Source: Flavipsychrobacter sp.
GTDB lineage: Bacteria > Bacteroidota > Bacteroidia > Chitinophagales > Chitinophagaceae
NCBI GenBank assembly: GCA_016786665.1
Contig: JAEUVZ010000018.1
Span: forward strand, 1-64,000
Reading direction: 5' to 3'
Length of the DNA stretch: 64,000 nt
Shown: in pieces, positions 1 to 64,000 of the stretch
Layout: each line of letters opens with the position of its first letter
How positions within the stretch are numbered: the stretch's first letter is position 1
Position numbers and translations under genes: made by a program
The notes under the pieces: generated by a model
The model's input: only the letters and a program-made list of their open reading frames with translations
Told to the model about the DNA's origin: nothing
Databases searched by the model: none

Positions 1-1748
1 CATACCGGCGTGGCAAGGCCTACTATCGAGTACACGCTGCTCTGGCTCGGGGAAACAGGGATCGTTACGCTCGTCGTTGTTATGTTGTTCAGCGTGTCCT
101 GGTCCGTACCGTCGCTGTATATCAGCTGGTACGGGGGAGCGCCCGCCAGGTTCACCGTCAGAGGGGTCGTGCCGCCGTTACAGATAGTGGCGTCGCCGCT
201 GATCGTAGAGCTCGGCTTCGGACCTACATTGATCGTTACCGGCATAGTAGAAGGACAACCCGGAGCCTGGCCTGTAATATTGGCCGTGTACACATAACTG
301 CCGGGAGATGGGTTGGCTATGATAGAAGCATTACCCAGCGAAGGAGTCCCCGCACCTGTAGGAAGGCCCGCACCCGTAGATGGCACCGCAGTCCAGGAAT
401 ACGCCAGCGGAGGGTGAGCACCGGTAATTACGATGTCGTCAACAGCCCATGTGCGGCTCCAGTATTGATACTGTCCATAGTCAGAATAAAACCGCAGGCG
501 TACATCGGCCTGGTTCAGGTAGCTGGCCAGGTTTACTGTTATTGTAGTAAAGTTATTGTAAGCGCCCACCTGCGTGCCGCCATAGCTATTGCCAACCGGT
601 GTCCAACTGGTACCTCCATTGGTGGATACCTCTACGCGAGAAGGCCAACTAGTGGTGCCGTAATACCACGACGTGCGGTAAGACAAATTCAATGTGGTGT
701 AGCCCATAGTGCTGAATGAGGGCGTTTGCATGAAGGTCTGGCTGCTGGTATTGTTGGTGTACATGTAGGTAATCATAAAATCACCACTGCCACTCGTAAA
801 TGTTAATCCTGTCGACTGATTGTCATATTGGCTTCCACTGGTCGATTTTATCCAGCCGGTACCCGCCGCGTTGGAACTTGTAGTTACCGACATAGAATGA
901 GAAGTACCATTGAAGTTCTCAGAGAATAACGTATCCGGCAGCGGAGGCGCGGAAATGGTCAGCGGCTGATCGTTGGGAGGCGTACATAACGCCGTGGTTG
1001 TATTGGGAGTTAGCTGGTTGGCCGTTACGGTGATAGTAACGGGGCTGGAGGTATCCGTCAGGTTAGAGGGAAGACACTTAACCCAGCAACGATATTGATA
1101 GCTTGATGTGATAGGAGTGGTAACCGTGTAAGCCGGAGTGGCCAAAATTCCGCTCTGGTTGGTCCAGGTAGTTCCACCTACCGGCCTCACCTGCCACTGA
1201 AACTGCATGCTATCGGATACCATAACTGTTGGCAGGTTCAACGAAGGCGTAGCCTGGCAAAGATAATTCGTCTTGGTAGCGGTGGCGGCACCGGCGGTAG
1301 GCTGACCCGAACATACCGGGTTACAGCTAGACCAATACGCCAACGTGCGGGTGTAGACCGCACCGCCGCAACCAAAATTGGTATTGTGTATCCGGTACTG
1401 ACCCGTAGAAGTACAAGTCCAGTTTAATTGAGAGCCTAAGCCACAATTATCATCGTTCCATGCCAATGGATTATTGCTCAGGTCAGTCAGTGTAAGGTAG
1501 GGGTCGCCACTATAACTCCCCCCGTTGGAACAGTAGGTAAAGGTGTACTGGCAACCGGCAATAGCCGTAAACTGGTGATACACCACAGAGGTAGAACTGA
1601 TGGTTTGCCAGGTGGTGTTTACATTAATAGGTGTACTGGCTGTGGTAGCTGTACACTGTGCATCGCTTCGATAGACAAAGAGTGATGACAGCGCCACCAA
1701 ACCCATTACTCTTTTCCTTAAGGAGTTTAGAAGTATACGGTGTTTCAT
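1..1748 (-). CDS. Large secreted adhesin-like protein, N-terminal part (C-terminus outside window)
   Basis: The frame is open from an ATG at 1748 down to base 3 without a stop, so about 582 residues are visible and the C-terminus is missing. Residues 1 to about 32 form a signal peptide with a long basic n-region (MKHRILLNSLRKR) ending in DAQ. A cysteine-rich domain about 110 residues long follows, of the kind that starts many Bacteroidota surface proteins. Then come Ig/PKD-like segments and, at about residues 285-440, a MAM or jelly-roll-like module (SENFNG, STNGGTSW, WAVDDI). Proteins of this architecture are normally T9SS cargo, but the sorting domain cannot be seen here. An adhesion or matrix role is inferred; no enzyme motif was noticed. 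Confidence 0.8.
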   Translation of the reverse strand, partial: MKHRILLNSLRKRVMGLVALSSLFVYRSDAQCTATTASTPINVNTTWQTISSTSVVYHQFTAIAGCQYTFTYCSNGGSYSGDPYLTLTDLSNNPLAWNDDNCGLGSQLNWTCTSTGQYRIHNTNFGCGGAVYTRTLAYWSSCNPVCSGQPTAGAATATKTNYLCQATPSLNLPTVMVSDSMQFQWQVRPVGGTTWTNQSGILATPAYTVTTPITSSYQYRCWVKCLPSNLTDTSSPVTITVTANQLTPNTTTALCTPPNDQPLTISAPPLPDTLFSENFNGTSHSMSVTTSSNAAGTGWIKSTSGSQYDNQSTGLTFTSGSGDFMITYMYTNNTSSQTFMQTPSFSTMGYTTLNLSYRTSWYYGTTSWPSRVEVSTNGGTSWTPVGNSYGGTQVGAYNNFTTITVNLASYLNQADVRLRFYSDYGQYQYWSRTWAVDDIVITGAHPPLAYSWTAVPSTGAGLPTGAGTPSLGNASIIANPSPGSYVYTANITGQAPGCPSTMPVTINVGPKPSSTISGDATICNGGTTPLTVNLAGAPPYQLIYSDGTDQDTLNNITTTSVTIPVSPSQSSVYSIVGLATPV

Positions 1749-2026
1749 ATTGCTATTCTATTTATGAATATTGTGCTTAATTAATTATTTGCAGCTGAAT
1801 ATATGCAAACAGCTAAACCGATAGCTTACAGGATTAGTTGTTGGTTAAAACTAATAATAAAAAATATTAGGGGCATGGTATATTACTAAAAATAATAGTA
1901 TTTATATATTATCTATGGGTATTTGCTTGATTTAAAAAAACTTACGGGATAGACATGCCTTCCCTTGAGGTTTAGTAACACTAGCTGTTTATTAACCCAA
2001 TATTAATAGAGAGAATTTTAAGAGTA

Positions 2027-2728
2027 CTAATTCTTCTTTTTCTTCTTCTTAGATTTCTTACTGAGGAGATAAGTGTAAGACACATCTATTGCCGCAACGT
2101 TCTGCGGGCGCTTCCGGTTGAAGCCGTCGTTGATAAAAAATTCCAGTGATATGTCGTGCCGCTTTTTGTAGAGATACTGAACTCCTGCGCCGTAGCGCAC
2201 ACGGAAGGGGGATAGTCCGCCATCCTCCAGTTCGCTGAAGTGATCAGCATAGGTATATACATCGCACTTCTTATTGTATGCATACTTAACCATCAGCCGG
2301 TTGCGGAGTACACGCTCAGCGGGGTATGCTTCCAGGTATTCCGCATCAAAGTAATCCTGGTCTTGCTGGTAACGCAGCCGGTAACTGATGTCAAATTTAT
2401 CTATCCCATACTTTACTCGTGTAAACACAAAGTAGCGGTGATAGTCTTGCTGGTAGGAGGTGTTGTAACGGTATTCGGCACCAGCCTCCCATCCCCTGGC
2501 AATTTTGTAACTGGCCCTCAACGAAAACATACTGCGCAGAAACTCAGTACCTCCCTGGTGGGTAGTCAGCCGGTAGCGGCCGGTCAGTTCCAGCTTTTTT
2601 ACCGGTTCATAACTTACCCCGGCATTCAGCCGCAGGCGGGTATCGGCAATCGTTTGCGCGCCTGGAACTGCGGGAACTCCCACCAGCAACAACGATGTAA
2701 CTAATATGTAATTGCAGAGCTCACGCAT
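2027..2728 (-). CDS. DUF2490 outer-membrane beta-barrel protein
   Basis: This 233-residue protein has a signal peptide (residues 1-24, ending PGAQ) followed by alternating amphipathic strands rich in Tyr and Arg (GRYRL, EYRYN, SYRLRYQQD). This is typical of DUF2490, a family predicted to form an outer-membrane beta-barrel of unknown function. It is the last gene of the CotH operon, and its start overlaps the stop of the DUF4956 gene by one base (TAATG). An oddity is the C-terminus: after the presumed last strand (VSYTYLL) it carries a lysine-rich tail, SKKSKKKKKKN, instead of ending on the aromatic residue usual for BAM substrates. The family call is fairly sure; the function is not known. 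Confidence 0.8.
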   Translation of the reverse strand: MRELCNYILVTSLLLVGVPAVPGAQTIADTRLRLNAGVSYEPVKKLELTGRYRLTTHQGGTEFLRSMFSLRASYKIARGWEAGAEYRYNTSYQQDYHRYFVFTRVKYGIDKFDISYRLRYQQDQDYFDAEYLEAYPAERVLRNRLMVKYAYNKKCDVYTYADHFSELEDGGLSPFRVRYGAGVQYLYKKRHDISLEFFINDGFNRKRPQNVAAIDVSYTYLLSKKSKKKKKKN

Positions 2729-3384
2729 TAATCATCATCTATTACGCCAGCCATTTTGGTTTCATTCTCTTTAGAGTAGTAATAGCAATGTATTACCGCT
2801 ACATCCTTCAAAAAGTCGATGCGGATAATATCTACGCGGTGTACAGGCAGGCCGGTTCGCTTGTTGATGTCTTCCAGCATATCGCTGCGTTTGTCGGGGT
2901 GTATCAGGTCTATACGTTCGTACACCATCTCCTTTACGTTCTCGTGAGTGAGGTTGATAAACCTATCGAGAATAATGGTAAGGACAAGAATGAACAGGTT
3001 GCAGCAAATGAGGATAACGAAATTATCGTCTACCGTAGCCAGCGCATTAATAATACCTATCGATACACACACAAAGAAATACCCCATCTCTTTCACGGGC
3101 ACTACCACGGTGCGGTATCGCATAATAGAGAATATCGCAAAGAGCCCGAACGCAAAACCAATCTTAATCTTGGTAGCGCTGAGCAGGAAACAGATAAGGA
3201 AGTTGAGACAGTTGAACAGGAAGAAGGTAAATAAAAAGTCTTTGTTCTTGTGGCGGGGATAGTAGATGACCCGTACCAGCATGAATACCGCCAGGATATT
3301 AATCCCAAAGCGTACCAATAGTTCCATTACACTAAATCCCAGGTCTTTACCCTCCAGCAAGCCTTCCGTTAAAACTTGTTCCAT
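2728..3384 (-). CDS. DUF4956 integral membrane protein
   Basis: This 218-residue protein matches DUF4956. About four hydrophobic segments occupy residues 20-135, including a conserved-looking FAIFSIMRYRT stretch, and a soluble cytoplasmic C-terminal domain follows (residues 140-218, ending GVIDDD). DUF4956 proteins are commonly encoded beside VTC-domain proteins, and here the first 38 nt overlap the 3' end of the VTC gene, which suggests translational coupling. A shorter start at Met20 (MELLVRF) would remove the overlap and is possible. Its likely role is as the inner-membrane partner of the VTC protein, by association only. Confidence 0.85.
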   Translation of the reverse strand: MEQVLTEGLLEGKDLGFSVMELLVRFGINILAVFMLVRVIYYPRHKNKDFLFTFFLFNCLNFLICFLLSATKIKIGFAFGLFAIFSIMRYRTVVVPVKEMGYFFVCVSIGIINALATVDDNFVILICCNLFILVLTIILDRFINLTHENVKEMVYERIDLIHPDKRSDMLEDINKRTGLPVHRVDIIRIDFLKDVAVIHCYYYSKENETKMAGVIDDD

Positions 3385-4150
3385 ACAGATTTTGAATTTT
3401 GTTGATTTTGCTTAAGATCATCTTGAAGGCGTTGTGCTTTACGTCCTTCTTTATCAGGGTGATGCCGAGGATATATTTACTAATGCTCCCGGGGGGGATG
3501 CGCTGTGCTTTAAGTTCTTTAATAATGGCGCTGTGCAGGTTGGTCTTGTCCTGCTTCACTTCTATAATCACTACCTTATCAACGGCGACAGAATCCCCGT
3601 TGTAACCAAACTGCAGGGAAAGATCTATGGTGAACCGCTCTGTAAGCGCTTTGCTGACAAACGTTATCCGGTTGAACGAATTGAGGAGGCTAAGGTTTAG
3701 CTGCTCCACGCTGTGCTTGGCATACTTTTCTTTCACTACCGCATACTCCGGCTCTGTAAGCTCCTGCAGCAGGTTGTCTACGCGCTTCCGGTATTTGTCG
3801 GTTCGGTAGCCTTTGTACTTTTTCTTTATCTCAAAAAAAGAAAGGTTATTGTCCAGGTATTGACGGCAACGCACCTTTACGCGGTTGTTCAGGCCATTGT
3901 GGTGGTCTTTGTAAAACTGGTGCCCGGGCGTATCAAAATAAATAGTATTGTACGAAAATAACCGCGTGCCATTAATATCCAGTACCCGGTACTCACCCAG
4001 TATGTTGCGCATTATCTCCGGCAGGCGGCTGATGTGCATTACATACTTACGGTCTATCCGGTTCAGGAGCTTTACGCTGTCCATTTCCTCCAGGCTGATG
4101 GTTTCGGCCTGTTGCAACACCCCCTGTACTTCCCGCAGGTATTCTGTCAT
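3347..4150 (-). CDS. VTC domain protein, polyphosphate polymerase-like
   Basis: This 267-residue soluble protein has the VTC fold, the triphosphate-tunnel catalytic domain of eukaryotic vacuolar polyphosphate polymerase. Basic and acidic tunnel residues appear in the expected order: RKYV (Lys35), RVKVRCR (Arg90, Arg94, Arg96), FFEIKKKY (Glu107, Lys109), FNRITF (Arg161), ERFTID (Arg172) and IIEVKQDK (Glu197, Lys199). There is no signal peptide or membrane segment, so it should be cytoplasmic, perhaps docked to the DUF4956 protein. Its start overlaps the upstream stop by one base. In yeast the domain makes polyphosphate from ATP; for bacterial homologues the substrate is not established. The tunnel looks intact. 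Confidence 0.88.
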   Translation of the reverse strand: MTEYLREVQGVLQQAETISLEEMDSVKLLNRIDRKYVMHISRLPEIMRNILGEYRVLDINGTRLFSYNTIYFDTPGHQFYKDHHNGLNNRVKVRCRQYLDNNLSFFEIKKKYKGYRTDKYRKRVDNLLQELTEPEYAVVKEKYAKHSVEQLNLSLLNSFNRITFVSKALTERFTIDLSLQFGYNGDSVAVDKVVIIEVKQDKTNLHSAIIKELKAQRIPPGSISKYILGITLIKKDVKHNAFKMILSKINKIQNLYGTSFNGRLAGG

Positions 4151-4554
4151 TAAATATTTACTTTAAAATCAGGAACTTCCACTTCACCCTTTTTATCGGT
4201 CACTTCTACCTCCTGTATAAAGTGCTGCTGGCCCTCCGGCGAAGTCAGCACCGCGGTATCGCTCTTGGCAAACACCCATACCTTGTATTTGCCTTTGCGC
4301 AAAAAGTTGAACTGGTAAGAGCCATCGTACGAGGTGCGTATATCATCAAAATGCTCGCTACCATCCGCGGCCCCTATGTACACTCTTATTTCTCCCAGGT
4401 AGCCTTCTGATATAAGGGTTTTACCCGAAGTAAAATCGTAGGCATACACCTTTCCCTTTACAGAAGCCAGGCCCCCAGGGCCCGGCTCCTTTTTGCAAGA
4501 TATAATTAGTAAGCTAACAAGAAAGGGTAATGCAATCTTAATTCTATTCCTCAT
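4150..4554 (-). CDS. Small lipoprotein with carboxypeptidase-regulatory-like fold
   Basis: This 134-residue protein has a lipoprotein signal with the lipobox LIISC (Cys about residue 20). The mature part is a single beta-sandwich resembling the carboxypeptidase regulatory or CNA-B-like domain: VKGKVYAYD, then TSYDGSYQFNFLRKGKYKVWV. Such domains often act as binding or structural modules on the periplasmic or surface face of Bacteroidota envelopes. It lies 8 nt downstream of the CotH gene and overlaps the VTC gene by one base, so it belongs to this operon. The fold assignment is from sequence pattern only. Confidence 0.75.
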   Translation of the reverse strand: MRNRIKIALPFLVSLLIISCKKEPGPGGLASVKGKVYAYDFTSGKTLISEGYLGEIRVYIGAADGSEHFDDIRTSYDGSYQFNFLRKGKYKVWVFAKSDTAVLTSPEGQQHFIQEVEVTDKKGEVEVPDFKVNI

Positions 4555-4562
4555 AATACGCT

Positions 4563-7500
4563 CTACCGGACGAGTGTCAGGTCTCCTTTAAACATTTTGT
4601 CTTTTCTGGTTCCCTGCGGGTTCTCAAAATTCACTTTTATCTGGTAGAAGTAAGTACCTATATCTACCGGCGCACCACGCCAGGTACCATCCCATCCCTC
4701 TCTCGGGTCAGTGGTCTGGAATACTACTTCGCCAAAGCGGTTGAAGATGCGGAAGTCTACGCTGCGTACATCAACACCCGGCATAATTTTGAACAGGTCG
4801 TTCACGCCATCTTTATTAGGAGAGAACGCCGTAGGTATCGTAATGGTCTCGTCTACCGGTGGTGGTATCTCGGTAAAGTTAGCCACTATGCTGTCCTGGT
4901 CTACGTAGCGGAACGATACGTCAGCCTCTTTATCCGACATCACAAAAGTGGTAGTGGAGAGGTTGCGCGTCCAGTCAGTAAACCTCCAGTTGAATATTGG
5001 CTTCGCCATCAGGCTGTAGGAATATTTTCTATCCAGCTTCATTTTGTGCGGATAACCTGAAATCAATTCTCCATTGAAGTGGATGGTTCCTTTACCCCGT
5101 GGATATACATCGAATACCACATACACAGAATCCGGATCAGGGAAAGGCACAAAGTGAGCGATAACAGTATCCTCGTTCTGGTAAGTGTAGGTAACCACTT
5201 CATCAGAGTCTACCGGCGCAAAGACGCTCATCGCATCCCACTTGGTCCAGTTCACGAAACGGTGGAGCGGCACGATAGGCTGTGCCAGCAGCGAGTAAGC
5301 CTGGGACCGGTCTAACTTCAGCGTCTGCGGATAAGCCGGTATCGTGGTACCATTCAGCGTAATGCTTCCGGTTCCCGGAGGGTCAACGATGAAGGTTACA
5401 TTGATGGAATCTGGATCAGGAACAAATACAAAGTGCGCTATCACGGTATCTTTCTCGCTGAAGTTGTAGGTGATGCTCACGGTAGTATCATCCGGTGAGA
5501 ACACACTGGTCGTGCGTTTCTTTTCCCAGTTCACCAGTCCCCAGCTGAAGATAGGTTCCGCTTCCAGGGTGTAGGTGATGTTCTTATTAAGGGTGAGCGT
5601 AGTGGGGTAGGTGGCTATCTGTGTACCATTCAGCCTTATGTAGCCGCTGGTAGCCGGGTCTACGTCAAAAGTCACTTCAATGGAATCAGGATTATAATAA
5701 ACGAATACGGCCGTTATAGAGTCGTCGTCGTTAAAGTCGTACGTTACCGGGTTTGCGAGGTTGTTCACCGTAAAGGTATTGCCGTTGGCCGTTTTCTCCC
5801 AGTGGTCGAAAATCCAGTTGGCTGTAGTGGAAATCGCCTGCAGGGTATGCACCGTATCCGACATCACGAGCTTGCTTCCCGGATATGGATTGAGTGTACT
5901 GGCGTCCAACTCAATTTTACCTATGTTAGCCGGGAACACATTCCATTTCAGGTTGCGCATCTGCAGGTCCAGGCAAGTATCAATCTTACCCGTGATCACT
6001 GCACAGCGGCCAACAATCTGATTGCGGGCATACTGCACGTTGTTCTGCCACTGGGCAAAATTGGCACCCCAGCGGGTACACTGCCGCTGCATTTCCGGCG
6101 TAATGATAGCGTGGATGGAGTCGAAGTGGTACAATATATTTTCACACTTGAACGGGCCGTTCAGCATGTCTATCCACGTCTGCTTGTACAGCATTGTGAA
6201 GTCAGGATTCTGAAGCAGCCGGGCCAGCATGTCGGTGTGTTTAATATTCGAGTTGTTCTGGAACATGCTGATGGGGTCGCAGGGGTCGTTCTGATACGTG
6301 GTATTACCTACCCCGGTATAGTTTTGCCCCAGGTCCAGGATGTTATCTTCATCCCACAGAATGTACCGCCATTTTTCGCCTTGCCCGCCCCGGCCTCTCC
6401 ACCACATGGTGTTCCAGTTCAGCCAGTCGGTATTTACCAGGTATTGGTTAAAGATGAAGTACTGTATAAAGCTTTCCACGTTCAGGTACTGTGTAACGTG
6501 ATTGTAGTTAGCGGCATTGGCCATGTTATTGGCCATTATAAAGTTGTAAAGATTGTTCCAGCCGGTATCGCTTCCATACTCTACGTTCAGGCCACCCCAG
6601 TAGCGGAGCATATCCACCTTCTTTTCAGACTGGCCATAGTTGTATTCCGTATAGTCGGCATCTACGCGCTCGCGTATTTCGTAAAGCCCCCAGTATTGCC
6701 CGTTGATAAACAAGATAGTTGGTTCGTAACGGCGGAAGTCCATTTCCAGCGCGTAGCGCTCCGCCAGTGTTTGCGCGAAGGCGTCACGCATGTGCGCGGC
6801 GCGGAAAGGCCCACCATCAAAGTTGTCAGAACCTGCAGCCTTTATCAGTATCACGCCAAAAGTATCGCGGGTTGTTCCGCTGAAAAGGGGGTAATCTATA
6901 TCGGCATTAACACCCGACTCGTCCCTTACGTGGAAGCGCATACCCTTTTGCGGAAACATCCATGAGTCATTACCGTGGCGGCGCACCTGCCCTTCTACCT
7001 CAAACTGGAACGTCTTGTTCTTGTCGAAGAACTCCAGGGAAGAATATTGCTGCTGCCCGCTGGCAAATAGCTGGTTGTAGTTACCCGTTACAGAAAGAAC
7101 ATTAACGGTGGTATTTTCATTTATCAGGTACGTATTGGTTTCTACAAAGCTGGGGGCTATCAGCGGGTTGGTGCTGAAGGCACGCGCCTTTATTACCGTA
7201 GTAACCGCTACGTTGATAGGGCCGGTGTAAAGCGTAGAAGCAGTAGTAGGCACGGTACCATTGGTAGTGTAGTAGATAGACACATTGGGGTCGGGGCTGC
7301 TCAGCACAATGTTTTGCGCTACCGTATAGTTGCCCGGGGCCACGCTAAAGGCAGGCTTGGTAGCATAGCCGGTGAGCGCGTTGGCATTGGCTGCATTGGG
7401 TGTAGGCGTGGCGAAAAGCGCCCAGGAAGGAGCACCATCCGTAGTGCGGCCGCGGGAGTGGCCCACATAGGTGCGGTACAGAGATGTAGAATCTAAGATA

Positions 7501-7868
7501 TTTCCCGCAGGGTCGGCAAAAACAAATTTTTCACCGCGTGTCTGCTTCAGCTTAAAGGATGTGTGGATGTTGCCACCCGCTACAATGTTCCTATCGCTGC
7601 AAAAAACCATACGACGGGCACCGGGATTAATGGTTACACCCGCAGGTATCTGGTACTTCTGTACATCGTTAGCGTCATCACTCAGCCAGTAGCCCGTAAG
7701 GTTAACGGTAGTGCCGCCGGCGTTGTAGAGCTCCACCCAATCCTCATACTGGTTGTAATTATCCAGGTACGAATTGAGGTTGGAACACGAATACTCATTT
7801 ATCACCACTTGAGCGCGGCTGAACGTACTTGCAGCTAGTATGACTAATAGCGTAAAAAGTCTCTTCAT
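4563..7868 (-). CDS. Secreted CotH kinase-family protein with lamin-tail domain and T9SS type B tail
   Basis: This 1101-residue protein is the first gene of the operon. In order: signal peptide (1-19), lamin-tail domain (about 20-135, INEYSCSN, WVELYNAGG), a chitobiase/hexosaminidase C-terminal-like beta domain (about 170-250, SIYYTTNGTVPT), CotH domain (about 255-640), four divergent InlB-like repeats (about 646-1005, each ending near DSI/DTV-A-F), and a gliding-motility-associated C-terminal (type B T9SS sorting) domain (about 1015-1101, PTAFSPNKDG to GDLTLVR). CotH of Bacillus phosphorylates spore-coat proteins; the metal-binding W-D-x-D motif is intact here (Trp505-Asp506-Glu507-Asp508), as is an N-lobe basic motif (QKGMRF). 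It is expected outside the cell or on the outer-membrane surface. Its substrate is unknown. Confidence 0.9.
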   Translation of the reverse strand: MKRLFTLLVILAASTFSRAQVVINEYSCSNLNSYLDNYNQYEDWVELYNAGGTTVNLTGYWLSDDANDVQKYQIPAGVTINPGARRMVFCSDRNIVAGGNIHTSFKLKQTRGEKFVFADPAGNILDSTSLYRTYVGHSRGRTTDGAPSWALFATPTPNAANANALTGYATKPAFSVAPGNYTVAQNIVLSSPDPNVSIYYTTNGTVPTTASTLYTGPINVAVTTVIKARAFSTNPLIAPSFVETNTYLINENTTVNVLSVTGNYNQLFASGQQQYSSLEFFDKNKTFQFEVEGQVRRHGNDSWMFPQKGMRFHVRDESGVNADIDYPLFSGTTRDTFGVILIKAAGSDNFDGGPFRAAHMRDAFAQTLAERYALEMDFRRYEPTILFINGQYWGLYEIRERVDADYTEYNYGQSEKKVDMLRYWGGLNVEYGSDTGWNNLYNFIMANNMANAANYNHVTQYLNVESFIQYFIFNQYLVNTDWLNWNTMWWRGRGGQGEKWRYILWDEDNILDLGQNYTGVGNTTYQNDPCDPISMFQNNSNIKHTDMLARLLQNPDFTMLYKQTWIDMLNGPFKCENILYHFDSIHAIITPEMQRQCTRWGANFAQWQNNVQYARNQIVGRCAVITGKIDTCLDLQMRNLKWNVFPANIGKIELDASTLNPYPGSKLVMSDTVHTLQAISTTANWIFDHWEKTANGNTFTVNNLANPVTYDFNDDDSITAVFVYYNPDSIEVTFDVDPATSGYIRLNGTQIATYPTTLTLNKNITYTLEAEPIFSWGLVNWEKKRTTSVFSPDDTTVSITYNFSEKDTVIAHFVFVPDPDSINVTFIVDPPGTGSITLNGTTIPAYPQTLKLDRSQAYSLLAQPIVPLHRFVNWTKWDAMSVFAPVDSDEVVTYTYQNEDTVIAHFVPFPDPDSVYVVFDVYPRGKGTIHFNGELISGYPHKMKLDRKYSYSLMAKPIFNWRFTDWTRNLSTTTFVMSDKEADVSFRYVDQDSIVANFTEIPPPVDETITIPTAFSPNKDGVNDLFKIMPGVDVRSVDFRIFNRFGEVVFQTTDPREGWDGTWRGAPVDIGTYFYQIKVNFENPQGTRKDKMFKGDLTLVR

Positions 7869-8080
7869 AAATTAAGTGTGTATGAACAAATTATGTCTAA
7901 AATATTAAATTAAAGTCAACTAAAAAAAGCTAGTTAACATAAATAAATGTAAAATATTTTCTGGCGGGAAGGGAAGATTACAAATATAGACGTATTTGCC
8001 ATAATAATAGGTTGGAAAACTTCATAAAAATTTAATTTTGAAAAAAGTCCTACTTTTATAAGTCATACAGAATTAACAAC

Positions 8081-9709
8081 ATGCGTAAATTTTACTTTCT
8101 CCTCCTCGCAGGCCTGGCTATGGCAGGCTTTGCGCAGGCTCAGCTCACCGCATCCAATCTTCCTATCGTGCGGATAACGACCAATACGGCGATTGCGGGC
8201 AACCAGATAGATGGCAATATGCATATTATTGATAATTCGTCGGGGGTAAACCAGGTTACAGACCCGCCTACCTTCCAGAGCATAATAGGGGTAAAAGTCC
8301 GGGGTTCGGTATCGGCGGCGAAGAAGTCGTACAATGTAGAAACCTGGGCCAATGTGCTGGGCACATCGCTGAACGTGTCGGTACTGGGCTTTCCCGCCGA
8401 AAACGACTGGGTACTGCTGTCCTCGTACACCGACCGCTCGCTGCTGCGCAACCTGACGGGCATGTACCTGTACAGCCAGATGGGTTACTGGGCCAGCCGC
8501 ATGCGCCTTTGCGAGGTGATCATTAACGAAGGCACGGGCGACCAGTACCAGGGCGTGTACCTGTTTGGCGAGAAAATAAAAAGAGACTCCGCCCGCCTGG
8601 ACCTGGCAACACTGCAACCCGGCGACAATGCCGAACCGGAGATATCGGGCGGCTACATACTGCGCATAGACGACTCTAACGAAGGGTTTTGGGCCAGCCT
8701 GCACCTGCCCCCATACGCCAGCGGCTCACAAAATATCAAGTTCCGCTACGAGGAGCCCGCCGATAACGACATCACCCCCGTGCAAACCGCTTACATAAAG
8801 GGCTGGATGAAAAAATTTGAAGATTCTCTTTCTTCCGGCAACTACCAGGACACCAATATAGGCTGGCGTGCTTATGCAGCCAAAACATGGTTCCGCGATT
8901 ACCTCATCTTCAGCGAGGTAATGAAAAGCAAAGACGCTTACCGCAAGGCCACCTACCTGTACAAAGACAAATCGAAAAAGCTGCGCATCGGCCCGCCATG
9001 GGAGTTGGAGTTATCGCTCTATAATACGGCCGACTGCAACGCATCTTCTACCACGGGCTGGGCATACCAATATGGCCTCACGTGCGACACCAGCACTTAC
9101 CTGCCTCCGTTCTGGTGGGAACGCCTGATGACCGACACCCTGTTTGTATCGGAACTGAAGTGCCGCTACACCTACCTGCGCGAAAACGTACTGGATACCG
9201 CCATGATATTCAGCTACCTGGATGCGATGTCTGACTCCCTGAATGTGATACAGGGTGGTGGCACCGCTCAAGGACGCAACTTCGTGAAATGGCCGATATG
9301 GGGCGTGAACCTGGTGAACGAGCCTATGGGTGGCGCCGCTGACTATGCTACGGAAGTAGCCCGCATTAAAACCTTTCTGCAAGACCGCCTTGCCTGGCTG
9401 GATACCCAATGGTGGGTGCCGGGTTGCGCACTGAGCGTAAACGAACTGCTGGGCGAACAGGAAAACAACTACATAAGCCCGAACCCCGCCAGCGGCAACT
9501 TTAACACACACCTGGTGCTGAACAAGCAAACGAAAGTGAGCGTATCGGTACGCAACCTGCAAGGGGCGGTGCTGTATACCAAAAACTACACGCTTGGCAC
9601 CGGCGAACACAAACTGAACCACGACATCAGCGAGTTCCCCGCTTCTATCTATATAGTGACGATACAGCAGGGCGACTACAGCCGCCACTTCAAACTAGTG
9701 AAGAACTAA
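8081..9709 (+). CDS. Secreted CotH-family protein with altered catalytic motif, T9SS type A tail
   Basis: This 542-residue protein is transcribed divergently from the CotH/VTC operon. It has a signal peptide (1-20, FAQAQ), a CotH domain (about residues 28-430) and a C-terminal type A sorting domain (about 465-542, ISPNPASGNF to HFKLVKN). CotH hallmarks are visible: VRGSVSAAKKSYNVE, then YLYSQMGYWASR, GVYLFGEKIKR and YLYKDKSKKLRIGP. However, the segment that normally reads W-D-x-D is W-E-L-E (Trp307, Glu308, Leu309, Glu310), so both metal-binding Asp are replaced by Glu. It may be a pseudokinase or may use metal differently. A perfect hairpin terminator follows the gene. Confidence 0.85.
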   Translation: MRKFYFLLLAGLAMAGFAQAQLTASNLPIVRITTNTAIAGNQIDGNMHIIDNSSGVNQVTDPPTFQSIIGVKVRGSVSAAKKSYNVETWANVLGTSLNVSVLGFPAENDWVLLSSYTDRSLLRNLTGMYLYSQMGYWASRMRLCEVIINEGTGDQYQGVYLFGEKIKRDSARLDLATLQPGDNAEPEISGGYILRIDDSNEGFWASLHLPPYASGSQNIKFRYEEPADNDITPVQTAYIKGWMKKFEDSLSSGNYQDTNIGWRAYAAKTWFRDYLIFSEVMKSKDAYRKATYLYKDKSKKLRIGPPWELELSLYNTADCNASSTTGWAYQYGLTCDTSTYLPPFWWERLMTDTLFVSELKCRYTYLRENVLDTAMIFSYLDAMSDSLNVIQGGGTAQGRNFVKWPIWGVNLVNEPMGGAADYATEVARIKTFLQDRLAWLDTQWWVPGCALSVNELLGEQENNYISPNPASGNFNTHLVLNKQTKVSVSVRNLQGAVLYTKNYTLGTGEHKLNHDISEFPASIYIVTIQQGDYSRHFKLVKN

Positions 9710-9729
9710 ACACGCTTCGGATAGTACCT

Positions 9730-9770
9730 AACGATAAAGAGGCTGCCTATTGGGCAGCCTCTTTATCGTT
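9730..9770. terminator. Bidirectional intrinsic terminator
   Basis: An 18-bp perfect stem (9730-9747 with 9753-9770) closes a 5-nt loop. The stem base is A/T-rich, giving T-rich tails in both directions. It lies between two converging genes, the CotH-like gene ending at 9709 and the DUF349 gene ending at 9798, and would serve both. Confidence 0.85.
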
Positions 9771-9797
9771 ACTTATGTTTCGTATATTATACACATT

Positions 9798-11402
9798 CTA
9801 TTCTTCCGGAGCGGGTGTGGCTTCGGGTGTCTCCCGCGCCTCTTCCTTGCCTTCCAGTTCCGCCAGTTCCTTCCGTACTTTCTCTATCTTGCTTCGCTTG
9901 GCGTCCAGCCCTGCCTGTATCTCCTCTATCAGGTTGGCCAGGTGCTCGCGCAGCTGCTTTTCCTTCGGGCCGGGTGTTATGTTCTTTATGTCCTCGGTAA
10001 AGTCGGCGATCTTCGCTTCTTCATCAGCCAGCTCATCCTGCAGCTTATGCAGAAAGTTCTGCGTGTCTATAATACGCTGACCCTGCTTCTTTTCCAGCAG
10101 TTGTTTGTGCCTATCCCTGTTCTCGTCCTTGCGGCGGAAGAACGATTTGCGCGCCGCATTAAACTCCTCCCATATAGTATCTTTCACCTTTATGGGTACG
10201 GGGCCTATCTTCTTCCACTCGTCCATCAGTTCGTTCATCTCCTCGGTAGCTTCCCTCCAGTTGTGCGAATTTTTGATGGCATTGGCACGCTGCACCAGGG
10301 CTTGCTTTTGCAGCAGATTATTTTCCTGCTCCACCCCTTTGTTGTCAAAATAGCTGCGCTTGCTGTTAAAGAAATGGTCTTTGGCTACGTTCAGGCGCGC
10401 CCATATCTCGTCCGATTTCTCCTGCCCTACCCGGCCTATCTTTTTCCACTCTTCCATCAGCTCGGCAAAAGCCTGCGTAGTGGTGTTCCATTCCCTGCTG
10501 TCTTTCATGGCTTCCGCCTTTTTTACCAGCGCCAGTTTGCGGGCGTAATTCTCTTCCTGCTCCTGGCCTATGCGCTCACCGTGTGCCCGCTTGCGGTCAA
10601 AGAAGTTGTTTTTGGCCGCATTGAAGCGCCCCCACAGTTCCTCGTTCTTATCGTGCATGGTGGGGCCCACCTTTTTCCACTCTTCCAGCAGTTGCTTGTA
10701 GGCTTCTGTGGTTTGCTTCCAGTGCTCCGATGCCGCCATGCTTTCCGCTTTCGCTACCAGCTCCAGTTTCAGGTCCAGGTTCTGCAGCATGTCCTTTTCT
10801 GTCTCTTCGTGGTGGTGGCGCTTGCGCTCGTGAAATTTATCTTTGGCGGCTTCTATCTTCGCCCACAGCTCATCGCTGCGCTGCTTATCGGTATAGCCTA
10901 TTTTTTTCCATTCCTCGGTCAGGTCGCGGAAGGCTTGCGTGCCTTCTTTAAAGTTCTCCATATTGGCGAGCTCTTCAGCCCGGGTTACCAGGCGGGCCTT
11001 CTCGGCATAGTTGGCTTCCGATATTTCGCGGATCACCTTGTCCCAATCGCTCACGCTATCCCACAATACGCCCAGGTCGCCCACTACGCTTGCGTGCAGT
11101 ATGTTTTCCCGTAGCCGCTCTACCTTTCCCGCCAGCTTCGATTTGTCTTCCGCCTGGTTCCATTCTTCGGCCAGCTCGGCGACTCTTTTCTGTAACTCGG
11201 CATACTTTTCGGCCAGTTGCTGAAAGGTGGCCAGGTGGTTACTGGGCGTGAGCGTAGCTATGGTCTTTTCTTTTCCATGCTGCTTGCTGATGAGCGTGCC
11301 CGATTCAGATAAATCGTAATGTTGTTTGCCGGGGAATGAAAGTGATTCCCACCAGGAGGCCAGGGTTGGCTGGTTCGCATCTTGTGTCATTGTCGCGTCC
11401 AT
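9798..11402 (-). CDS. DUF349 repeat protein
   Basis: This 534-residue, highly charged, mostly alpha-helical protein has four clear DUF349 repeats, each marked by an EEWKK motif followed by a basic helix: EEWKKIGYTDK, EEWKKVGPTMHDK, EEWKKIGRVGQEK and DEWKKIGPVPIK, together covering about residues 130-400. An N-terminal region and a coiled-coil C-terminus (LQDELADEEAKIADF to ELEGKEEARE) flank them, and the end is acidic and proline-rich. There is no signal peptide, so it is cytoplasmic. DUF349 has no settled function. A shorter start at the second Met (MTQDANQ) is possible. It stands alone, with a terminator at its 3' side. Confidence 0.9.
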   Translation of the reverse strand: MDATMTQDANQPTLASWWESLSFPGKQHYDLSESGTLISKQHGKEKTIATLTPSNHLATFQQLAEKYAELQKRVAELAEEWNQAEDKSKLAGKVERLRENILHASVVGDLGVLWDSVSDWDKVIREISEANYAEKARLVTRAEELANMENFKEGTQAFRDLTEEWKKIGYTDKQRSDELWAKIEAAKDKFHERKRHHHEETEKDMLQNLDLKLELVAKAESMAASEHWKQTTEAYKQLLEEWKKVGPTMHDKNEELWGRFNAAKNNFFDRKRAHGERIGQEQEENYARKLALVKKAEAMKDSREWNTTTQAFAELMEEWKKIGRVGQEKSDEIWARLNVAKDHFFNSKRSYFDNKGVEQENNLLQKQALVQRANAIKNSHNWREATEEMNELMDEWKKIGPVPIKVKDTIWEEFNAARKSFFRRKDENRDRHKQLLEKKQGQRIIDTQNFLHKLQDELADEEAKIADFTEDIKNITPGPKEKQLREHLANLIEEIQAGLDAKRSKIEKVRKELAELEGKEEARETPEATPAPEE

Positions 11403-11483
11403 TTTAATTCAGGAAAGTGCAGTTGGTTGTCTTTAGCGCAAATTAGTTGCTATTCTGTATAATAATCGGGGATAACGATTTGT

Positions 11484-12245
11484 TTATTTAGCGCCGAATA
11501 CCTTTTTCAGTATGTCCGATACCCGTGCGGCAGGGTTGGTGCGTATTTTATTTTCTTCATCGGCGATAGTTACGAACAGGCCATTAAGCGCGCGCTCGGT
11601 TACATAGCCGGTCAGATCCGGATTTATTTTTTGGCGTACCGTCGGGAGCTTGTTGTAGATGTTCACTATCTCTGTCCAGTATTTGGTAGCGCCTACCTTG
11701 CCCAGGGAATTATTGATAACCGGGCGGAACGCCTGGGTGAGCGAGGCGGTGGTTCTGCCTTTCAGAAAGTTAGTAGCCGCGCCGCTACCCCCTCTCAGTA
11801 TGGAAAGCCCATCCTGTATGGTAATGCTGGTAATGGCATTCACGAATATGGGCACCGCTTTGGTAGCGGCATCTTCCGCAGCGCGGTTCATAGAGAGGAT
11901 AGCTCTGTCTACCTGCTGGCCCATACCCAGGGAGCGCAAGGTTGTTTCTATTTTCTTGGCCTCCGGAGGCATCAGTATTTTTATCAGCTGGTTACCAAAG
12001 TATCCGTTCACATTGGCCAGGCGGCCGGACGCATTTTTGGTGCCCACATTCAGCGCCTCTTTCAGGCCCTGCACTATTTCGTTGTTGCTAAGGCTGCCCA
12101 GCGATCCGCCATTGCCGCTTCCGTTGCCTTTCCCGTTCAGGGCATCGTTGGCTTTATTAATGTAATCGTTGAGTTTCTGCGCTTCCACATTCGTGGTGGC
12201 CAGCACGGCAGCGGCCATCAGCATGCCTTTCAGGAGGTTTTTCAT
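11484..12245 (-). CDS. DUF4197 secreted protein
   Basis: This 253-residue protein has a signal peptide (1-22, TTNVEAQ), a short Gly/Asn/Ser-rich linker (GKGNGSGNGGSLG) and then the helical DUF4197 domain (about 55-253), with recognisable pieces IVQGLKEALNVGTKNA, IKILMPPEAKKIE and GYVTERALNGLFVTIADEE. The family is periplasmic or secreted in Bacteroidota and Proteobacteria and has no assigned function. It lies downstream of uvrD on the same strand with a 115-nt gap, so co-transcription is possible but not shown. The family call is sure, the role unknown. Confidence 0.88.
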   Translation of the reverse strand: MKNLLKGMLMAAAVLATTNVEAQKLNDYINKANDALNGKGNGSGNGGSLGSLSNNEIVQGLKEALNVGTKNASGRLANVNGYFGNQLIKILMPPEAKKIETTLRSLGMGQQVDRAILSMNRAAEDAATKAVPIFVNAITSITIQDGLSILRGGSGAATNFLKGRTTASLTQAFRPVINNSLGKVGATKYWTEIVNIYNKLPTVRQKINPDLTGYVTERALNGLFVTIADEENKIRTNPAARVSDILKKVFGAK

Positions 12246-12259
12246 TTACGTACTTTTTT

Positions 12260-12346
12260 TCAAGGGGTGTTCTTCCAAATAGCGTACCAGTTTATGGCGG
12301 CTACGGGAATGCCCTTGTAATATAGGTATTTTCTGTATTGCGCCAT
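12260..12346 (-). CDS. Possible 28-residue small protein between uvrD and the DUF4197 gene
   Basis: An ATG at 12346 opens a 28-codon frame ending with TGA at 12260-12262. It starts 15 nt after the uvrD stop and ends 14 nt before the DUF4197 start. The peptide is basic and aromatic (MAQYRKYLYYKG, then INWYAIWKNTP), and its codons resemble those of the neighbours. The tight fit between two genes is the only support. I do not recognise it, and chance is a fair alternative. A one-base shift at the TGA would extend it, so it could also be a remnant of something longer. Confidence 0.25.
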   Translation of the reverse strand: MAQYRKYLYYKGIPVAAINWYAIWKNTP

Positions 12347-12360
12347 TGTTAAAAAAGACA

Positions 12361-14655
12361 TTATTTAACGATGCGCAGCTTGGCAAAGTTGAGCATGATC
12401 TTCTTAACGCCGTGGCCGTCTCCAAACTCTATGGCGGCTATGCGGTTATTGGCCCCGCCTTCCAGTGTTTTTATGGTTCCAAAGCCGAACTTCTGGTGCT
12501 CTATCTGCATACCCACCTCCATGGCCATAGGGTCATCGGCCGCAAAGTCGGCAGATGGCTTATGGGCAGGGGGCGCTTTCTGGTTCAGCTTGTCGGCCAG
12601 CTTTTTCAGGGAGGGCATGCGATCCTGGGAAGGGCGGTTGACGGTATTGCCGAACGCACTTACCGAACCCACTGCCTTGTGCGCCGAGCCGGTAAAGGTG
12701 CGGTCCAGGTACTGTTCCGGTATCTCGTCTATAAAGCGGCTGGGCTCATTCTGCACCAGGTTGCCAAAGCGGTAGCGGCTATTGGCATAGGTAACCCACA
12801 GCCTGGCCTTGGCCCTGGTTACGCATACGTAGAAGAGGCGGCGCTCTTCTTCCAGGTCGGCCCGGTCGTACAGGCTCATAGAGCTGGGGAAGAGGTTCTC
12901 TTCCAGCCCTACGGCAAATACGCAGGGGAACTCCAGCCCCTTGGCCGCGTGTATCGTCATCAGCTTTACGGCATCTACGTTCTCGTCTTTATCCTGGTCA
13001 GCATCGGTGAGCAGGGTTATCTGCTGCAGGTAGCTGCCCAGGCTCTTGTCGTGCAGCTCGCCCTCTTCATCGGGCGTCTCGGTAAATTCTTTAATGGAGT
13101 TCAGCAGTTCCTGCACATTCTCATAGCGGGCCAGGCCTTCCACACTCTTATCGTCATACAGCTCTTTCACCAGGCCGGTGTGCTTGCCTACGGCAAAGGC
13201 CACGTCATAAGCGTTCTGCTTTTCCAACATGGTCTGGAAGTGGCGTATCATCATTACGAAGCCCTCTATGGCGTTGCCGCCGGAGCCGCGCACGCCGGAA
13301 AGGCCCGGCTGCTCTATCACTTCCCAAAAGGTCTTGTCCAGCTCGTTGGCACGAACCACTATCCGGTCTATGGAGGTTTTACCAATGCCGCGGGCGGGAT
13401 AGTTGATGATGCGTTTCAGGTTTTCCTCGTCCTGCTGGTTTACAATTACCCGCAGGTACGCCAGGAAGTCCTTTATCTCCTTCCGCTGGTAAAACGACAC
13501 ACCCCCCACCAGCTTGTACGGGATGTTCATGCGGCGCAGGCTTTCTTCAAACGAGCGGCTCTGGGCATTGGTGCGGTAGAGGATGACAAAGTCCTTGTTA
13601 TGGTAGTGGTTGCGCAGTTTCTGCTCCGTGATGGCATCGGCTACAAAGCGGCCTTCATCGTTATCGGTCATGGTACGCACCAGCTTTATCTTTTCGCCCA
13701 GGTCGTTGCTGGTCCAGAGGGCCTTGGGTATCTGGTTCTGGTTGTTGCCAATCACCTTGTTGGCCACCTCCAGTATGCTCTGGGTACTGCGGTAGTTCTG
13801 TTCCAGCTTCACCACGTGTACGTTCTCGTAGTCGTCCTGGAACTGGAGGATGTTCTGCACCGTAGCGCCTCGAAACGAGTAGATGCTCTGGGCGTCATCG
13901 CCCACCACGCATATGTTCTCGTGCACGGCACCCAGCATTTTTATGATGGCGTATTGCGCCAGGTTGGTATCCTGGTACTCGTCTATCAGCACATACCGGA
14001 AGCGGTGCTGGTACTTGGCCAGCACCTCGGGTATCATATGCAGCAGCTCGTGCATTTTGTAAAGCAGGTCGTCGAAGTCCATAGCGCCGTTGCGGAAGCA
14101 TTTTTTGGCGTAGCGGGCATATATCTCGCCCATCATCGGGCGGCTGCTCCGGGCGTCTTCTGTTTGTATGTGGTTGTCCTGTCGGTACACCTCGGGGCCT
14201 ATCAGGCTGTTCTTTGCGGCCGATATGCGGTTGTATACGTAGGAGGGCTTGTAATGCTTGTCGTCGAGCTGCAGCTCCTTTACTATGTCTTTTATGATGC
14301 CCTTGGCATCGTCGGTATCGTATATGGTGAAGTTGCTGGGGTAGCCTATTTTGCTGGCTTCGGCGCGCAGAATGCGGGCGAATACCGAGTGGAAAGTACC
14401 TATATACAGGTTCCGCGCCTCCGAGTTGCCCAGTATGTGCTCCACACGCTCCTTCATTTCGGCGGCGGCCTTGTTGGTAAAGGTCAGGGCCAGTATGTTG
14501 AATGCATCCACGCCGTTGTGCATCAGGTGGGCGATACGGGTAGTCAGTACTTTTGTTTTACCACTGCCCGCACCCGCAATGATCATCAGTGGCCCCTCCA
14601 GGTGTTCTACTGCTTCCTTCTGTTGCTCGTTTAAACCCTCCAAATATTGACGCAT
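12361..14655 (-). CDS. pcrA: UvrD/PcrA-type ATP-dependent DNA helicase
   Basis: This 764-residue superfamily 1A 3'-to-5' helicase functions in nucleotide excision repair, mismatch repair and replication-fork maintenance. Visible motifs: Q-motif (LNEQQKEAV), Walker A AGAGSGKT (27-34), motif Ia TFTNKAAAEM, motif II IDEYQDTN, motif III GDDAQSIYSFRG, motif IV EQNYRS, motif V TIHAAKGLEF, motif VI VTRAKARL. The C-terminus ends in the Tudor-like, RNA-polymerase-binding type segment (IEHQKFGFGTIKTLEGG). I chose the ATG at 14655 rather than an upstream TTG because the TTG lies inside a -7-like TAAATTTG box only 6 nt from this ATG. Whether to call it uvrD or pcrA is a naming matter. Confidence 0.95.
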   Translation of the reverse strand: MRQYLEGLNEQQKEAVEHLEGPLMIIAGAGSGKTKVLTTRIAHLMHNGVDAFNILALTFTNKAAAEMKERVEHILGNSEARNLYIGTFHSVFARILRAEASKIGYPSNFTIYDTDDAKGIIKDIVKELQLDDKHYKPSYVYNRISAAKNSLIGPEVYRQDNHIQTEDARSSRPMMGEIYARYAKKCFRNGAMDFDDLLYKMHELLHMIPEVLAKYQHRFRYVLIDEYQDTNLAQYAIIKMLGAVHENICVVGDDAQSIYSFRGATVQNILQFQDDYENVHVVKLEQNYRSTQSILEVANKVIGNNQNQIPKALWTSNDLGEKIKLVRTMTDNDEGRFVADAITEQKLRNHYHNKDFVILYRTNAQSRSFEESLRRMNIPYKLVGGVSFYQRKEIKDFLAYLRVIVNQQDEENLKRIINYPARGIGKTSIDRIVVRANELDKTFWEVIEQPGLSGVRGSGGNAIEGFVMMIRHFQTMLEKQNAYDVAFAVGKHTGLVKELYDDKSVEGLARYENVQELLNSIKEFTETPDEEGELHDKSLGSYLQQITLLTDADQDKDENVDAVKLMTIHAAKGLEFPCVFAVGLEENLFPSSMSLYDRADLEEERRLFYVCVTRAKARLWVTYANSRYRFGNLVQNEPSRFIDEIPEQYLDRTFTGSAHKAVGSVSAFGNTVNRPSQDRMPSLKKLADKLNQKAPPAHKPSADFAADDPMAMEVGMQIEHQKFGFGTIKTLEGGANNRIAAIEFGDGHGVKKIMLNFAKLRIVK

Positions 14656-14733
14656 AGTCGGCAAATTTACACTTTGGAGGATGATTTAAGAGGGAATGTG
14701 GAAAATGAAGGACGAATGGATAGGGTATTTGTG

Positions 14734-15615
14734 TTATGTGAAGTGCGCTAATCCTAACGCCATATGCTTAAATATCACAAACATTAATAGCAGCAACAAT
14801 AGCAGGGAATACATTTTCAGGCCAAATACCAAGCCTGAACGATAACCATCATACATTTGTTTAAGTCTGGTTACGCTGCCATTCCGATAGAAACGTAACA
14901 GAAGATAAACGCCAAGGAGAACGGGGATTCTTTTGGGATATTGGATAGGAATATACTCGAGAGACAGCATTGCGGCTGCAAAACAATAAATCAACAATGC
15001 ATCAAATTTCCCAAAGTATATTCCGTGCTTTTCTCTGAAAGAATAGTAATAGACGAAGGGGAAGTCAATTAGCAAAAACAGATCATCGAATAAGTTTGCT
15101 TTTCTATAGGTCTTATTGCGTATAGCTTTCTTTCCGTGAGGACTCTCTATTTGAATTACTGAGATATCAGGGATTGATTCATTTACCGTGGTACTGCTTT
15201 GCCTTGCGTTATCTGACAGATATAATGTAACTGTTGCTCTACTGGCACCTTCCATAGAGATAACCTGCGCCAATTGATTAATAATAAACATCACTCTGTC
15301 TGTAGGAGAAAGCCTGTAGTTCAGTGTATATTTTACACCATTGAACCTTATCTTCTTGTATCTGGAGGGATGATTCCGAACATCGTCTTTGTCCGGCTCT
15401 GTGTACATTTTTCCGAGTAGTTCTTTGAGCGTAGCTGACAAAGCACTTTTCAATTCATAGGCATCTCTACCTGTAAAAGAGACCTCATCCTGTTCAAAGT
15501 AAATAATTCCTTTGTTATCCAGGTAGGGAAAGATGATGTCGGCCAAATAACCGGAACAAAAACGGTCAAGAATAAATCGACGTCCGGCTATATGTATTTC
15601 CTTGATTGTCGTCAT
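14734..15615 (-). CDS. Unrecognised protein with C-terminal membrane segments
   Basis: This 293-residue protein matches no family that I recognise. The N-terminal two thirds is soluble and mixed, with beta-like pieces (EIHIAGRRFILDRF, IIYFEQDEVSFTGRD, VKYTLNYRLSPTDRVMF). The last third holds about three hydrophobic stretches (FDALLIYCFAAAMLSLEY, IPVLLGVYLLLRF, MYSLLLLLLLMFVIF). There is no signal peptide. The DNA is clearly more AT-rich (near 35-40% GC by hand count of sample lines) than the flanking helicase and redox genes, which suggests recent acquisition. It stands between uvrD and the thioredoxin-like gene on the same strand without overlap. No function is proposed. Confidence 0.7.
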   Translation of the reverse strand: MTTIKEIHIAGRRFILDRFCSGYLADIIFPYLDNKGIIYFEQDEVSFTGRDAYELKSALSATLKELLGKMYTEPDKDDVRNHPSRYKKIRFNGVKYTLNYRLSPTDRVMFIINQLAQVISMEGASRATVTLYLSDNARQSSTTVNESIPDISVIQIESPHGKKAIRNKTYRKANLFDDLFLLIDFPFVYYYSFREKHGIYFGKFDALLIYCFAAAMLSLEYIPIQYPKRIPVLLGVYLLLRFYRNGSVTRLKQMYDGYRSGLVFGLKMYSLLLLLLLMFVIFKHMALGLAHFT

Positions 15616-15673
15616 TTGAAGGGCAGGCCTTGCTCATCAAATATACCAAACTCTGCAATAGCCGTAGTATTGC

Positions 15674-16195
15674 CTACTTCGCCCGTTTCAGCTCGGCCAC
15701 TATCTCTTCCATGGTCACATCGTTCTTCCAGAGTTTTACGAATTTTTTGTTTTTGTTGTAAAGCACCACATTGGGTACGGAGCTAACGCCGTAAAACTCG
15801 GGGAAGAACATCTTAAAGTCCTGGCCTATGAGCTTTACCGACGGATACCGCTCCAGGTGATAGCCCCGGTTGAATATCTCCAGCGCTATTACGGGCATAA
15901 AGGTCATGAAGTACACATTCACGTCTTTCATCTTGTCCATCTGCGCCAGCATGGCGCTGATCACTTTTTTGCAATGGTCGCAGTCGGGGCTGAAATACAC
16001 TATTACGGAAGGCTTGCCTACAGGTATGTCCTTTGTGTGAAACGTGTCTTTGCCATTCAGGTACAGCACGTCAAATGCGGGCAGCGTCTTTTGCTTCAGG
16101 TAGGGTGCATTAGGATTGTCCTTCAGGGGCTCTGCCTTCTGCGCCGCCGCGCTGAAGCCTGCGGCTACCAGTAATAACAATAACAGCTTTCTCAT
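15674..16195 (-). CDS. Secreted thioredoxin-like protein
   Basis: This 173-residue protein has a signal peptide (MRKLLLLLLVAAGFSAAAQ) and a thioredoxin/TlpA-like domain. The redox motif is CDHC within YFSPDCDHCKK, and the cis-proline segment appears as VSSVPNVVLY. It should act as a periplasmic thiol-disulfide oxidoreductase, probably reducing. A longer frame opens at 16231, but the ATG at 16195 gives a proper signal peptide and lies 4 nt after a TACATTTG box (16200-16207 on the minus strand), so I prefer it. It ends 58 nt upstream of the start of the AT-rich orphan gene on the same strand. Confidence 0.88.
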   Translation of the reverse strand: MRKLLLLLLVAAGFSAAAQKAEPLKDNPNAPYLKQKTLPAFDVLYLNGKDTFHTKDIPVGKPSVIVYFSPDCDHCKKVISAMLAQMDKMKDVNVYFMTFMPVIALEIFNRGYHLERYPSVKLIGQDFKMFFPEFYGVSSVPNVVLYNKNKKFVKLWKNDVTMEEIVAELKRAK

Positions 16196-16240
16196 AGCAC
16201 AAATGTACAGCATCGGCAACACAATCGGCACGGCAGCAGG

Positions 16241-19200
16241 CTACCTTCCCGCCTCCAGCAGGGGGAGCATCTTGTTGTAGAGCTGTTGCAGCTGTCCGTT
16301 CCACCGCCCGGCGTATTCCGTATCGCCCGCATCGCGTGCGGCTCCCGCCAGCAGGTTTATCTGCGAGAGGCCCGACTGAACATCTGTAGCCACCCCTTGC
16401 TGCTGCTCTTCGCCCAGAGTGCTTACCCACTTTATATCATCCGTGGCTTGCTGCACTATGGCCTCGCCCATTTCCCGGGCTTTTTCAGTAGTGCCGGCAT
16501 TGTAGTAGGCGGCGGCCATATAGCAGGCCGCCATATCGTAAGGGTAATTGTGTGCTGGCAGGCTTGTGTTTACCTTATCCAGCACTTGTATAGCCTCCTG
16601 CCGGCGGCCCGCATTTATCAGTGCTTCGGCCAGCCGGGTAGCTATTATCCGGTACGATATCATCATAACGGTGTGCTTGTCGTCAAAGTGTATGTCTTTC
16701 CGCTCCGCTCCGCCCCATTGGTACACGTTCATTAGCAGTTCCAGCGAGCGCTCTATATTCACCGGGCCCGCATCCAGCGCCCTGGCGGGCAGGGCGCTGT
16801 ACGTAAAGGGCAGCAACCGGTAGTTGATGCCTTCCATATGCAGGTATCGCCCCATACCCAGCGGGTTACCATTGCCCGGGTAGGAACCATTAAAGTACAC
16901 CGGCCGCTTCCATCCATCCTTTGCTACTGCGGCTATAATATGTAGTATGGCAAGGTCGTTCTTAAAGAGGTGCTGCTTATCAATGGTGAACTTCACTTCA
17001 TTCTCCACTCCGGAAGTATCGGCCAACCAACCGTTTTTTACAATCTCGTCTTTGCCCGGGGCTGAGAGCGAAATATTCTTTACCGGCAGGTAATTCATCC
17101 TGCTTCCGGAGCTGCTCTGCACCTTGTTGCGCTCGTCGGTGCTGTTGATGAACCGGCACACCTCTTCCAGGTTGTAGTAAGTTTCCTGGTTAAGGGCAGG
17201 GGCGGCATAGAAGGGTACGTAGTTGTGATTGCCACCTTTGTAGTCGTCGTAGCTCCAGGCCATCGGCACGGGCGGGGCGTCGTTCACCCGGTAGCGCAAC
17301 TGGTCTATATACCAGTCGGTACCCAGCAGTTCGGTGATGATAACGCGTACATCGGTGCGCACACCTTCCACCTCCTGCAGGTACCAAAGCGGGTACGTAT
17401 CGTTATCGGCTGAGCAGAAAAGGATGGCATTGGGGGCGCAGGAGTTTAATGTATTGTAAGCGCTGGCCCATGCCTGTGTTCTTCCGGAGCGGTCGTGGTC
17501 GTCCCAACCCTCGCGGGCCATCAGCGCCGGTACGGCGGCCAGGCAGAGCACCACTGCCAGCGCCACGCCCGCTCCACCTTTCACCAGCCTGCCGGCGGCC
17601 TGGTGCACCAGCAGCACGCCCAGCCCTATCCATACCGCAAAAGCGTAGGTGCCGCCGGCGAAAGCATAGTCGCGCTCCCGGGGCTGCAGCGGGGTCATGT
17701 TGAGGTAAATGGCTATCGCGATGCCTGTGAAGAAGAATAACACGAGTGTGACGATGGCATCGTTTCTACCCCGCCTGAAGTGATAGACCACGCCCGCGAG
17801 CCCTAGTGCCAGCGGCAACAGGTAGTATTGATTGCGGGCCTTGTTGTATCGGTAGGGGGCACTCATGGCATCCATATCGCCTACCTTATGTTTGTCCAGC
17901 GCGGGCAAACCGGTTATCCAGTTACCGTTCTTGGCATTGCCGTGGCCATGGTAGCTGTTCTGCCGGCCCGAGTAGTTCCACATAAAGTAGCGCCACCACA
18001 TCCACCCCAACTGGTAGTTGAAAAAATAGGAGAAATTATCGGCTGATGATGGGCTTTCCCCTTCGGCCAGGCCCAGTTGGCCCCGGTAAAAGCGTGCGTG
18101 GTTTTCATCAGCGTTCCATATGCGCGGAAAGAAACGGGTGCTGCCCGGAGCATAGGTATAGTTCACCTTATCGTCTACCTGCTCGTAGTGGTCGGCACCA
18201 TTGCGCTGCACCCGCGCATATACGGCCCCTTTCTTCTCGGTGCCTGTTACCTGGCTGTTGAAATCGGGGCCTGTAAGCAGGGGCTGCTGCAGGTACTGGC
18301 TGCGCTGCACATAGCTCACCAGGCTCATTACATTGTCGGGGTTGGTCATATCTACCGGGGTATCGGCCGTAGAGCGGATGATGGGCACCAGGTAGCTGGA
18401 AAACCCTACAATGATAAAAGTGATACTTACCAGCGACAGGTGCAGTATATAACGCCCTGACTTGCGCGCCCAAACTACGCCGGCGACCAGCCCTGCCAGC
18501 AGCAATAACATAAATGTGATTGCCCCGCTGTTGAACGGCAGGCCAAAAGTGTTGACAAACAGGAGGTCGAACCGGGACGCGAAAATAGGCAGGTATTGTA
18601 TCACGCCAAATTGTACAAACGCCAGTATGGCTACCCCCACCAGCAGGGCCGCAGCCATTCCTCTGGCGCCGGGTTTGTACCTGCGGAAATATACGACCAT
18701 AGCCACCGCAGGTATCGCCAGCAGGTTCAGCAGGTGTACGCCTACGGAAATACCTACCAGGAGCGCTATCAGCACCAGCCAGCGGTCCGCATGGCGCTGC
18801 CCGGCCTGCTCTTCCCACTTCAGGGCGGCCCAGAACACCAGGGCGGTGAAGAAGGAAGAGGTAGCATACACTTCGGCTTCTACCGCCGAGAACCAAAAAG
18901 TATCGGAAAAGGTATAAGCCAGCGCACCGGTAAGCCCTGCGCTCATCACCAGCCACACCTGCGTGCCGGTAAGCCCGCCACCGGCGGGGGTTACCAGCTT
19001 GCGCGCCATATGAGTAATGGTCCAGAACAGGAAAAGAATGGTGAAGGCACTGGCCACCGCCGATTCCGCATTAATGAACCACGCCACCTGCTGCCGGTCG
19101 CCACCCGCCAGCAAGCTGAACAGGCGCTGCATCATCATAAAGAATGGCGCACCTGGAGCATGCCCTACCTCCAGCTTGTACGCACAGGCAAGGAACTCGC

Positions 19201-19306
19201 CGCAGTCCCAGAAGCTGGTGGTGGGTTCCAGTGTAAGGAGGTACACTATCAATGCTGCCAGTGCTGTAAGCCAGCCGGTAATGTTGTTGACGCTGCGGTA
19301 GTTCAT
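16241..19306 (-). CDS. DUF2723 / GT117-type membrane glycosyltransferase
   Basis: This 1021-residue protein has the DUF2723 signature near its start: LTLEPTTSFWDCGEFLACAY (residues about 25-44), then GHAPGAPFF. Some ten or more membrane segments fill residues 8-600 in the manner of GT-C glycosyltransferases, and a soluble C-terminal part with helical TPR-like pairs (about 850-1010, EALINAGRRQEAIQVLDKV) follows. The conserved acidic DCGE is typical of the catalytic loop of this class. In Bacteroidota these enzymes are thought to glycosylate secreted proteins; that role is inferred from family, not from this context. Length is normal for the family. Confidence 0.92.
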   Translation of the reverse strand: MNYRSVNNITGWLTALAALIVYLLTLEPTTSFWDCGEFLACAYKLEVGHAPGAPFFMMMQRLFSLLAGGDRQQVAWFINAESAVASAFTILFLFWTITHMARKLVTPAGGGLTGTQVWLVMSAGLTGALAYTFSDTFWFSAVEAEVYATSSFFTALVFWAALKWEEQAGQRHADRWLVLIALLVGISVGVHLLNLLAIPAVAMVVYFRRYKPGARGMAAALLVGVAILAFVQFGVIQYLPIFASRFDLLFVNTFGLPFNSGAITFMLLLLAGLVAGVVWARKSGRYILHLSLVSITFIIVGFSSYLVPIIRSTADTPVDMTNPDNVMSLVSYVQRSQYLQQPLLTGPDFNSQVTGTEKKGAVYARVQRNGADHYEQVDDKVNYTYAPGSTRFFPRIWNADENHARFYRGQLGLAEGESPSSADNFSYFFNYQLGWMWWRYFMWNYSGRQNSYHGHGNAKNGNWITGLPALDKHKVGDMDAMSAPYRYNKARNQYYLLPLALGLAGVVYHFRRGRNDAIVTLVLFFFTGIAIAIYLNMTPLQPRERDYAFAGGTYAFAVWIGLGVLLVHQAAGRLVKGGAGVALAVVLCLAAVPALMAREGWDDHDRSGRTQAWASAYNTLNSCAPNAILFCSADNDTYPLWYLQEVEGVRTDVRVIITELLGTDWYIDQLRYRVNDAPPVPMAWSYDDYKGGNHNYVPFYAAPALNQETYYNLEEVCRFINSTDERNKVQSSSGSRMNYLPVKNISLSAPGKDEIVKNGWLADTSGVENEVKFTIDKQHLFKNDLAILHIIAAVAKDGWKRPVYFNGSYPGNGNPLGMGRYLHMEGINYRLLPFTYSALPARALDAGPVNIERSLELLMNVYQWGGAERKDIHFDDKHTVMMISYRIIATRLAEALINAGRRQEAIQVLDKVNTSLPAHNYPYDMAACYMAAAYYNAGTTEKAREMGEAIVQQATDDIKWVSTLGEEQQQGVATDVQSGLSQINLLAGAARDAGDTEYAGRWNGQLQQLYNKMLPLLEAGR

Positions 19307-19495
19307 ACTTTTCTTTTTTTAACAAAATGGCACCCTGCGTGAGACGAAGGAATAACCGTCTGTGCAGGGCGGAAGAAATCAGGATACCAAAACTAGCCGG
19401 ATGCCCGCTGTAAGCAGGTTAACGCAGGGGTAATTAATGTTAATTATCGTTAAAGTAAGGGATGGTAAACGGGCAAAAAAGTAATATTGTAACGC

Positions 19496-20800
19496 ATGAC
19501 GAACACCACAAAACCTGCAAAGCTTAGCCGTATACAAGCGCTGATGGCCCTGAGCTTTACGCTGCTGCTGGCACTTTGCGGCCACTGGCTGATGTCTCAG
19601 TACGAGCGGGAGAAAAACCATCTGCAGCAAGACATTACCCGGCTCTTTAGTACCGTGCAGGACGACATCTCCGACTCGCTGCTGCTGCACGCGGTAGTGC
19701 AACCTGCCGCACCGGAAACCACTACCCCCGCCGACAGCACCCACAGCCTGCCGCAAACACTGGCCTCCCGCAAAGCGACAGCCCTGCTGCTGAAGAACGT
19801 AAAACTCTCCCGCGATGAGGAAAAACAATTATTCCGAACCGACACGATGGTCTTCAACGACCTGTTCAATCAAAGCATGAAAAAGCAGGGCTGGGAATTT
19901 ACGGCTACATGGGTAGAGCTGGACAGCTACCTGCACCAGAAAGAGAATATACTGATAGCGAACGATTTCTTTACCAGCGACCACGGGGTGCTGATAAGCG
20001 ACTTCCAACCCTTCCTGCTCCGGAAAATGCTGGTGCCTTCCGCCTTCATCCTTTTCTTGCTGGTAATTACCGCTATCGCATTCCGCAGTACGTACCTGGG
20101 ATGGAAGAAGCAACTGAGCCTCGCCCACCTGAAAGACGACTTCATCAGCAATATGTCGCACGAATTGAAAACACCGGTAGCTACCGTAAAGGTGGCGCTG
20201 GAAGCGCTGAACAACTTTAATGTGCTGCAACAGCCCGGGCGCAGCAAGGAATACCTGGAAATGGCGATAGTGGAAATGAACCGCCTGGAACTACTGGTAA
20301 ACCGCGCGCTGAGCACATCGCTGCTGGAGTCAGGTGAATTGCAACTGCAAAAAGAAGCCTGCGACCTGAAGCAGCTGGTGGACGAAGTAGTACTGGGCAT
20401 GCAGCCAAAACTACTGAAGCACGACGCTACCGTGCAGGTGGAAATATCCGGAACCGACTTCAGCTCGTACCTGGACAAGATGCACACCCAGGGGGTGCTT
20501 ATTAACCTGATAGACAACAGCATAAAATATGGCGTAAAGCCGGTAGAAATACGCATCTCGCTTACCGAATCCGCGGACAGCATACAGCTTTCCGTTACCG
20601 ACAACGGGCCGGGTATACCCGAGGAATATACGGCGCGGGTATTTGAGAAATTCTTCAGGGTACCCACGGGTAACCGGCACAACGCCAAAGGCTATGGCCT
20701 GGGGCTGAGCTATGCCGCCCAGGTAATGCAACAACACATGGGCTCTATCAGCGTGGCCAACGTACCCGATGGTGGCTGCCGCTTCACCCTTACCTTTTAG
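19496..20800 (+). CDS. Membrane-bound sensor histidine kinase
   Basis: This 434-residue kinase has one N-terminal membrane helix (about 15-33), a periplasmic domain (about 34-180), a second helix (about 182-200, PSAFILFLLVITAIAF), then HisKA and HATPase_c. The H-box is NMSHELKTPV with phospho-acceptor His222; the N-box is NLIDNSIKYG, G1 DNGPGIP, F-box EKFFRV, G2 GYGLGLSY. All key residues are present. The response regulator gene begins 4 nt downstream, making a two-component pair of the RprX/RprY kind common in Bacteroidota. The periplasmic part is unlike any sensor domain I can name, so the signal is unknown. Confidence 0.93.
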   Translation: MTNTTKPAKLSRIQALMALSFTLLLALCGHWLMSQYEREKNHLQQDITRLFSTVQDDISDSLLLHAVVQPAAPETTTPADSTHSLPQTLASRKATALLLKNVKLSRDEEKQLFRTDTMVFNDLFNQSMKKQGWEFTATWVELDSYLHQKENILIANDFFTSDHGVLISDFQPFLLRKMLVPSAFILFLLVITAIAFRSTYLGWKKQLSLAHLKDDFISNMSHELKTPVATVKVALEALNNFNVLQQPGRSKEYLEMAIVEMNRLELLVNRALSTSLLESGELQLQKEACDLKQLVDEVVLGMQPKLLKHDATVQVEISGTDFSSYLDKMHTQGVLINLIDNSIKYGVKPVEIRISLTESADSIQLSVTDNGPGIPEEYTARVFEKFFRVPTGNRHNAKGYGLGLSYAAQVMQQHMGSISVANVPDGGCRFTLTF

Positions 20801-20804
20801 TTAC

Positions 20805-21500
20805 ATGATGAAAAAGAAAGTCTTTTATGTAGAGGATGAAATGTTCCTCGCGAAAATTGTAAAAGAAACACTGGAGCTGAAAGGCTACGAGGTGATGCAC
20901 AACCAGAACGGCAACAAAGTATTTGAAGCTATCTCCGCTTTCAACCCCGATGTATGCCTGCTGGATGTGATGCTGCCGCACGTAGACGGGTTTACCCTGG
21001 GCAACCACATACGGAACGTACACCCCAACCTCCCCATCATATTCCTGACTGCAAAGACACAGCCTGACGATATTATCAAGGGCTTTTCTTCCGGCGGCAC
21101 CGACTACCTGAAGAAACCCTTCAGCATGGAAGAGCTGATAGTGCGGATAGAAAACCAGGTACGGCTCATGAAAGCCAACACCCCCGATGTAGACGCCCTG
21201 CCCGACGAGATAGCGCTGAAAGGCTACCGGTTCTACCCCGGCAGGTTTGAACTACACACCACCAATGAGGTAATAAAACTCTCCAACCGCGAAGCGCAGA
21301 TACTGAAGATGCTGTGCAGCCACCGCAATAAACCTATAGACCGTAAAGTGCTGCTGCAAATGGTATGGGGCGATGATTCTTTTTTCAATTCCCGCAACCT
21401 GGATGTGTACATCCGTAAACTGCGGGGCTACTTTGGCGCTGAGCCGGGAATCGAGATCATTACGCTGAAAGGTATCGGGTATCACTTCTCCGTGAGCTGA
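20805..21500 (+). CDS. OmpR-family response regulator
   Basis: This 231-residue regulator comprises a receiver domain (about 4-120; acidic pair Glu10/Asp11, phospho-acceptor Asp54 in CLLDVMLP, conserved Lys in DYLKKPF) and a winged-helix DNA-binding domain (about 135-231; LSNREAQILKMLC, RNLDVYIRKLRGYF, GIGYHFSVS). Two ATGs stand in tandem at 20805 and 20808, and either may be used; a longer frame upstream runs into the kinase gene and is not needed. Its cognate kinase is the preceding gene. Its 3' end overlaps the converging queA gene by 19 nt, so antisense transcription is likely there. Confidence 0.93.
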   Translation: MMKKKVFYVEDEMFLAKIVKETLELKGYEVMHNQNGNKVFEAISAFNPDVCLLDVMLPHVDGFTLGNHIRNVHPNLPIIFLTAKTQPDDIIKGFSSGGTDYLKKPFSMEELIVRIENQVRLMKANTPDVDALPDEIALKGYRFYPGRFELHTTNEVIKLSNREAQILKMLCSHRNKPIDRKVLLQMVWGDDSFFNSRNLDVYIRKLRGYFGAEPGIEIITLKGIGYHFSVS

Positions 21501-22714
21501 CGGTTCCACAGCAGGCAGCCATCGCCATAACTAAGGAAACGGTAATGGTGCGACAATGCATAGTCATACACATCGCGCCACCCGGGACCAATCAATGCCG
21601 CTACCAACAGCAGCAGTGTTGACTGTGGCTGATGGAAGTTGGTTACCAGTCCCCTTATCATCCGGAACCGGTAGCCCGGGGCTATCAATATTTGAGTACG
21701 GGTGAGCAGCCGCTCCTGGCTATGGTTTTCCAGGTGTGCGAGAATAGCCAGTAAAGCCTCTCTCGCAGATACCTCCAGCAGCAGCTCGTATGGCTCCCAT
21801 TGTGTAACAGCGAGCCCGGCCAGGTTTACTTCCACACCAGCATGCAGCTTCGCCCCTATCCAGTAGAGGCTTTCCAGTGTGCGCAGGGTAGTGGTGCCTA
21901 CGGCCACAATACCATTGTCCAGGCCGTGCAGCAGCAGCCGTACTGTGTTGCTGTGCACATCTATCCACTCGGCGTGCATATCGTGCTCCTGCATGGTCTC
22001 GCTCTTCACCGGCTTAAAGGTGCCGGCGCCTACATGCAGGGTTACAAATGCCGTATGTATGGCCCTGTCGGCCAACTGCTGCATGACCCGCTCTGTAAAG
22101 TGCAGGCCGGCGGTGGGTGCGGCCACACTCCCTTCTTCCCGGGCGAAAATGGTCTGGTAGCGCTCTTTGTCTCCCGCATCGGCTTCGCGGTGCAGGTATG
22201 GGGGCAGCGGCACTTTGCCGGCATGATGCAGCACTTCGGCAAAGGTCATTTCATTGTTCCACGATAGCTCCAGTGTAAAGGTTCCCGGTTCGCGCTCCGC
22301 AATGCCTGCGCGCAGGGTAAACGAAGGCGACTCGTTTTGCAACTCCAGTATCATTCCGTCCTTCCACTTGCTGGCGCCGCCTATCATACACCGCCACCAT
22401 ACCTTACCTTTCTGCATCATGGCCGTCTGTATATCGGCATATCGACCATGCGGCTCCAGGCAAAAAACTTCTATCGCCCCTCCTGTTTCCTTGCGGAAGA
22501 GCAGCCGGGCATATACTACCCGTGTCTGGTTAAATGCCAGCAATGTCTGCTGCGGCAGGTGCCGGGCTATGTGCCGGTAGGTATCTTCTGTTATGGCCCC
22601 GCCATTGTACACCAGCAGCTTGGAAGCATCTCTTTCCGGCAGGGGGTACCTCGCCACCTGTTCATCGGGCAGCTCGTAGGTAAAGTCTTCTATTCTCAGC
22701 TCTCGGGGGTGCAT
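21482..22714 (-). CDS. queA: S-adenosylmethionine:tRNA ribosyltransferase-isomerase
   Basis: QueA transfers and isomerises the ribosyl part of SAM onto 7-aminomethyl-7-deazaguanine in tRNA, forming epoxyqueuosine in the wobble-base queuosine pathway. The 410-residue protein shows the family pattern: an N-terminal ELPDEQVARYP motif, LAFNQTRVVYARL, AAPTAGLHFTE, HVGAGTFKPV, then VGTTTLRTLES and FHQPQSTLLLL. It is somewhat longer than the roughly 350 residues of E. coli QueA, mostly within the middle and C-terminal parts. It starts immediately after dgt on the same strand (1-nt gap), so the two are probably co-transcribed. Confidence 0.92.
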   Translation of the reverse strand: MHPRELRIEDFTYELPDEQVARYPLPERDASKLLVYNGGAITEDTYRHIARHLPQQTLLAFNQTRVVYARLLFRKETGGAIEVFCLEPHGRYADIQTAMMQKGKVWWRCMIGGASKWKDGMILELQNESPSFTLRAGIAEREPGTFTLELSWNNEMTFAEVLHHAGKVPLPPYLHREADAGDKERYQTIFAREEGSVAAPTAGLHFTERVMQQLADRAIHTAFVTLHVGAGTFKPVKSETMQEHDMHAEWIDVHSNTVRLLLHGLDNGIVAVGTTTLRTLESLYWIGAKLHAGVEVNLAGLAVTQWEPYELLLEVSAREALLAILAHLENHSQERLLTRTQILIAPGYRFRMIRGLVTNFHQPQSTLLLLVAALIGPGWRDVYDYALSHHYRFLSYGDGCLLWNRQLTEK

Positions 22715-22715
22715 G

Positions 22716-24095
22716 CTATCGTAACTCTGGTATATTGATACCGGTAATTTTCCGGTAAAGGTCTATGGCATACAGGTCCGTCATACCGGAAATAAAATCT
22801 ACTACCGACTGTACATTTTTATAAACGTCTCCTCCATCTTTCTGTATAGGGAACTGGTTCGGAACCAACTTCAGTATTTTCTTCGATTTGCTTTGGCCGG
22901 GGAAAAGCACCGCGTGTACCAATTCCTTCAGCAGGCCGCCTATTACATTGTAACCGGCAATTTCTATTTCCACTACCGAGCGGTAGTTGTACACGTTCTG
23001 TACCGAGTAATCGTTGATGGCGTCAATCAGCAGTTGCTCCCGTTCCGGCAGGCATTTCAGCAAGTCGCACTCCAGGGTGCCGCTGAGCAACTCAACTTCC
23101 CGCGCTATGAAGATGGCGGAGAGCTTTTTCACCATCAGACCTATCCATCGGGCCCTAATGAACTCTACTTTTTTGTTGTGGTCGTTTATTTTATCCAGGG
23201 TCTTTGTTACCGAAGCAATATTATCATAGTCCTGCTCCTGCTCAAAGAAGGGCAGGAAAAGATCTCTGATGGTTTGCAGCGAAGCTATCTGCAGGCGATG
23301 GGCGTCTTCCAAATCTATAATCCGGTAGCAAATATCATCGGCCGCTTCGGTAAGGTAAACGAACGGGTGGCGGGCGTAGGTATGACCGCCATCCTTGCGG
23401 GGGATGCCCAGGGTACGCGCCAGCTCTTCGTAGGTGGGTATCTCCGCATCAAAGAAACCTGACTTTTTATTGCTGATGCTCTTCTTGCTGAATCCTTCGG
23501 AAGAGCTGCAAGGATACTTTACTATGGCGGCCAGTGTGGCATAGGTAAGGCGGTAGCCGCCGATACCCTCATTAAAGCTGTGGGTCAGTACCCGGAAGGC
23601 GTTGGAGTTCCCTTCGAAGAGTTCAAAATCCTTGAACTGATTGGGGGTAAGGTTGAGGTCCAGTATCTTTCTCGTTTCACCATCCAGCTCACGGAAGTAG
23701 GTTCTTATGGCATCTTCGCCCGAATGCCCGAAGGGTGGATTGCCTATATCGTGGGCCAGGCAGGCGGCGGCTATTACTGAAGGCAGCTCGTACTTGTAGA
23801 ACTCGGTGAATACTTCATCGCCCGCCCCGTACCTCTTGGCCAGCTCATCGCCCACCGACTTACCGAGCGAACGGCCTACGGAGGCTACTTCCAGGCTGTG
23901 GGTGAGCCGGTTGTGTACAAACACAGCTCCGGGCAAGGGGAATACCTGGGTTTTGTTCTGTAACCGGCGGAAGGCGGAAGAAAATATAATGCGGTCGTAA
24001 TCCCGCAGGAACGAGTTCCTTATCTGGTCGGGATTCGCATCCTTGCGCTCAGGGTCACCGGTACGCCGGGTACTGTATAGCGTTTGCCATTTCAT
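22716..24095 (-). CDS. dgt: Deoxyguanosinetriphosphate triphosphohydrolase
   Basis: This 459-residue HD-superfamily enzyme hydrolyses dGTP (and in this group perhaps other dNTPs) to the nucleoside and triphosphate. The metal-binding H...HD...D pattern is visible: NRLTHSLEVASVGRSLG (His), then CLAHDIGNPPFGHSGE (His-Asp), with the distal Asp in TEAADDICYRIIDLED. The N-terminal DYDRIIFSSAFRRLQ is also characteristic. I chose MKWQTLYS at 24095; the frame is open 33 nt further up but that part is not conserved-looking. It is followed directly by queA. A role in dNTP pool control is the usual view, with phage defence as a further known activity of the family. Confidence 0.93.
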   Translation of the reverse strand: MKWQTLYSTRRTGDPERKDANPDQIRNSFLRDYDRIIFSSAFRRLQNKTQVFPLPGAVFVHNRLTHSLEVASVGRSLGKSVGDELAKRYGAGDEVFTEFYKYELPSVIAAACLAHDIGNPPFGHSGEDAIRTYFRELDGETRKILDLNLTPNQFKDFELFEGNSNAFRVLTHSFNEGIGGYRLTYATLAAIVKYPCSSSEGFSKKSISNKKSGFFDAEIPTYEELARTLGIPRKDGGHTYARHPFVYLTEAADDICYRIIDLEDAHRLQIASLQTIRDLFLPFFEQEQDYDNIASVTKTLDKINDHNKKVEFIRARWIGLMVKKLSAIFIAREVELLSGTLECDLLKCLPEREQLLIDAINDYSVQNVYNYRSVVEIEIAGYNVIGGLLKELVHAVLFPGQSKSKKILKLVPNQFPIQKDGGDVYKNVQSVVDFISGMTDLYAIDLYRKITGINIPELR

Positions 24096-24158
24096 GGTGT
24101 AAAAATGCGAAAACAAACGCACATGCACGCCGTAGCGCGCCGGGTTGGGGAGAACTTC

Positions 24159-24467
24159 TTAGTAACGTTCGCTATTGGTTTTGTACCGGCGCAGGCGGTC
24201 TGCCGCCCGGCGCTGCTTATCGTGTATCACATTTTTCTCATGCGCGTCCAGGTAGTTGTCTACCTCATACTTTTCTATAGTCTGCTTAATGATCTCCTGC
24301 TCGTCCATCAGCTTGTTGTACTCGTTCTCTGTTACCTTTTTTGCCTTGAACGCAGCTTTTATAGCTTTCACCTGCTCCTTCTGTTTTGCTTTAAAATTTT
24401 GCGCTCCGGCAGTTACAGTACAGCAGAGCATGACTATTGACGTAAGAATAATGGCTGACTTTTTCAT
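24159..24467 (-). CDS. Small secreted helical protein, unknown
   Basis: This 102-residue protein has a signal peptide (MKKSAIILTSIVMLCCTVTAGAQ) and a short, highly charged helical mature part (FKAKQKEQVKAIKAAFKAKK, then EYNKLMDEQEIIKQTIEKYE) ending in a basic stretch (RRAADRLRRYKTNSERY). I do not recognise a family. The charge pattern suggests a periplasmic helical hairpin. It lies 63 nt upstream of dgt on the same strand and divergent from the S4-domain gene. Confidence 0.65.
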   Translation of the reverse strand: MKKSAIILTSIVMLCCTVTAGAQNFKAKQKEQVKAIKAAFKAKKVTENEYNKLMDEQEIIKQTIEKYEVDNYLDAHEKNVIHDKQRRAADRLRRYKTNSERY

Positions 24468-24510
24468 ATGCGTGACTTTAGCTACTTAAAATTAATATAT
24501 TATCCCGATG

Positions 24511-24544
24511 TTGCTAATGACAGCTATTTTCTTCTGTAACTTTA
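24511..24544 (+). promoter_or_regulatory. Possible promoter for the S4-domain gene
   Basis: TTG at 24511-24513 is followed after 23 nt by TAACTTTA (24537-24544), one base off the Bacteroidota -7 consensus TAnnTTTG. The spacing is longer than the usual 19-21 nt. The start codon is 25 nt further on. It lies in the only gap between two divergent genes, so some promoter must be here. Confidence 0.4.
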
Positions 24545-24569
24545 GGCGGCGATATTTGAGACATTCCTA

Positions 24570-24980
24570 ATGGAAAAAGTAAGAGTAGACAAGTACCTGT
24601 GGGCGATACGGCTGTTTAAAACACGCAGCCTGGCCACCGCCGCCTGCGACGAAGGGAAGGTGAAACTGAACGGGGCCAACATAAAGCCCGCCAAAAGCGT
24701 GAATGTGGGCGACCGCTATGATGTGCGTGCCGATGGCCGGAAATGGACAATAGAGGTGACCGCCCTGCTGCAGAAGCGGGTGAGCTATGAAGAAGCCATA
24801 AAGCACTATGCCGACCTTACCAGTGAGGAAGACAAAGAACACAATAAGCGCCTGGGCACCAGCTTCTACACCGGTAAGCGGCTGAGCAAAACAGGGCGGC
24901 CGGACAAAAAACAACGCCGTAACCTGAACGACCTGCTGGAAAGCGATTTCCTCAGCCCCGACCTGCCGGATAGCGACTAG
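24570..24980 (+). CDS. hslR: Hsp15-like S4 RNA-binding protein
   Basis: This 136-residue protein starts with an S4 domain (residues 4-65): VRVDKYLWAIRLFKTRSLA, VKLNGANIKPAKSVNVGD and the closing IEVTALLQKRV. A basic tail follows (KRLSKTGRPDKKQRRNLNDLL). This is the architecture of Hsp15 (HslR), which binds 50S subunits carrying stalled nascent chains and moves the peptidyl-tRNA so translation can resume. It stands alone, with a divergent promoter region and a hairpin terminator downstream. The assignment to Hsp15 rather than another small S4 protein is likely. Confidence 0.85.
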   Translation: MEKVRVDKYLWAIRLFKTRSLATAACDEGKVKLNGANIKPAKSVNVGDRYDVRADGRKWTIEVTALLQKRVSYEEAIKHYADLTSEEDKEHNKRLGTSFYTGKRLSKTGRPDKKQRRNLNDLLESDFLSPDLPDSD

Positions 24981-25009
24981 GCCAACAACGTATAAATATA
25001 CCGTACAAA

Positions 25010-25040
25010 AAAATCGGGCTCCAGAAGGAAGCCCGATTTT
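25010..25040. terminator. Intrinsic terminator between convergent genes
   Basis: An 11-bp stem (25010-25020 with 25030-25040) has GC-rich tops and A/T-rich feet, with A runs on the left and T runs on the right, so it works in both directions. It separates hslR (plus, ends 24980) from the beta-propeller lipoprotein gene (minus, ends 25058). Confidence 0.8.
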
Positions 25041-25057
25041 CGTATAAGGTTGAAATA

Positions 25058-26125
25058 CTAGTAAACGTTAATAAAGTTGCCGTCCTTTATCTTGGTCCAG
25101 TTACGGCCAATGTCGTAGGAGCGGTAGATGCCCTTGTTGGTAGTGAGGTACACTACGCGCTTTTCGTCATCATTTTTGTAGCGCTCCAACTTGCCTTTAA
25201 TGCCCCGCACTATGATGCCTGCTTCCAGTCCTTCATTAGCCGGAACCATTACACCCGCCTGCAGGCGGTACAAGCCCTGGTAGTAGGTGCCTACAAACAG
25301 TTCCTCGTTGAACGGTGCGCCCGCGAAAGCAATCTTGGTAGCTGCCGGCAGACCCGCAAACTGCGACCAGTTGCCGCCGCCATTGGTGCTGTACCATACG
25401 CCCAGCGAATCGGAGGAGTCGATGGCGACCAGTACGTTTTTGTAAGCGGCCAGGCTGAAGGACGTACCCACCGCATCGTGCGGGAAGTTATTTACGTCAA
25501 TGAACACTTCGCTCCAGGCATCTCCTTTATTGTCTTTCTTAAAGAGGCGATTGTTGATATCGTCGTAACCGAATATCTCCAGGTTTTGCAGCTGCGCGTA
25601 GGAAGTGATGGATACGGCGCCGGTAATGCCGTTATCGAAGCCGGAAGCCGGCTCTATCTGCCAGGCGGTTGGGTCACCATTTTTCTCGTTGTAGATAACA
25701 CCGTAGCCCTGAGAACCCGCCAGGTAAACACGCTCCTGGTCTTTGGCGTACAGTATAGCCGACTGGTTGTATGCAAACGGGTTCACGTTCAGATTGGTGG
25801 GGCCAAAGGTGCCGCCGCCGTCCATGCTTACGTGCGCGTTCTTCTTCACCCACACTATGTGCGCGGGGCCCGTAACCGCCAGCGCGCGAGACGGATAGCC
25901 ATCTGCGGGGAACACCAGCTTTTTGATCACATCACCATTGTTGGTGTTGTACAGTATACCTGCTGAATCAGAAAAATAAACACTATATGGAGTCTGGAGT
26001 TCGTCTTCGTTGCTTCCCAGGTTATTGTGGCGCTTGTTGCAGGCATTGAACGCCACTGCAGATAGGGCCAACACTGCCAATGTGTAAAACATGTACGGTT
26101 TACGCATCCGGATAGTTTTTTCCAA
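25058..26125 (-). CDS. Beta-propeller (BNR/sortilin-like) lipoprotein
   Basis: This 355-residue protein begins with a lipoprotein signal whose lipobox is AFNAC. The mature protein contains repeated BNR/Asp-box-like units typical of six- or seven-bladed propellers: SMDGGGTFGP, SDSLGVWYSTNGGGNWSQF, RSYDIGRNWTKI. No catalytic residues of sialidases were recognised, so a structural or binding role on the outer membrane is the likelier reading. A second start at 26107 (MRKPYMF) gives a shorter n-region and is equally plausible. A -7-like TATCTTTG box lies at 26145-26152, 19 nt upstream of the longer start. Confidence 0.78.
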   Translation of the reverse strand: MEKTIRMRKPYMFYTLAVLALSAVAFNACNKRHNNLGSNEDELQTPYSVYFSDSAGILYNTNNGDVIKKLVFPADGYPSRALAVTGPAHIVWVKKNAHVSMDGGGTFGPTNLNVNPFAYNQSAILYAKDQERVYLAGSQGYGVIYNEKNGDPTAWQIEPASGFDNGITGAVSITSYAQLQNLEIFGYDDINNRLFKKDNKGDAWSEVFIDVNNFPHDAVGTSFSLAAYKNVLVAIDSSDSLGVWYSTNGGGNWSQFAGLPAATKIAFAGAPFNEELFVGTYYQGLYRLQAGVMVPANEGLEAGIIVRGIKGKLERYKNDDEKRVVYLTTNKGIYRSYDIGRNWTKIKDGNFINVY

Positions 26126-26249
26126 GTTTAAAAATGTTAGTCTTCAAAGATAATCACTTATACAGACAGTTGTATGCCCCGGCAGCGTTTGTTTTTTCGC
26201 TCACCCCATGCAATATCAACTAAATATTAATATTAAATTGCTGAAAAGG

Positions 26250-27926
26250 TTATTTCCCGCCAAACTCTATAGGCAGAACCAACTCCTCGCCTCCTCTCTT
26301 TACCGTTACGGTAGACTTCTCTCCCGGCTGAAACTTGCCCAACGCCTGCATGTAGCTCTGCATGCCCTGTATTTTGTGCTCTCCCAGCTGTATGATGATG
26401 TCCCCGGCCTTTACCCCGGCCAGGGCGGCGGGTTTGCCGTCGGTTACGCCATCGGCCTTTACGCCGCCCTCCTGGTAGGTATAGTCGGGCATAATGCCCA
26501 GCGTTACCTTGAAACGGGTCTTGCCTACTGCCGGCGCCTTAGTGGCAGTGAATGCCGGCTTCGGCTTCCCATCCATCATACCTATCAGCGAGTACACATA
26601 GTTGATAATTTGTATCTCTCCGGGATAATTAATTTTATCCGCATCGTCGCTGGGCTTGTGATAGTCGGAATGCGTACCGGTAAAAAAGAAGAGTACGGGG
26701 ATATTAGCGTTGTAAAAAGAGGTATGGTCGGAGGGGCCTACACCGGCGCTGTCGGTCACTATTTTAAAATTCTTGTTTTCCGTAGCCAGGAACGCCGCCC
26801 AGTCGGGCGAGGTGCCAACGCCCCCCACGGTGAGGGCATGGGTACTATCGTTCAGCCGTCCCACCATGTCCAGGTTTATCATATAGGCTACCCTGCTGCT
26901 GTCTATCCCCAGGTCTTTTACAAAGGCCTTGGAGCCATACAGGCCCAGTTCCTCCCCTGAAAAATTGACGAACATGTAGTTGTAGCCTTTCAGTCCGTTC
27001 TTCTTTATCATATCCGCCAGGGCCAATATGGCGGCTGTTCCGCTGGCATTGTCGTCGGCTCCGTTGTGTATGGCCCTGTCCGTAGCGTGATTGGCGTGCA
27101 GGCTGTTCCCATCTTCGCCATAGCCCAGGTGGTCGTAGTGAGCGCCCAGCACCACGGTGTAGGTGGTATCGTTATCTATGTAGGCTGCTATGTTGTTCCC
27201 GAAGCGATCGGTTCGCTTTACCGCCAGGTTCAGCTCCAGCGGCAGGGTGATGGTGGTACTGTCGGTTATTACCGACATCACGTATTGCTGGTAGGCCTTG
27301 TAGCTGATGAACGCGGCGGGTATCTCGCTCTGCTCTATATCCGACTTACCGTTGAACTCAGGTGCGTATTTACTATCGTAGGGGTCGTAAAACAATATCC
27401 CGGTAGCCGACTCTTTCGCGGCCTTGCCCGCCATCTCGAACGCGGCCTTTTCCCAGTCGAAGTGGGGGTTATCCGCTTCCGCCGAGTCTTTGTAGAGGGG
27501 CAGCAGCCATATGCTGTTCTGCTCCATCACATCGGGGATGATCTCGCTGTAGGCGCGCTTATCGGAGCTGAACGCCATGGGAAAGGCATCCTTGCCTATC
27601 TTCAGGGCGTTATCGCCTATGCGTATGAGGCTGCTGTTGGCCGGTTCTTTATCGCCGTTGAATTTGAAGTGATAGCGATACATGTCTTCCAGGGGGAAAA
27701 TGCCCATTTGCTTGTAGCGCTTCACGATGTAGGCAGCGGCCTTGCGCTCACCTTCGGTGCCTGTGCGCCGTCCTTCCAGCGAATCGGAAGCCAGGTATTC
27801 AATATCCTTCTGGAGCTGCGCCCGCATCTGCTCCGCCTGCCGCCGCTCCGCCTTGCTTTGGGCAATGCCGCTTACTGTCCCCAGGCAGGCACAAACCAAA
27901 ACAGCAGAAAACACGTGGCACTTCAT
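26250..27926 (-). CDS. Secreted M28-family metallopeptidase with PDZ domain
   Basis: This 558-residue protein has a signal peptide (1-22), a helical prodomain-like start (ERRQAEQMRAQLQKDIEYLA, SDSLEGRRTGTEGE), a PA-like insert (about 110-215) and the M28 zinc peptidase core. Metal ligands and catalytic residues are visible in order: GAHYDHLG (His), HNGADDNASG (Asp), FSGEELGLYG (Glu-Glu), INLDMVGR (Asp) and a late THSDYHKPSDD (His). A PDZ domain closes the protein (about 470-558, GGVKADGVTDGKPAALAGVKAGDII). It should be a periplasmic or outer-membrane aminopeptidase. The upstream scpB gene on the same strand is separated by a terminator. Confidence 0.92.
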   Translation of the reverse strand: MKCHVFSAVLVCACLGTVSGIAQSKAERRQAEQMRAQLQKDIEYLASDSLEGRRTGTEGERKAAAYIVKRYKQMGIFPLEDMYRYHFKFNGDKEPANSSLIRIGDNALKIGKDAFPMAFSSDKRAYSEIIPDVMEQNSIWLLPLYKDSAEADNPHFDWEKAAFEMAGKAAKESATGILFYDPYDSKYAPEFNGKSDIEQSEIPAAFISYKAYQQYVMSVITDSTTITLPLELNLAVKRTDRFGNNIAAYIDNDTTYTVVLGAHYDHLGYGEDGNSLHANHATDRAIHNGADDNASGTAAILALADMIKKNGLKGYNYMFVNFSGEELGLYGSKAFVKDLGIDSSRVAYMINLDMVGRLNDSTHALTVGGVGTSPDWAAFLATENKNFKIVTDSAGVGPSDHTSFYNANIPVLFFFTGTHSDYHKPSDDADKINYPGEIQIINYVYSLIGMMDGKPKPAFTATKAPAVGKTRFKVTLGIMPDYTYQEGGVKADGVTDGKPAALAGVKAGDIIIQLGEHKIQGMQSYMQALGKFQPGEKSTVTVKRGGEELVLPIEFGGK

Positions 27927-27978
27927 GGCGGTAAACTGAATTATACCTCTAATTTACACTACTAAACCAAACAGCAAA

Positions 27979-28010
27979 GAAAAAACCCGTTCCTTAACAG
28001 GAAACGGGCT
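27979..28010 (-). terminator. Intrinsic terminator of scpB
   Basis: Read on the minus strand, a GC-rich hairpin (plus-strand arms about 27986-27993 and 28000-28008, one bulged base) is followed directly by six T residues. It lies 22 nt after the scpB stop codon. Confidence 0.8.
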
Positions 28011-28031
28011 CTATATTACTTTCTATCTCTG

Positions 28032-28667
28032 CTATTCCCCTTCGTGAAGGCTGCCTTCGGCACTTACCATCAGCGTTCCGGCATCTTCCGGCACCGCTTC
28101 AATAGCATCTGTAGGTACTACTATTTCCGTATTTACAATGTCTTTCAGCTCCGGCAGGCCTTCCTTATCGTTGATGCCCAGGTAATCCATGAAGTTTTTG
28201 GATGTGGCATAGATGAGTGGTTTCCCTACCGCGTTCTCGTTGCGTCCGGCTATTACTATCAGCTCCTTTTCCAGCAGCTTTTGTATGGAGTAGTCGGCGC
28301 TTACACCGCGAATGTATTCTATTTCCGACTTGCTGATGGGTTGCTTGTAGGCAATGATGGCCAGCGTTTCCATAGCCGCGGTAGAAAGCTTTTTGATATA
28401 CTTGTCCCCGTTCAGCTGAAGTACGGTTTTGTGGTACGCCTTCTTGGTAAGGAACTGGTATCCCCCGCCCGCTTCGCGGAGCTGGAAAGGATAATATTCC
28501 GCATCATATTTCTCGCGTATAGCATCTATGCAGGTGCTGATACGTTCTATTTCTAACGGTAGCTCAAAAGCCTGTCCGAGCATTTCGGTCATTTCTATCT
28601 GCGTTATCGGGCGTTCGCTGGCAAAAATCAGCGCTTCCACGTGCGGCATTAATTGTTCGATATCCAT
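28032..28667 (-). CDS. scpB: Segregation and condensation protein B
   Basis: This 211-residue ScpB is the winged-helix kleisin-associated subunit of the SMC-ScpA-ScpB condensin that organises and segregates the chromosome. Recognisable segments are HVEALIFASERPIT at the N-terminus and LSTAAMETLAIIAYKQPISKSEIEYIRGV, the family's central signature, followed by GRPLIYATS-like GKPLIYATSKNFMDYLGI. The acidic C-terminal tail is normal for the family. It lies downstream of the complex I operon but behind a hairpin and a TACCTTTG box (minus strand, 28786-28793), so it probably has its own promoter. Confidence 0.93.
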   Translation of the reverse strand: MDIEQLMPHVEALIFASERPITQIEMTEMLGQAFELPLEIERISTCIDAIREKYDAEYYPFQLREAGGGYQFLTKKAYHKTVLQLNGDKYIKKLSTAAMETLAIIAYKQPISKSEIEYIRGVSADYSIQKLLEKELIVIAGRNENAVGKPLIYATSKNFMDYLGINDKEGLPELKDIVNTEIVVPTDAIEAVPEDAGTLMVSAEGSLHEGE

Positions 28668-28817
28668 GCTTGCTTCATTTTCAGGTACACATCGAAAGTA
28701 GTGCAGTAGCCTAACTTATCGGGGAAAAGTAATTCACAGCTGTGAGTAAGTTTTAGGCCTTACCCGGAGCGGTTTTACCATAGCGCAAAGGTACGGAATA
28801 CGCAGGGGCTAAATACG

Positions 28818-28845
28818 GCAAAGGGCCGCCGAAGCCGCCCTTTGC
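28818..28845 (-). terminator. Hairpin at the end of the nuo operon
   Basis: A 12-bp stem with one mismatch closes a UUCG-type tetraloop (minus strand), arms 28818-28829 and 28834-28845. It lies 19 nt past the nuoN stop. No T-run follows, so it may be a weak terminator or an mRNA 3'-end stabiliser. Confidence 0.55.
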
Positions 28846-28864
28846 ACCCGAAAACTATCTTCTT

Positions 28865-30244
28865 TTAAATGAACTTTAACAGCAGTCCCGGCGCAACGCC
28901 CAGTAATATTACCAGTGCCGCCGTAGCTACCAGCACCAGGCGGTCGCCAGCGGTAACGGGGCTGCTCATTTCGGGGCTACCCTGCTTGAAGTACATAGCT
29001 ATAATAACCCGGAAATAATAGTACACACTAATAGCCGCCATCAGCAGGGCGAATATCACCAGCCAAAGCACCTGCCCCTGCTCTACCGCGGCGGTGAGCA
29101 TGAAGTATTTGGCCATGAAGCCTCCGGTAAGCGGTATGCCGGCCAGCGACAGCAGGAATATCGTCATAACAAACGCCAGCAGCGGCTCCCTTTTCGCCAG
29201 GCCGTTGAAGCCATCGTACGTGAAATCTTTCAGCTTCATCAGCACGGCAAACACCCCCATGGTGGCTACGGTATAAGATACCGCGTAAATGATAAGGCCC
29301 TGCCAGGATGTAGCGCTGATGGAAAGCACCGCAAACAGCATGAAGCCGGCCTGCGCAATGGACGAATAGGCCATCATGCGCTTTACGCTCTGCTGGAAGA
29401 CGGCAGTAACATTGCCCACCAGCAATGTGGCGGCCGTTATCACGGCTATAATCATAGTCCAGTGGCCGCTGAGCGAATTGAACGAAATATGGAACAATTT
29501 AATGAAGGCTATAAAGGCCGCCGCTTTCACCACCGTAGACATGAAAGCGGTGAAGGGCGTAGGCGAGCCATCGTACACGTCGGGTGTCCACATGTGCATC
29601 GGCGCGGCAGATACCTTGAACGCAAACGCAATGATGAGGAAAATAATACCACAAAGCGCCATTGGGTTGAGGCTATCGGCCTGCAGGAAGGTGAAGCGGG
29701 CAATATCGAACGTGCCTGACGCGCCATACAGGAGGGTGATACCCATAAGGAGAATACCCGTAGTAAAAGCACCCATCAGGAAATACTTGAGGGAGGCCTC
29801 GCTGCTCTTCAGATTCTTTTTGTCGCTGCCCGCCAGTATGTATTGCGGAATGGAAATAATCTCGATACCCAGGAACAGGACCAGCATATTGCTATAGCCG
29901 GAAAGCATATACAAGCCCACCAACATAAAACTCATCAGGGCGAAATAATCGGATACGTGAATGCCCACCTTCTGTATCTCCCTGCCCGATAGCATCACGT
30001 AGAGCACGGTACAGGCAGTCATCAGCGTGTTGAACCATACGGAGTAGCGGTCTATGCGGAGCATATTGTTGAAGAAGGCCTGTGGCTGGTTGGCATCCAG
30101 CGTGGAGAGCTCCCAGATATTGACGCCCAGCAGCAAAAAGAAAAGTATAGCGGCTAAAGTGGCAATACCTTTCTTTTCCTTTACCAGTATACCGGTAAAC
30201 ATTAAGACAACTCCTATTATCGTTGCAGCAATGATTGCTTTCAT
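28865..30244 (-). CDS. nuoN: NADH-quinone oxidoreductase subunit N
   Basis: This 459-residue antiporter-like membrane subunit of complex I has about fourteen hydrophobic segments. The Mrp-antiporter-type core is recognisable, including FLGIEIISIPQYILAG, the lysine-bearing helices (KSSEASLKYFLMG; AFAFKVSAAPMHMWTPDVY) and AGIPLTGGFMAKYF. It takes part in proton pumping coupled to quinone reduction. It is the last gene of the operon. The gap between it and nuoM (110 nt) holds a palindromic repeat, arms AACCGGG/CCCGGTT. Confidence 0.97.
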   Translation of the reverse strand: MKAIIAATIIGVVLMFTGILVKEKKGIATLAAILFFLLLGVNIWELSTLDANQPQAFFNNMLRIDRYSVWFNTLMTACTVLYVMLSGREIQKVGIHVSDYFALMSFMLVGLYMLSGYSNMLVLFLGIEIISIPQYILAGSDKKNLKSSEASLKYFLMGAFTTGILLMGITLLYGASGTFDIARFTFLQADSLNPMALCGIIFLIIAFAFKVSAAPMHMWTPDVYDGSPTPFTAFMSTVVKAAAFIAFIKLFHISFNSLSGHWTMIIAVITAATLLVGNVTAVFQQSVKRMMAYSSIAQAGFMLFAVLSISATSWQGLIIYAVSYTVATMGVFAVLMKLKDFTYDGFNGLAKREPLLAFVMTIFLLSLAGIPLTGGFMAKYFMLTAAVEQGQVLWLVIFALLMAAISVYYYFRVIIAMYFKQGSPEMSSPVTAGDRLVLVATAALVILLGVAPGLLLKFI

Positions 30245-30256
30245 ATCATTTTTTTG

Positions 30257-30293
30257 AACCGGGATTCGCAGGATTATTACGATTAACCCGGTT
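30257..30293. repeat. Interspersed palindromic repeat between nuoM and nuoN
   Basis: Inverted arms of 7 bp (30257-30263 and 30287-30293) flank an interior of the GGATT.CGCAGGATTATTACG type. Similar GGATTCACAGGATTA-like short repeats are scattered in many Bacteroidota genomes. It lies directly upstream of the nuoN start. Confidence 0.6.
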
Positions 30294-30354
30294 TCTTTTA
30301 TTATTAATTATCAGCCGACCGTTTATCCTGTCAACCTATTAACCTTTCCACTTA

Positions 30355-31788
30355 CTAAGGCGTTACCACCCCTGCTACAGCCGCAGTCATATCCAGCAAT
30401 GGCTTAGGGTATACCCCCAGTACGAGTATCAGGGCTATAATTACCGCGAGCCCTACATATTCGTTGGCACTGATGTCCTTTTGGTGTACCATAGGCGCTA
30501 CTTCGCCGTAGGCCGCCTTCTGCACCATGTTCAAGGTATATACCGCGCCTAGTATGATGCCCAGGCCCGCCACTATCATAAACGTCATAGCATAAGGCGA
30601 TGTGCCGCTGAACAGGCCGTTGAAGAGCATGAACTCCCCTATGAAACCATTGGTGAGCGGCAGCGCGATATTGGCCAGCGAGATAATTACCAAAGCGATG
30701 GCCATTTTGGGTGCGGATGTTGCCATGCCGCCCATCTTTGTCATATCGCGGGTACCCCAGCGGTTTTCTATCATGCTTACTATGAGCCACATGCCGGTGA
30801 TATTGATGCCGTGGTTAAACATCTGCACCATAATGCCGTGTGTGCCTACCGCACTGCCGGAGAAGGCCACCGCGCTCATTAGGCCCATGTGGGCTATGGA
30901 AGAATAGGCCACCAGGCGCTTAATATCGGTCTGCACAATAGCCAGCAGTGACGCATAAACGATACCGATGACAGACAGGGTAACGACTACGTCGGACCAG
31001 TAAGCAACACCCTGTGGCAGCACCGGCAGCAGCCAGCGGAGCACAGCAAACAAGCCCATCTTTACCATCAGCGCACTGAGGATAATGGTAACGGGAGTAG
31101 GTGACTGCTCGTAGGTATCGGGCTGCCAGGTATGGAAAGGGAAAATGGGCATCTTGATAGCAAAGGCTATGAAGATGAGCCAGAAGAGCCACTGCTGTGT
31201 AGTAGGGTCGAGCGAAGCCCCTGCCGCTTTGATGCTGGCCAGGGAGTATGCATCGGCACCTGTTGTCTGGAGCGAAAGTATAATGAGCGCCGCCAGCAAC
31301 ATCAGACTACCGAGGAAGGTATAAATGAAGAACTTGAATGTAACGGGCACGCGCTTCTCGCCACCCCACTTAGAGCACAGGAAGTATACAGGTATGAGCG
31401 CCAGCTCCCAGAAAATGTAGAATACAAACGCATCCGATGCCAGGAATACCCCCATAAGGCCCGCCTGCGACAACATCATTAATGCATAAAAGGAATGGGC
31501 ATTCTCTACCTCTTTGTTCCAGTTGGCCACTATTACCACCGGCAATACAATAGCGGTGAGGAGGCAAAGCATACCGCTCATGCCGTCTGCCGCCAGGCTG
31601 AAACTGGTGCCGATGCGTGGTATCCAGGGTACACTGAAGGAATCTACCCCGTTCATGCTCACCATTATTGCCACTACCAGCGTGGCCAGCGAACCCGCCA
31701 ACGACAAGCCCTTAGCAGCGCCGCCACTCATTGCAAAGCTCAGAACGCCTGCCAGCAAGGGAATTAATATGAGTAAAGTCAAGATCAT
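30355..31788 (-). CDS. nuoM: NADH-quinone oxidoreductase subunit M
   Basis: This 477-residue proton-pumping antiporter-like subunit has about fourteen membrane helices with the typical pieces FYIFWELALIPVYFL, FIAFAIKMPIFPFHTWQPDTY and AYSSIAHMGLMS, including the conserved Glu and Lys in the membrane. I took the ATG at 31788 because the frame further upstream offers only a TTG at 31800. It follows nuoL with a 31-nt gap. Confidence 0.97.
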   Translation of the reverse strand: MILTLLILIPLLAGVLSFAMSGGAAKGLSLAGSLATLVVAIMVSMNGVDSFSVPWIPRIGTSFSLAADGMSGMLCLLTAIVLPVVIVANWNKEVENAHSFYALMMLSQAGLMGVFLASDAFVFYIFWELALIPVYFLCSKWGGEKRVPVTFKFFIYTFLGSLMLLAALIILSLQTTGADAYSLASIKAAGASLDPTTQQWLFWLIFIAFAIKMPIFPFHTWQPDTYEQSPTPVTIILSALMVKMGLFAVLRWLLPVLPQGVAYWSDVVVTLSVIGIVYASLLAIVQTDIKRLVAYSSIAHMGLMSAVAFSGSAVGTHGIMVQMFNHGINITGMWLIVSMIENRWGTRDMTKMGGMATSAPKMAIALVIISLANIALPLTNGFIGEFMLFNGLFSGTSPYAMTFMIVAGLGIILGAVYTLNMVQKAAYGEVAPMVHQKDISANEYVGLAVIIALILVLGVYPKPLLDMTAAVAGVVTP

Positions 31789-31819
31789 AATGCTCTGCAA
31801 TATTTGCTATTGCCCCTAA

Positions 31820-33706
31820 TTAGTTTGTCAATATAAAGCTGAATGCGAACAACGCCACCATACCCAATACCATCACAAAAATGTAAAAGCCGACCTGTCC
31901 CGACTGCATCAGCCGAAGGCGGTCGCCGCCCCAGCGCACTGTTTTCCCCACACCGTTCACCAGGCCGTCAATACCGGCTCGCTCCACGAACTTGTCGGAA
32001 AAACGGGAAAGCGCGGCCATCGGGCGAACGATAACGGCATCGTACAGTTCATCTATATACCATTTATTTTCCAGCACTTTGGCAATACCCGTGTTGGGCG
32101 CAAAGCTTGCTTTCTTTGTTACGTTATACGCTACGGCAATCATTACCAGCACCAGGCTCACCGATATGCCCATCAGCATCCACTCGGTCTCGTGCGACAG
32201 GTGATGCGCCCCTATGTTGCTTACTACCGGGCTCAGGTAAGTAGCCAGTGTATGGTGCTCGCTTATAACGGCAGGCAACCCTACATAGCCACCGGCTATG
32301 GAAAGGAGCGCCAGTACCACGAGGGGAATGGTGATAGCCGCAGGGCTCTCGTGCAGGTGATGCTCCTGCTCGTGCGTGCCGCGGAACTTGCCCCGGAACG
32401 TAAGGAAATAGAGCCGGAACATATAGAATGCCGTCATTAAGGCACCGGCCAGCGCCAGCGCGAACAGCACGGGGCTGTGCCCGTAAACGGCCGCGAGTAT
32501 CTCGTCTTTGGAGAAGAAGCCGGCGAAACCGGGGATGCCCGCAATGGCCAGGCAGCCAATGAGGAATGTACCCTGCGTGATGGCCATGTGCTTGCCCAGC
32601 CCACCCATCTTGCGGATGTCCTGCTCGCCTCCCATAGCGTGTATCACACTACCCGAGCCGAGGAACAACAGCGCCTTGAAGAACGCATGGGTCATAACGT
32701 GGAAAACAGCCGTGGTATATGCGCCAACGCCTATTGCCAGGAACATGAAGCCCAACTGGCTCACCGTAGAGTAGGCCAGCACTTTTTTAATGTCGTATTG
32801 CTTAATAGCTATAGTAGCTGCCAGCAGCGCTGTAGCCAGCCCTATGATGGCTATGAAATCGAGAATGGCGGGAGCGAGGTTGTAGAGGGCATTGCTGCGG
32901 GCTATCATATATATACCCGCAGTAACCATGGTAGCGGCGTGTATGAGTGCCGATACCGGCGTAGGGCCGGCCATCGCATCGGGCAGCCAGGTGTACAGGG
33001 GTATCTGGGCACTTTTACCCATAGCCCCTATAAAGAAGCAAAGCGCTATCCAGTTGTAGGTGCTGCCGGCCACCTGGGTAGTGGGCAGTGCATTGAAAAA
33101 CTCCTGGTAAGACAAGGTGCCAAAGTTCAACAGTACCAGCAGCATCCCTACCAGGAAGCCGAGGTCGCCTATGCGGTTCATCACGAATGCCTTTTTGGCG
33201 GCATTGGTGTAGTCGCGGTTCTTAAACCAGAAGCCAATGAGCAGGTAAGAGCAGAGCCCTACACCCTCCCAGCCAATGAACATGATGAGGTAGTTGGAAC
33301 CGAGCACCAGCAGCAGCATGGAGAACACGAACAAGTTGAGGTAGGCGAAATACTTCACCATCCCTTCGTCTTCGTGCATGTAAGAGGTAGAATATACGTG
33401 AATGAGGAAGCCTACGCCGGTAATAATCAGCAGGAAGAGCGATGATAACGCATCTACCTGGAAGCTGAAGGGGATATTCAGCGAGCCGGACTGTATGAAG
33501 CTGAACAACTCCACCGGGGGCAACACCGTACCTTCCGGAAGGCTCTTTACCTCAAAGAAGATACCCAGCGATACGCAGAAAGAAGCCAGCACGGCCAGGC
33601 TGCCAATAATACCACCCGCCGACTTCGGCATCTTTTTCCAGAATATGCCGTTGATAAGAAAACCTATCAGCGGGAAAAGCGGCACTAAGTAAACTAAGTT
33701 GGTCAT
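31820..33706 (-). CDS. nuoL: NADH-quinone oxidoreductase subunit L
   Basis: This 628-residue subunit is the largest antiporter-like subunit of complex I and carries the long lateral helix. Motifs include FIGWEGVGLCSYLLIGFW, LPDAMAGPTPVSALIHAATM, AYSTVSQLGFMF and HAFFKALLFL, all typical of NuoL. About sixteen hydrophobic segments are visible, and the final helix (FVMVLGMVALFAFSFI) ends the protein as expected. The start codon is preceded within 5 nt by the palindromic CCCCTAAGGGGG module described separately. Confidence 0.97.
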   Translation of the reverse strand: MTNLVYLVPLFPLIGFLINGIFWKKMPKSAGGIIGSLAVLASFCVSLGIFFEVKSLPEGTVLPPVELFSFIQSGSLNIPFSFQVDALSSLFLLIITGVGFLIHVYSTSYMHEDEGMVKYFAYLNLFVFSMLLLVLGSNYLIMFIGWEGVGLCSYLLIGFWFKNRDYTNAAKKAFVMNRIGDLGFLVGMLLVLLNFGTLSYQEFFNALPTTQVAGSTYNWIALCFFIGAMGKSAQIPLYTWLPDAMAGPTPVSALIHAATMVTAGIYMIARSNALYNLAPAILDFIAIIGLATALLAATIAIKQYDIKKVLAYSTVSQLGFMFLAIGVGAYTTAVFHVMTHAFFKALLFLGSGSVIHAMGGEQDIRKMGGLGKHMAITQGTFLIGCLAIAGIPGFAGFFSKDEILAAVYGHSPVLFALALAGALMTAFYMFRLYFLTFRGKFRGTHEQEHHLHESPAAITIPLVVLALLSIAGGYVGLPAVISEHHTLATYLSPVVSNIGAHHLSHETEWMLMGISVSLVLVMIAVAYNVTKKASFAPNTGIAKVLENKWYIDELYDAVIVRPMAALSRFSDKFVERAGIDGLVNGVGKTVRWGGDRLRLMQSGQVGFYIFVMVLGMVALFAFSFILTN

Positions 33707-33762
33707 ATTTACCCCAAACCCCTAAGGGGGCTTTTTACCCTAAATCCCTACAGGGACTTTCG
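33707..33762. repeat. Palindromic modules upstream of nuoL
   Basis: Two short palindromes in series: CCCCTAAGGGGG (33719-33730), whose minus-strand side ends TTTGGGGTAAAT-ATG at the nuoL start, and a TCCCTACAGGGA unit (about 33744-33755). They belong to the same family as those before nuoC, nuoD, nuoF and nuoK. Confidence 0.7.
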
Positions 33763-33822
33763 GATGATTTATAAACAAATATCTATCTACCCGGCTCTGT
33801 CCCCCACCAGGGGACCAAGGGG

Positions 33823-34122
33823 TTAGTGTTTTAATCTATTTAAAATATTGATGTCAACGGAATGTACCTTACGGTACATCATCACTATCACAGCCAGCCC
33901 TACGGCTACCTCTGCCGCTGCCACCACCATTATAAAGAATACAAATATCTGCGCGGCCGCATCTGCGTACATCTTGGAGAACGCAACCAACAGCAGGTTC
34001 ACGGCATTGAGCATCAGCTCTATGCACATGAATATTATAATTGCGTTGCGGCGCATGAGGGCACCCATAATGCCGATGCAAAACAGCAACATGCTCAGGA
34101 ATAAATAATGTTGTATTGGCAT
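33823..34122 (-). CDS. nuoK: NADH-quinone oxidoreductase subunit K
   Basis: This 99-residue subunit has three membrane helices: [36 protein letters not shown] (with the conserved intramembrane Glu) and [23 protein letters not shown] (second conserved Glu). These two glutamates are part of the proton path. The frame extends to a TTG at 34131, but the ATG at 34122 begins the conserved MPIQHYL. Confidence 0.97.
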
Positions 34123-34151
34123 ATACCCCAATCCGCCGCAGCGGAGCTTTA
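34123..34151. repeat. Palindromic module upstream of nuoK
   Basis: TCCGC-CGCA-GCGGA (34132-34145) followed, on the minus strand, by TTGGGGTAT and the nuoK ATG. It matches the modules before nuoD and nuoF almost base for base. Confidence 0.75.
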
Positions 34152-34239
34152 TTTTACCTTAAATCCCTACCGGGGACTATCAGGCAGTTAACAATTATAT
34201 TTCGACCCTTCCTTGTTCCCATTCCGGGAGTGGAGCGGG

Positions 34240-34734
34240 TTACTCTTTCTTACCTATTACTATAGCACCTATCATTGCACTCAGGAACAGCACGCTGCTT
34301 ATCTCAAAAGGCAATACATACTGCGTAAACAGCACCTTACCGAGGTTCTTAATAAGTCCTATATCAGTAGTTGTATGGTCTACCGCCGTGCCCCCTACGG
34401 TGCGCATAGCCGCCAGCACTACCAGGAACAAGATGCCGCCGGAAATGACTCCGGCAAACTGTATCAGCCTGTTTTTCTGGGGTTCGGTATCGGCATTGAG
34501 ATTCATCAACATGATAACGAACAGGAACAGCACCATGATGGCGCCGGCATACACGATAATGTTTACGATACCGAGGAACTGCGCATTGAGCAATATATAA
34601 TGCCCGGATATGGCAAAGAACGTAGCAATGAGGAACAGCACGCTGCTGATGGGATTGCGACTAAGAATAACTCCTAGTGCGCAAACTATCGCCATTACCG
34701 TAAGGAACCAGAATAATGCTTCTTGAATAACCAT
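34240..34734 (-). CDS. nuoJ: NADH-quinone oxidoreductase subunit J
   Basis: This 164-residue membrane subunit has five helices; the third carries the family signature IVYAGAIMVLFLFVIMLMNL with the pi-bulge Tyr/Gly region. NuoJ sits beside NuoK and NuoH in the membrane arm. It starts 6 nt after the nuoI stop and is very probably translated from the same message. Confidence 0.96.
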   Translation of the reverse strand: MVIQEALFWFLTVMAIVCALGVILSRNPISSVLFLIATFFAISGHYILLNAQFLGIVNIIVYAGAIMVLFLFVIMLMNLNADTEPQKNRLIQFAGVISGGILFLVVLAAMRTVGGTAVDHTTTDIGLIKNLGKVLFTQYVLPFEISSVLFLSAMIGAIVIGKKE

Positions 34735-34740
34735 TTTCTA

Positions 34741-35250
34741 TTATTTGGTTTCTTGTTTTTTAGGATGAGGGATGAGCAGGTCTTCCTTCTTGTAGATGAA
34801 TTCCTTGCGTTTGTAGCTGGCCGGCATGATGGTCTCGCTCAGGTACACCGCATCCTTGGGACAGGCTTCCTCGCAGTAGCCGCAGAAAATACAGCGCAGC
34901 ATGTTTATCTCATACTTGGCGGCATACTTCTCTTCGCGGTAAAGGTTTTCCTCACCCGGTTTGCGTTCGGCGGCTTCCATTGTAATGGCCTCGGCCGGGC
35001 AAGCCAGTGCGCAAAGGCCACAGGCAGTGCAGCGCTCACGCCCCTCTTCATCTCGGTTCAGCACATGCAGGCCTCGGAATACCGGGCTGAAGGGCCTTTT
35101 TTCTTCCGGGTAGTTTACCGTGGCCTTCTTCTTAAATATATGACTGAGCGTAATGCCCAGCCCTTTGGCTATGGCAGGAAGATAGATCTTCTCTCCGAAT
35201 GTCATCGGGCTTCTATCTACCTGTACAGACCTATTTGTCAGTTTCTGCAT
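34741..35250 (-). CDS. nuoI: NADH-quinone oxidoreductase subunit I
   Basis: This 169-residue iron-sulfur subunit carries two [4Fe-4S] clusters (N6a and N6b). The ligand motifs are [12 protein letters not shown] and [12 protein letters not shown], both complete. It passes electrons from NuoG toward NuoB. No membrane segment is present, as expected for this peripheral subunit. The C-terminus is lysine-rich. Confidence 0.97.
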
Positions 35251-35362
35251 TTTAAATCATTCAAGTTTATGACCCGAACAAATATACCCTCTTCACCGGC
35301 TTATCATTAAAGCAACCGGCAATGGTATCTGTTACTTGTTGGATCGTTAGCATATGCCATTT

Positions 35363-36427
35363 CTACTTCATCCTGGCCAGCACCACTATACCGGTAATGA
35401 CCATATTTATGAGTGCTATTGGTATCAGCGTTTTCCAACCCAGCTTCATCAGCTGATCGTAACGGAAACGCGGAAGCGTCCAGCGAACGAACATGAAGAA
35501 GAGTATGAAACCTACCGCTTTCGTCAGCAGCACCATTACACAGATAATTACAAACAGCCACTCCGGCACGGCGCCTTGCACCGCATCCATGAACGGGAAA
35601 TTGTATCCTCCAAAGAACAGGGTGGATAATATAACCGAACTCACGAACAAGTTAATGTACTCAGCAAACAGGTAGAAGCCGAGCTTCATGGAAGAATATT
35701 CCTGGTGGAAACCCATGTTCAACTCTGATTCGGCTTCGGCAAGGTCAAATGGCGCGCGGTTCAGCTCGGCGAACGTACAGATGAGGAACACGAGGAAGCC
35801 TATGGGCTGCCGGAAAGCAATCCAGGTAAACCCTCCGTCCCAGAAGCCGTGCTGCTGGGCCACTATCTCGCGAAGGCTCAGGGTGCCGGTCATCATGATA
35901 ACTGCTATCAGGCTAAGGCCCATTGCCAGCTCGTAAGAGATAGCCTGCGATGCGGCGCGGATACTACTCAGCAGCGAAAACTTGTTGTTGGAAGCCCAGC
36001 CGCCCAGCATTACGCCATATACACCCACGCTCAATACGCCAAAAATGAAGAGGATGCCGATATTGATATCAGCCACCTGCAGCGATACTGTTCTGCCCGC
36101 CAACTGGAAGTCAGGCCCCCAGGGTACTACGGCGCTGGTGAGCAAAGCGGTGAGCATTGCCAGGCAAGGCCCGAGAATGAACAGGAAGCGCGTGGAGCTA
36201 TCGGGGATGATCTCTTCCTTCATAAAGAGCTTCACTCCATCGGCCAGCGGTTGCAGCAATCCAAAGGGGCCCGCCCTGCTGGGCCCTTTACGGTCTTGCA
36301 TAATGGCGGCTACTTTACGCTCGCCCCATGTAGCATACATGGCAATACCCAAAGATCCGAAGAGGATAATGGTGATGAGAATGAGTTTCTCTATAATAAA
36401 TGCTACATCCATTTGCAGTAACATCAT
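35363..36427 (-). CDS. nuoH: NADH-quinone oxidoreductase subunit H
   Basis: This 354-residue membrane subunit links the hydrophilic and membrane arms and forms part of the quinone pocket. Signatures include WGERKVAAIMQDRKGPSRAGP near the start, the loop FAELNRAPFDLAEAESELN (usual ERxPFDLxExExEL pattern) and FVRWTLPRFRYDQLMKLGWK near the end. Eight or so helices are visible. Two ATGs are adjacent at the start. Confidence 0.97.
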   Translation of the reverse strand: MMLLQMDVAFIIEKLILITIILFGSLGIAMYATWGERKVAAIMQDRKGPSRAGPFGLLQPLADGVKLFMKEEIIPDSSTRFLFILGPCLAMLTALLTSAVVPWGPDFQLAGRTVSLQVADINIGILFIFGVLSVGVYGVMLGGWASNNKFSLLSSIRAASQAISYELAMGLSLIAVIMMTGTLSLREIVAQQHGFWDGGFTWIAFRQPIGFLVFLICTFAELNRAPFDLAEAESELNMGFHQEYSSMKLGFYLFAEYINLFVSSVILSTLFFGGYNFPFMDAVQGAVPEWLFVIICVMVLLTKAVGFILFFMFVRWTLPRFRYDQLMKLGWKTLIPIALINMVITGIVVLARMK

Positions 36428-36500
36428 AGCCGCGCAAAAGTAATTAGTTCGTTAAAAAAATGGTACTCTTTTCAATAATTCGCTATCTGTCAATCCCTTA

Positions 36501-37586
36501 TCACTCCTGTGTTGCCTTAAAATCGTCAGAGTGAGCAGGCCCCTGTATCCGCGACAGCTCCACTTCCGGCTTGTTCACATCGCTCACGCTGTGAATATCC
36601 AGTGTGAACCTGGGCTGCTTCCCTATTACTTTATCTATCAGCACCTGGGTGTCTTTAGTATCTACATAATGCCCCTGCGATATGACGCTCCGGCGGTCAA
36701 TTTTAGACGGGCCTTCCACTACCCAGTCGGCAGCCTCTTTCTTATGGAATCGGCAATCGTTGCATATCCACTCCTCCACTTCGCCCCACTGGTCTTTGCG
36801 TGCTGTTACCCGGAATACTTCGTCTCCCCGCATCCAGGCGCGCGCCTTTCCGCTACAGGTAGGGCAATCGCGGTGTACGTCTACCGGCTTGGTAAACCAT
36901 ACGCGGTTCTTGAAGCGGAATGTTTTGTCGGTTAGCGCGCCTACCGGGCAAACATCTATTACGTTGCCGATAAACTCGTTATCCAGCGATTTACCCAGGA
37001 GTGTGCTTATCTCCGAGTGATCGCCCCGCTCCAGTATGCCATGTTCGCGCTTGTCGGTCAGCTCCTTGGCGGTGTTCACGCAGCGGTAGCACAGTATGCA
37101 CCGCGTCATGTGGAGCGATATGTAGGGGCCAATATCTTCTTTCTCGAACGTGCGGCGCTCAAACTCGTAGCGGGTACCTTCGGTGCCGTGCTCGTAGCTG
37201 AGGTCCTGCAGGTGGCATTCGCCGGCCTGGTCGCACACGGGGCAGTCGAGCGGGTGATTGATGAGGAGCATCTCCACTACGCCTTTACGCGCGTCTACCA
37301 CCTTTTCTGAAGTGATGTTTTTCACCTCCATGCCATCCATTACGGTAGTTCGGCAGCTGGCCACCAGCTTGGGCATGGGGCGCGGGTCTTTTTCAGAGCC
37401 CTTGCTCACCTCTACCAGGCAGGTGCGGCACTTACCCCCACTCTCTTTCAGCTTGCTGTAATAGCACATAGCAGGAGGGGTTACCTCGCCGCCTATCATA
37501 CGCGCAGCATTGAGTATCGTAGTGCCCGCGGGTACTTCGATACTGATGTTGTCAATTGTTACTTTAAACTTCTGAATCTCAGACAT
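36501..37586 (-). CDS. nuoG: NADH-quinone oxidoreductase subunit G, short form
   Basis: This 361-residue protein keeps the N-terminal iron-sulfur part of NuoG: [2Fe-2S] ligands around MCYYSK, GKCRTCLVEV and ASCRTTV; the His-Cys [4Fe-4S] motif HPLDCPVCDQAGEC; and a second [4Fe-4S] set MTRCILCYRC with DVCPVGAL. A small zinc-ribbon-like end (RDCPTCSG, EWICNDCRF) follows, but the large molybdopterin-oxidoreductase half of Proteobacterial NuoG is absent. The stop is natural and such short forms are usual in Bacteroidota. The gap to nuoF (480 nt) holds the decayed GxxExxY element. Confidence 0.92.
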   Translation of the reverse strand: MSEIQKFKVTIDNISIEVPAGTTILNAARMIGGEVTPPAMCYYSKLKESGGKCRTCLVEVSKGSEKDPRPMPKLVASCRTTVMDGMEVKNITSEKVVDARKGVVEMLLINHPLDCPVCDQAGECHLQDLSYEHGTEGTRYEFERRTFEKEDIGPYISLHMTRCILCYRCVNTAKELTDKREHGILERGDHSEISTLLGKSLDNEFIGNVIDVCPVGALTDKTFRFKNRVWFTKPVDVHRDCPTCSGKARAWMRGDEVFRVTARKDQWGEVEEWICNDCRFHKKEAADWVVEGPSKIDRRSVISQGHYVDTKDTQVLIDKVIGKQPRFTLDIHSVSDVNKPEVELSRIQGPAHSDDFKATQE

Positions 37587-37594
37587 ACTAAAAT

Positions 37595-37632
37595 CTTTGC
37601 GATTCCTTTGCGTGGACTTTGCGTCCTTTGCG
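37595..37632. repeat. Left border repeats of the GxxExxY element (four CTTTGCG)
   Basis: Four direct copies of CTTTGCG at 37595, 37606, 37617 and 37626, spaced 9-11 nt, end 1 nt before the pseudogene stop codon. The inverse motif is repeated at the other border (38014-38039). Confidence 0.8.
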
Positions 37633-37633
37633 T

Positions 37634-38006
37634 TTACAAATTATTTACCACTCGTTTGATACCATCCTTCATTTTGAGCACATTGAAATTCATCAACAAC
37701 CCTAATTTAACGTCAGTTAACCGTAAGTAGGTTAACACTTGTGCAAGATGTATATCATTTAAGGCTTCCACAGCCTTTATTTCAATTATTACTTTATTCT
37801 CAACTAAGACATCACATCTAAAACCGCACTCCAGCCTCACATCTTCAAATATCAAAGGGTCTTTGTGCTTCGATCTTTATTCCTTTTTTAAATAGTCTAT
37901 GAACCAAACATGCTTCATAGACCGACTCAAGCAATCCTGGCCCAAGTTATTGATGAACATGTATCGCTTCACTAATAATAATGTTTGACAACTCGTTTTC
38001 TGTCAT
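37634..38006 (-). pseudogene. GxxExxY family protein, disrupted
   Basis: The minus strand from an ATG at 38006 reads MTENELSNIIISEAIHVHQ, then TAA (37947-37949), then continues in frame LGPGLLESVYEACLVHRLFKK, containing the namesake G-x-x-E-x-x-Y. A frameshift near 37855-37865 is needed to reach the second half, LIFEDVRLECGFRCDVLVE, IIEIKAVEALNDIHLAQVL and LGLLMNFN. The 373-nt length suits the 120-130 residues of intact family members. One stop plus one shift make it a pseudogene. The family resembles a PD-(D/E)XK nuclease fold and is often seen as small repeat-flanked inserts; its function is unknown. It interrupts the nuo operon between nuoF and nuoG. Confidence 0.85.
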
Positions 38007-38013
38007 CTCTAAC

Positions 38014-38039
38014 CGCAAAGAACGCAAAGAAACGCAAAG
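38014..38039. repeat. Right border repeats of the GxxExxY element (three CGCAAAG)
   Basis: Three copies of CGCAAAG at 38014, 38023 and 38033 are the inverse complement of the CTTTGCG units at the left border. The two sets bracket the pseudogene exactly and define an element of about 445 bp. Confidence 0.8.
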
Positions 38040-38066
38040 TGATTGTTGATCACGTTACGCTTTAAC

Positions 38067-39422
38067 TCAACTCGCTACAGGCACATGTATCGGATCCGCA
38101 TAGTGTGCCAATCCGTAGTTTCTCGTTTGCGATTCTTCCGGGTTCAGTACGTGCCATTCAAATTCATCGCGGAAGTGGCGAATGGCAGCGGCTACCGGCC
38201 ATGCTGCAGCATCACCCAGCGGACAGATAGTATTACCTTCTATCTTGCGCTGGATATCCCACAGCAAATCGATATCGCTCATTTTGCCTTTCCCGTATTC
38301 TATATTCTTCAGTATTTTATACATCCAGCCGGTGCCCTCGCGGCAGGGGCTGCATTGCCCACAGCTCTCGTGATTGTAGAAACGCGCCAGGCTCATTGTG
38401 TGGCGCACTACGCACTGGTCTTCATCCATCACTATAAAACCACCCGAACCCATCATAGTTCCGGTAGCGAAGCCCCCATCGGAAAGGCTCTCGTAGTTCA
38501 TGTAGCGTGTTTCCCCTTTCGCTGTTTTCAGCAGGAGGTTGGCCGGCAATATAGGCACCGACGAACCGCCGGGTATACATGCCTTCAGGCGTTTGCCATT
38601 CGGGATGCCGCCGCAGTATTCATCGCTGTAAATAAACTCTTCTACCGAGCAGGTCATGTCTATCTCGTAAATGCCGGGCTTCTTTACGTTACCGCAAACA
38701 GAAAGCAATTTGGTACCGGTAGATTTTCCGACCCCTATCTTGGCATATTCCTCACCACCATTGTTGATGATAGGAACAACCGCCGCGATTGTTTCTACGT
38801 TGTTCACCACTGTAGGGCGCATCCATACCCCCTGAATAGCGGGGAACGGAGGCTTGATACGCGGGTTGCCGCGCTTGCCTTCCAGCGATTCTATCAGCGC
38901 TGTTTCCTCTCCACAGATATAGGCTCCGCCTCCGCGTTGTACATATATCTCGCAGTCGAAGCCTGAGCCGAGGATATTCTTGCCGAGCCAGCCGTTGGCT
39001 TTTGCTTCGGCAATAGCCTGCTCCAGTATATCTACTATCCAGGCATACTCGCCGCGGATATATATGTATGTAGTGTTGCTACCCAGTGCAAAGCTGCTGA
39101 CAATGAGCCCTTCCACGAAAAGGTGTGGCAGGAACTCCATCAGGTAGCGGTCTTTGAACGTACCAGGCTCTGATTCGTCTGCATTGCACACGAGGTGGCG
39201 TGGTACGCCTTCCGGCTTGGCCAGGAAGCTCCACTTCATACCCGTAGGGAAGCCTGCGCCACCACGGCCGCGCAGGCCGCTCTTCTTCACCTCCTCCACT
39301 ATCTCATCGGGAGTCATTTTAAATGCTTTCTCCACTGCACGATAGCCACCGTGCTTCCGGTAGGTATCGTAGTACCGGATACCTTCTATATGCGCGTGTT
39401 CTAATAAGAGTTTTACTGCCAT
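38067..39422 (-). CDS. nuoF: NADH-quinone oxidoreductase subunit F
   Basis: This 451-residue NADH-binding subunit holds FMN and one [4Fe-4S] cluster (N3). Visible motifs: GLRGRGGAGFPTGMKW (NADH/FMN), GAYICGEETALIESLEG, and the cluster ligands ESCGQCSPCREGTGW with a later Cys in GNTICPLGDAA. I took the ATG at 39422 (MAVKLLLEH); the upstream TTG at 39431 lies inside the palindromic module. Electrons enter the complex here from NADH. Confidence 0.97.
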   Translation of the reverse strand: MAVKLLLEHAHIEGIRYYDTYRKHGGYRAVEKAFKMTPDEIVEEVKKSGLRGRGGAGFPTGMKWSFLAKPEGVPRHLVCNADESEPGTFKDRYLMEFLPHLFVEGLIVSSFALGSNTTYIYIRGEYAWIVDILEQAIAEAKANGWLGKNILGSGFDCEIYVQRGGGAYICGEETALIESLEGKRGNPRIKPPFPAIQGVWMRPTVVNNVETIAAVVPIINNGGEEYAKIGVGKSTGTKLLSVCGNVKKPGIYEIDMTCSVEEFIYSDEYCGGIPNGKRLKACIPGGSSVPILPANLLLKTAKGETRYMNYESLSDGGFATGTMMGSGGFIVMDEDQCVVRHTMSLARFYNHESCGQCSPCREGTGWMYKILKNIEYGKGKMSDIDLLWDIQRKIEGNTICPLGDAAAWPVAAAIRHFRDEFEWHVLNPEESQTRNYGLAHYADPIHVPVAS

Positions 39423-39451
39423 ATACCCCAAATCCGCCGTGGCGGAGCTTT
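39423..39451. repeat. Palindromic module upstream of nuoF
   Basis: TCCGCC-GT-GGCGGA (39433-39446), followed on the minus strand by TTTGGGGTAT and the nuoF ATG. A member of the module family also found before nuoC, nuoD, nuoK and nuoL. Confidence 0.75.
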
Positions 39452-39458
39452 AATATTT

Positions 39459-39899
39459 TTATTTTGGTGCCTGTACGCTTTGGCGTCCAAGCAGTTTCCA
39501 TCCTTCTTTATCTTTCCATACCCACACCTGCAATACGTATAGCTTAAAGCTCATCTCCTTCCCGTCCATCAGCACGTCTATATTTGCGGTGTTTCGCACT
39601 GTCGCAGTTCCGCGCACTATTTCCAGTTTCTCCCCGGTTGTTTCAATCCTGTTGTACACCAGCTTACCGTTGTACAGGTTTGCTATCAGCTCCCTGCGGT
39701 TCTCTATCCAGCCGTTGGAGTGGCCATAGGAGAGCTTCTTGTGCAAAACCTTGCCCAGCAGCACCGAGTCTTTCTTTATCATCGCGTCGTTCAGCGCGAT
39801 TACCGCCATTTTCAGATTGGCGGAGTCTGGCTTTATACGCGCTTTCGCGAGCAATCCCGTCTGTACAAAGAGCAGCGATATGAGCAGTAACAGCCTCAT
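39459..39899 (-). CDS. Secreted NTF2-like (DUF4440/SnoaL) protein inside the nuo operon
   Basis: This 146-residue protein has a signal peptide (MRLLLLISLLFVQTGLLAKA) and one NTF2-like domain of the DUF4440 type: LNDAMIKKDSVLLGKVLHKKLSYGHSNG, then AVLQVWVWKDKEGWKLLGRQ-like LQVWVWKDKEGWKLLG at the end. Such proteins bind small ligands or act as simple enzymes; no catalytic residues could be assigned. Its start overlaps the nuoE stop by one base (TAATG) and nuoF follows, so it is co-transcribed with complex I although its product should be periplasmic. A link to complex I is inferred from position only. Confidence 0.8.
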   Translation of the reverse strand: MRLLLLISLLFVQTGLLAKARIKPDSANLKMAVIALNDAMIKKDSVLLGKVLHKKLSYGHSNGWIENRRELIANLYNGKLVYNRIETTGEKLEIVRGTATVRNTANIDVLMDGKEMSFKLYVLQVWVWKDKEGWKLLGRQSVQAPK

Positions 39900-40402
39900 T
39901 ACTTAGTAACCATTACTCCTTTCCGGCATTCATCTATAATGCGGTCCACCTTTTCTTTGGTCAGGTGTTCCTTGTAGTATTTCCCCAGCTGCATCATGGG
40001 TGCATAGCCACACGCCCCCAGGCATTCGGCCGGCTTCAGGGTAAACATACCGTCTTCCGTAGTTTCTCCTTCCTTTATGTTCAGCTTCTCCTTTATATAG
40101 TCTATAATGTCGTCGCTGCCGTTCAGCATACAGGGGCCTGTCCGGCACACTTCAAATACATACTTCCCCACCGGCTTCAGGTTGAACATGGTGTAGAAGG
40201 TAGCCACCTCATATACCTCTATGGGCTGTATCTGCAGTAGCTGGGCCACGTAATCCATTGCCGGGACATCCAGCCAGCCGCCAAACTCGTCCTGTGCCAT
40301 GTGGAGCAAAGGGATGAGCGCGCTTTTCTGCTTCCCCTCCGGGTAGCGGGCGATCATCTCCTGTACTTTATCTAATTTCTCCTTAGAAAACTGAATACTC
40401 AT
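39899..40402 (-). CDS. nuoE: NADH-quinone oxidoreductase subunit E
   Basis: This 167-residue thioredoxin-fold subunit carries the [2Fe-2S] cluster N1a. The four cysteine ligands are in CRTGPCMLNG and ECLGACGYAPMMQ. It has the usual N-terminal helical part (IARYPEGKQKSALIPLLHMAQDEFG). It lies between a 65-residue small protein gene (8-nt gap) and the NTF2-like gene (1-base overlap). Confidence 0.96.
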   Translation of the reverse strand: MSIQFSKEKLDKVQEMIARYPEGKQKSALIPLLHMAQDEFGGWLDVPAMDYVAQLLQIQPIEVYEVATFYTMFNLKPVGKYVFEVCRTGPCMLNGSDDIIDYIKEKLNIKEGETTEDGMFTLKPAECLGACGYAPMMQLGKYYKEHLTKEKVDRIIDECRKGVMVTK

Positions 40403-40410
40403 TTTTCTGT

Positions 40411-40608
40411 TTAATTATTTTGATGAGAAGTATCTGCTTCTCCTGTTTTTTCACTTTTAGCAGGTAAGCCGAACATGTCGGTGTACAACTGCCTTCTTAG
40501 CTGGTCCATTTCCGCCAGCCTGTCGGCCCAGGTTTTATATCCTTCGGCGTTAGGATTTACTTTAAACCCCTTTTTCCCGGTGAGCGATATTTGTTCCTGA
40601 TCCTGCAT
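40411..40608 (-). CDS. Small uncharacterised protein between nuoD and nuoE
   Basis: This 65-residue soluble protein has no signal peptide or membrane segment. Its middle is helical and charged (GYKTWADRLAEMDQLRRQLY) and the C-terminus is polar (KSEKTGEADTSHQNN). Its start overlaps the nuoD stop by one base and nuoE starts 8 nt later, so translation is probably coupled. I do not recognise a family. A small accessory or assembly factor for complex I is possible but rests on position alone. Confidence 0.65.
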   Translation of the reverse strand: MQDQEQISLTGKKGFKVNPNAEGYKTWADRLAEMDQLRRQLYTDMFGLPAKSEKTGEADTSHQNN

Positions 40609-41858
40609 TAAGCATCCAGTTCTCCTGCTATTACATTTAAGCTACTCAAGGCGATGATGCCATCGCTGAGCAAGCCGTTTTTAATTATTTCCGGGTATGC
40701 CTGGTAATAAATGAAGCATGGCCTGCGGAAGTGCAGGCGATACGGCGTACGTCCGCCATCGCTCACCAGGTAAAAGCCCAACTCTCCGTTGGCCCCTTCT
40801 ACCGCATGATATACTTCTCCGGCAGGCGCGTCTATCTCACCCATTATTATTTTGAAGTGGTATATCAGCGCTTCCATCTTCGTATACACATCTTCCTTCG
40901 CCGGCAAGTGGAAATGGTCGGCCTCCGGCGCATAGAATACCTTTTTCTCTGAAGGGAACTCCTGCTCCAGCTTTTGTATCTTTTCCATGGCCTGGCGGAT
41001 GATGCTATGGCTTTCCCATATTTCATCGTTGCGGACCATGTAGCGGTCGTATACGTCGCCCGTGGTACCTACGGGAATCTTAAAGTCAAATTCTTCGTAA
41101 GAACAATACGGGTCGGAAACACGGATGTCCAGGTCTACCCCGGCGGCACGAAGGTTAGGGCCGGTGAAGCTGTAGCTCAGTGCCCGCTCCGCACTGATGG
41201 GTCCTGCACCTATGCAGCGGTCCATGAAAATGCGGTTGCGGTTCATCAGGTTTTCGAACTCCTTCATCACTTTGGGGAATTCGTCCAGGAACTTATTAAT
41301 CTTTGCAAAAGCCGTTTCGGAGAAATTGCGCTCAAAACCACCTACCCGGCCCATGTTGGTCGTTAAGCGGCTGCCGCATATTTCTTCATATATTTCGTAT
41401 ATCAGTTCGCGCCACTGGAATACATAAGTAAACCCTGTTAAGGCGCCGGTATCTACCGCCACTACCGAGTTGCACACCAGGTGATCGGCAATACGCGCCA
41501 GCTCCATCACTATTACGCGCAGGTAGTCTACCCGCTTAGGTGTTTTGATGCCCAGCAGCTTTTCCACCGTCATATGCCAACCCATATTGTTGATAGGGGC
41601 CGAGCAATAGTTGAGGCGGTCGGTAAGCGTGGTTATCTGATAGTAGGGCCGGCGCTCCGCAATTTTTTCGAAGGCACGATGTATGTATCCTATAGTTGGC
41701 TTGGCGTCCAGTACGCGCTCGCCGTCTATTTCCAGTATATTCTGAAACACGCCATGCGTAGCCGGGTGCGTAGGCCCCAGGTTGAGCGTGGTGGTCTGTT
41801 TCTGTAAACTTTCGTCAGCCAGCTTTATGTGCTGCTGTTTTTGTTCTAATTCTGTCAT
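40608..41858 (-). CDS. nuoD: NADH-quinone oxidoreductase subunit D
   Basis: This 416-residue subunit (49-kDa homologue) lines the quinone-binding cavity together with NuoB. Typical segments: LGPTHPATHGVFQNILEIDGE, GYIHRAFEKIAERRPY, NYCSAPINNMGWHMTVE, and the late APAGEVYHAVEGANGELGFYL. The His and Tyr of the quinone site are in GPTHPATHG and LTDRLNY respectively. C and D are separate genes here, not fused. Confidence 0.97.
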   Translation of the reverse strand: MTELEQKQQHIKLADESLQKQTTTLNLGPTHPATHGVFQNILEIDGERVLDAKPTIGYIHRAFEKIAERRPYYQITTLTDRLNYCSAPINNMGWHMTVEKLLGIKTPKRVDYLRVIVMELARIADHLVCNSVVAVDTGALTGFTYVFQWRELIYEIYEEICGSRLTTNMGRVGGFERNFSETAFAKINKFLDEFPKVMKEFENLMNRNRIFMDRCIGAGPISAERALSYSFTGPNLRAAGVDLDIRVSDPYCSYEEFDFKIPVGTTGDVYDRYMVRNDEIWESHSIIRQAMEKIQKLEQEFPSEKKVFYAPEADHFHLPAKEDVYTKMEALIYHFKIIMGEIDAPAGEVYHAVEGANGELGFYLVSDGGRTPYRLHFRRPCFIYYQAYPEIIKNGLLSDGIIALSSLNVIAGELDA

Positions 41859-41884
41859 ACCCCAAATCCGCCTCGGCGGAGCTT
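41859..41884. repeat. Palindromic module upstream of nuoD
   Basis: TCCGCC-TC-GGCGGA (41867-41880) is followed on the minus strand by TTTGGGGT directly abutting the nuoD ATG. A TCCAGGGGA-like second palindrome lies nearer nuoC's stop in the same gap. Confidence 0.75.
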
Positions 41885-41941
41885 GTTTAAAACTATATAT
41901 TTCAAACCCATACCCGGTTCCCTATCCAGGGGACAGGGGGT

Positions 41942-42427
41942 CTATCTGCCAAACATCTCGTCGTCCTTATCTATGCGCGTCGGGTCTTCCATGCGGTACT
42001 CTTTGCGCATCGGGAAGTAATCCATTTCGTCTACGTTCAGTATTCTTCTCAGGTCCGGGTGGCCCAGGAAATTGACGCCATAGAAATCGTAAGTCTCCCG
42101 TTCCATCCAGTTGGCCCCGGCGAATACGGGAACGGCCGACTGTATATCGGGGGTGGCGGAAGGCACATACGCCTTCATGCGCACGCGCACATTGGCTACC
42201 AGGTTGTGCAGGTGATATACCACGCACAGCTCTTCGTTCTTGCGGTCGGGATAATGAACAGCGGTCAGGTCTGTAAGGAACTGAAATCCTTCGTTCCACA
42301 GGAACTGTATCACATCCATGTTCTGCGCCGCAGGAACGGTAAACGCCAGCATACCATAAGGTTCCTCAAAGCTCACCGCTTCTCCAAACCTCCCTGTCAA
42401 CTTTTCTTTTACTAGTTCTTTGGTCAT
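41942..42427 (-). CDS. nuoC: NADH-quinone oxidoreductase subunit C
   Basis: This 161-residue 30-kDa-type subunit shows the family end WMERETYDFYGVNFLGHPDLRRIL followed by FPMRKEY. I took the ATG at 42427 (MTKELVKEKL); an ATG at 42439 in the same frame is part of the repeat module. It joins NuoB, D and I in the connecting fragment. Confidence 0.95.
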   Translation of the reverse strand: MTKELVKEKLTGRFGEAVSFEEPYGMLAFTVPAAQNMDVIQFLWNEGFQFLTDLTAVHYPDRKNEELCVVYHLHNLVANVRVRMKAYVPSATPDIQSAVPVFAGANWMERETYDFYGVNFLGHPDLRRILNVDEMDYFPMRKEYRMEDPTRIDKDDEMFGR

Positions 42428-42456
42428 AAACCCCAACATCCGCCCTGGCGGAAATT
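42428..42456. repeat. Palindromic module upstream of nuoC
   Basis: TCCGCC-CT-GGCGGA (42439-42452) followed on the minus strand by TGTTGGGGTTT and the nuoC ATG; same family as the modules before nuoD, nuoF and nuoK. Confidence 0.7.
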
Positions 42457-42507
42457 TATTGTCTTTTATTAATCAGCCGGCCGGCGCTGCGGCCAGCGGG
42501 CAACTAT

Positions 42508-43092
42508 TTATTCTATACCATACTCGCCCAGCAGCGCTTTGTATTGCGGGCTGTTGCGACGGCGCAGGCTCTCGTTCTTCACCAGGTGCTGTATGCTCAT
42601 GATGCCATCGAGGATGGCTTCCGGGCGCGGAGGGCAACCGGAAACGTACACATCTACCGGTATTACCTGGTCTATGCCCTGGAGCACGGAATAAGAATCG
42701 AAAATACCACCACTGCACGCACAGGCACCAATAGCTACTACCCAGCGTGGCTCCGCCATCTGCAGGTACACCTGGCGCAGCACCGGCGCCATCTTTTTGG
42801 CAATGGTACCGGCTACCAGCAACACATCGCACTGGCGCGGCGTAAAGCCCATACGCTCTGAACCGAAACGTGCCAGATCGTAGTTGCTGCCCATTGTGGC
42901 CATGAACTCGATACCACAGCAAGAGGTAGCGAACGGTAAGGGCCACAGGGAGTTGGCGCGGCCCAGGCCTATAATCTGGTCGAGCTTGGTAGCCATGAAT
43001 CCTTCCCCGGAGTAGCCCTCGGGCATCTCCAGCAATTTCGTCTTATCGCTCTTTATCTTCTCGTTAGTATTATACTGAACCGGACGACCCAT
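42508..43092 (-). CDS. nuoB: NADH-quinone oxidoreductase subunit B
   Basis: This 194-residue subunit binds the terminal [4Fe-4S] cluster N2 that reduces quinone. The unusual adjacent cysteines are in ATSCCGIEFMA, and the remaining ligands are in GACACSGG and VSGCPPRPEAI. The sequence continues QHLVKNESLRRRNSP, normal for Bacteroidota. It lies 98 nt after nuoA. Confidence 0.97.
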   Translation of the reverse strand: MGRPVQYNTNEKIKSDKTKLLEMPEGYSGEGFMATKLDQIIGLGRANSLWPLPFATSCCGIEFMATMGSNYDLARFGSERMGFTPRQCDVLLVAGTIAKKMAPVLRQVYLQMAEPRWVVAIGACACSGGIFDSYSVLQGIDQVIPVDVYVSGCPPRPEAILDGIMSIQHLVKNESLRRRNSPQYKALLGEYGIE

Positions 43093-43190
43093 AACTCAGT
43101 TTCCTTATTTCCCTTGTTAACAGGGAGCTTTTGTTAAAAAATACTCGTTCCTTCCTCGTCAAAAAAAACGCCGTGCCGCGTGGCCTTTCC

Positions 43191-43583
43191 CTATTCCTCC
43201 CACTCCAGGGCGCCCTTCTTAACGATGTAGATAAAACCACACAAAAAGAACGCCACGAACAGCAACACAGCTTTGAAACCTTCCCAGCCCAGCTCGGCAA
43301 AGTTGATGGCATAGGGATAAAAGAAAATCACTTCCACATCGAACAACACGAACAGTATCGCCACCAGGAAGTACTTGATGGCCATAGGCTGGCGGGCGTT
43401 CCCTACGGAGGGGATACCACTCTCGAAGTTGATGAGCTTGTCGGAAGTTCTTCTTTTGGGACCCAGCAAGTGGGTGACCACCATCATCACTATCACGAAA
43501 CCAATAGCTACTACAAGTTGCAGCGCTATAGGGAAGTAGTTGAACGGTGTGTTCTGGTCTGTAGCCAGCAGCAATAAATCCAT
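43191..43583 (-). CDS. nuoA: NADH-quinone oxidoreductase subunit A, first gene of the operon
   Basis: This 130-residue subunit has three membrane helices (LQLVVAIGFVIVMMVVTHL, YFLVAILFVLFDVEVIFFYP, FKAVLLFVAFFLCGFIYIV). The central acidic FDVEVIFFYP motif and the loop FESGIPSVGNAR are diagnostic. A consensus promoter 41-70 nt upstream makes it the start of the complex I transcription unit. Confidence 0.97.
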   Translation of the reverse strand: MDLLLLATDQNTPFNYFPIALQLVVAIGFVIVMMVVTHLLGPKRRTSDKLINFESGIPSVGNARQPMAIKYFLVAILFVLFDVEVIFFYPYAINFAELGWEGFKAVLLFVAFFLCGFIYIVKKGALEWEE

Positions 43584-43623
43584 ACTATATAAATTCCTTT
43601 AAAGTTTGATATACCGGCGGTTA

Positions 43624-43653
43624 CAAAGGTAAGTGTATGTACCGAAATTGCAA
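43624..43653 (-). promoter_or_regulatory. Promoter of the nuo operon
   Basis: On the minus strand, TTG (43653-43651) is followed after exactly 19 nt by TACCTTTG (43631-43624). This is a full match to the Bacteroidota housekeeping-sigma consensus TTG-N19..21-TAnnTTTG. Transcription would begin near 43617, leaving a leader of about 34 nt before nuoA. Confidence 0.8.
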
Positions 43654-43806
43654 GTTGTAACACCCCTATTATAAGCGCCCGCCATTTACCCGCCCCAGGC
43701 CGGGAAATAACCGTAGCATACACCTGCAAACTAACGATAAAATACCTACACGCATAAGTAGCGATTTCTTTATATTTTTATCGCCCCTGCGTCTACGGGC
43801 AAACAT

Positions 43807-44997
43807 ATGCATACTCTACAAAAAATAAAGATATTTCGCTTCTTATTATACCTTACGTACCTACCCTCGCTGCTGCTGGTGTATCCGTTCGCGCTGCTGC
43901 GGGCAAAGAACCGAAGCCACCTGTTCTTTTTCTTTGACCGGTATGGTATAGGGGGGGCGCAACGCATACACCTGGACATACTGCACTCGCTTCCGGATGT
44001 GCATAAACAACTCTATTTCACCCGTTTATCGAAAGACAAAAATCTTAAAGAGGCTTTTTACGGTGTACCCGGCACCGATGCCCGGGATATACATACCTGG
44101 TGCGACAACCTGTTGTTCCGGTTGTTTACGGTTCACTATTTCGCCTTTTACATCAACCGCCATCCTAAGGCACATGTGTTCAGCTCCAACAGCACCTTTT
44201 TCTTTGATATGTTGCCCTTTTTGCGGAAAGATGTGGTAAAAACGGAACTGCTGCACAACTTTACCCACGGTAAGAATGGGATGGAGTTCTTCGGGCTGGG
44301 CAATGTACACTACCTGCAGTACCGGGTGGTGTATGATAACTTTACATTTAACAATATTCATCAGCAGTACGCGAAATATGGCGTTGCGGACGCGATGAAA
44401 GACCGCATCCTGTTCATAGAGCCGGGTGTGGTGATACACACTACCGAGGGCAAGAACTATGCGCCGCCCCTGCGGGTGCTGTATGCCGGCCGTGGCGGCC
44501 CCCAGAAACGGATACCGCTGCTGAACCGGGTGGCGGAACAGTGCCTGGACCGGAACCTGCCCATAGAGTTCCACTTTGCCGGCACTATGATGGACGAACT
44601 ATCGGAGGTAGTAAAATCGAAATCGGTGATACATGGAGAGGTGCGAGAGGCCAGTGAAATGAACCGCCTGTACCAGAACTGCAACGTGATACTGATGACC
44701 TCGGCCTACGAAGGCTTCCCGATGCTGATAAAAGAGGGGATGGCCTGGGGCTGCATACCCGTAGTGACGGCACTGGAGGGTAATAAAACACACCTGCACC
44801 ATGGGCAAAACGCCCTGCTGATAAATGAGCCGGAAAATGAAGAAGGCGTAGTGAAGCAGGGAATAGAACTGCTGGCCTACCTGGCGGCTGACCAGGAACG
44901 GTTAAGAAGCCTGTCGGCGGATGCGTACCAGTATGCACGGGAACACTTTGACCGGGAAGCCTTTATGCAACGCTACCGCGACTTCCTGATGGGGTAG
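43807..44997 (+). CDS. GT4-family glycosyltransferase
   Basis: This 396-residue glycosyltransferase has a hydrophobic N-terminal stretch (FLLYLTYLPSLLLVYPFALL) that probably anchors it to the inner membrane, then a GT-B fold. Marks are FFFDRYGIGGAQRIHLDIL in the N-lobe, LRVLYAGRGGPQKRIPLL at the start of the C-lobe, and the GT4 acid loop EGFPMLIKEGMAWGCIPV (about residues 301-318). It probably adds a sugar to a lipid-linked glycan. It opens a small glycan group and its 3' end overlaps the converging methyltransferase gene by 35 nt. Sugar specificity cannot be read from sequence. Confidence 0.88.
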   Translation: MHTLQKIKIFRFLLYLTYLPSLLLVYPFALLRAKNRSHLFFFFDRYGIGGAQRIHLDILHSLPDVHKQLYFTRLSKDKNLKEAFYGVPGTDARDIHTWCDNLLFRLFTVHYFAFYINRHPKAHVFSSNSTFFFDMLPFLRKDVVKTELLHNFTHGKNGMEFFGLGNVHYLQYRVVYDNFTFNNIHQQYAKYGVADAMKDRILFIEPGVVIHTTEGKNYAPPLRVLYAGRGGPQKRIPLLNRVAEQCLDRNLPIEFHFAGTMMDELSEVVKSKSVIHGEVREASEMNRLYQNCNVILMTSAYEGFPMLIKEGMAWGCIPVVTALEGNKTHLHHGQNALLINEPENEEGVVKQGIELLAYLAADQERLRSLSADAYQYAREHFDREAFMQRYRDFLMG

Positions 44998-45709
44998 CCG
45001 GCTTTTCCATCACTACCAGGTTATTGAGGTAATAATCGGACCGTTTTACTTTTTTCGGCAATATCTTGTTGAGTGCCAGGGCTGGAATAAACCAGGTGCT
45101 GATGAACAGGAAAAAGCACAAAGCCTCTAATACCCTGGGGCGGTGAGGGATGAGAAAGTATATGTACGCAACCATCCCTTGCAGCAGGCACTCAAAGTAG
45201 CTCCCGGTTTTCTCATAGTTCACAACCGAGAATCCATTTTTTTCCACCAGGTGCTTCAGCCCGAATGAAGTGTAGCGGGCATAATCGTAGGGCTGCTCGT
45301 GCTCGGGCCAGAAAAAAGGACATGTAATCATTATTCTACCTCCCGGCTTTACAACACGGTACAGCTCCTGCAGTACTTCGTCAGGATTAAAGACGTGCTC
45401 CAACACCTCGCTGGCGAACGCCGCGTCGAAATGATTATCGGGGAAGGGTATATTCTTCCCGTCGTAGAAAACATCGGCACGCAGACCGGTATTGCGCGCG
45501 CTAACCTCTGTTTCATAGTCAACGCCGATGTATTGGTTGTAGTTGAACAAGCTCATATAGGGCTTGGTGCCACAACCAAAGTCGAGTATGTTACCGGTGA
45601 GGAAGTGCGCATTGTCCCTAATAGCCGTAAATAACCGTTTCCGGGTAAGGTAGAACGGATTATGAAAAACGCTGTGCCACCTGGGCATGAAAGCTTCAGA
45701 GATATTCAC
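44963..45709 (-). CDS. Class I SAM-dependent methyltransferase
   Basis: This 248-residue methyltransferase carries motif I LDFGCGTKPY (residues 42-51), the acidic end of strand 2 (YIGVDYE), motif post-I around FDAAFASEVLEHVFNPDEVL and motif III PGGRIMITCPFFWPEHEQPYD; this is the Methyltransf_11 type. Its C-terminal part has a hydrophobic pair (YIYFLIPH, FLFISTWFIPALAL), so it may touch the membrane. The start read here is GTG at 45709, as an in-frame stop lies just upstream; ATG at 45688 is an alternative. Likely target: a surface glycan or its lipid carrier, by context. Confidence 0.85.
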   Translation of the reverse strand: MNISEAFMPRWHSVFHNPFYLTRKRLFTAIRDNAHFLTGNILDFGCGTKPYMSLFNYNQYIGVDYETEVSARNTGLRADVFYDGKNIPFPDNHFDAAFASEVLEHVFNPDEVLQELYRVVKPGGRIMITCPFFWPEHEQPYDYARYTSFGLKHLVEKNGFSVVNYEKTGSYFECLLQGMVAYIYFLIPHRPRVLEALCFFLFISTWFIPALALNKILPKKVKRSDYYLNNLVVMEKPATPSGSRGSVA

Positions 45710-45897
45710 TTGCTATTCTGTTTGTGTAGTGAGGCCGGGTGCATACCTGCCGAAACTCCATAAAGACGTAAAAATATTAAAATTGGCTGCAAATAATCAA
45801 GATAGCGGGGAAGCACATTCGCTAAAGGGCGGTATTCCGGCCACATCGGAAGCAGAGTATTGCGGATGCGATAATGACAAAAAACACCTGTGACACC

Positions 45898-46662
45898 CTA
45901 GGCAAACTTGATGGCCACGCGCCCCGTGTCGTCTATACGATTCAGCAATATTTTTACCTTGTTCTTTTCCATGTATTCATCTACGGCCTTTTTAGCGCCT
46001 TGCCAAAAACCGTAGTCATCTATAATCAGTACCCCACCGGCTTCCAGCTTTGGGAACAGGTATTCCAACTCCATGCGGGTAGACTCATACCAATCGGTAT
46101 CGAGGCGAAGTAATGCCAACTTTTCCTGCGACTGGAACGCAGGGAGCGTATCCTCCACTTTGCCCTTCACATAATGCACCTTATCGGCGGGATATCCCGT
46201 GCGGTTCATGTTGTTCTGGACGTCATTGAGGTCGGCATAGCACCAGATATTGTTGAGGGTGTTTCCCGGCCTGGCTTTTTCCAGCAGCGACCGGGCTGAG
46301 TTTCCCTCCCCGTCAAGGTCGGCATCGCCGGGTGCGGACATCCCCTCAAACGTATCGAAAAGGAACAAAGACCTGTCCCTGCTTTTAAACTTTTCCAGCG
46401 TAAGCGCTATCATCATAGAGCTGCCACCGCGCCAAACCCCGCACTCATAGAAATCCCCGGGAATATCGTGCTTTAGTATGTATTCTACCGATTTGTACAG
46501 CGCATACATCCGCTCAATGCTGGTCATTGTGTATGGCTTGCAGATATTATAGAGGTCGATAAACTCGTCGTATTCCTTCAACCGTTCCTTACCATGAAAA
46601 ACGATTTCTACGCCCAGCTTGCCTGCTGTTCTCGCAATAAACTTCTTGATATGCTCCTTCAT
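45898..46662 (-). CDS. TylF/MycF-family O-methyltransferase
   Basis: This 254-residue protein matches the TylF/MycF (macrocin O-methyltransferase) family, which methylates sugar hydroxyls. Signatures are FYECGVWRGGSSMM, LFLFDTFEGMSAP, LALLRLDTDWYEST and GGVLIIDDYGFWQGAKKAVDEY. The frame is open upstream to 46749, but that extension is Cys/Gly-rich and unlike the family; MKEHIKKF at 46662 is the better start and lies behind a good promoter. In Bacteroidota such enzymes usually modify surface polysaccharides; the neighbouring flippase and glycosyltransferase fit that. Confidence 0.87.
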   Translation of the reverse strand: MKEHIKKFIARTAGKLGVEIVFHGKERLKEYDEFIDLYNICKPYTMTSIERMYALYKSVEYILKHDIPGDFYECGVWRGGSSMMIALTLEKFKSRDRSLFLFDTFEGMSAPGDADLDGEGNSARSLLEKARPGNTLNNIWCYADLNDVQNNMNRTGYPADKVHYVKGKVEDTLPAFQSQEKLALLRLDTDWYESTRMELEYLFPKLEAGGVLIIDDYGFWQGAKKAVDEYMEKNKVKILLNRIDDTGRVAIKFA

Positions 46663-46718
46663 CGGAATAAAATGGTGGTATAGCCAGCCTGCACCCTGGC
46701 AGGCGCAGACTTGCCCGG

Positions 46719-46749
46719 TAAAAGTACACAAGCCCCCCAAACAAAACAA
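46719..46749 (-). promoter_or_regulatory. Promoter of the TylF-like gene
   Basis: On the minus strand, TTG (46749-46747), a 20-nt spacer and TACTTTTA (46726-46719) match the Bacteroidota consensus except for the last base. It lies 56 nt upstream of the chosen start codon and supports that start over the longer frame, whose first codon it overlaps. Confidence 0.65.
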
Positions 46750-46846
46750 AAATGGCCAATATGGGTGGCTTCTGCCGTAGTAATTATCATTAATAGTATT
46801 TTTACCCGGGCAATCTGCTCACCAATCAATCAACCGCTTTACCAGT

Positions 46847-48334
46847 ATGGGGATCGTCTTCCGCCAATCCATAAAAGGTACTATCGCCATTGCTGCCGGA
46901 GCGGTGCTGGGTGCGCTTCTCAACTATGGCTACACCTTTGCCCTTACTAAAGAGCAGCTGGGCTATACCACTATATTCCCGTTGCAGGCGGGGCTGTTCC
47001 ATATACTGGTAATATTTGGGCTGAGCAGCACGATACTGAACTTCTCTAACCGCTACCCGGATGGCGATGAGCGCCGGAAGATACTGCTGACCCTGGGCGC
47101 CGTGGTGCCTCTGGCGGGCGTAGCCATACTATCGGTGCCGTACTATATATATAAGGCGGAGATACTCCAGTTCTTTAAACCGCAGGACAGGGCCCTTGCC
47201 GGCACCTTCTATGGCATTATACCCTACTTTGTATTTATATGGGCATACCAGACGGCGCTGGAGTGGTACCTGGTATCGCAATCGAAAGTGACGAAAGCCT
47301 CGCTGATAAAGGATGTGGCTATCCGCGCGCTCAACGGCGTGCTGCTGCTGCTGCTGTACTTCCACGTAATAGGGTTTTCCGAATTTATCTACGGGATAGT
47401 AGGGAGCTACACCGTATCGCTGTTACTCTTTATAGTAACCGCAGCCCGGACTCCGAACTTCGGCTATTCCTTTAAGTGGAAGGTATTCAGCAGGGCCGAG
47501 TATAAAGAAATCTTTCAATACTCGTGGTATCATATGCTGGTATCGGCCACGCTGAATATGCTGGGATTTGTAGACGTGCTGCTGCTGGTGAGCCTGGCCC
47601 CACGCGGTCTGGACCCCGCCGCGGTATATGGGCGGGCAGTATTTATAGTGGCCCTAATGGTAATACCCTACCGGGCTATGAGCGCCGCATCGATCCCCAC
47701 CCTGAATGAGGCGTACCACTCCGGCGATACCCCCCGCCTGAAAAGTATTTTTACCCGGTCGGGCATCAACATCCTCATTGCCGCGATAGGGATGTTCCTG
47801 CTGATAGCCTGCAACCTGGATAACCTGGTGGGGATACTGCCCGAAGGGTATGAAAGCATAAAACCCGTGGTGCTGATACTGATGATAGGCCGGCTGGTGG
47901 ACATGGCTACCGGGCTGAATACCGAGCTGACGAGCGTGAGCACGTATTATAAATTTAACTTCCGGATATCGTTCCTGCTGGTGGCCCTGCTGGTACTGTT
48001 CTGCTACCTGCTGATACCCCAATACGATATATATGGAGCCGCATGGGCCTCTACCATAGCGCTGGCTTTGTTCAACATAGCGAAAATGACCTTCCTGTGG
48101 GTGAAGATGGACATAGTGCCCTTTACCAGGGGTACGCTGGGGGTGCTGGCAAGCGGGGCGGTAGCCTTTGCGCCGGGGTACTTTCTGCCGCAGATGCTGC
48201 CGCCGGTTGGGGATACATTGCTGCGCTCGGGCATAATAGCCCTTTGCTATGTGGCCATGCTGCTGTGGCTGCGCCCCTCGCACGACCTGAATGAATACCT
48301 GAAAAGCATCCGCTCCAGCAAGCGCCTCTTTTAA
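46847..48334 (+). CDS. Wzx-type polysaccharide flippase
   Basis: This 495-residue MOP-superfamily transporter has about fourteen membrane helices spread over the whole length, with the usual start FRQSIKGTIAIAAGAVLGALLNYGYTF and family-like stretches YSWYHMLVSATLNMLGFVDVLLL, YRAMSAASIPTLNEAYHSGD and IGRLVDMATGLNTEL. It should flip undecaprenyl-linked oligosaccharides across the inner membrane. It is divergent from the TylF-like gene; together with the GT4 enzyme it supports a small glycan-assembly group, though no polymerase or ligase is seen in the window. Confidence 0.88.
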   Translation: MGIVFRQSIKGTIAIAAGAVLGALLNYGYTFALTKEQLGYTTIFPLQAGLFHILVIFGLSSTILNFSNRYPDGDERRKILLTLGAVVPLAGVAILSVPYYIYKAEILQFFKPQDRALAGTFYGIIPYFVFIWAYQTALEWYLVSQSKVTKASLIKDVAIRALNGVLLLLLYFHVIGFSEFIYGIVGSYTVSLLLFIVTAARTPNFGYSFKWKVFSRAEYKEIFQYSWYHMLVSATLNMLGFVDVLLLVSLAPRGLDPAAVYGRAVFIVALMVIPYRAMSAASIPTLNEAYHSGDTPRLKSIFTRSGINILIAAIGMFLLIACNLDNLVGILPEGYESIKPVVLILMIGRLVDMATGLNTELTSVSTYYKFNFRISFLLVALLVLFCYLLIPQYDIYGAAWASTIALALFNIAKMTFLWVKMDIVPFTRGTLGVLASGAVAFAPGYFLPQMLPPVGDTLLRSGIIALCYVAMLLWLRPSHDLNEYLKSIRSSKRLF

Positions 48335-48426
48335 GCAGGCGGGCGGGAGCGACAAGTGTTACAAATAAACTTTCATATGAACAAGCGATGATTATTCATC
48401 AAAACCCTTATTTTTGCCTCCCTTCA

Positions 48427-49071
48427 ATGATAAGTATGGAATACAGAGAAATAGTAGCAGTAACCGGAATAGGCGGACTTTTTCAATTAGTTGCCACAAA
48501 AGCTGATGGCGCTATTGTTCGTAACCTGGCTGATAAGACCACGAAATTCATTTCGGCGCGCCTGCACAATGTGACGCCGCTGGAAAGCATAGAAGTATAT
48601 ACTACCGGCGATAACGTGCGCCTGCACGAAGTGTTTGAAATGATGAAGAATGACAGCACGCCGGTTGCCGACCCTAAAAAGACGGACGACAAAGGCATAA
48701 AGGCCTACTTTAAGGGCATCTTCCCAGCCTTTGATGAAGACCGTGTGTATGTGAGCGACATGAAGAAGATGCTGAAGTGGTTTGAGCTGCTGAAAGCCAA
48801 CGACCTGCTGAACTTTGACGCCTATAAGCCACAGGAAGAGGGCGAAGAAGCAACGGCCGCAGAAGAAGTGAAAGAAGAGGCACCTGCGAAAAAAGCAGTG
48901 AAAAAGAAAGCCGCAGAAGCGGACACTACTGACGGTGAAGCAAAGCCCGCCAAGAAAGCTGCAAAAAAGAAAAAAGCGGAAGACCCGGCTGAACTCTTTG
49001 CTGAAGGCGACGCGGCTACGGAAAAGCCCGCCAAGAAAGCTGCCGCCAAGAAAAAGAAAACAGAAGAGTAA
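48427..49071 (+). CDS. DUF5606 protein with histone-like lysine tail
   Basis: This protein of about 214 residues has an N-terminal DUF5606 domain (about residues 4-140: YREIVAVTGIGGLFQLVATK, RLHNVTPLESIEVYT, FPAFDEDRVYVSDMKKMLKW) and a low-complexity tail (about 145-214) of repeated PAKKAAKKKK and VKKKAAE units that resembles histone H1 and bacterial histone-like tails. Two in-frame ATGs lie at 48427 and 48436; a TATTTTTG box at 48409-48416 precludes the longer frame opening at 48388. The tail suggests nucleic-acid or other polyanion binding. The domain's function is unknown to me. Confidence 0.85.
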   Translation: MISMEYREIVAVTGIGGLFQLVATKADGAIVRNLADKTTKFISARLHNVTPLESIEVYTTGDNVRLHEVFEMMKNDSTPVADPKKTDDKGIKAYFKGIFPAFDEDRVYVSDMKKMLKWFELLKANDLLNFDAYKPQEEGEEATAAEEVKEEAPAKKAVKKKAAEADTTDGEAKPAKKAAKKKKAEDPAELFAEGDAATEKPAKKAAAKKKKTEE

Positions 49072-49090
49072 TAACTACTTGCCTGATAGC

Positions 49091-49121
49091 AGAAACGCCC
49101 GGAAAAAATCCGGGCGTTTCT
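49091..49121. terminator. Intrinsic terminator after the DUF5606 gene
   Basis: A perfect 12-bp stem (49091-49102 with 49110-49121) closes a 7-nt A-rich loop and is followed by a T-rich tract on the plus strand. It also faces the converging surface-protein gene ending at 49179. Confidence 0.85.
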
Positions 49122-49178
49122 TTGTTTAGTCTGCTTTGAAGAACCTGGTGGTTTGGGAGGAGCCGGGGCTTTGTAACT

Positions 49179-51032
49179 TTAGTTTTTGGTAAAGGATGAA
49201 ACCCTATGGTATCCTTCGGCAGTGATGCGGATAAAGTACAGGCCCGGGGGCATGTTACCATCCAACACAATAGCCTTTTCTATTTTGCGGTCTTTGATGG
49301 GGGCCTCGTGCATGGTAAGTACCCTGCCCGCCACATCGGTAATGAGCAACTGCGCCATACCCGTGGCAACCGGCAGCACAGCGTACACGTTAACCTCTGC
49401 CGAGGCCGGGCTAGGGAAAATCCGCCACTCTTCATCGCCCACCACAGCATCAGCCACAGACAATACCACGTTGGACTTGCTTTGGCAGCCGTTGCCATCG
49501 GTAGCCACTACAAAGTAGTCGCCCCAGGTATTACGGGGACAGTTTGGGGATGTTTGCCCCGCAATAGGCGCACTATTCCTGTACCACTGATATGCCGCAA
49601 ATCCGGGCGTGGCGGTAAATTCGTTGCCGTTCTGCGTTATTGAAACCGGTGTGGCCGCTCCGGCGGACTGGGCCACCGTAAAGGTGGCAGAATAAGTAGA
49701 GCACGGCGCCTGATAGAACCACTGATTCGTGAGATATCCTGATATCCGTAATGAATACTCTCCCGGAGCAGATGCCACCCAATAAGGGGCGTTCACACTA
49801 TTGTAGAGACCGACGCCGTTTTGTAACCAATACCAGGTGTAATTATTGCCATCATACCCGGCGGTATCTACCACTGCCTTAAGTACAGCCACTCCATCCG
49901 TACATACATTGTTTCCCGCCTGCGCATCAATTGCTATACCCGGTACCCCCTGAGAAACTTTCATTTTTGTAATTGTAACAGGACAATGGCCGTTGCCGGT
50001 GGACACCACTACACTATACATGCCAGCACGATTGATATAAAGGAGATAATTGTTTGCCCCGGGTATTTCCGAGCCATTCCTACTCCATTGATATTGCTTG
50101 ACACCGGTAAATCCATCGATGTGAGTGTTAGTGAATGCATTAAGAGTACCGAAGAGGGTGTCGCACAGAAGGCCTGGTGAATAGGTAGCGATATCGGGGT
50201 CAAGAATTGAACCACCTGTATTTGGATATCTAAATGACGCTACCTGCCTGGCGGTATATGCACTGCTCCCACAGACGTTATTTGCTCTAACAAGAATGTA
50301 ATCTGTGGGACTAGTGGTACTTGCCAAGTTGCAACCACTATTAGCAGTTCTGCTTAATGATGTTGTAGTACCAAAAAAAGGGGACCATGAGAGGTTATAT
50401 GCTGACCATGTATAGGACATAGCACCGGGAACCGCCGCTATGGAATAGGTGACAGTTGACCCACAACAAATAGTATCGGGGCCACCAACGAAAACCGGGG
50501 ATGCCGGGATGTAATTCTGAGTAATAATACGGGCACCTGACGTGCCTAAACACCCCATAGAATCGACTACGACAGTGTAGCTTCCCGCTACAGAAGCCGA
50601 ATGTGTATTGCTATCTGCACCCGGCAAAGGCAATCCATCTAAGTACCACTGATAAGCACTGCCCATAGTTGCCGCCAGGGTCACCGCAGTACCGGGACAT
50701 ATGAAGGTGTCGCCAGCCGTAATAATGGCTGCCTGTGGTTGTACCGTATTGGCCACTACCGTTACCGCAGCAGAAGTGTCTATGCAACCCGAAGAGTCTA
50801 CCACCACCACATAGCTGCCCGAAGCGCTTACGGTAAGCGTATTGGTTACGAGCAGCGCGAAGTAGTTTCCGTCTTTGTACCACTTATACACACTTCCCGG
50901 GCTGGCCTGGAAGGTTACTGACCCCGGCGCACAAAATGTGGTGGGCCCCAGGGGGGTGATGGTAGCATTGCACTGGGCGGATAACTGCTGCGCGAGGCAA
51001 CAAAGAGAGAACAGAAGTAAAAGTGAACGCAT
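49179..51032 (-). CDS. Secreted Ig-like repeat protein with T9SS type A tail (copy A)
   Basis: This 617-residue protein has a signal peptide (MRSLLLLFSLCCLAQQLSAQ), several Ig-like domains, each with a paired pattern such as VYKWYKDGNYF and YQWYLDGLPLPG with later GSYTVVVDSMGC, and a type A T9SS sorting domain at the end (FPSPASAEVNVY to GYHRVSSFTKN). The frame continues 87 nt upstream but that part only mirrors the preceding gene's 3' end in another phase, so MRSLLLLF is the start. It follows copy B by 4 nt and shares a nearly identical 3' end with it. An adhesion role is inferred. Confidence 0.86.
   Translation of the reverse strand: MRSLLLLFSLCCLAQQLSAQCNATITPLGPTTFCAPGSVTFQASPGSVYKWYKDGNYFALLVTNTLTVSASGSYVVVVDSSGCIDTSAAVTVVANTVQPQAAIITAGDTFICPGTAVTLAATMGSAYQWYLDGLPLPGADSNTHSASVAGSYTVVVDSMGCLGTSGARIITQNYIPASPVFVGGPDTICCGSTVTYSIAAVPGAMSYTWSAYNLSWSPFFGTTTSLSRTANSGCNLASTTSPTDYILVRANNVCGSSAYTARQVASFRYPNTGGSILDPDIATYSPGLLCDTLFGTLNAFTNTHIDGFTGVKQYQWSRNGSEIPGANNYLLYINRAGMYSVVVSTGNGHCPVTITKMKVSQGVPGIAIDAQAGNNVCTDGVAVLKAVVDTAGYDGNNYTWYWLQNGVGLYNSVNAPYWVASAPGEYSLRISGYLTNQWFYQAPCSTYSATFTVAQSAGAATPVSITQNGNEFTATPGFAAYQWYRNSAPIAGQTSPNCPRNTWGDYFVVATDGNGCQSKSNVVLSVADAVVGDEEWRIFPSPASAEVNVYAVLPVATGMAQLLITDVAGRVLTMHEAPIKDRKIEKAIVLDGNMPPGLYFIRITAEGYHRVSSFTKN
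49180..49529. repeat. 350-bp near-identical block, copy A
   Basis: This block encodes the C-terminal sorting domain of copy A and the end of its last Ig-like domain. Compared by eye with 51038-51387 it differs at about five of 350 positions, whereas the middles of the two genes are far less alike. Recent duplication or gene conversion explains this best. Confidence 0.85.
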
Positions 51033-51036
51033 AGAG

Positions 51037-52638
51037 CTAGTTTTTGGTAAAGGATGAAACCCTATGGTATCCTTCGGCAGTGATGCGGATAAAGTACAGG
51101 CCCGGGGGCATGTTACCATCCAACGCGATAGCCTTTTCTATTTTGCGGTCTTTGATGGGGGCCTCGTGCATGGTAAGTACCCTGCCCGCCACATCGGTAA
51201 TGAGCAACTGCGCCATACCCGTGGCAACCGGCAGCACAGCGTAGACGTTAACCTCTGCCGAGGCCGGGCTAGGGAAAATCCGCCACTCTTCATCGCCCGC
51301 CACAGCATCAGCTACAGACAATACCACGTTGGACTTGCTTTGGCAGCCGTTGCCATCGGTAGCCACTACAAAGTAGTCGCCCCAGGTGGAGGCCGTATAG
51401 GTAGCCCCTGTTGCGCCCACAATAGGCGCATTGTTTTTATACCATTTATACGTTGCGAAGCCCGGCGTGGCAATAAATTGATTCCCGTTCTGCGTTATTG
51501 AAACCGGTGTGGCATTGCCACCGCTGACCGCTACCGCTACCGCCGGTGATGAAACCGCACATGTGTACGTGCCTGTATTTGTTGTTTTAGAACCGGAGAC
51601 GCTAACGGAGTAGACGCCTGACGCTTCCGCGACCCATGTATGCTTTGCAGAAGAATTGGGCAGCCCACCGCCATTGAGTAACCATACCCAACCATAGCTA
51701 TTACCATTGTACCCGTCCATATCCATACTGACCGTTAATGTGGTAACGCCATCCTGGCAAGCTGTAGGGCTTACGGGGACAATAGATGGTATAGGGGCAG
51801 ATTGATGTACCGGCTTGGTATCAGTTACGGAACAGCCGGGGTTGTATATCTGTACGGTGTAGTTGCCGCCTTTTGTAATGTAGATAGACTGACCTGTGCC
51901 TGTTAGTAATACCCCATTGCGATACCAGCGATAGTACATAGGCCCCTGATAACTCTGTGCTTGATCCGGATGCCAGTTGGCATAGAGCGGTGCCGGCGAA
52001 CCCGGGCAAATGGGAACCTGATTGACCGAAATGTCGGGCTGTGTATTGAAGCCTCCCAGCGTCGCCGGCTTATATACCCCTACCGGCAACACGCTCCACG
52101 GGCTGAAGCCGCAACTGTTTCCAGCCCTTACGGAGATTGAAGAAGCCGGAGAAACGGTGTTATCGGAGGTGCCGACCATCCCGGTCCTGGTAGGGACACC
52201 AATAGTGGCGCCGAATGATGACCAGGAGGTATTGATTCCGCCCTTCCACTGGTAACTGTTTGCCCCCGGCACGGGAGCCACTGTATAGGTGACCGTGGCA
52301 CCAAGGCAAAGAATAGTATCGCCGCTGATGGTACCGGGCTGGGCAGGAGCGGTATTGACCGTTACCACCAAAGCCGCGGACGTATCGATACAGCCGGCAG
52401 AGTCGACCACTACTACATAACTACCCCCATCGGTAACGGTAATGGTATCGTTAATAAGCAGGGCCACGAATATCCCGTCTTTGTACCACTTGTATATATC
52501 ACCCGGGCTAGCCTGGAGGGTTACTGACCCCGGCGCACAAAATGTGGTGGGCCCCAGGGGGGTGATGGTAGCATTGCACTGGGCCTTTGCGATGTGGGCA
52601 ATGCTGCAAAGAAGCATGGTGTAAAGTATAGTGCGCAT
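51037..52638 (-). CDS. Secreted Ig-like repeat protein with T9SS type A tail (copy B)
   Basis: This 533-residue paralogue of the downstream gene has a signal peptide (MRTILYTMLLCSIAHIAKAQ), the same mature N-terminus (QCNATITPLGPTTFC), Ig-like domains (YKWYKDGIFVALL, YYRWYRNGVLLTGTG, YKWYKNNAPIVGATG) and the same type A sorting domain. It is the first gene of the pair; upstream lies a -7-like TACCTTTA box at 52680-52687. The central domains differ from copy A in length and sequence, so the two proteins may bind different partners while sharing the secretion tail. Confidence 0.86.
   Translation of the reverse strand: MRTILYTMLLCSIAHIAKAQCNATITPLGPTTFCAPGSVTLQASPGDIYKWYKDGIFVALLINDTITVTDGGSYVVVVDSAGCIDTSAALVVTVNTAPAQPGTISGDTILCLGATVTYTVAPVPGANSYQWKGGINTSWSSFGATIGVPTRTGMVGTSDNTVSPASSISVRAGNSCGFSPWSVLPVGVYKPATLGGFNTQPDISVNQVPICPGSPAPLYANWHPDQAQSYQGPMYYRWYRNGVLLTGTGQSIYITKGGNYTVQIYNPGCSVTDTKPVHQSAPIPSIVPVSPTACQDGVTTLTVSMDMDGYNGNSYGWVWLLNGGGLPNSSAKHTWVAEASGVYSVSVSGSKTTNTGTYTCAVSSPAVAVAVSGGNATPVSITQNGNQFIATPGFATYKWYKNNAPIVGATGATYTASTWGDYFVVATDGNGCQSKSNVVLSVADAVAGDEEWRIFPSPASAEVNVYAVLPVATGMAQLLITDVAGRVLTMHEAPIKDRKIEKAIALDGNMPPGLYFIRITAEGYHRVSSFTKN
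51038..51387. repeat. 350-bp near-identical block, copy B
   Basis: Partner of the block at 49180-49529, offset 1858 bp, same orientation. It ends abruptly at GCCCCAGGT in both copies. Confidence 0.85.
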
Positions 52639-53033
52639 ACATATGGCACCGGGAGGGTTAATGATGAAACCCGGCTATATAAAGGTAATAACAATGTTTG
52701 AAATTTCTTTATTTAACCATATGCTGTAATGAATGTAAAAATAGTTTGGCACCGCAAATTGATAAGTGATTGATAATCAATGACGACTCTTATTTTTAGT
52801 TACATTTTACTTACATAGAGTATCATGATACCCCCAGCATAGTTACAGGTTGGATACTAACAATTACATATACCTTCAGTGTGGTTGCCGTTACCTACAT
52901 TATAGCTACATTTTACTTTCATTGAATATTTATATTAATGCGTATTATATTGATTAACAAATATTAATAACACATTTCAAATTTACGACAGTATTTGTGA
53001 ATGTAAGTATAAATGATATCCACACTCAGTCCC

Positions 53034-53325
53034 TTGCCGACTAAAGGGGAAATTGCCTGCGCTCTCCCCCTAGCCCCCTAAAGGGGGAACCGCCAACCCA
53101 CGGTTGGGGTAGCGTATATGCTTTTGCTTTTTCGAGCTACGAACGGTAGGTAGACTCGCGCAACTTGCCGACTAAGGGGAATTGCCTGCGCTCGCCCCCT
53201 AGCCCCCTAAAGGGGGAACCGCCAACCCACGGTTGGGGTAGCGTATATGCTTTTGCTTTTGGGAGCTACGGACGTTGGGTAGACTCGCGCAACTTGCCGA
53301 CTAAGGGGTGGAATTGCCTGCGCCC
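53034..53325. repeat. Tandem repeat of about 130 bp, 2.2 copies
   Basis: Units begin with TTGCCGACTAA at 53034, 53165 and 53294 (periods 131 and 129 bp; third copy is partial). The first two units differ at roughly eight positions. Each contains two small palindromes, CCCCCTAAAGGGGG and CCAACCCACGGTTGGGG. Confidence 0.85.
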
Positions 53326-53376
53326 GATTGGGATGCTGGTGCTTTTCGGTGGGCATGGAGGAGCTTATTAGGAGTA

Positions 53377-53404
53377 TAAAAAAGTCCCGCTCTGGGAGCG
53401 GGAC
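53377..53404 (-). terminator. Intrinsic terminator of clpC
   Basis: On the minus strand a perfect 9-bp GC-rich stem (53396-53404 with 53384-53392) and 3-nt loop are followed by six T residues. It starts 24 nt after the clpC stop. Confidence 0.88.
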
Positions 53405-53428
53405 CTGGTGTATTGTTTTAAAGAGCTG

Positions 53429-55966
<2,538 letters not shown>

Positions 55967-56150
55967 GTACCTGTTCCTTGTTTTAGTAAAGTTAATGATA
56001 TTGCAGGGCTGCCGGTATTGTGTTTCACTATAGTAATATCGCCTATTATTACGTTGTCTCACCTGCTATACACTAATATACGAAAGAAAGTGTAGGAGAG
56101 AAGTGTTAATTTTAAGCTTTATTTGAAAGCCAATACAAACGCTCTGCCAA

Positions 56151-56528
56151 ATGGAATTCAAAATTGATACCAAGTCTTCATATATACTAATTACCCCTGT
56201 ATGGAACCAGTTAGATGCTAATTTGACAGCCCTGCTTCGCCAAAAATGTAGGGAACTTACCGAAAACGGCAGAAACAACTTTATAATAGATATGCATAAC
56301 TGCCTGAGTTGTGATAAAAACGCACTAACGGGCCTGGCAGAACTACACGAGGACTGCTATAGCAATGAGCAATCGCTGGTATTTACCCATGTGCCGCAGG
56401 AACTGCTGCAAGCCCTAAAGGCCGAAGAACTGGACAGCGCACTGAACATAGCCCCCCAGATGATAGAAGCGATAGACATAGTAAATATGGAAATACTGGA
56501 GCGTGACCTGTTTGGGGAAGAAGAATAG
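56151..56528 (+). CDS. STAS-domain protein
   Basis: This 125-residue protein has the size and pattern of a single STAS domain (anti-sigma-factor antagonist fold): ILITPVWNQLDANLTALLRQ, NFIIDMHNCLSCDKNALTGL at the place of the phosphorylatable Ser loop, and SLVFTHVPQELLQAL. The usual D-S-[ST]-G-x-x-x-L motif reads SCDKNALTGL here, so a classical phospho-Ser is not obvious. It is divergent from clpC and 59 nt upstream of rnz. Its partner is unknown. Confidence 0.7.
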   Translation: MEFKIDTKSSYILITPVWNQLDANLTALLRQKCRELTENGRNNFIIDMHNCLSCDKNALTGLAELHEDCYSNEQSLVFTHVPQELLQALKAEELDSALNIAPQMIEAIDIVNMEILERDLFGEEE

Positions 56529-56587
56529 ACGGCAAGCTATTTATGAATGGTAAAGCAATATAAAACAGGCAGGACGAACAATAAGAG

Positions 56588-57493
56588 ATGAAAGTAACGA
56601 TACTGGGAAATAACTCCGCCTTGCCGGCGTTTGGCAGGCACCCCACCGCACAGGCCGTAACCGTATATGGCGACCACCTGCTGCTGGACTGCGGGGAAGG
56701 CACACAGATACAAATGCAGCGGTATGGCATAAAATGGCGCAGTGTGCCGCACATATTCATCAGCCATATGCACGGGGATCATTACTTCGGGCTGCCGGGG
56801 CTCATCAACAGCATGAGCCTGCTGGGCCGCACCACTCCCCTGCATGTGTACGCCCCGCCAGCCATGCAGGCCATAATGGATATAGTGCAAGGCGTGGCGG
56901 AAAGCGAACTATGCTTCCCGTACTATTTTCATCCGCTGCCGGAGGGTAGCGCCGCAACGCTGGTAGATAATGAGTCGTATAGCGTGAAGTGCTTTCCCGT
57001 GGAGCACCGGATACCCTGCCATGGCTTTGTGATAGAACGGAAGACCCGCGGGCGCAAACTGCTGCCCGAAAAGGCCCGGGAATATGAAATACCCGCAGCA
57101 TTCTACGACCGCCTGAAACAGGGCGAAGACTACACCCGTAAAGATGGCCTGCTGGTGAAGAACGAGTGGGTGACAGAAGACGGCCCCTCGCCAAAGAAAT
57201 ATGCCTACTGCGCCGATACGTTGTTTACAGACTCCTTCCTGGAGCATGTGAAGGGCGCAGACACCATCTACCACGAATGCACCTACCTGCACGCCGATGT
57301 AGCCAAAGCTGATGCACGGTTTCACAGCACGGCAAGGCAGGCTGCGGAATTTGCCGTAATGGCGAATGCAAAGCAACTGCTCTTAGGCCACTACTCCAGC
57401 AAGTATAAAGACCTGGAACCGTTCCGGGAAGAAGCTGCCGAGGTGTTTGCGAATGTACACGCAACGGTGGAAGGCGCTGCCTACGAGGTGTGA
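56588..57493 (+). CDS. rnz: Ribonuclease Z
   Basis: This 301-residue metallo-beta-lactamase-fold endonuclease trims tRNA 3' ends. The HMHGDH zinc motif is at residues 60-65 (SHMHGDHYFGLPGL), preceded by DCGEGTQIQMQRYG; further ligands are in FPVEHRIPCHGF, YCADTLFTD and ECTYLH, with HYSSKY near the end. All metal ligands of the family appear present. It probably shares a transcript with the STAS gene. A tandem palindrome array follows. Confidence 0.95.
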   Translation: MKVTILGNNSALPAFGRHPTAQAVTVYGDHLLLDCGEGTQIQMQRYGIKWRSVPHIFISHMHGDHYFGLPGLINSMSLLGRTTPLHVYAPPAMQAIMDIVQGVAESELCFPYYFHPLPEGSAATLVDNESYSVKCFPVEHRIPCHGFVIERKTRGRKLLPEKAREYEIPAAFYDRLKQGEDYTRKDGLLVKNEWVTEDGPSPKKYAYCADTLFTDSFLEHVKGADTIYHECTYLHADVAKADARFHSTARQAAEFAVMANAKQLLLGHYSSKYKDLEPFREEAAEVFANVHATVEGAAYEV

Positions 57494-57515
57494 CCTGCCC
57501 CAAAGTATTCCTGGC

Positions 57516-57780
57516 TGATGTGGTGCCCCCAACCCCTAAAGGGGGCTTTATTGTGTGGGGTAGGCCGGGTTGATGTGTTGCCCCCAACCGCACTAAAGGG
57601 GGCTTTATTGTGTGGGGTAGGCCTGGTTGATGTGGTGCCCCCAACCCCCTAAAGGGGGCTTTATTGTGTGGGGTAGGCCTGGTTGATGTGTTTGCCCCCA
57701 ACCACCTAAAGGGGGCTTTATTGTGTGGGTAGGCCGGGTTGATGTGGTGCCCCCAACCCCTAAAGGGGGCTTTATTGTGT
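57516..57780. repeat. Five-copy tandem array of a palindromic unit
   Basis: Units of 55-57 bp begin with TGATGTG at 57516, 57571, 57628, 57684 and 57740 (the last is incomplete). Each has a CCCCCAACC..CTAAAGGGGGCTTT hairpin followed by TATTGTGTGGGGTAGGCC. The array fills the gap between two converging genes, rnz and the ABC exporter, so its hairpins can act as repeated terminators. Confidence 0.9.
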
Positions 57781-57797
57781 TTTTGTAAGAGGTGCGG

Positions 57798-59588
57798 TCA
57801 GGAGTGGTTGTCTTCTCCTGTTTCGGTTTGGTGTTTGTAGAGGGCGGCGTAACGGCTGTTATTATTCATTAGTTCATCGTGCGTGCCTTGTTCTACTATT
57901 TTGCCTTCGTCTAATACAATGATCTTATCGAATTGCCAGCTGGTGAAGATGCGGTGGGTGATGACAATAGTGGTTTTATCGCGCAGGTATGTTTGCAGGT
58001 TGGCGAGGATGGTTTTTTCCGTTTGGGTATCAACGGCAGAAAGGACTTCATCGAGTATCAATATCCTGCTGTTTTTCAGCAGGGCACGGGCCAGTACCAT
58101 ACGCTGTTTCTGTCCGCCGGAAAGCATAACCCCACGCTCACCAATAACAGTTTCGTAGCCACTTGCAAATGTGGCTATGTCTTTCTCCATATCCGCCAGG
58201 CGCGACGCTTCTTTTACTTCGGCCTCAGTCGCGTCGGCATTACCAAAGCGAATATTGTTGAAGATAGTATCTGAAAACAGCAGCGACTCCTGCGGGGCAA
58301 AGGCCACCTGGCGTCGCAGGGCCTGTATGTTGAATTCCCGCACGGGTATGCCATCGAAACATACCTCGCCCTCCTGCGCATCGTACATACGGAGCAACAA
58401 CTGTATTAATGTAGACTTGCCGGAGCCGGTAGTACCAATAATAGCTACTTTCTCCCCGGGGCTGACCTTTAGCGAGAAGCCTTTCAGCGCGGTGATGCCC
58501 GTGTGCGGGTAAGTAAAGGAAACATTGCGAACATCGAGCCCGCCCTCCAGCACGTGCTCCTTTGCCGCCGGAGGCGACACAATATCGGGCACGGTATGCA
58601 GGAACTCGTTAATCCGCTTCTGGGAAGCACTGGCCCGCTGTATCATGGAAGCGACCCAGCCAATGCTCATGATTGGGAACATGAGCAGATTGATGTACAT
58701 AATAAATGTGGTGATATCGCCGGTGGACACCTTACCCTGGATAGCGTAATAGCCCCCGATACCTATGGTACTGAGCATACTGAGCCCCACAAAGAAAGTC
58801 ATGGACGGGAAATAGATGGCTTCGGTCTTAGAGAGATTAATGGCGCTGCTTCGGTACTCCTCGGAGGTGGCATTAAAGAACTGCAGCATGTTGCGCTCCT
58901 GCACGAACGACTTTATGACGCGGATGCCAGAGTATGACTCCTGTGCGGTGGTGGTGAGCGAAGATAGCTGCGCCTGTATCTTCTCGCTTTTTTTATAAAT
59001 AACGCTATTGACGAGGTAGATAGCCAGAGCCAGGACAGGCAATGGAATAAAGACGTAAATAGTGAGCATCACATTTATCCGCATCATACCGATAAGGCAG
59101 AGCATAGTGAGCACCACAAGGTTGGTGCTGTACATGATAGCCGGACCAGTGAACATACGCACGCGGGAAACATCCTCGGAAAGGCGGTTCATGAGATCGC
59201 CGGTGAAGTTCTTTTTGAAGAAGCCGGTGGATAGCTCCTGGTAATGATTGTAGATGTCGTTCTTCTGCTCGTACTCTATGTGGCGCGACATAACAATGAT
59301 CGTCTGGCGCATGAAAAACATGAACACTCCCCGAAGCAGGGCGAGGCCGAGGATAATAAGGGATGGCCACAGCACCATGCCAGTGATGTGATTCCACATG
59401 CCGCCCTCCGGGATGAGGCTTCCTGCCTTGTAGGCTTCTATAGCATGGGCTACATCGTCTATTACGCTGCCGACGAGGTTGGGGGCAATAACGGTGAATA
59501 TATTGGATATGGCAACGAAGGCCATACCCGCCAACAGCAGCCATTTGTACCGGAGAAAGTATTTTTTGAGTGCAGCGAGGTTTTTCAT
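57798..59588 (-). CDS. ABC exporter, fused permease and ATPase
   Basis: This 596-residue half-transporter of the type IV exporter class (MsbA/multidrug-like) has a membrane domain with six helices (about 15-320) and an ATPase domain (about 340-590) with Walker A GTTGSGKST, Q-loop FAPQESLLF, signature LSGGQKQR, Walker B RILILDEVLSAVD and the switch His in IVITHRI. The first ATG giving a sensible protein is at 59588; a TTG at 59600 lies within a -7-like TACCTTTG box (59598-59605). It presumably works as a homodimer; the substrate is unknown. Confidence 0.92.
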   Translation of the reverse strand: MKNLAALKKYFLRYKWLLLAGMAFVAISNIFTVIAPNLVGSVIDDVAHAIEAYKAGSLIPEGGMWNHITGMVLWPSLIILGLALLRGVFMFFMRQTIIVMSRHIEYEQKNDIYNHYQELSTGFFKKNFTGDLMNRLSEDVSRVRMFTGPAIMYSTNLVVLTMLCLIGMMRINVMLTIYVFIPLPVLALAIYLVNSVIYKKSEKIQAQLSSLTTTAQESYSGIRVIKSFVQERNMLQFFNATSEEYRSSAINLSKTEAIYFPSMTFFVGLSMLSTIGIGGYYAIQGKVSTGDITTFIMYINLLMFPIMSIGWVASMIQRASASQKRINEFLHTVPDIVSPPAAKEHVLEGGLDVRNVSFTYPHTGITALKGFSLKVSPGEKVAIIGTTGSGKSTLIQLLLRMYDAQEGEVCFDGIPVREFNIQALRRQVAFAPQESLLFSDTIFNNIRFGNADATEAEVKEASRLADMEKDIATFASGYETVIGERGVMLSGGQKQRMVLARALLKNSRILILDEVLSAVDTQTEKTILANLQTYLRDKTTIVITHRIFTSWQFDKIIVLDEGKIVEQGTHDELMNNNSRYAALYKHQTETGEDNHS

Positions 59589-59810
59589 TTTAGAGGGCAA
59601 AGGTAAGGTAATGGGGGAATTCCTCCCCCGGCCCCTCCACGAGTGGAGGCTGGTAGTGGATGTGGGGGGGGCTTGGCTTGGGCGAGGGGGCCACCCCGGC
59701 CCCAGCTCAGCACAAGGCTATGCGGCGCCCCCCCTGGCAGGATGGTTTGGGTGAGGGCAGGCTCGGTTTGGGCCGTAAATCTCGGTTCAATAATTTACTT
59801 TTGCGGCATT

Positions 59811-60812
59811 ATGAAAGTAGCGATAGTAGGCGCAACGGGGCTGGTGGGTAGCACCATGTTGCGCATCCTTGAAGAAAGACAATTTCCGGTGACGGAACTG
59901 ATACCGGTGGCTTCTGAGCGCTCGGTGGGCAGTAAGGTGACGTATATGGGCAAGGAATACACGGTAGTTTCGGCCGAAGATGCTATTGCTAAGAAGCCTG
60001 CGCTGGCTATCTTCTCCGCTGGTGGCTCTATATCGCTGGAACTGGCTCCGAAGTTTGCAGAGATAGGCTGCTACGTGGTAGATAATTCCTCCGCCTGGCG
60101 GATGGACCCTACCAAGAAGCTGGTGGTGCCGGAAGTGAATGCGCATACACTTTCTAAAACAGACTATATCATCGCCAACCCCAACTGCTCTACCATACAA
60201 ATGGTGGTGGCGCTGAAGCCACTGCATGATAAGTATAAGATAAAGCGGGTGGTGGTGAGCACTTACCAGTCGGTGACGGGCACGGGGCAGAAGGCCGTAG
60301 CTGAAATGATGGACGAACGCGCCGGTGGCAAAGGACATGGCGTGTACCCGCACCCGATAGACCTGAACCTGATACCACAAATAGACGTCTTCCAGGACAA
60401 TGGATATACCAAGGAGGAGATGAAGATGATACTGGAGACGAACAAGATAATGGGCGACGACAACATACGCGTGACGGCTACAACCGTGCGCGTACCCGTG
60501 ATGGGCGGACACAGCGAGAGCGTGAACATAGAATTTGAGAACGACTTTGACGAACACGAGGTGCGTGAACTGCTGACCAACTCGGCAGGGATAGTGGTGC
60601 AGGACAACCCTAAAGAAAACGTGTACCCAATGCCGCTGTATGCCGAAGGAAAGGACGCCGTTTTCGTGGGACGCATCCGCAGGGACTACTCGCAGCCTAA
60701 TACGCTGAACTGCTGGATAGTATCGGACAACCTGCGGAAAGGCGCCGCTACCAATGCGGTGCAGATAGCCCGGTACCTGCTGGGGCAGGGATGGCTAAAC
60801 CCCACACCCTAA
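59811..60812 (+). CDS. asd: Aspartate-semialdehyde dehydrogenase
   Basis: This 333-residue enzyme makes aspartate semialdehyde from aspartyl phosphate with NADPH, for lysine, threonine, methionine and diaminopimelate. Marks: VGATGLVGSTML nucleotide-binding loop, SAGGSIS, the catalytic Cys126 in NPNCSTIQMV, and the general-base His in GGHSESVN. The frame runs further upstream through G-rich DNA, but ATG 59811 starts the conserved MKVAIVGATG and follows a perfect TACTTTTG box by 7 nt, implying a leaderless or nearly leaderless message. A CCCC..GGGG hairpin with a T-run at its 3' end (60801-60826) probably terminates it. Confidence 0.95.
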   Translation: MKVAIVGATGLVGSTMLRILEERQFPVTELIPVASERSVGSKVTYMGKEYTVVSAEDAIAKKPALAIFSAGGSISLELAPKFAEIGCYVVDNSSAWRMDPTKKLVVPEVNAHTLSKTDYIIANPNCSTIQMVVALKPLHDKYKIKRVVVSTYQSVTGTGQKAVAEMMDERAGGKGHGVYPHPIDLNLIPQIDVFQDNGYTKEEMKMILETNKIMGDDNIRVTATTVRVPVMGGHSESVNIEFENDFDEHEVRELLTNSAGIVVQDNPKENVYPMPLYAEGKDAVFVGRIRRDYSQPNTLNCWIVSDNLRKGAATNAVQIARYLLGQGWLNPTP

Positions 60813-60826
60813 AGGGGCTTTCTTTT
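60801..60826 (+). terminator. Probable terminator of asd
   Basis: A short CCCC-to-GGGG hairpin overlapping the end of the asd gene is followed by CTTTCTTTTT. It is a member of the CCCC..TAAAGGGG palindrome family seen across the window. Confidence 0.55.
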
Positions 60827-60866
60827 TGGGGCATATAGATTAGCAGGTTTTTAATAAATTTGGTGG

Positions 60867-61466
60867 GTGCTCAGACGTTTTTTTCAGAAGGAACTTATAG
60901 AGGCTGGATGCGATGAGGCCGGCAGGGGCTGCCTGGCCGGCCCTGTGTTTGCCGCGGCTGTAATACTGCCGGAGCAATTCCGTCATCCGCTGCTGAATGA
61001 CAGCAAACAACTGACGGAAGACGAGCGCTACCAGCTACGCCCCATCATAGAAAAAAAGGCCCTTGCCTGGGCCGTAGCCATGGTAGACCATGAAGAAATA
61101 GACCGCATTAATATACTGAACGCCTCCTTCAAGGCAATGCACCTGGCGGTGGACCAGCTAGCGACCCGGCCGGGACTGTTGCTGATAGACGGTAACCGGT
61201 TCGCTCCCTATTTCGGGATACTGCACCAATGCATAGTGGAGGGGGATGCCAAATTCACCTCCATAGCGGCAGCCAGCGTGCTGGCTAAAACGTACCGGGA
61301 TGATTTTATGGTGAAAGCCCATGCCGAGTATCCGCAATACCACTGGTGCGATAACAAAGGGTATGGTACCGTTGCCCACCGGAACGGAATAAAAGAGCAC
61401 GGCCTTTCGCCGTATCACCGGAAGACATTCGGGATATGCAAGGTGGTGAACGGCAGTCTTGTCTGA
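60867..61466 (+). CDS. rnhB: Ribonuclease HII
   Basis: This 199-residue enzyme cuts RNA in RNA-DNA hybrids and single ribonucleotides in DNA. The [13 protein letters not shown] motif holds the catalytic Asp16-Glu17; further acidic residues are in [20 protein letters not shown] and [20 protein letters not shown], all family signatures. No ATG suits; the start is GTG at 60867 (or GTG at 60863 out of frame is excluded). A TAAATTTG box at 60855-60862 lies 4 nt before it. Confidence 0.94.
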
Positions 61467-61532
61467 ACGGATAATTTGCTATTTACCGTGTCGTGAGGGA
61501 TGCCTGTGCCGTTGGCTGCGGGGCCCGAAAAA

Positions 61533-61565
61533 CAACGTCCGCCGGGATGAACCCGGCGGACGTTG
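61533..61565. terminator. Bidirectional intrinsic terminator
   Basis: A perfect 14-bp GC-rich stem (61533-61546 with 61552-61565) with a 5-nt loop lies between converging rnhB and the response regulator gene; a T-rich tract follows on the plus strand and an A-rich one precedes it. Confidence 0.85.
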
Positions 61566-61589
61566 CTGCTTTTATTACGAGTGCTTCAA

Positions 61590-62291
61590 TTATTCGGGAA
61601 CAACGAGGCGGAAGCCATTTCCGTGAATGTTCACTATCTCTACACTGCTGTCTTCTTTCAGGTATTTGCGCAGCTTGGCAATGTACACGTCCATGCTGCG
61701 TCCGTTGAAGTAGGTATCGCTACCCCATATGCGCTTTAATGCCGCATCGCGGGGGAGCAGATCGTTCTTGTACTCGCACAGCATCAGCAGCAGTTCGTTC
61801 TCCTTGGGGGAAAGCGTCTGAGAATTTCCATTGATAGCGAGGGTACGCAGCTTGCTGTTGAAGTGGTACGACCCGATATTGAACTCTATCTGTGAGTGTT
61901 GTTTTTCCTGCAGCTCCTGGTTGCGTTTCAGTACGGCCTTTATCTTCAGCAGAAGTACTTCGCTATCGAAGGGCTTGGTGATGTAGTCGTCCGCACCCAG
62001 TTTGTAGCCGGTGAGTATATCTTCCTTCATACTCTTTGCGGAGAGGAAGAAGAGGGGCACTTCGGGGTCTACATTCCGTATTTCCTCAGCCAGCGTAAAC
62101 CCATCCATATTGGGCATCATGACATCGAGGAGGCAAATATCGAACTTTTCCCTACGGAAAGCCGCGAGGCCGAGGATACCATCCCTGGCCAGTTCTACTA
62201 CGAAGTCATTCAATTCCAGGTAATTCTTCAATACCTGCCCGAAGTTGGTATCATCTTCTACGAGCAGTACTTTGTATTTTTCTTTTTCCAT
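61590..62291 (-). CDS. OmpR-family response regulator, no adjacent kinase
   Basis: This 233-residue regulator has a receiver domain (Glu12-Asp13-Asp14, phospho-acceptor Asp56 in CLLDVMMPNMDG, Lys in DYITKPF) and a winged-helix domain (LSPKENELLLMLCEYKN, RSMDVYIAKLRKYL, GNGFRLVVP). It resembles the regulator at 20805 in design (RprY-like). No histidine kinase lies beside it within the window; the neighbours are T9SS-related genes. A -7-like TATATTTG box at 62317-62324 precedes its start by 25 nt. Confidence 0.93.
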   Translation of the reverse strand: MEKEKYKVLLVEDDTNFGQVLKNYLELNDFVVELARDGILGLAAFRREKFDICLLDVMMPNMDGFTLAEEIRNVDPEVPLFFLSAKSMKEDILTGYKLGADDYITKPFDSEVLLLKIKAVLKRNQELQEKQHSQIEFNIGSYHFNSKLRTLAINGNSQTLSPKENELLLMLCEYKNDLLPRDAALKRIWGSDTYFNGRSMDVYIAKLRKYLKEDSSVEIVNIHGNGFRLVVPE

Positions 62292-62352
62292 ACTTGCAAC
62301 GGTATATATATTATGCCAAATATAACAACCTTAATCGGTAAACACGAACTTT

Positions 62353-63369
62353 TTAGAAGCGAGGGCATCCCAAAGTCCTCCTGTTCTGCGGACTAGATGG
62401 ATAAACACCCTGGTATATAATGGAAAATTCCATTGCTCCCTTACCCCTGTTGTAGGGACCGAGTTTGGAAATAGTGTGGTCATAATTCGCCATAAACTGG
62501 AAGTTGTTCCACTGGAGGCCCATGGCCCCTACTGCAGCATCGCCCATACGGTGGTATCCCCCAATGATGAACTGTGTAGGCCTGTCGTTATCGGGTGTGA
62601 TGTTGAAGCGGAACAAGGTACCATACATCAGCTCATAAGCGCCTTTCTGGTTGGCGTAGAAAACAGAAGGATTCACAATAACATTGGATGCTACCTTGAT
62701 AATGAAATCGAGGTTACCGGTAGGCCGCATGCCCAGCTCATTGATACCCGTTCCATAAAACGATTCTTTGGGCTGATTGACATTATTGACCCCCCCGCTG
62801 AACTTCAGGAACACTACATCGTTGAAATATGAATAGCTAAGGCCAACACCTACCGTGGCGTAGTTGGTCTTAATAACACCATTCAACTCTCCGTTGGGAT
62901 TGGACGGGCTGAAGGTTTCTCCGTTCCATTGAAAATCGTAAGTGAGGCGGTCGTAGTTGAGGCTGCGCTGCACATAGCCTACCGAGCCCCCCAGCGAGAG
63001 AATGCTGGACTGCCCCATCTGCAGGTGATAGGCCAGGTTGGCCTCGCCCCGGGTGAGGCTCAGCAAGCCATCGCCCGCCCTGTCGGTAAAGAGCGCGAAC
63101 CCGATACCAAAGCAGTTGAACTTTTCGTCGCTCTTAATCACCTGCATATCGGTGTACAAAGAAAACGTACTGTATGGCACGGGTACACTGGCCCACTGAT
63201 TGCGGTAGTTGGTACCTATGCGGTAATCGTGCTCGGGCAACAGGGCTGTATTGGCCGGGTTGAGCAGCATAGGCGCGTTGTAGTACTGTGAGAAGTGCAT
63301 GCTTTGCGCAGACGCACCCAGTGATAAACCCATCAGCGCCCATACTCCGTATAAAAATTTCTTCTTCAT
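62353..63369 (-). CDS. PorP/SprF family type IX secretion membrane protein
   Basis: This 338-residue outer-membrane protein has a signal peptide (ending LGASAQS) and the PorP/SprF pattern: MHFSQYYNAPMLLNPANTAL, YRNQWASVPVPYSTFSLYTD, LSLGGSVGYVQRSLNYDRL and GGYHRMGDAAVGAMGLQWNNF. In Flavobacterium SprF is needed for secretion or surface attachment of SprB, and such genes normally follow their type B cargo gene. That is the layout here: the gene starts 3 nt after the stop of the large PKD protein. The cargo-partner relation is inferred from this. Confidence 0.92.
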   Translation of the reverse strand: MKKKFLYGVWALMGLSLGASAQSMHFSQYYNAPMLLNPANTALLPEHDYRIGTNYRNQWASVPVPYSTFSLYTDMQVIKSDEKFNCFGIGFALFTDRAGDGLLSLTRGEANLAYHLQMGQSSILSLGGSVGYVQRSLNYDRLTYDFQWNGETFSPSNPNGELNGVIKTNYATVGVGLSYSYFNDVVFLKFSGGVNNVNQPKESFYGTGINELGMRPTGNLDFIIKVASNVIVNPSVFYANQKGAYELMYGTLFRFNITPDNDRPTQFIIGGYHRMGDAAVGAMGLQWNNFQFMANYDHTISKLGPYNRGKGAMEFSIIYQGVYPSSPQNRRTLGCPRF

Positions 63370-63372
63370 GTC

Positions 63373-64000
63373 TTAGCGTATTAAAGTGACATTGCCCTGA
63401 TCTTCGTATTTATTTCCATCGAGGAAGGTAGCGGTGAGCACATATGCATAGGAATCCATGTCCTGTTCTTTGCCGCGCACTTTACCATCCCATCCGGCAC
63501 TGCGCATAGAGCCATCGTTCGGATCCATTTCTATAGTGCTGGTTTCGAACACCAGCTCGCCCCAGCGATTGAAAACCTTCAGGTTGAGGCTGGCTATCGC
63601 CGCTCCTCGCACATAGAGTATATCGTTGCGGCCATCACCATTGGGCGAGAAAGCCGTAGGTATGTCGATGATTGGCTTGATGTCTACAAAAATCGTTTTA
63701 CAAACAAGGTCTATACATCCGCCCGCCTGTCCGTCTACCGGATTGGTAACGGTGAGGCATATTTCATAGTTGCCCTTTTTGGGGTACATATGCGGTACCG
63801 GGTCTTTCAGGTTGGAACCTGTACCATCGCCAAACGTCCAGGAATATTGTGTTTGAGACGTAACACCTGTGGAATTGTTGATGAAGGTAACCGGCTGATT
63901 GCGTACGTGCGGATTGGGCGTATAGTCGAACGCCGCATCGGGTACGGGCACAACGAGTATATTAACTACCTGCGACGTATCGTACTGATTGCAATTATTG
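63373..64000 (-). CDS. Large surface protein, C-terminal part with PKD and type B sorting domains (start outside window)
   Basis: The frame is open to the window edge, so only the last 209 residues are seen. A PKD domain (FINNSTG, YSWTFGDGTGSN, YEICLTVTN) is followed by the gliding-motility-associated C-terminal domain (IPTAFSPNGDGRND, LKVFNRWGELVFE, GWDGKVRGKE, ending GNVTLIR), a type B T9SS signal. It is probably a long SprB-like or adhesin-like protein secreted and handled by the PorP/SprF partner encoded just downstream. Confidence 0.88.
   Translation of the reverse strand, partial: NNCNQYDTSQVVNILVVPVPDAAFDYTPNPHVRNQPVTFINNSTGVTSQTQYSWTFGDGTGSNLKDPVPHMYPKKGNYEICLTVTNPVDGQAGGCIDLVCKTIFVDIKPIIDIPTAFSPNGDGRNDILYVRGAAIASLNLKVFNRWGELVFETSTIEMDPNDGSMRSAGWDGKVRGKEQDMDSYAYVLTATFLDGNKYEDQGNVTLIR

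Follow-up and report, generated by a model that had tools for sequence, protein, structure and literature searches.

A CotH-domain protein, a polyphosphate-polymerase (VTC) domain protein and a DUF4956 membrane protein are encoded together in one operon of Flavipsychrobacter sp., where a lipoprotein gene separates CotH from VTC and a DUF2490 beta-barrel gene stands at the distal end. In most related Bacteroidota loci the VTC-DUF4956 pair stands beside either such a barrel or a HlyD-type adaptor. Tentatively, and with somewhat less than even confidence, we read the operon as a system that makes a phosphate polymer, exports it and couples this to surface phosphorylation. The window analysed here comprises 64,000 nucleotides (positions 1-64,000), and the five ORFs all lie on its minus strand: the CotH-domain kinase-like protein (4563-7868; 1101 aa, with an LTD, a chitobiase-C-like domain and a C-terminal T9SS type B sorting domain), the small lipoprotein (4150-4554; 134 aa, with a lipobox-like IISC recognised by eye), the VTC protein (3347-4150; 267 aa), the DUF4956 protein (2728-3384; 218 aa, with predicted helices) and the DUF2490 barrel (2027-2728; 233 aa, with a KdgM/NanC-like model). 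Pfam assigns CotH (1.4e-36), CHU_C (6.6e-17), VTC (1.1e-26), DUF4956 (4.4e-48) and DUF2490 (5e-9), all over cut-off, and the lipoprotein shows a weak SdrD_B signal (2.2e-4) that falls below it. The five-gene operon is real, and the tight packing of the original prediction was confirmed to the base: an 8-nt gap separates CotH from the lipoprotein, one-base TAATG overlaps occur at 4150 (lipoprotein/VTC) and 2728 (DUF4956/DUF2490), and VTC and DUF4956 overlap by 38 nt, given the first ATG of DUF4956 as its start. A start at the later ATG (Met20) would turn this last overlap into a gap; the longer form is likely, since the residues preceding Met20 resemble those of a related locus (L048) that carries Ser at the Met20 position.

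A second CotH-domain gene, missing from the gene list of the original prediction, is divergently transcribed from the plus strand (8081-9709) and bears a T9SS type A tail; comparable divergent pairs occur in two other loci (L046, L052). The intergenic region (7869-8080) holds candidate -7 boxes at 8033 (plus) and 7988 (minus), which fit the Bacteroidota -7 consensus TAnnTTTG.

The VTC protein (PF09359, 94.3 bits against a cut-off of 23) is quite probably a synthase of phosphate polymer, judging from its sequence. For VTC and CotH, PDB searches started from one sequence were uninformative and profile searches informative; in the latter, the best VTC match was the catalytic subunit Vtc4 (3g3q, 2.5e-21), ahead of Vtc2/Vtc3. 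Across 38 sequences 18 columns are invariant, and Vtc4 carries the identical residue in 14 of them (K35 Y71 D73 R94 R96 Y98 E107 K109 K119 R161 D176 E197 K199 K225), differing in four (R90 and K92 to Ala, T174 to Ser, Y226 to Phe), such that the tunnel residues are intact as had been claimed. The literature consulted reports no activity for this protein or its relatives. PPK1 was recognised by eye in 58 of the 62 VTC-bearing Bacteroidota genomes, including that of the present organism, and as such the VTC protein is probably not a housekeeping enzyme; a role as housekeeping polyphosphate synthase was set aside as unlikely on this PPK1 count. The catalytic tunnel domain and most invariant residues are held in common with the eukaryotic VTC complex (Vtc4; 3g3q, 7ytj, 8i6v), which is described in the available text of PMC10657179 as both making polyphosphate and moving it through a membrane. 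The bacterial protein differs from that complex in having neither an SPX nor a DUF202 domain (VTC is its sole Pfam match at E <= 0.01); DUF4956 would fill the membrane role, and the direction would be outward to the surface instead of into a vacuole.

Both CotH proteins match the CotH kinase family (PF08757) well above the cut-off of 23.8 bits, at 127.1 bits for the operon copy and 118 bits for the divergent one, and the CotH profile finds the Bacillus CotH kinase domain (5jd9) at 7.4e-42. The operon copy retains the N-T-D and WDED aspartates, and hence both catalytic aspartates and the W-D-x-D motif originally described, where their pairing with D228/D251 of B. subtilis rests on the 5jd9 alignment and on the 23-residue spacing; in the second copy the latter aspartate is replaced (WELE for WDxD). 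The operon protein thus shares its kinase domain and both catalytic aspartates with the spore-coat kinase of Bacillus (5jd9; PMC7821199, as far as its available text describes it) and differs from it in bearing a T9SS export tail. By a crude hydropathy test, an export-type N-terminus is present in 36/37 Bacteroidota and 71/73 other CotH proteins, and in just 3/77 Bacteroidota and 6/76 other VTC proteins. From these sequence features the operon CotH looks to be exported and the VTC protein cytoplasmic, and it is reasonably probable that CotH acts as a surface kinase.

We surveyed the linkage of these families in 392 Bacteroidota genomes, 62 of which carry VTC. The 77 loci combine two search sets and the window, several end at contig ends, and a 54-position fragment (G116:C160) was left out. 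In 72 of the 77, VTC adjoins DUF4956 on the same strand, and of the other five, one is at a contig end (L073), one has small ORFs between (L077) and three have cluster genes between (L109, L113, L116); DUF4956 is present in all 62 VTC genomes, in keeping with the expectation that the two are often neighbours. CotH is found in 60 of the 62 VTC genomes and in 84 of the 330 without VTC (Fisher 5e-28), and lies within about 8 kb of VTC in 31 of the 77 loci, relative to about 1.3 expected (copy numbers being counted to at most 5 and genomes of one sample subset left out; doubling the copies gives 2.6). In the remaining 46 loci, some of which end at contig ends, CotH is not in this neighbourhood. 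The predicted three-way linkage therefore stands for VTC-DUF4956, where it is near-fixed, and for CotH as a tie by genome and in part by locus, yet not as a fixed adjacency of all three. These figures also bear upon a different possibility, namely that the cell exports polyphosphate, or a different phosphate polymer, to bind cations at its surface, and that CotH acts independently on exported proteins with another donor. That CotH is close to VTC in fewer than half of the loci and common in genomes without VTC is consistent with such independence, as is the use of ATP by B. subtilis CotH in vitro (described in the available text of PMC7821199); the genome-level co-occurrence argues for a functional tie nonetheless, and we consider this explanation possible, if on the unlikely side.

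The presence of an envelope part beside VTC-DUF4956 in Bacteroidota is new here. It was recognised in 68 of the 77 loci, as a HlyD-type adaptor in 45 and as DUF2490 in 23, never both (hypergeometric 1.2e-12), and was not recognised in 9; the envelope-spanning idea of the original prediction is thereby strengthened. A Pfam scan of neighbours (250-460 aa, same strand, within three genes), independent of our own profiles, found HlyD_3 in 25 of the 86 Bacteroidota neighbours aligned, out of 88 (a partial one, L069:1-897, and one with masked letters, L114:477-1262, were left out). Among the 89 neighbours (all aligned) of a second, mostly Firmicutes set, consisting of the best 80 of 582 loci, HlyD was outside the top 25 of 121 families by frequency, and our own profiles for the adaptor, TolC and DUF2490 matched in none of these best 80 loci. 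Nor was an envelope part recognised in single loci from Spirochaetales (L191) and Elusimicrobiaceae (L208), which are presumably diderm, and downstream of the L048 genes a SPOUT methyltransferase and a rhomboid were found and no alternative barrel. One locus (L109) holds CotH, DUF4956, HlyD (4.9e-12), TolC (OEP, 4.3e-17) and VTC in one run, and another (L137) holds the adaptor, DUF4956 and OEP (1.1e-34) without VTC. As such, the relatives resemble HlyD-TolC tripartite exporters in having the adaptor beside DUF4956 and, in these two loci, TolC, and differ from them in that the L109 run contains no recognisable ABC, RND or MFS pump gene and has DUF4956 in its place. The window operon differs further in having a barrel in place of an adaptor, and shows no adaptor or TolC match on its own strand within 6 kb.

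The DUF2490 model resembles the KdgM/NanC porins (KdgM: Z 16.6, rmsd 2.4 over 157 residues, 12% identity; NanC: Z 15.9), with autotransporter barrels (NalP) scoring within about 1 Z of these. By DSSP it has 11 strands, and the KdgM/NanC family has 12; at E <= 0.01 Pfam assigns DUF2490 and returns no KdgM match. The small barrel fold is common to both, and DUF2490 has conserved arginines (R87, R117, R142, R178), where the proposed direction differs in that DUF2490 would export a polymer and KdgM/NanC import acidic sugars. A Lys-rich C-terminal tail was considered as a polyphosphate-binding feature and dropped, as at least three Lys/Arg among the last 12 residues occur in 12 of the 22 barrels and not in the other 10. 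The barrel is a candidate outer part of the system in 23 of the 77 loci, as one of at least two alternatives, and the lipoprotein fails as a general part, with homologues in only 6 loci, all of which carry DUF2490. The rarity of the lipoprotein might be taken as a sign of unrelated genes that happen to share one transcript, which we regard as very improbable for the operon as a whole: the linkage statistics, and recurrence in the mostly Firmicutes set of the best 80 loci out of 582, where 76 have VTC and 70 have CotH, refute chance neighbourhood for VTC, DUF4956 and CotH, and it is hardly tenable for DUF2490, the lipoprotein being excepted.

The DUF4956 protein is modelled by AF2 as five predicted helices followed by a beta-alpha-beta-beta C-terminal domain; R89 and R91 are invariant and lie close to where predicted helix 75-92 ends. 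Foldseek returned no match to this model at E <= 0.001, VIA gave Z scores of at most 6.9 with RND-type membrane bundles as the best, and the profile reached E 0.83 at best against the PDB, with no Vtc chain matched. In a tree that includes 26 of the best 80 of 582 mostly Firmicutes loci, the family falls into two subfamilies (100/100), one with all 23 barrel rows and the other with all 43 adaptor rows. Of 95 genomes with DUF4956, 33 are without VTC, and all 33 have PPK1 (by eye); 19 of these were examined at the locus level, a 20th region (L142) being a second DUF4956 copy in G278. Given that adaptor loci without VTC exist, the cargo of DUF4956 may be other than the VTC product. A 183-aa gene that precedes DUF4956 in VTC-less loci was considered as a divergent VTC and rejected, being DUF6580 in L124. 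The triphosphate tunnel fold is found in hydrolases too, and DUF4956 could be an MgtC-like regulator or ion transporter that, together with VTC as a tunnel-fold sensor or hydrolase, links surface proteins to the state of phosphate or divalent ions. The C-terminal domain of the model is in line with this, and in the available text of PMC12345266 a DUF4956-like protein of S. intermedius is described as MgtC plus ACT (DUF4956 is also mentioned in the accessible part of PMC6848847). The closeness of VTC to Vtc4 argues against this explanation, and the HlyD/TolC neighbours fit an exporter better; we hold it to be improbable.

The core trio of CotH, VTC and DUF4956 is already in print, in the available portions of PMC7112168 (PLoS Pathog 2020), PMC12345266 and PMC2879425. 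Its reading as part of an exporter did not turn up in the literature searched. The first two papers describe the trio as accessory genes of Gram-positive Pel clusters, with CotH secreted and the DUF4956-like protein transmembrane, and the authors of the second (mBio 2025) state, in its accessible text, that the three-gene arrangement was not found outside the Pel locus. Unlike that statement, the window operon is such a trio outside a Pel locus: it has the same CotH, polyphosphate-polymerase and DUF4956 families in one cluster, adds an outer-membrane barrel, a lipoprotein and a T9SS tail on CotH, and comes from a genome where a search for a single pel family, PelG, gave no match, on which basis Pel was set aside for this organism (on its downstream side the operon lies 2 kb from the start of the contig). 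In C. perfringens NELoc-2, the available text of PMC2879425 gives VTC genes, CotH, HEAT and glycosyltransferase in order, and we infer from size and place that neighbours annotated as tubulin/FtsZ correspond to DUF4956; this Gram-positive locus differs from ours in its glycosyltransferase and in that no barrel or adaptor is named there. The best 80 of 582 loci sit near the Planococcus query and form an uneven sample, and of six plasmid-collection matches five were used (H3, Enterococcus, was left out). From these associations one may postulate a surface-glycan accessory module, in which CotH phosphorylates a glycan or matrix protein, VTC-DUF4956 serve it by handling phosphate or ions, and export of polyphosphate is beside the point. 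Gram-positive trios lie within Pel clusters or beside glycosyltransferase and HEAT or MBOAT/AlgX-type genes, deletion of the S. intermedius DUF4956-like or CotH gene changes Pel level and aggregation (PMC12345266, available text, where deletion of the VTC-like SIR_1593 is reported with no effect described), and one locus (L083) has a Cthe_2159 carbohydrate-binding protein two genes from VTC. Against it, no PelG was matched in the present genome, no glycan synthase was found among the eight proteins scanned between 3 and 12245 of the window (one ORF left out; the contig begins at base 1), and partnership with HlyD, TolC or a porin in Bacteroidota points to a cargo moved across the envelope. We consider such a module rather unlikely.

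For the preferred reading, that of polymer synthesis and export coupled to surface phosphorylation, the following sequence of events may be postulated. Cytoplasmic VTC would polymerise phosphate, most likely polyphosphate from ATP, and DUF4956, whose invariant Arg-x-Arg might be the receiving site, would take over the chain at the inner membrane and either conduct it across or hold a channel that does so; near-fixed linkage to VTC and its place beside HlyD/TolC in relatives give the translocator role about an even chance. The barrel, KdgM/NanC-like and with conserved arginines, would give the anionic polymer a way through the outer membrane, the HlyD-type adaptor taking its place in most other Bacteroidota loci seen, at least one of which also has TolC, and we lean slightly toward the barrel or adaptor being a conduit on the basis of their association with VTC-DUF4956. 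The T9SS-exported CotH would then phosphorylate proteins or glycans of the surface. It might draw its phosphoryl groups from the exported polymer, a detail that we find doubtful. Counting against the reading are the SIR_1593 deletion with no effect described, the four invariant VTC columns that differ in Vtc4, the occurrence of both DUF4956 and CotH in VTC-less genomes, the use of ATP by B. subtilis CotH, the loci with no nearby CotH or no recognised envelope part, the lack of a close fold match for DUF4956, and the similar scores of autotransporter barrels. The fullest version, a dedicated polyphosphate secretion machine running from VTC through a DUF4956 translocon to a KdgM-like porin or HlyD/TolC, with the polymer as CotH donor and with the same core lacking the conduit in monoderms, is correspondingly unlikely.

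Were that fullest version true, a cell surface would be phosphorylated where no ATP exists. In the available text of a review of polyphosphate evolution (PMC10657179), bacterial synthesis is assigned to PPK1/PPK2 and VTC is mapped across eukaryotes, which contrasts with the 62 of 392 Bacteroidota genomes that carry VTC, 58 of them along with PPK1 as recognised by eye. The trio is shown here away from Pel, the polysaccharide with which the available texts of PMC7112168 and PMC12345266 associate it, and two domains of unknown function, DUF4956 and DUF2490, are offered a testable role. If polyphosphate is indeed exported, the operon would provide a genetic handle on how bacteria place this polymer outside the cell, and a candidate answer to where exported kinases may obtain their phosphoryl donor.

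The five open reading frames of the minus-strand operon (CotH, 4563-7868; lipoprotein, 4150-4554; VTC, 3347-4150; DUF4956, 2728-3384; DUF2490, 2027-2728) and the joints claimed between them were both borne out on re-reading the window sequence. The 38-nt VTC/DUF4956 overlap is likely; it holds if DUF4956 starts at its first ATG, a start that is itself likely because the N-terminus at locus L048 is similar (L numbers denote fetched gene neighbourhoods). In a Pfam scan of the operon proteins CotH, VTC, DUF4956 and DUF2490 all scored over the cut-off, and the lipoprotein gave only a weak SdrD_B signal. A T9SS type B sorting domain closes the CotH protein. Divergent from the operon lies a second CotH-domain protein (8081-9709, plus strand) with a T9SS type A tail, in which WELE replaces WDxD and which is possibly a pseudokinase or partner; a divergent CotH pair also occurs in L046 and L052. 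The T9SS domains point to a Bacteroidota host. On the same strand as DUF2490, and 278 bp downstream of it, lies a large protein of secreted type, truncated where the contig begins (3-1748, minus strand; Reelin_subrepeat-B, 7.1e-8).

The VTC-DUF4956-CotH module is genuine and widely conserved. VTC is found in 62 of 392 genomes of the phylum (10/97 in the organism's own family), DUF4956 in 95 and CotH in 144. All 62 VTC genomes carry DUF4956, and CotH is present in 60 of them, as against 84 of the 330 lacking VTC; among these VTC-less genomes it occurs in 24/33 with DUF4956 and 60/297 without. A survey of 77 Bacteroidota VTC loci upheld the linkage in relatives, DUF4956 being a same-strand neighbour of VTC in 72; the exceptions are L073 (contig end), L077 (small ORFs between) and L109, L113 and L116 (other genes between). 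The linkage of CotH holds in part, in that it lies within ~8 kb of VTC at 31 of the 77 loci, against ~1.3 expected by chance (2.6 with doubled copy numbers), while the other 46, some of them cut by contig ends, show none at that distance; 30 of the 31 are on the same strand, and one CotH is incomplete because its contig stops there. VTC and DUF4956 match in the same three of 14 named control genomes, and CotH in Corynebacterium glutamicum and Methanosarcina acetivorans, both bearing VTC and DUF4956, and also in Bacillus subtilis. The best 80 of 582 comparison loci, from named genomes called mostly Firmicutes by their titles, have VTC in 76 and CotH in 70. In the five loci read, of six Gram-positive matches in a plasmid collection, VTC and DUF4956 adjoin or overlap in every case, with CotH next in three.

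In Bacteroidota, VTC-DUF4956 is flanked by either a ~355-aa protein or DUF2490. The ~355-aa proteins form two clusters: the downstream one scores HlyD_3 (6.8e-12 for L072), and the upstream one is barely visible to Pfam (7.3e-4 for L069; no match for the L081 protein) and matches the downstream cluster by profile comparison (99% probability, 4e-18). From these similarities we read both as putative HlyD-type adaptors, the upstream cluster on weaker ground. Our own profiles placed an adaptor in 45 of the 77 loci, DUF2490 in 23, both in none and neither in 9; independently, a Pfam scan of 86 Bacteroidota neighbour proteins assigned HlyD_3 to 25 of them and HlyD_D23 to 18. By our profiles, adaptor, TolC or DUF2490 occurs in none of the mostly Firmicutes loci (best 80 of 582), including two, from Spirochaetales and Elusimicrobiaceae, that are both presumably diderm; among the 121 families found in 89 neighbours of that set, HlyD does not rank in the top 25 by frequency, and no envelope part stands in the five plasmid-collection loci. 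As a separate observation, four of the 86 Bacteroidota neighbours match SdiA-regulated/Phytase-like families; candidates in L076 (6874-7668) and L093 (9938-10711) come from a cluster of three proteins encoded immediately after DUF4956. Two further proteins, related to each other, lie near VTC-DUF4956 in L067 (10759-12252) and L083 (5576-7375), the latter a Cthe_2159 carbohydrate-binding protein.

In a tree built from 120 DUF4956 proteins the deepest division, with support of 100/100, sets all 23 barrel rows apart from all 43 adaptor rows; on the adaptor side also fall the 26 rows of the mostly Firmicutes set, as a single clade. The barrel label still requires several changes within its own side. 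The two adaptor kinds differ in clade and in gene order, which suggests separate recruitments; since long branches meet, the deep order is unsure. L204, a record titled Caldisericia and possibly a misbinned contig, groups with Firmicutes.

Among 19 loci examined from the 33 VTC-less DUF4956 genomes, ten have a downstream-type adaptor, one (L137) the upstream type and the rest neither. The L137 adaptor is followed by a clear TolC (OEP, 1.1e-34); the post-adaptor protein of L124, with relatives in eight other loci, scores OEP weakly (0.0019), and that of L136 has no Pfam match. One run at L109 comprises CotH, DUF4956, adaptor (4.9e-12), TolC (4.3e-17), VTC and an LTD protein, and at L142 DUF4956 is accompanied by CotH and a barrel of the Porin_O_P family. 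We read DUF4956 as occupying the place where an inner-membrane pump would stand. L124-L129 and L138-L140 share the order of a ~183-189-aa gene (DUF6580 in L124), DUF4956, HlyD-like adaptor and a relative of L124's weakly TolC-like protein. A short DUF4956 (~186 aa), forming a long-branched clade, is found in L132-L135 and L141, each time beside a 626-632-aa gene on the opposite strand and with no VTC, adaptor or barrel nearby.

The VTC profile ranks yeast Vtc4 (2.5e-21) above Vtc2 and Vtc3, and of 18 invariant columns among 38 VTC sequences Vtc4 shares the residue in 14, differing at R90, K92, T174 and Y226. The CotH profile matches B. cereus CotH (5jd9, 7.4e-42). According to the available text of PMC7821199, changing D228 or D251 inactivates B. 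subtilis CotH; counterparts of both aspartates are present in the operon protein, in keeping with the original prediction of an intact motif. By a crude hydropathy test, CotH has a hydrophobic export-type N-terminus in 36/37 Bacteroidota and 71/73 other proteins, and VTC in 3/77 and 6/76; part of the Bacteroidota CotH proteins resemble, by eye, lipoproteins and not T9SS cargo. PPK1 is present in 353/392 genomes, including that of the window. Counted by eye, it occurs in 58/62 VTC genomes, so that VTC would be an additional enzyme in most, and in 33/33 DUF4956 genomes without VTC, where polyphosphate could therefore remain the cargo. It was not found by eye in four VTC-bearing genomes (G225, G466, G171 and G461), in which VTC, judged on PPK1 alone, may be the only polyphosphate synthase.

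When the predicted DUF2490 structure (pLDDT 88.4, 11 strands) was compared with solved folds, VIA-align placed nearest to it KdgM (Z 16.6, rmsd 2.4, 157 residues), the NalP translocator (16.1) and NanC (15.9); Foldseek ranks yeast TOM chains top by E-value at low TM-score, with KdgM seventh. KdgM and NanC pores are lined with basic residues for acidic sugars, with which the entry titles agree. Across 22 DUF2490 sequences R142 is invariant and R87, R117 and R178 nearly so, and these arginines presumably point into the barrel lumen. The DUF4956 model (pLDDT 85.8) combines five main helices with a beta-alpha-beta-beta domain, and all 62 sequences compared keep R89 and R91; Foldseek and VIA searches of solved folds returned no significant match to it.

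The trio of CotH, VTC and DUF4956 is known as an accessory to Gram-positive Pel exopolysaccharide clusters (PMC7112168, PMC12345266, as far as the available text goes), and its genes are also recognisable at a C. perfringens locus in the accessible part of PMC2879425. The authors of PMC12345266 found no trio outside Pel, to judge from the text available. Unlike such a Pel-bound trio, Planococcus and Pseudobutyrivibrio records, with glycosyltransferases near the trio, have no pel-annotated gene within ~7 kb, although their annotation is incomplete. In the open-licence literature we found no paper proposing polyphosphate export by these genes and none tying them to HlyD, TolC or DUF2490, names that were not themselves used as queries.

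The reading that fits best is that VTC makes a phosphate polymer, DUF4956 and the envelope part move it out and exported CotH phosphorylates the surface, a series from cytoplasm to membrane, envelope and surface in which polymer, cargo and donor are putative. Counting against this exporter reading are the adaptor loci without VTC, the loci without an envelope part and the presence of CotH without VTC. A further point against it comes from S. intermedius, where deletion of the DUF4956-like or CotH gene alters Pel level and aggregation, and the available part of PMC12345266 describes no such effect for the VTC-like mutant. The genome that carries the trio of the window gave no match to PelG. The Bacteroidota form of the module is a new variant.
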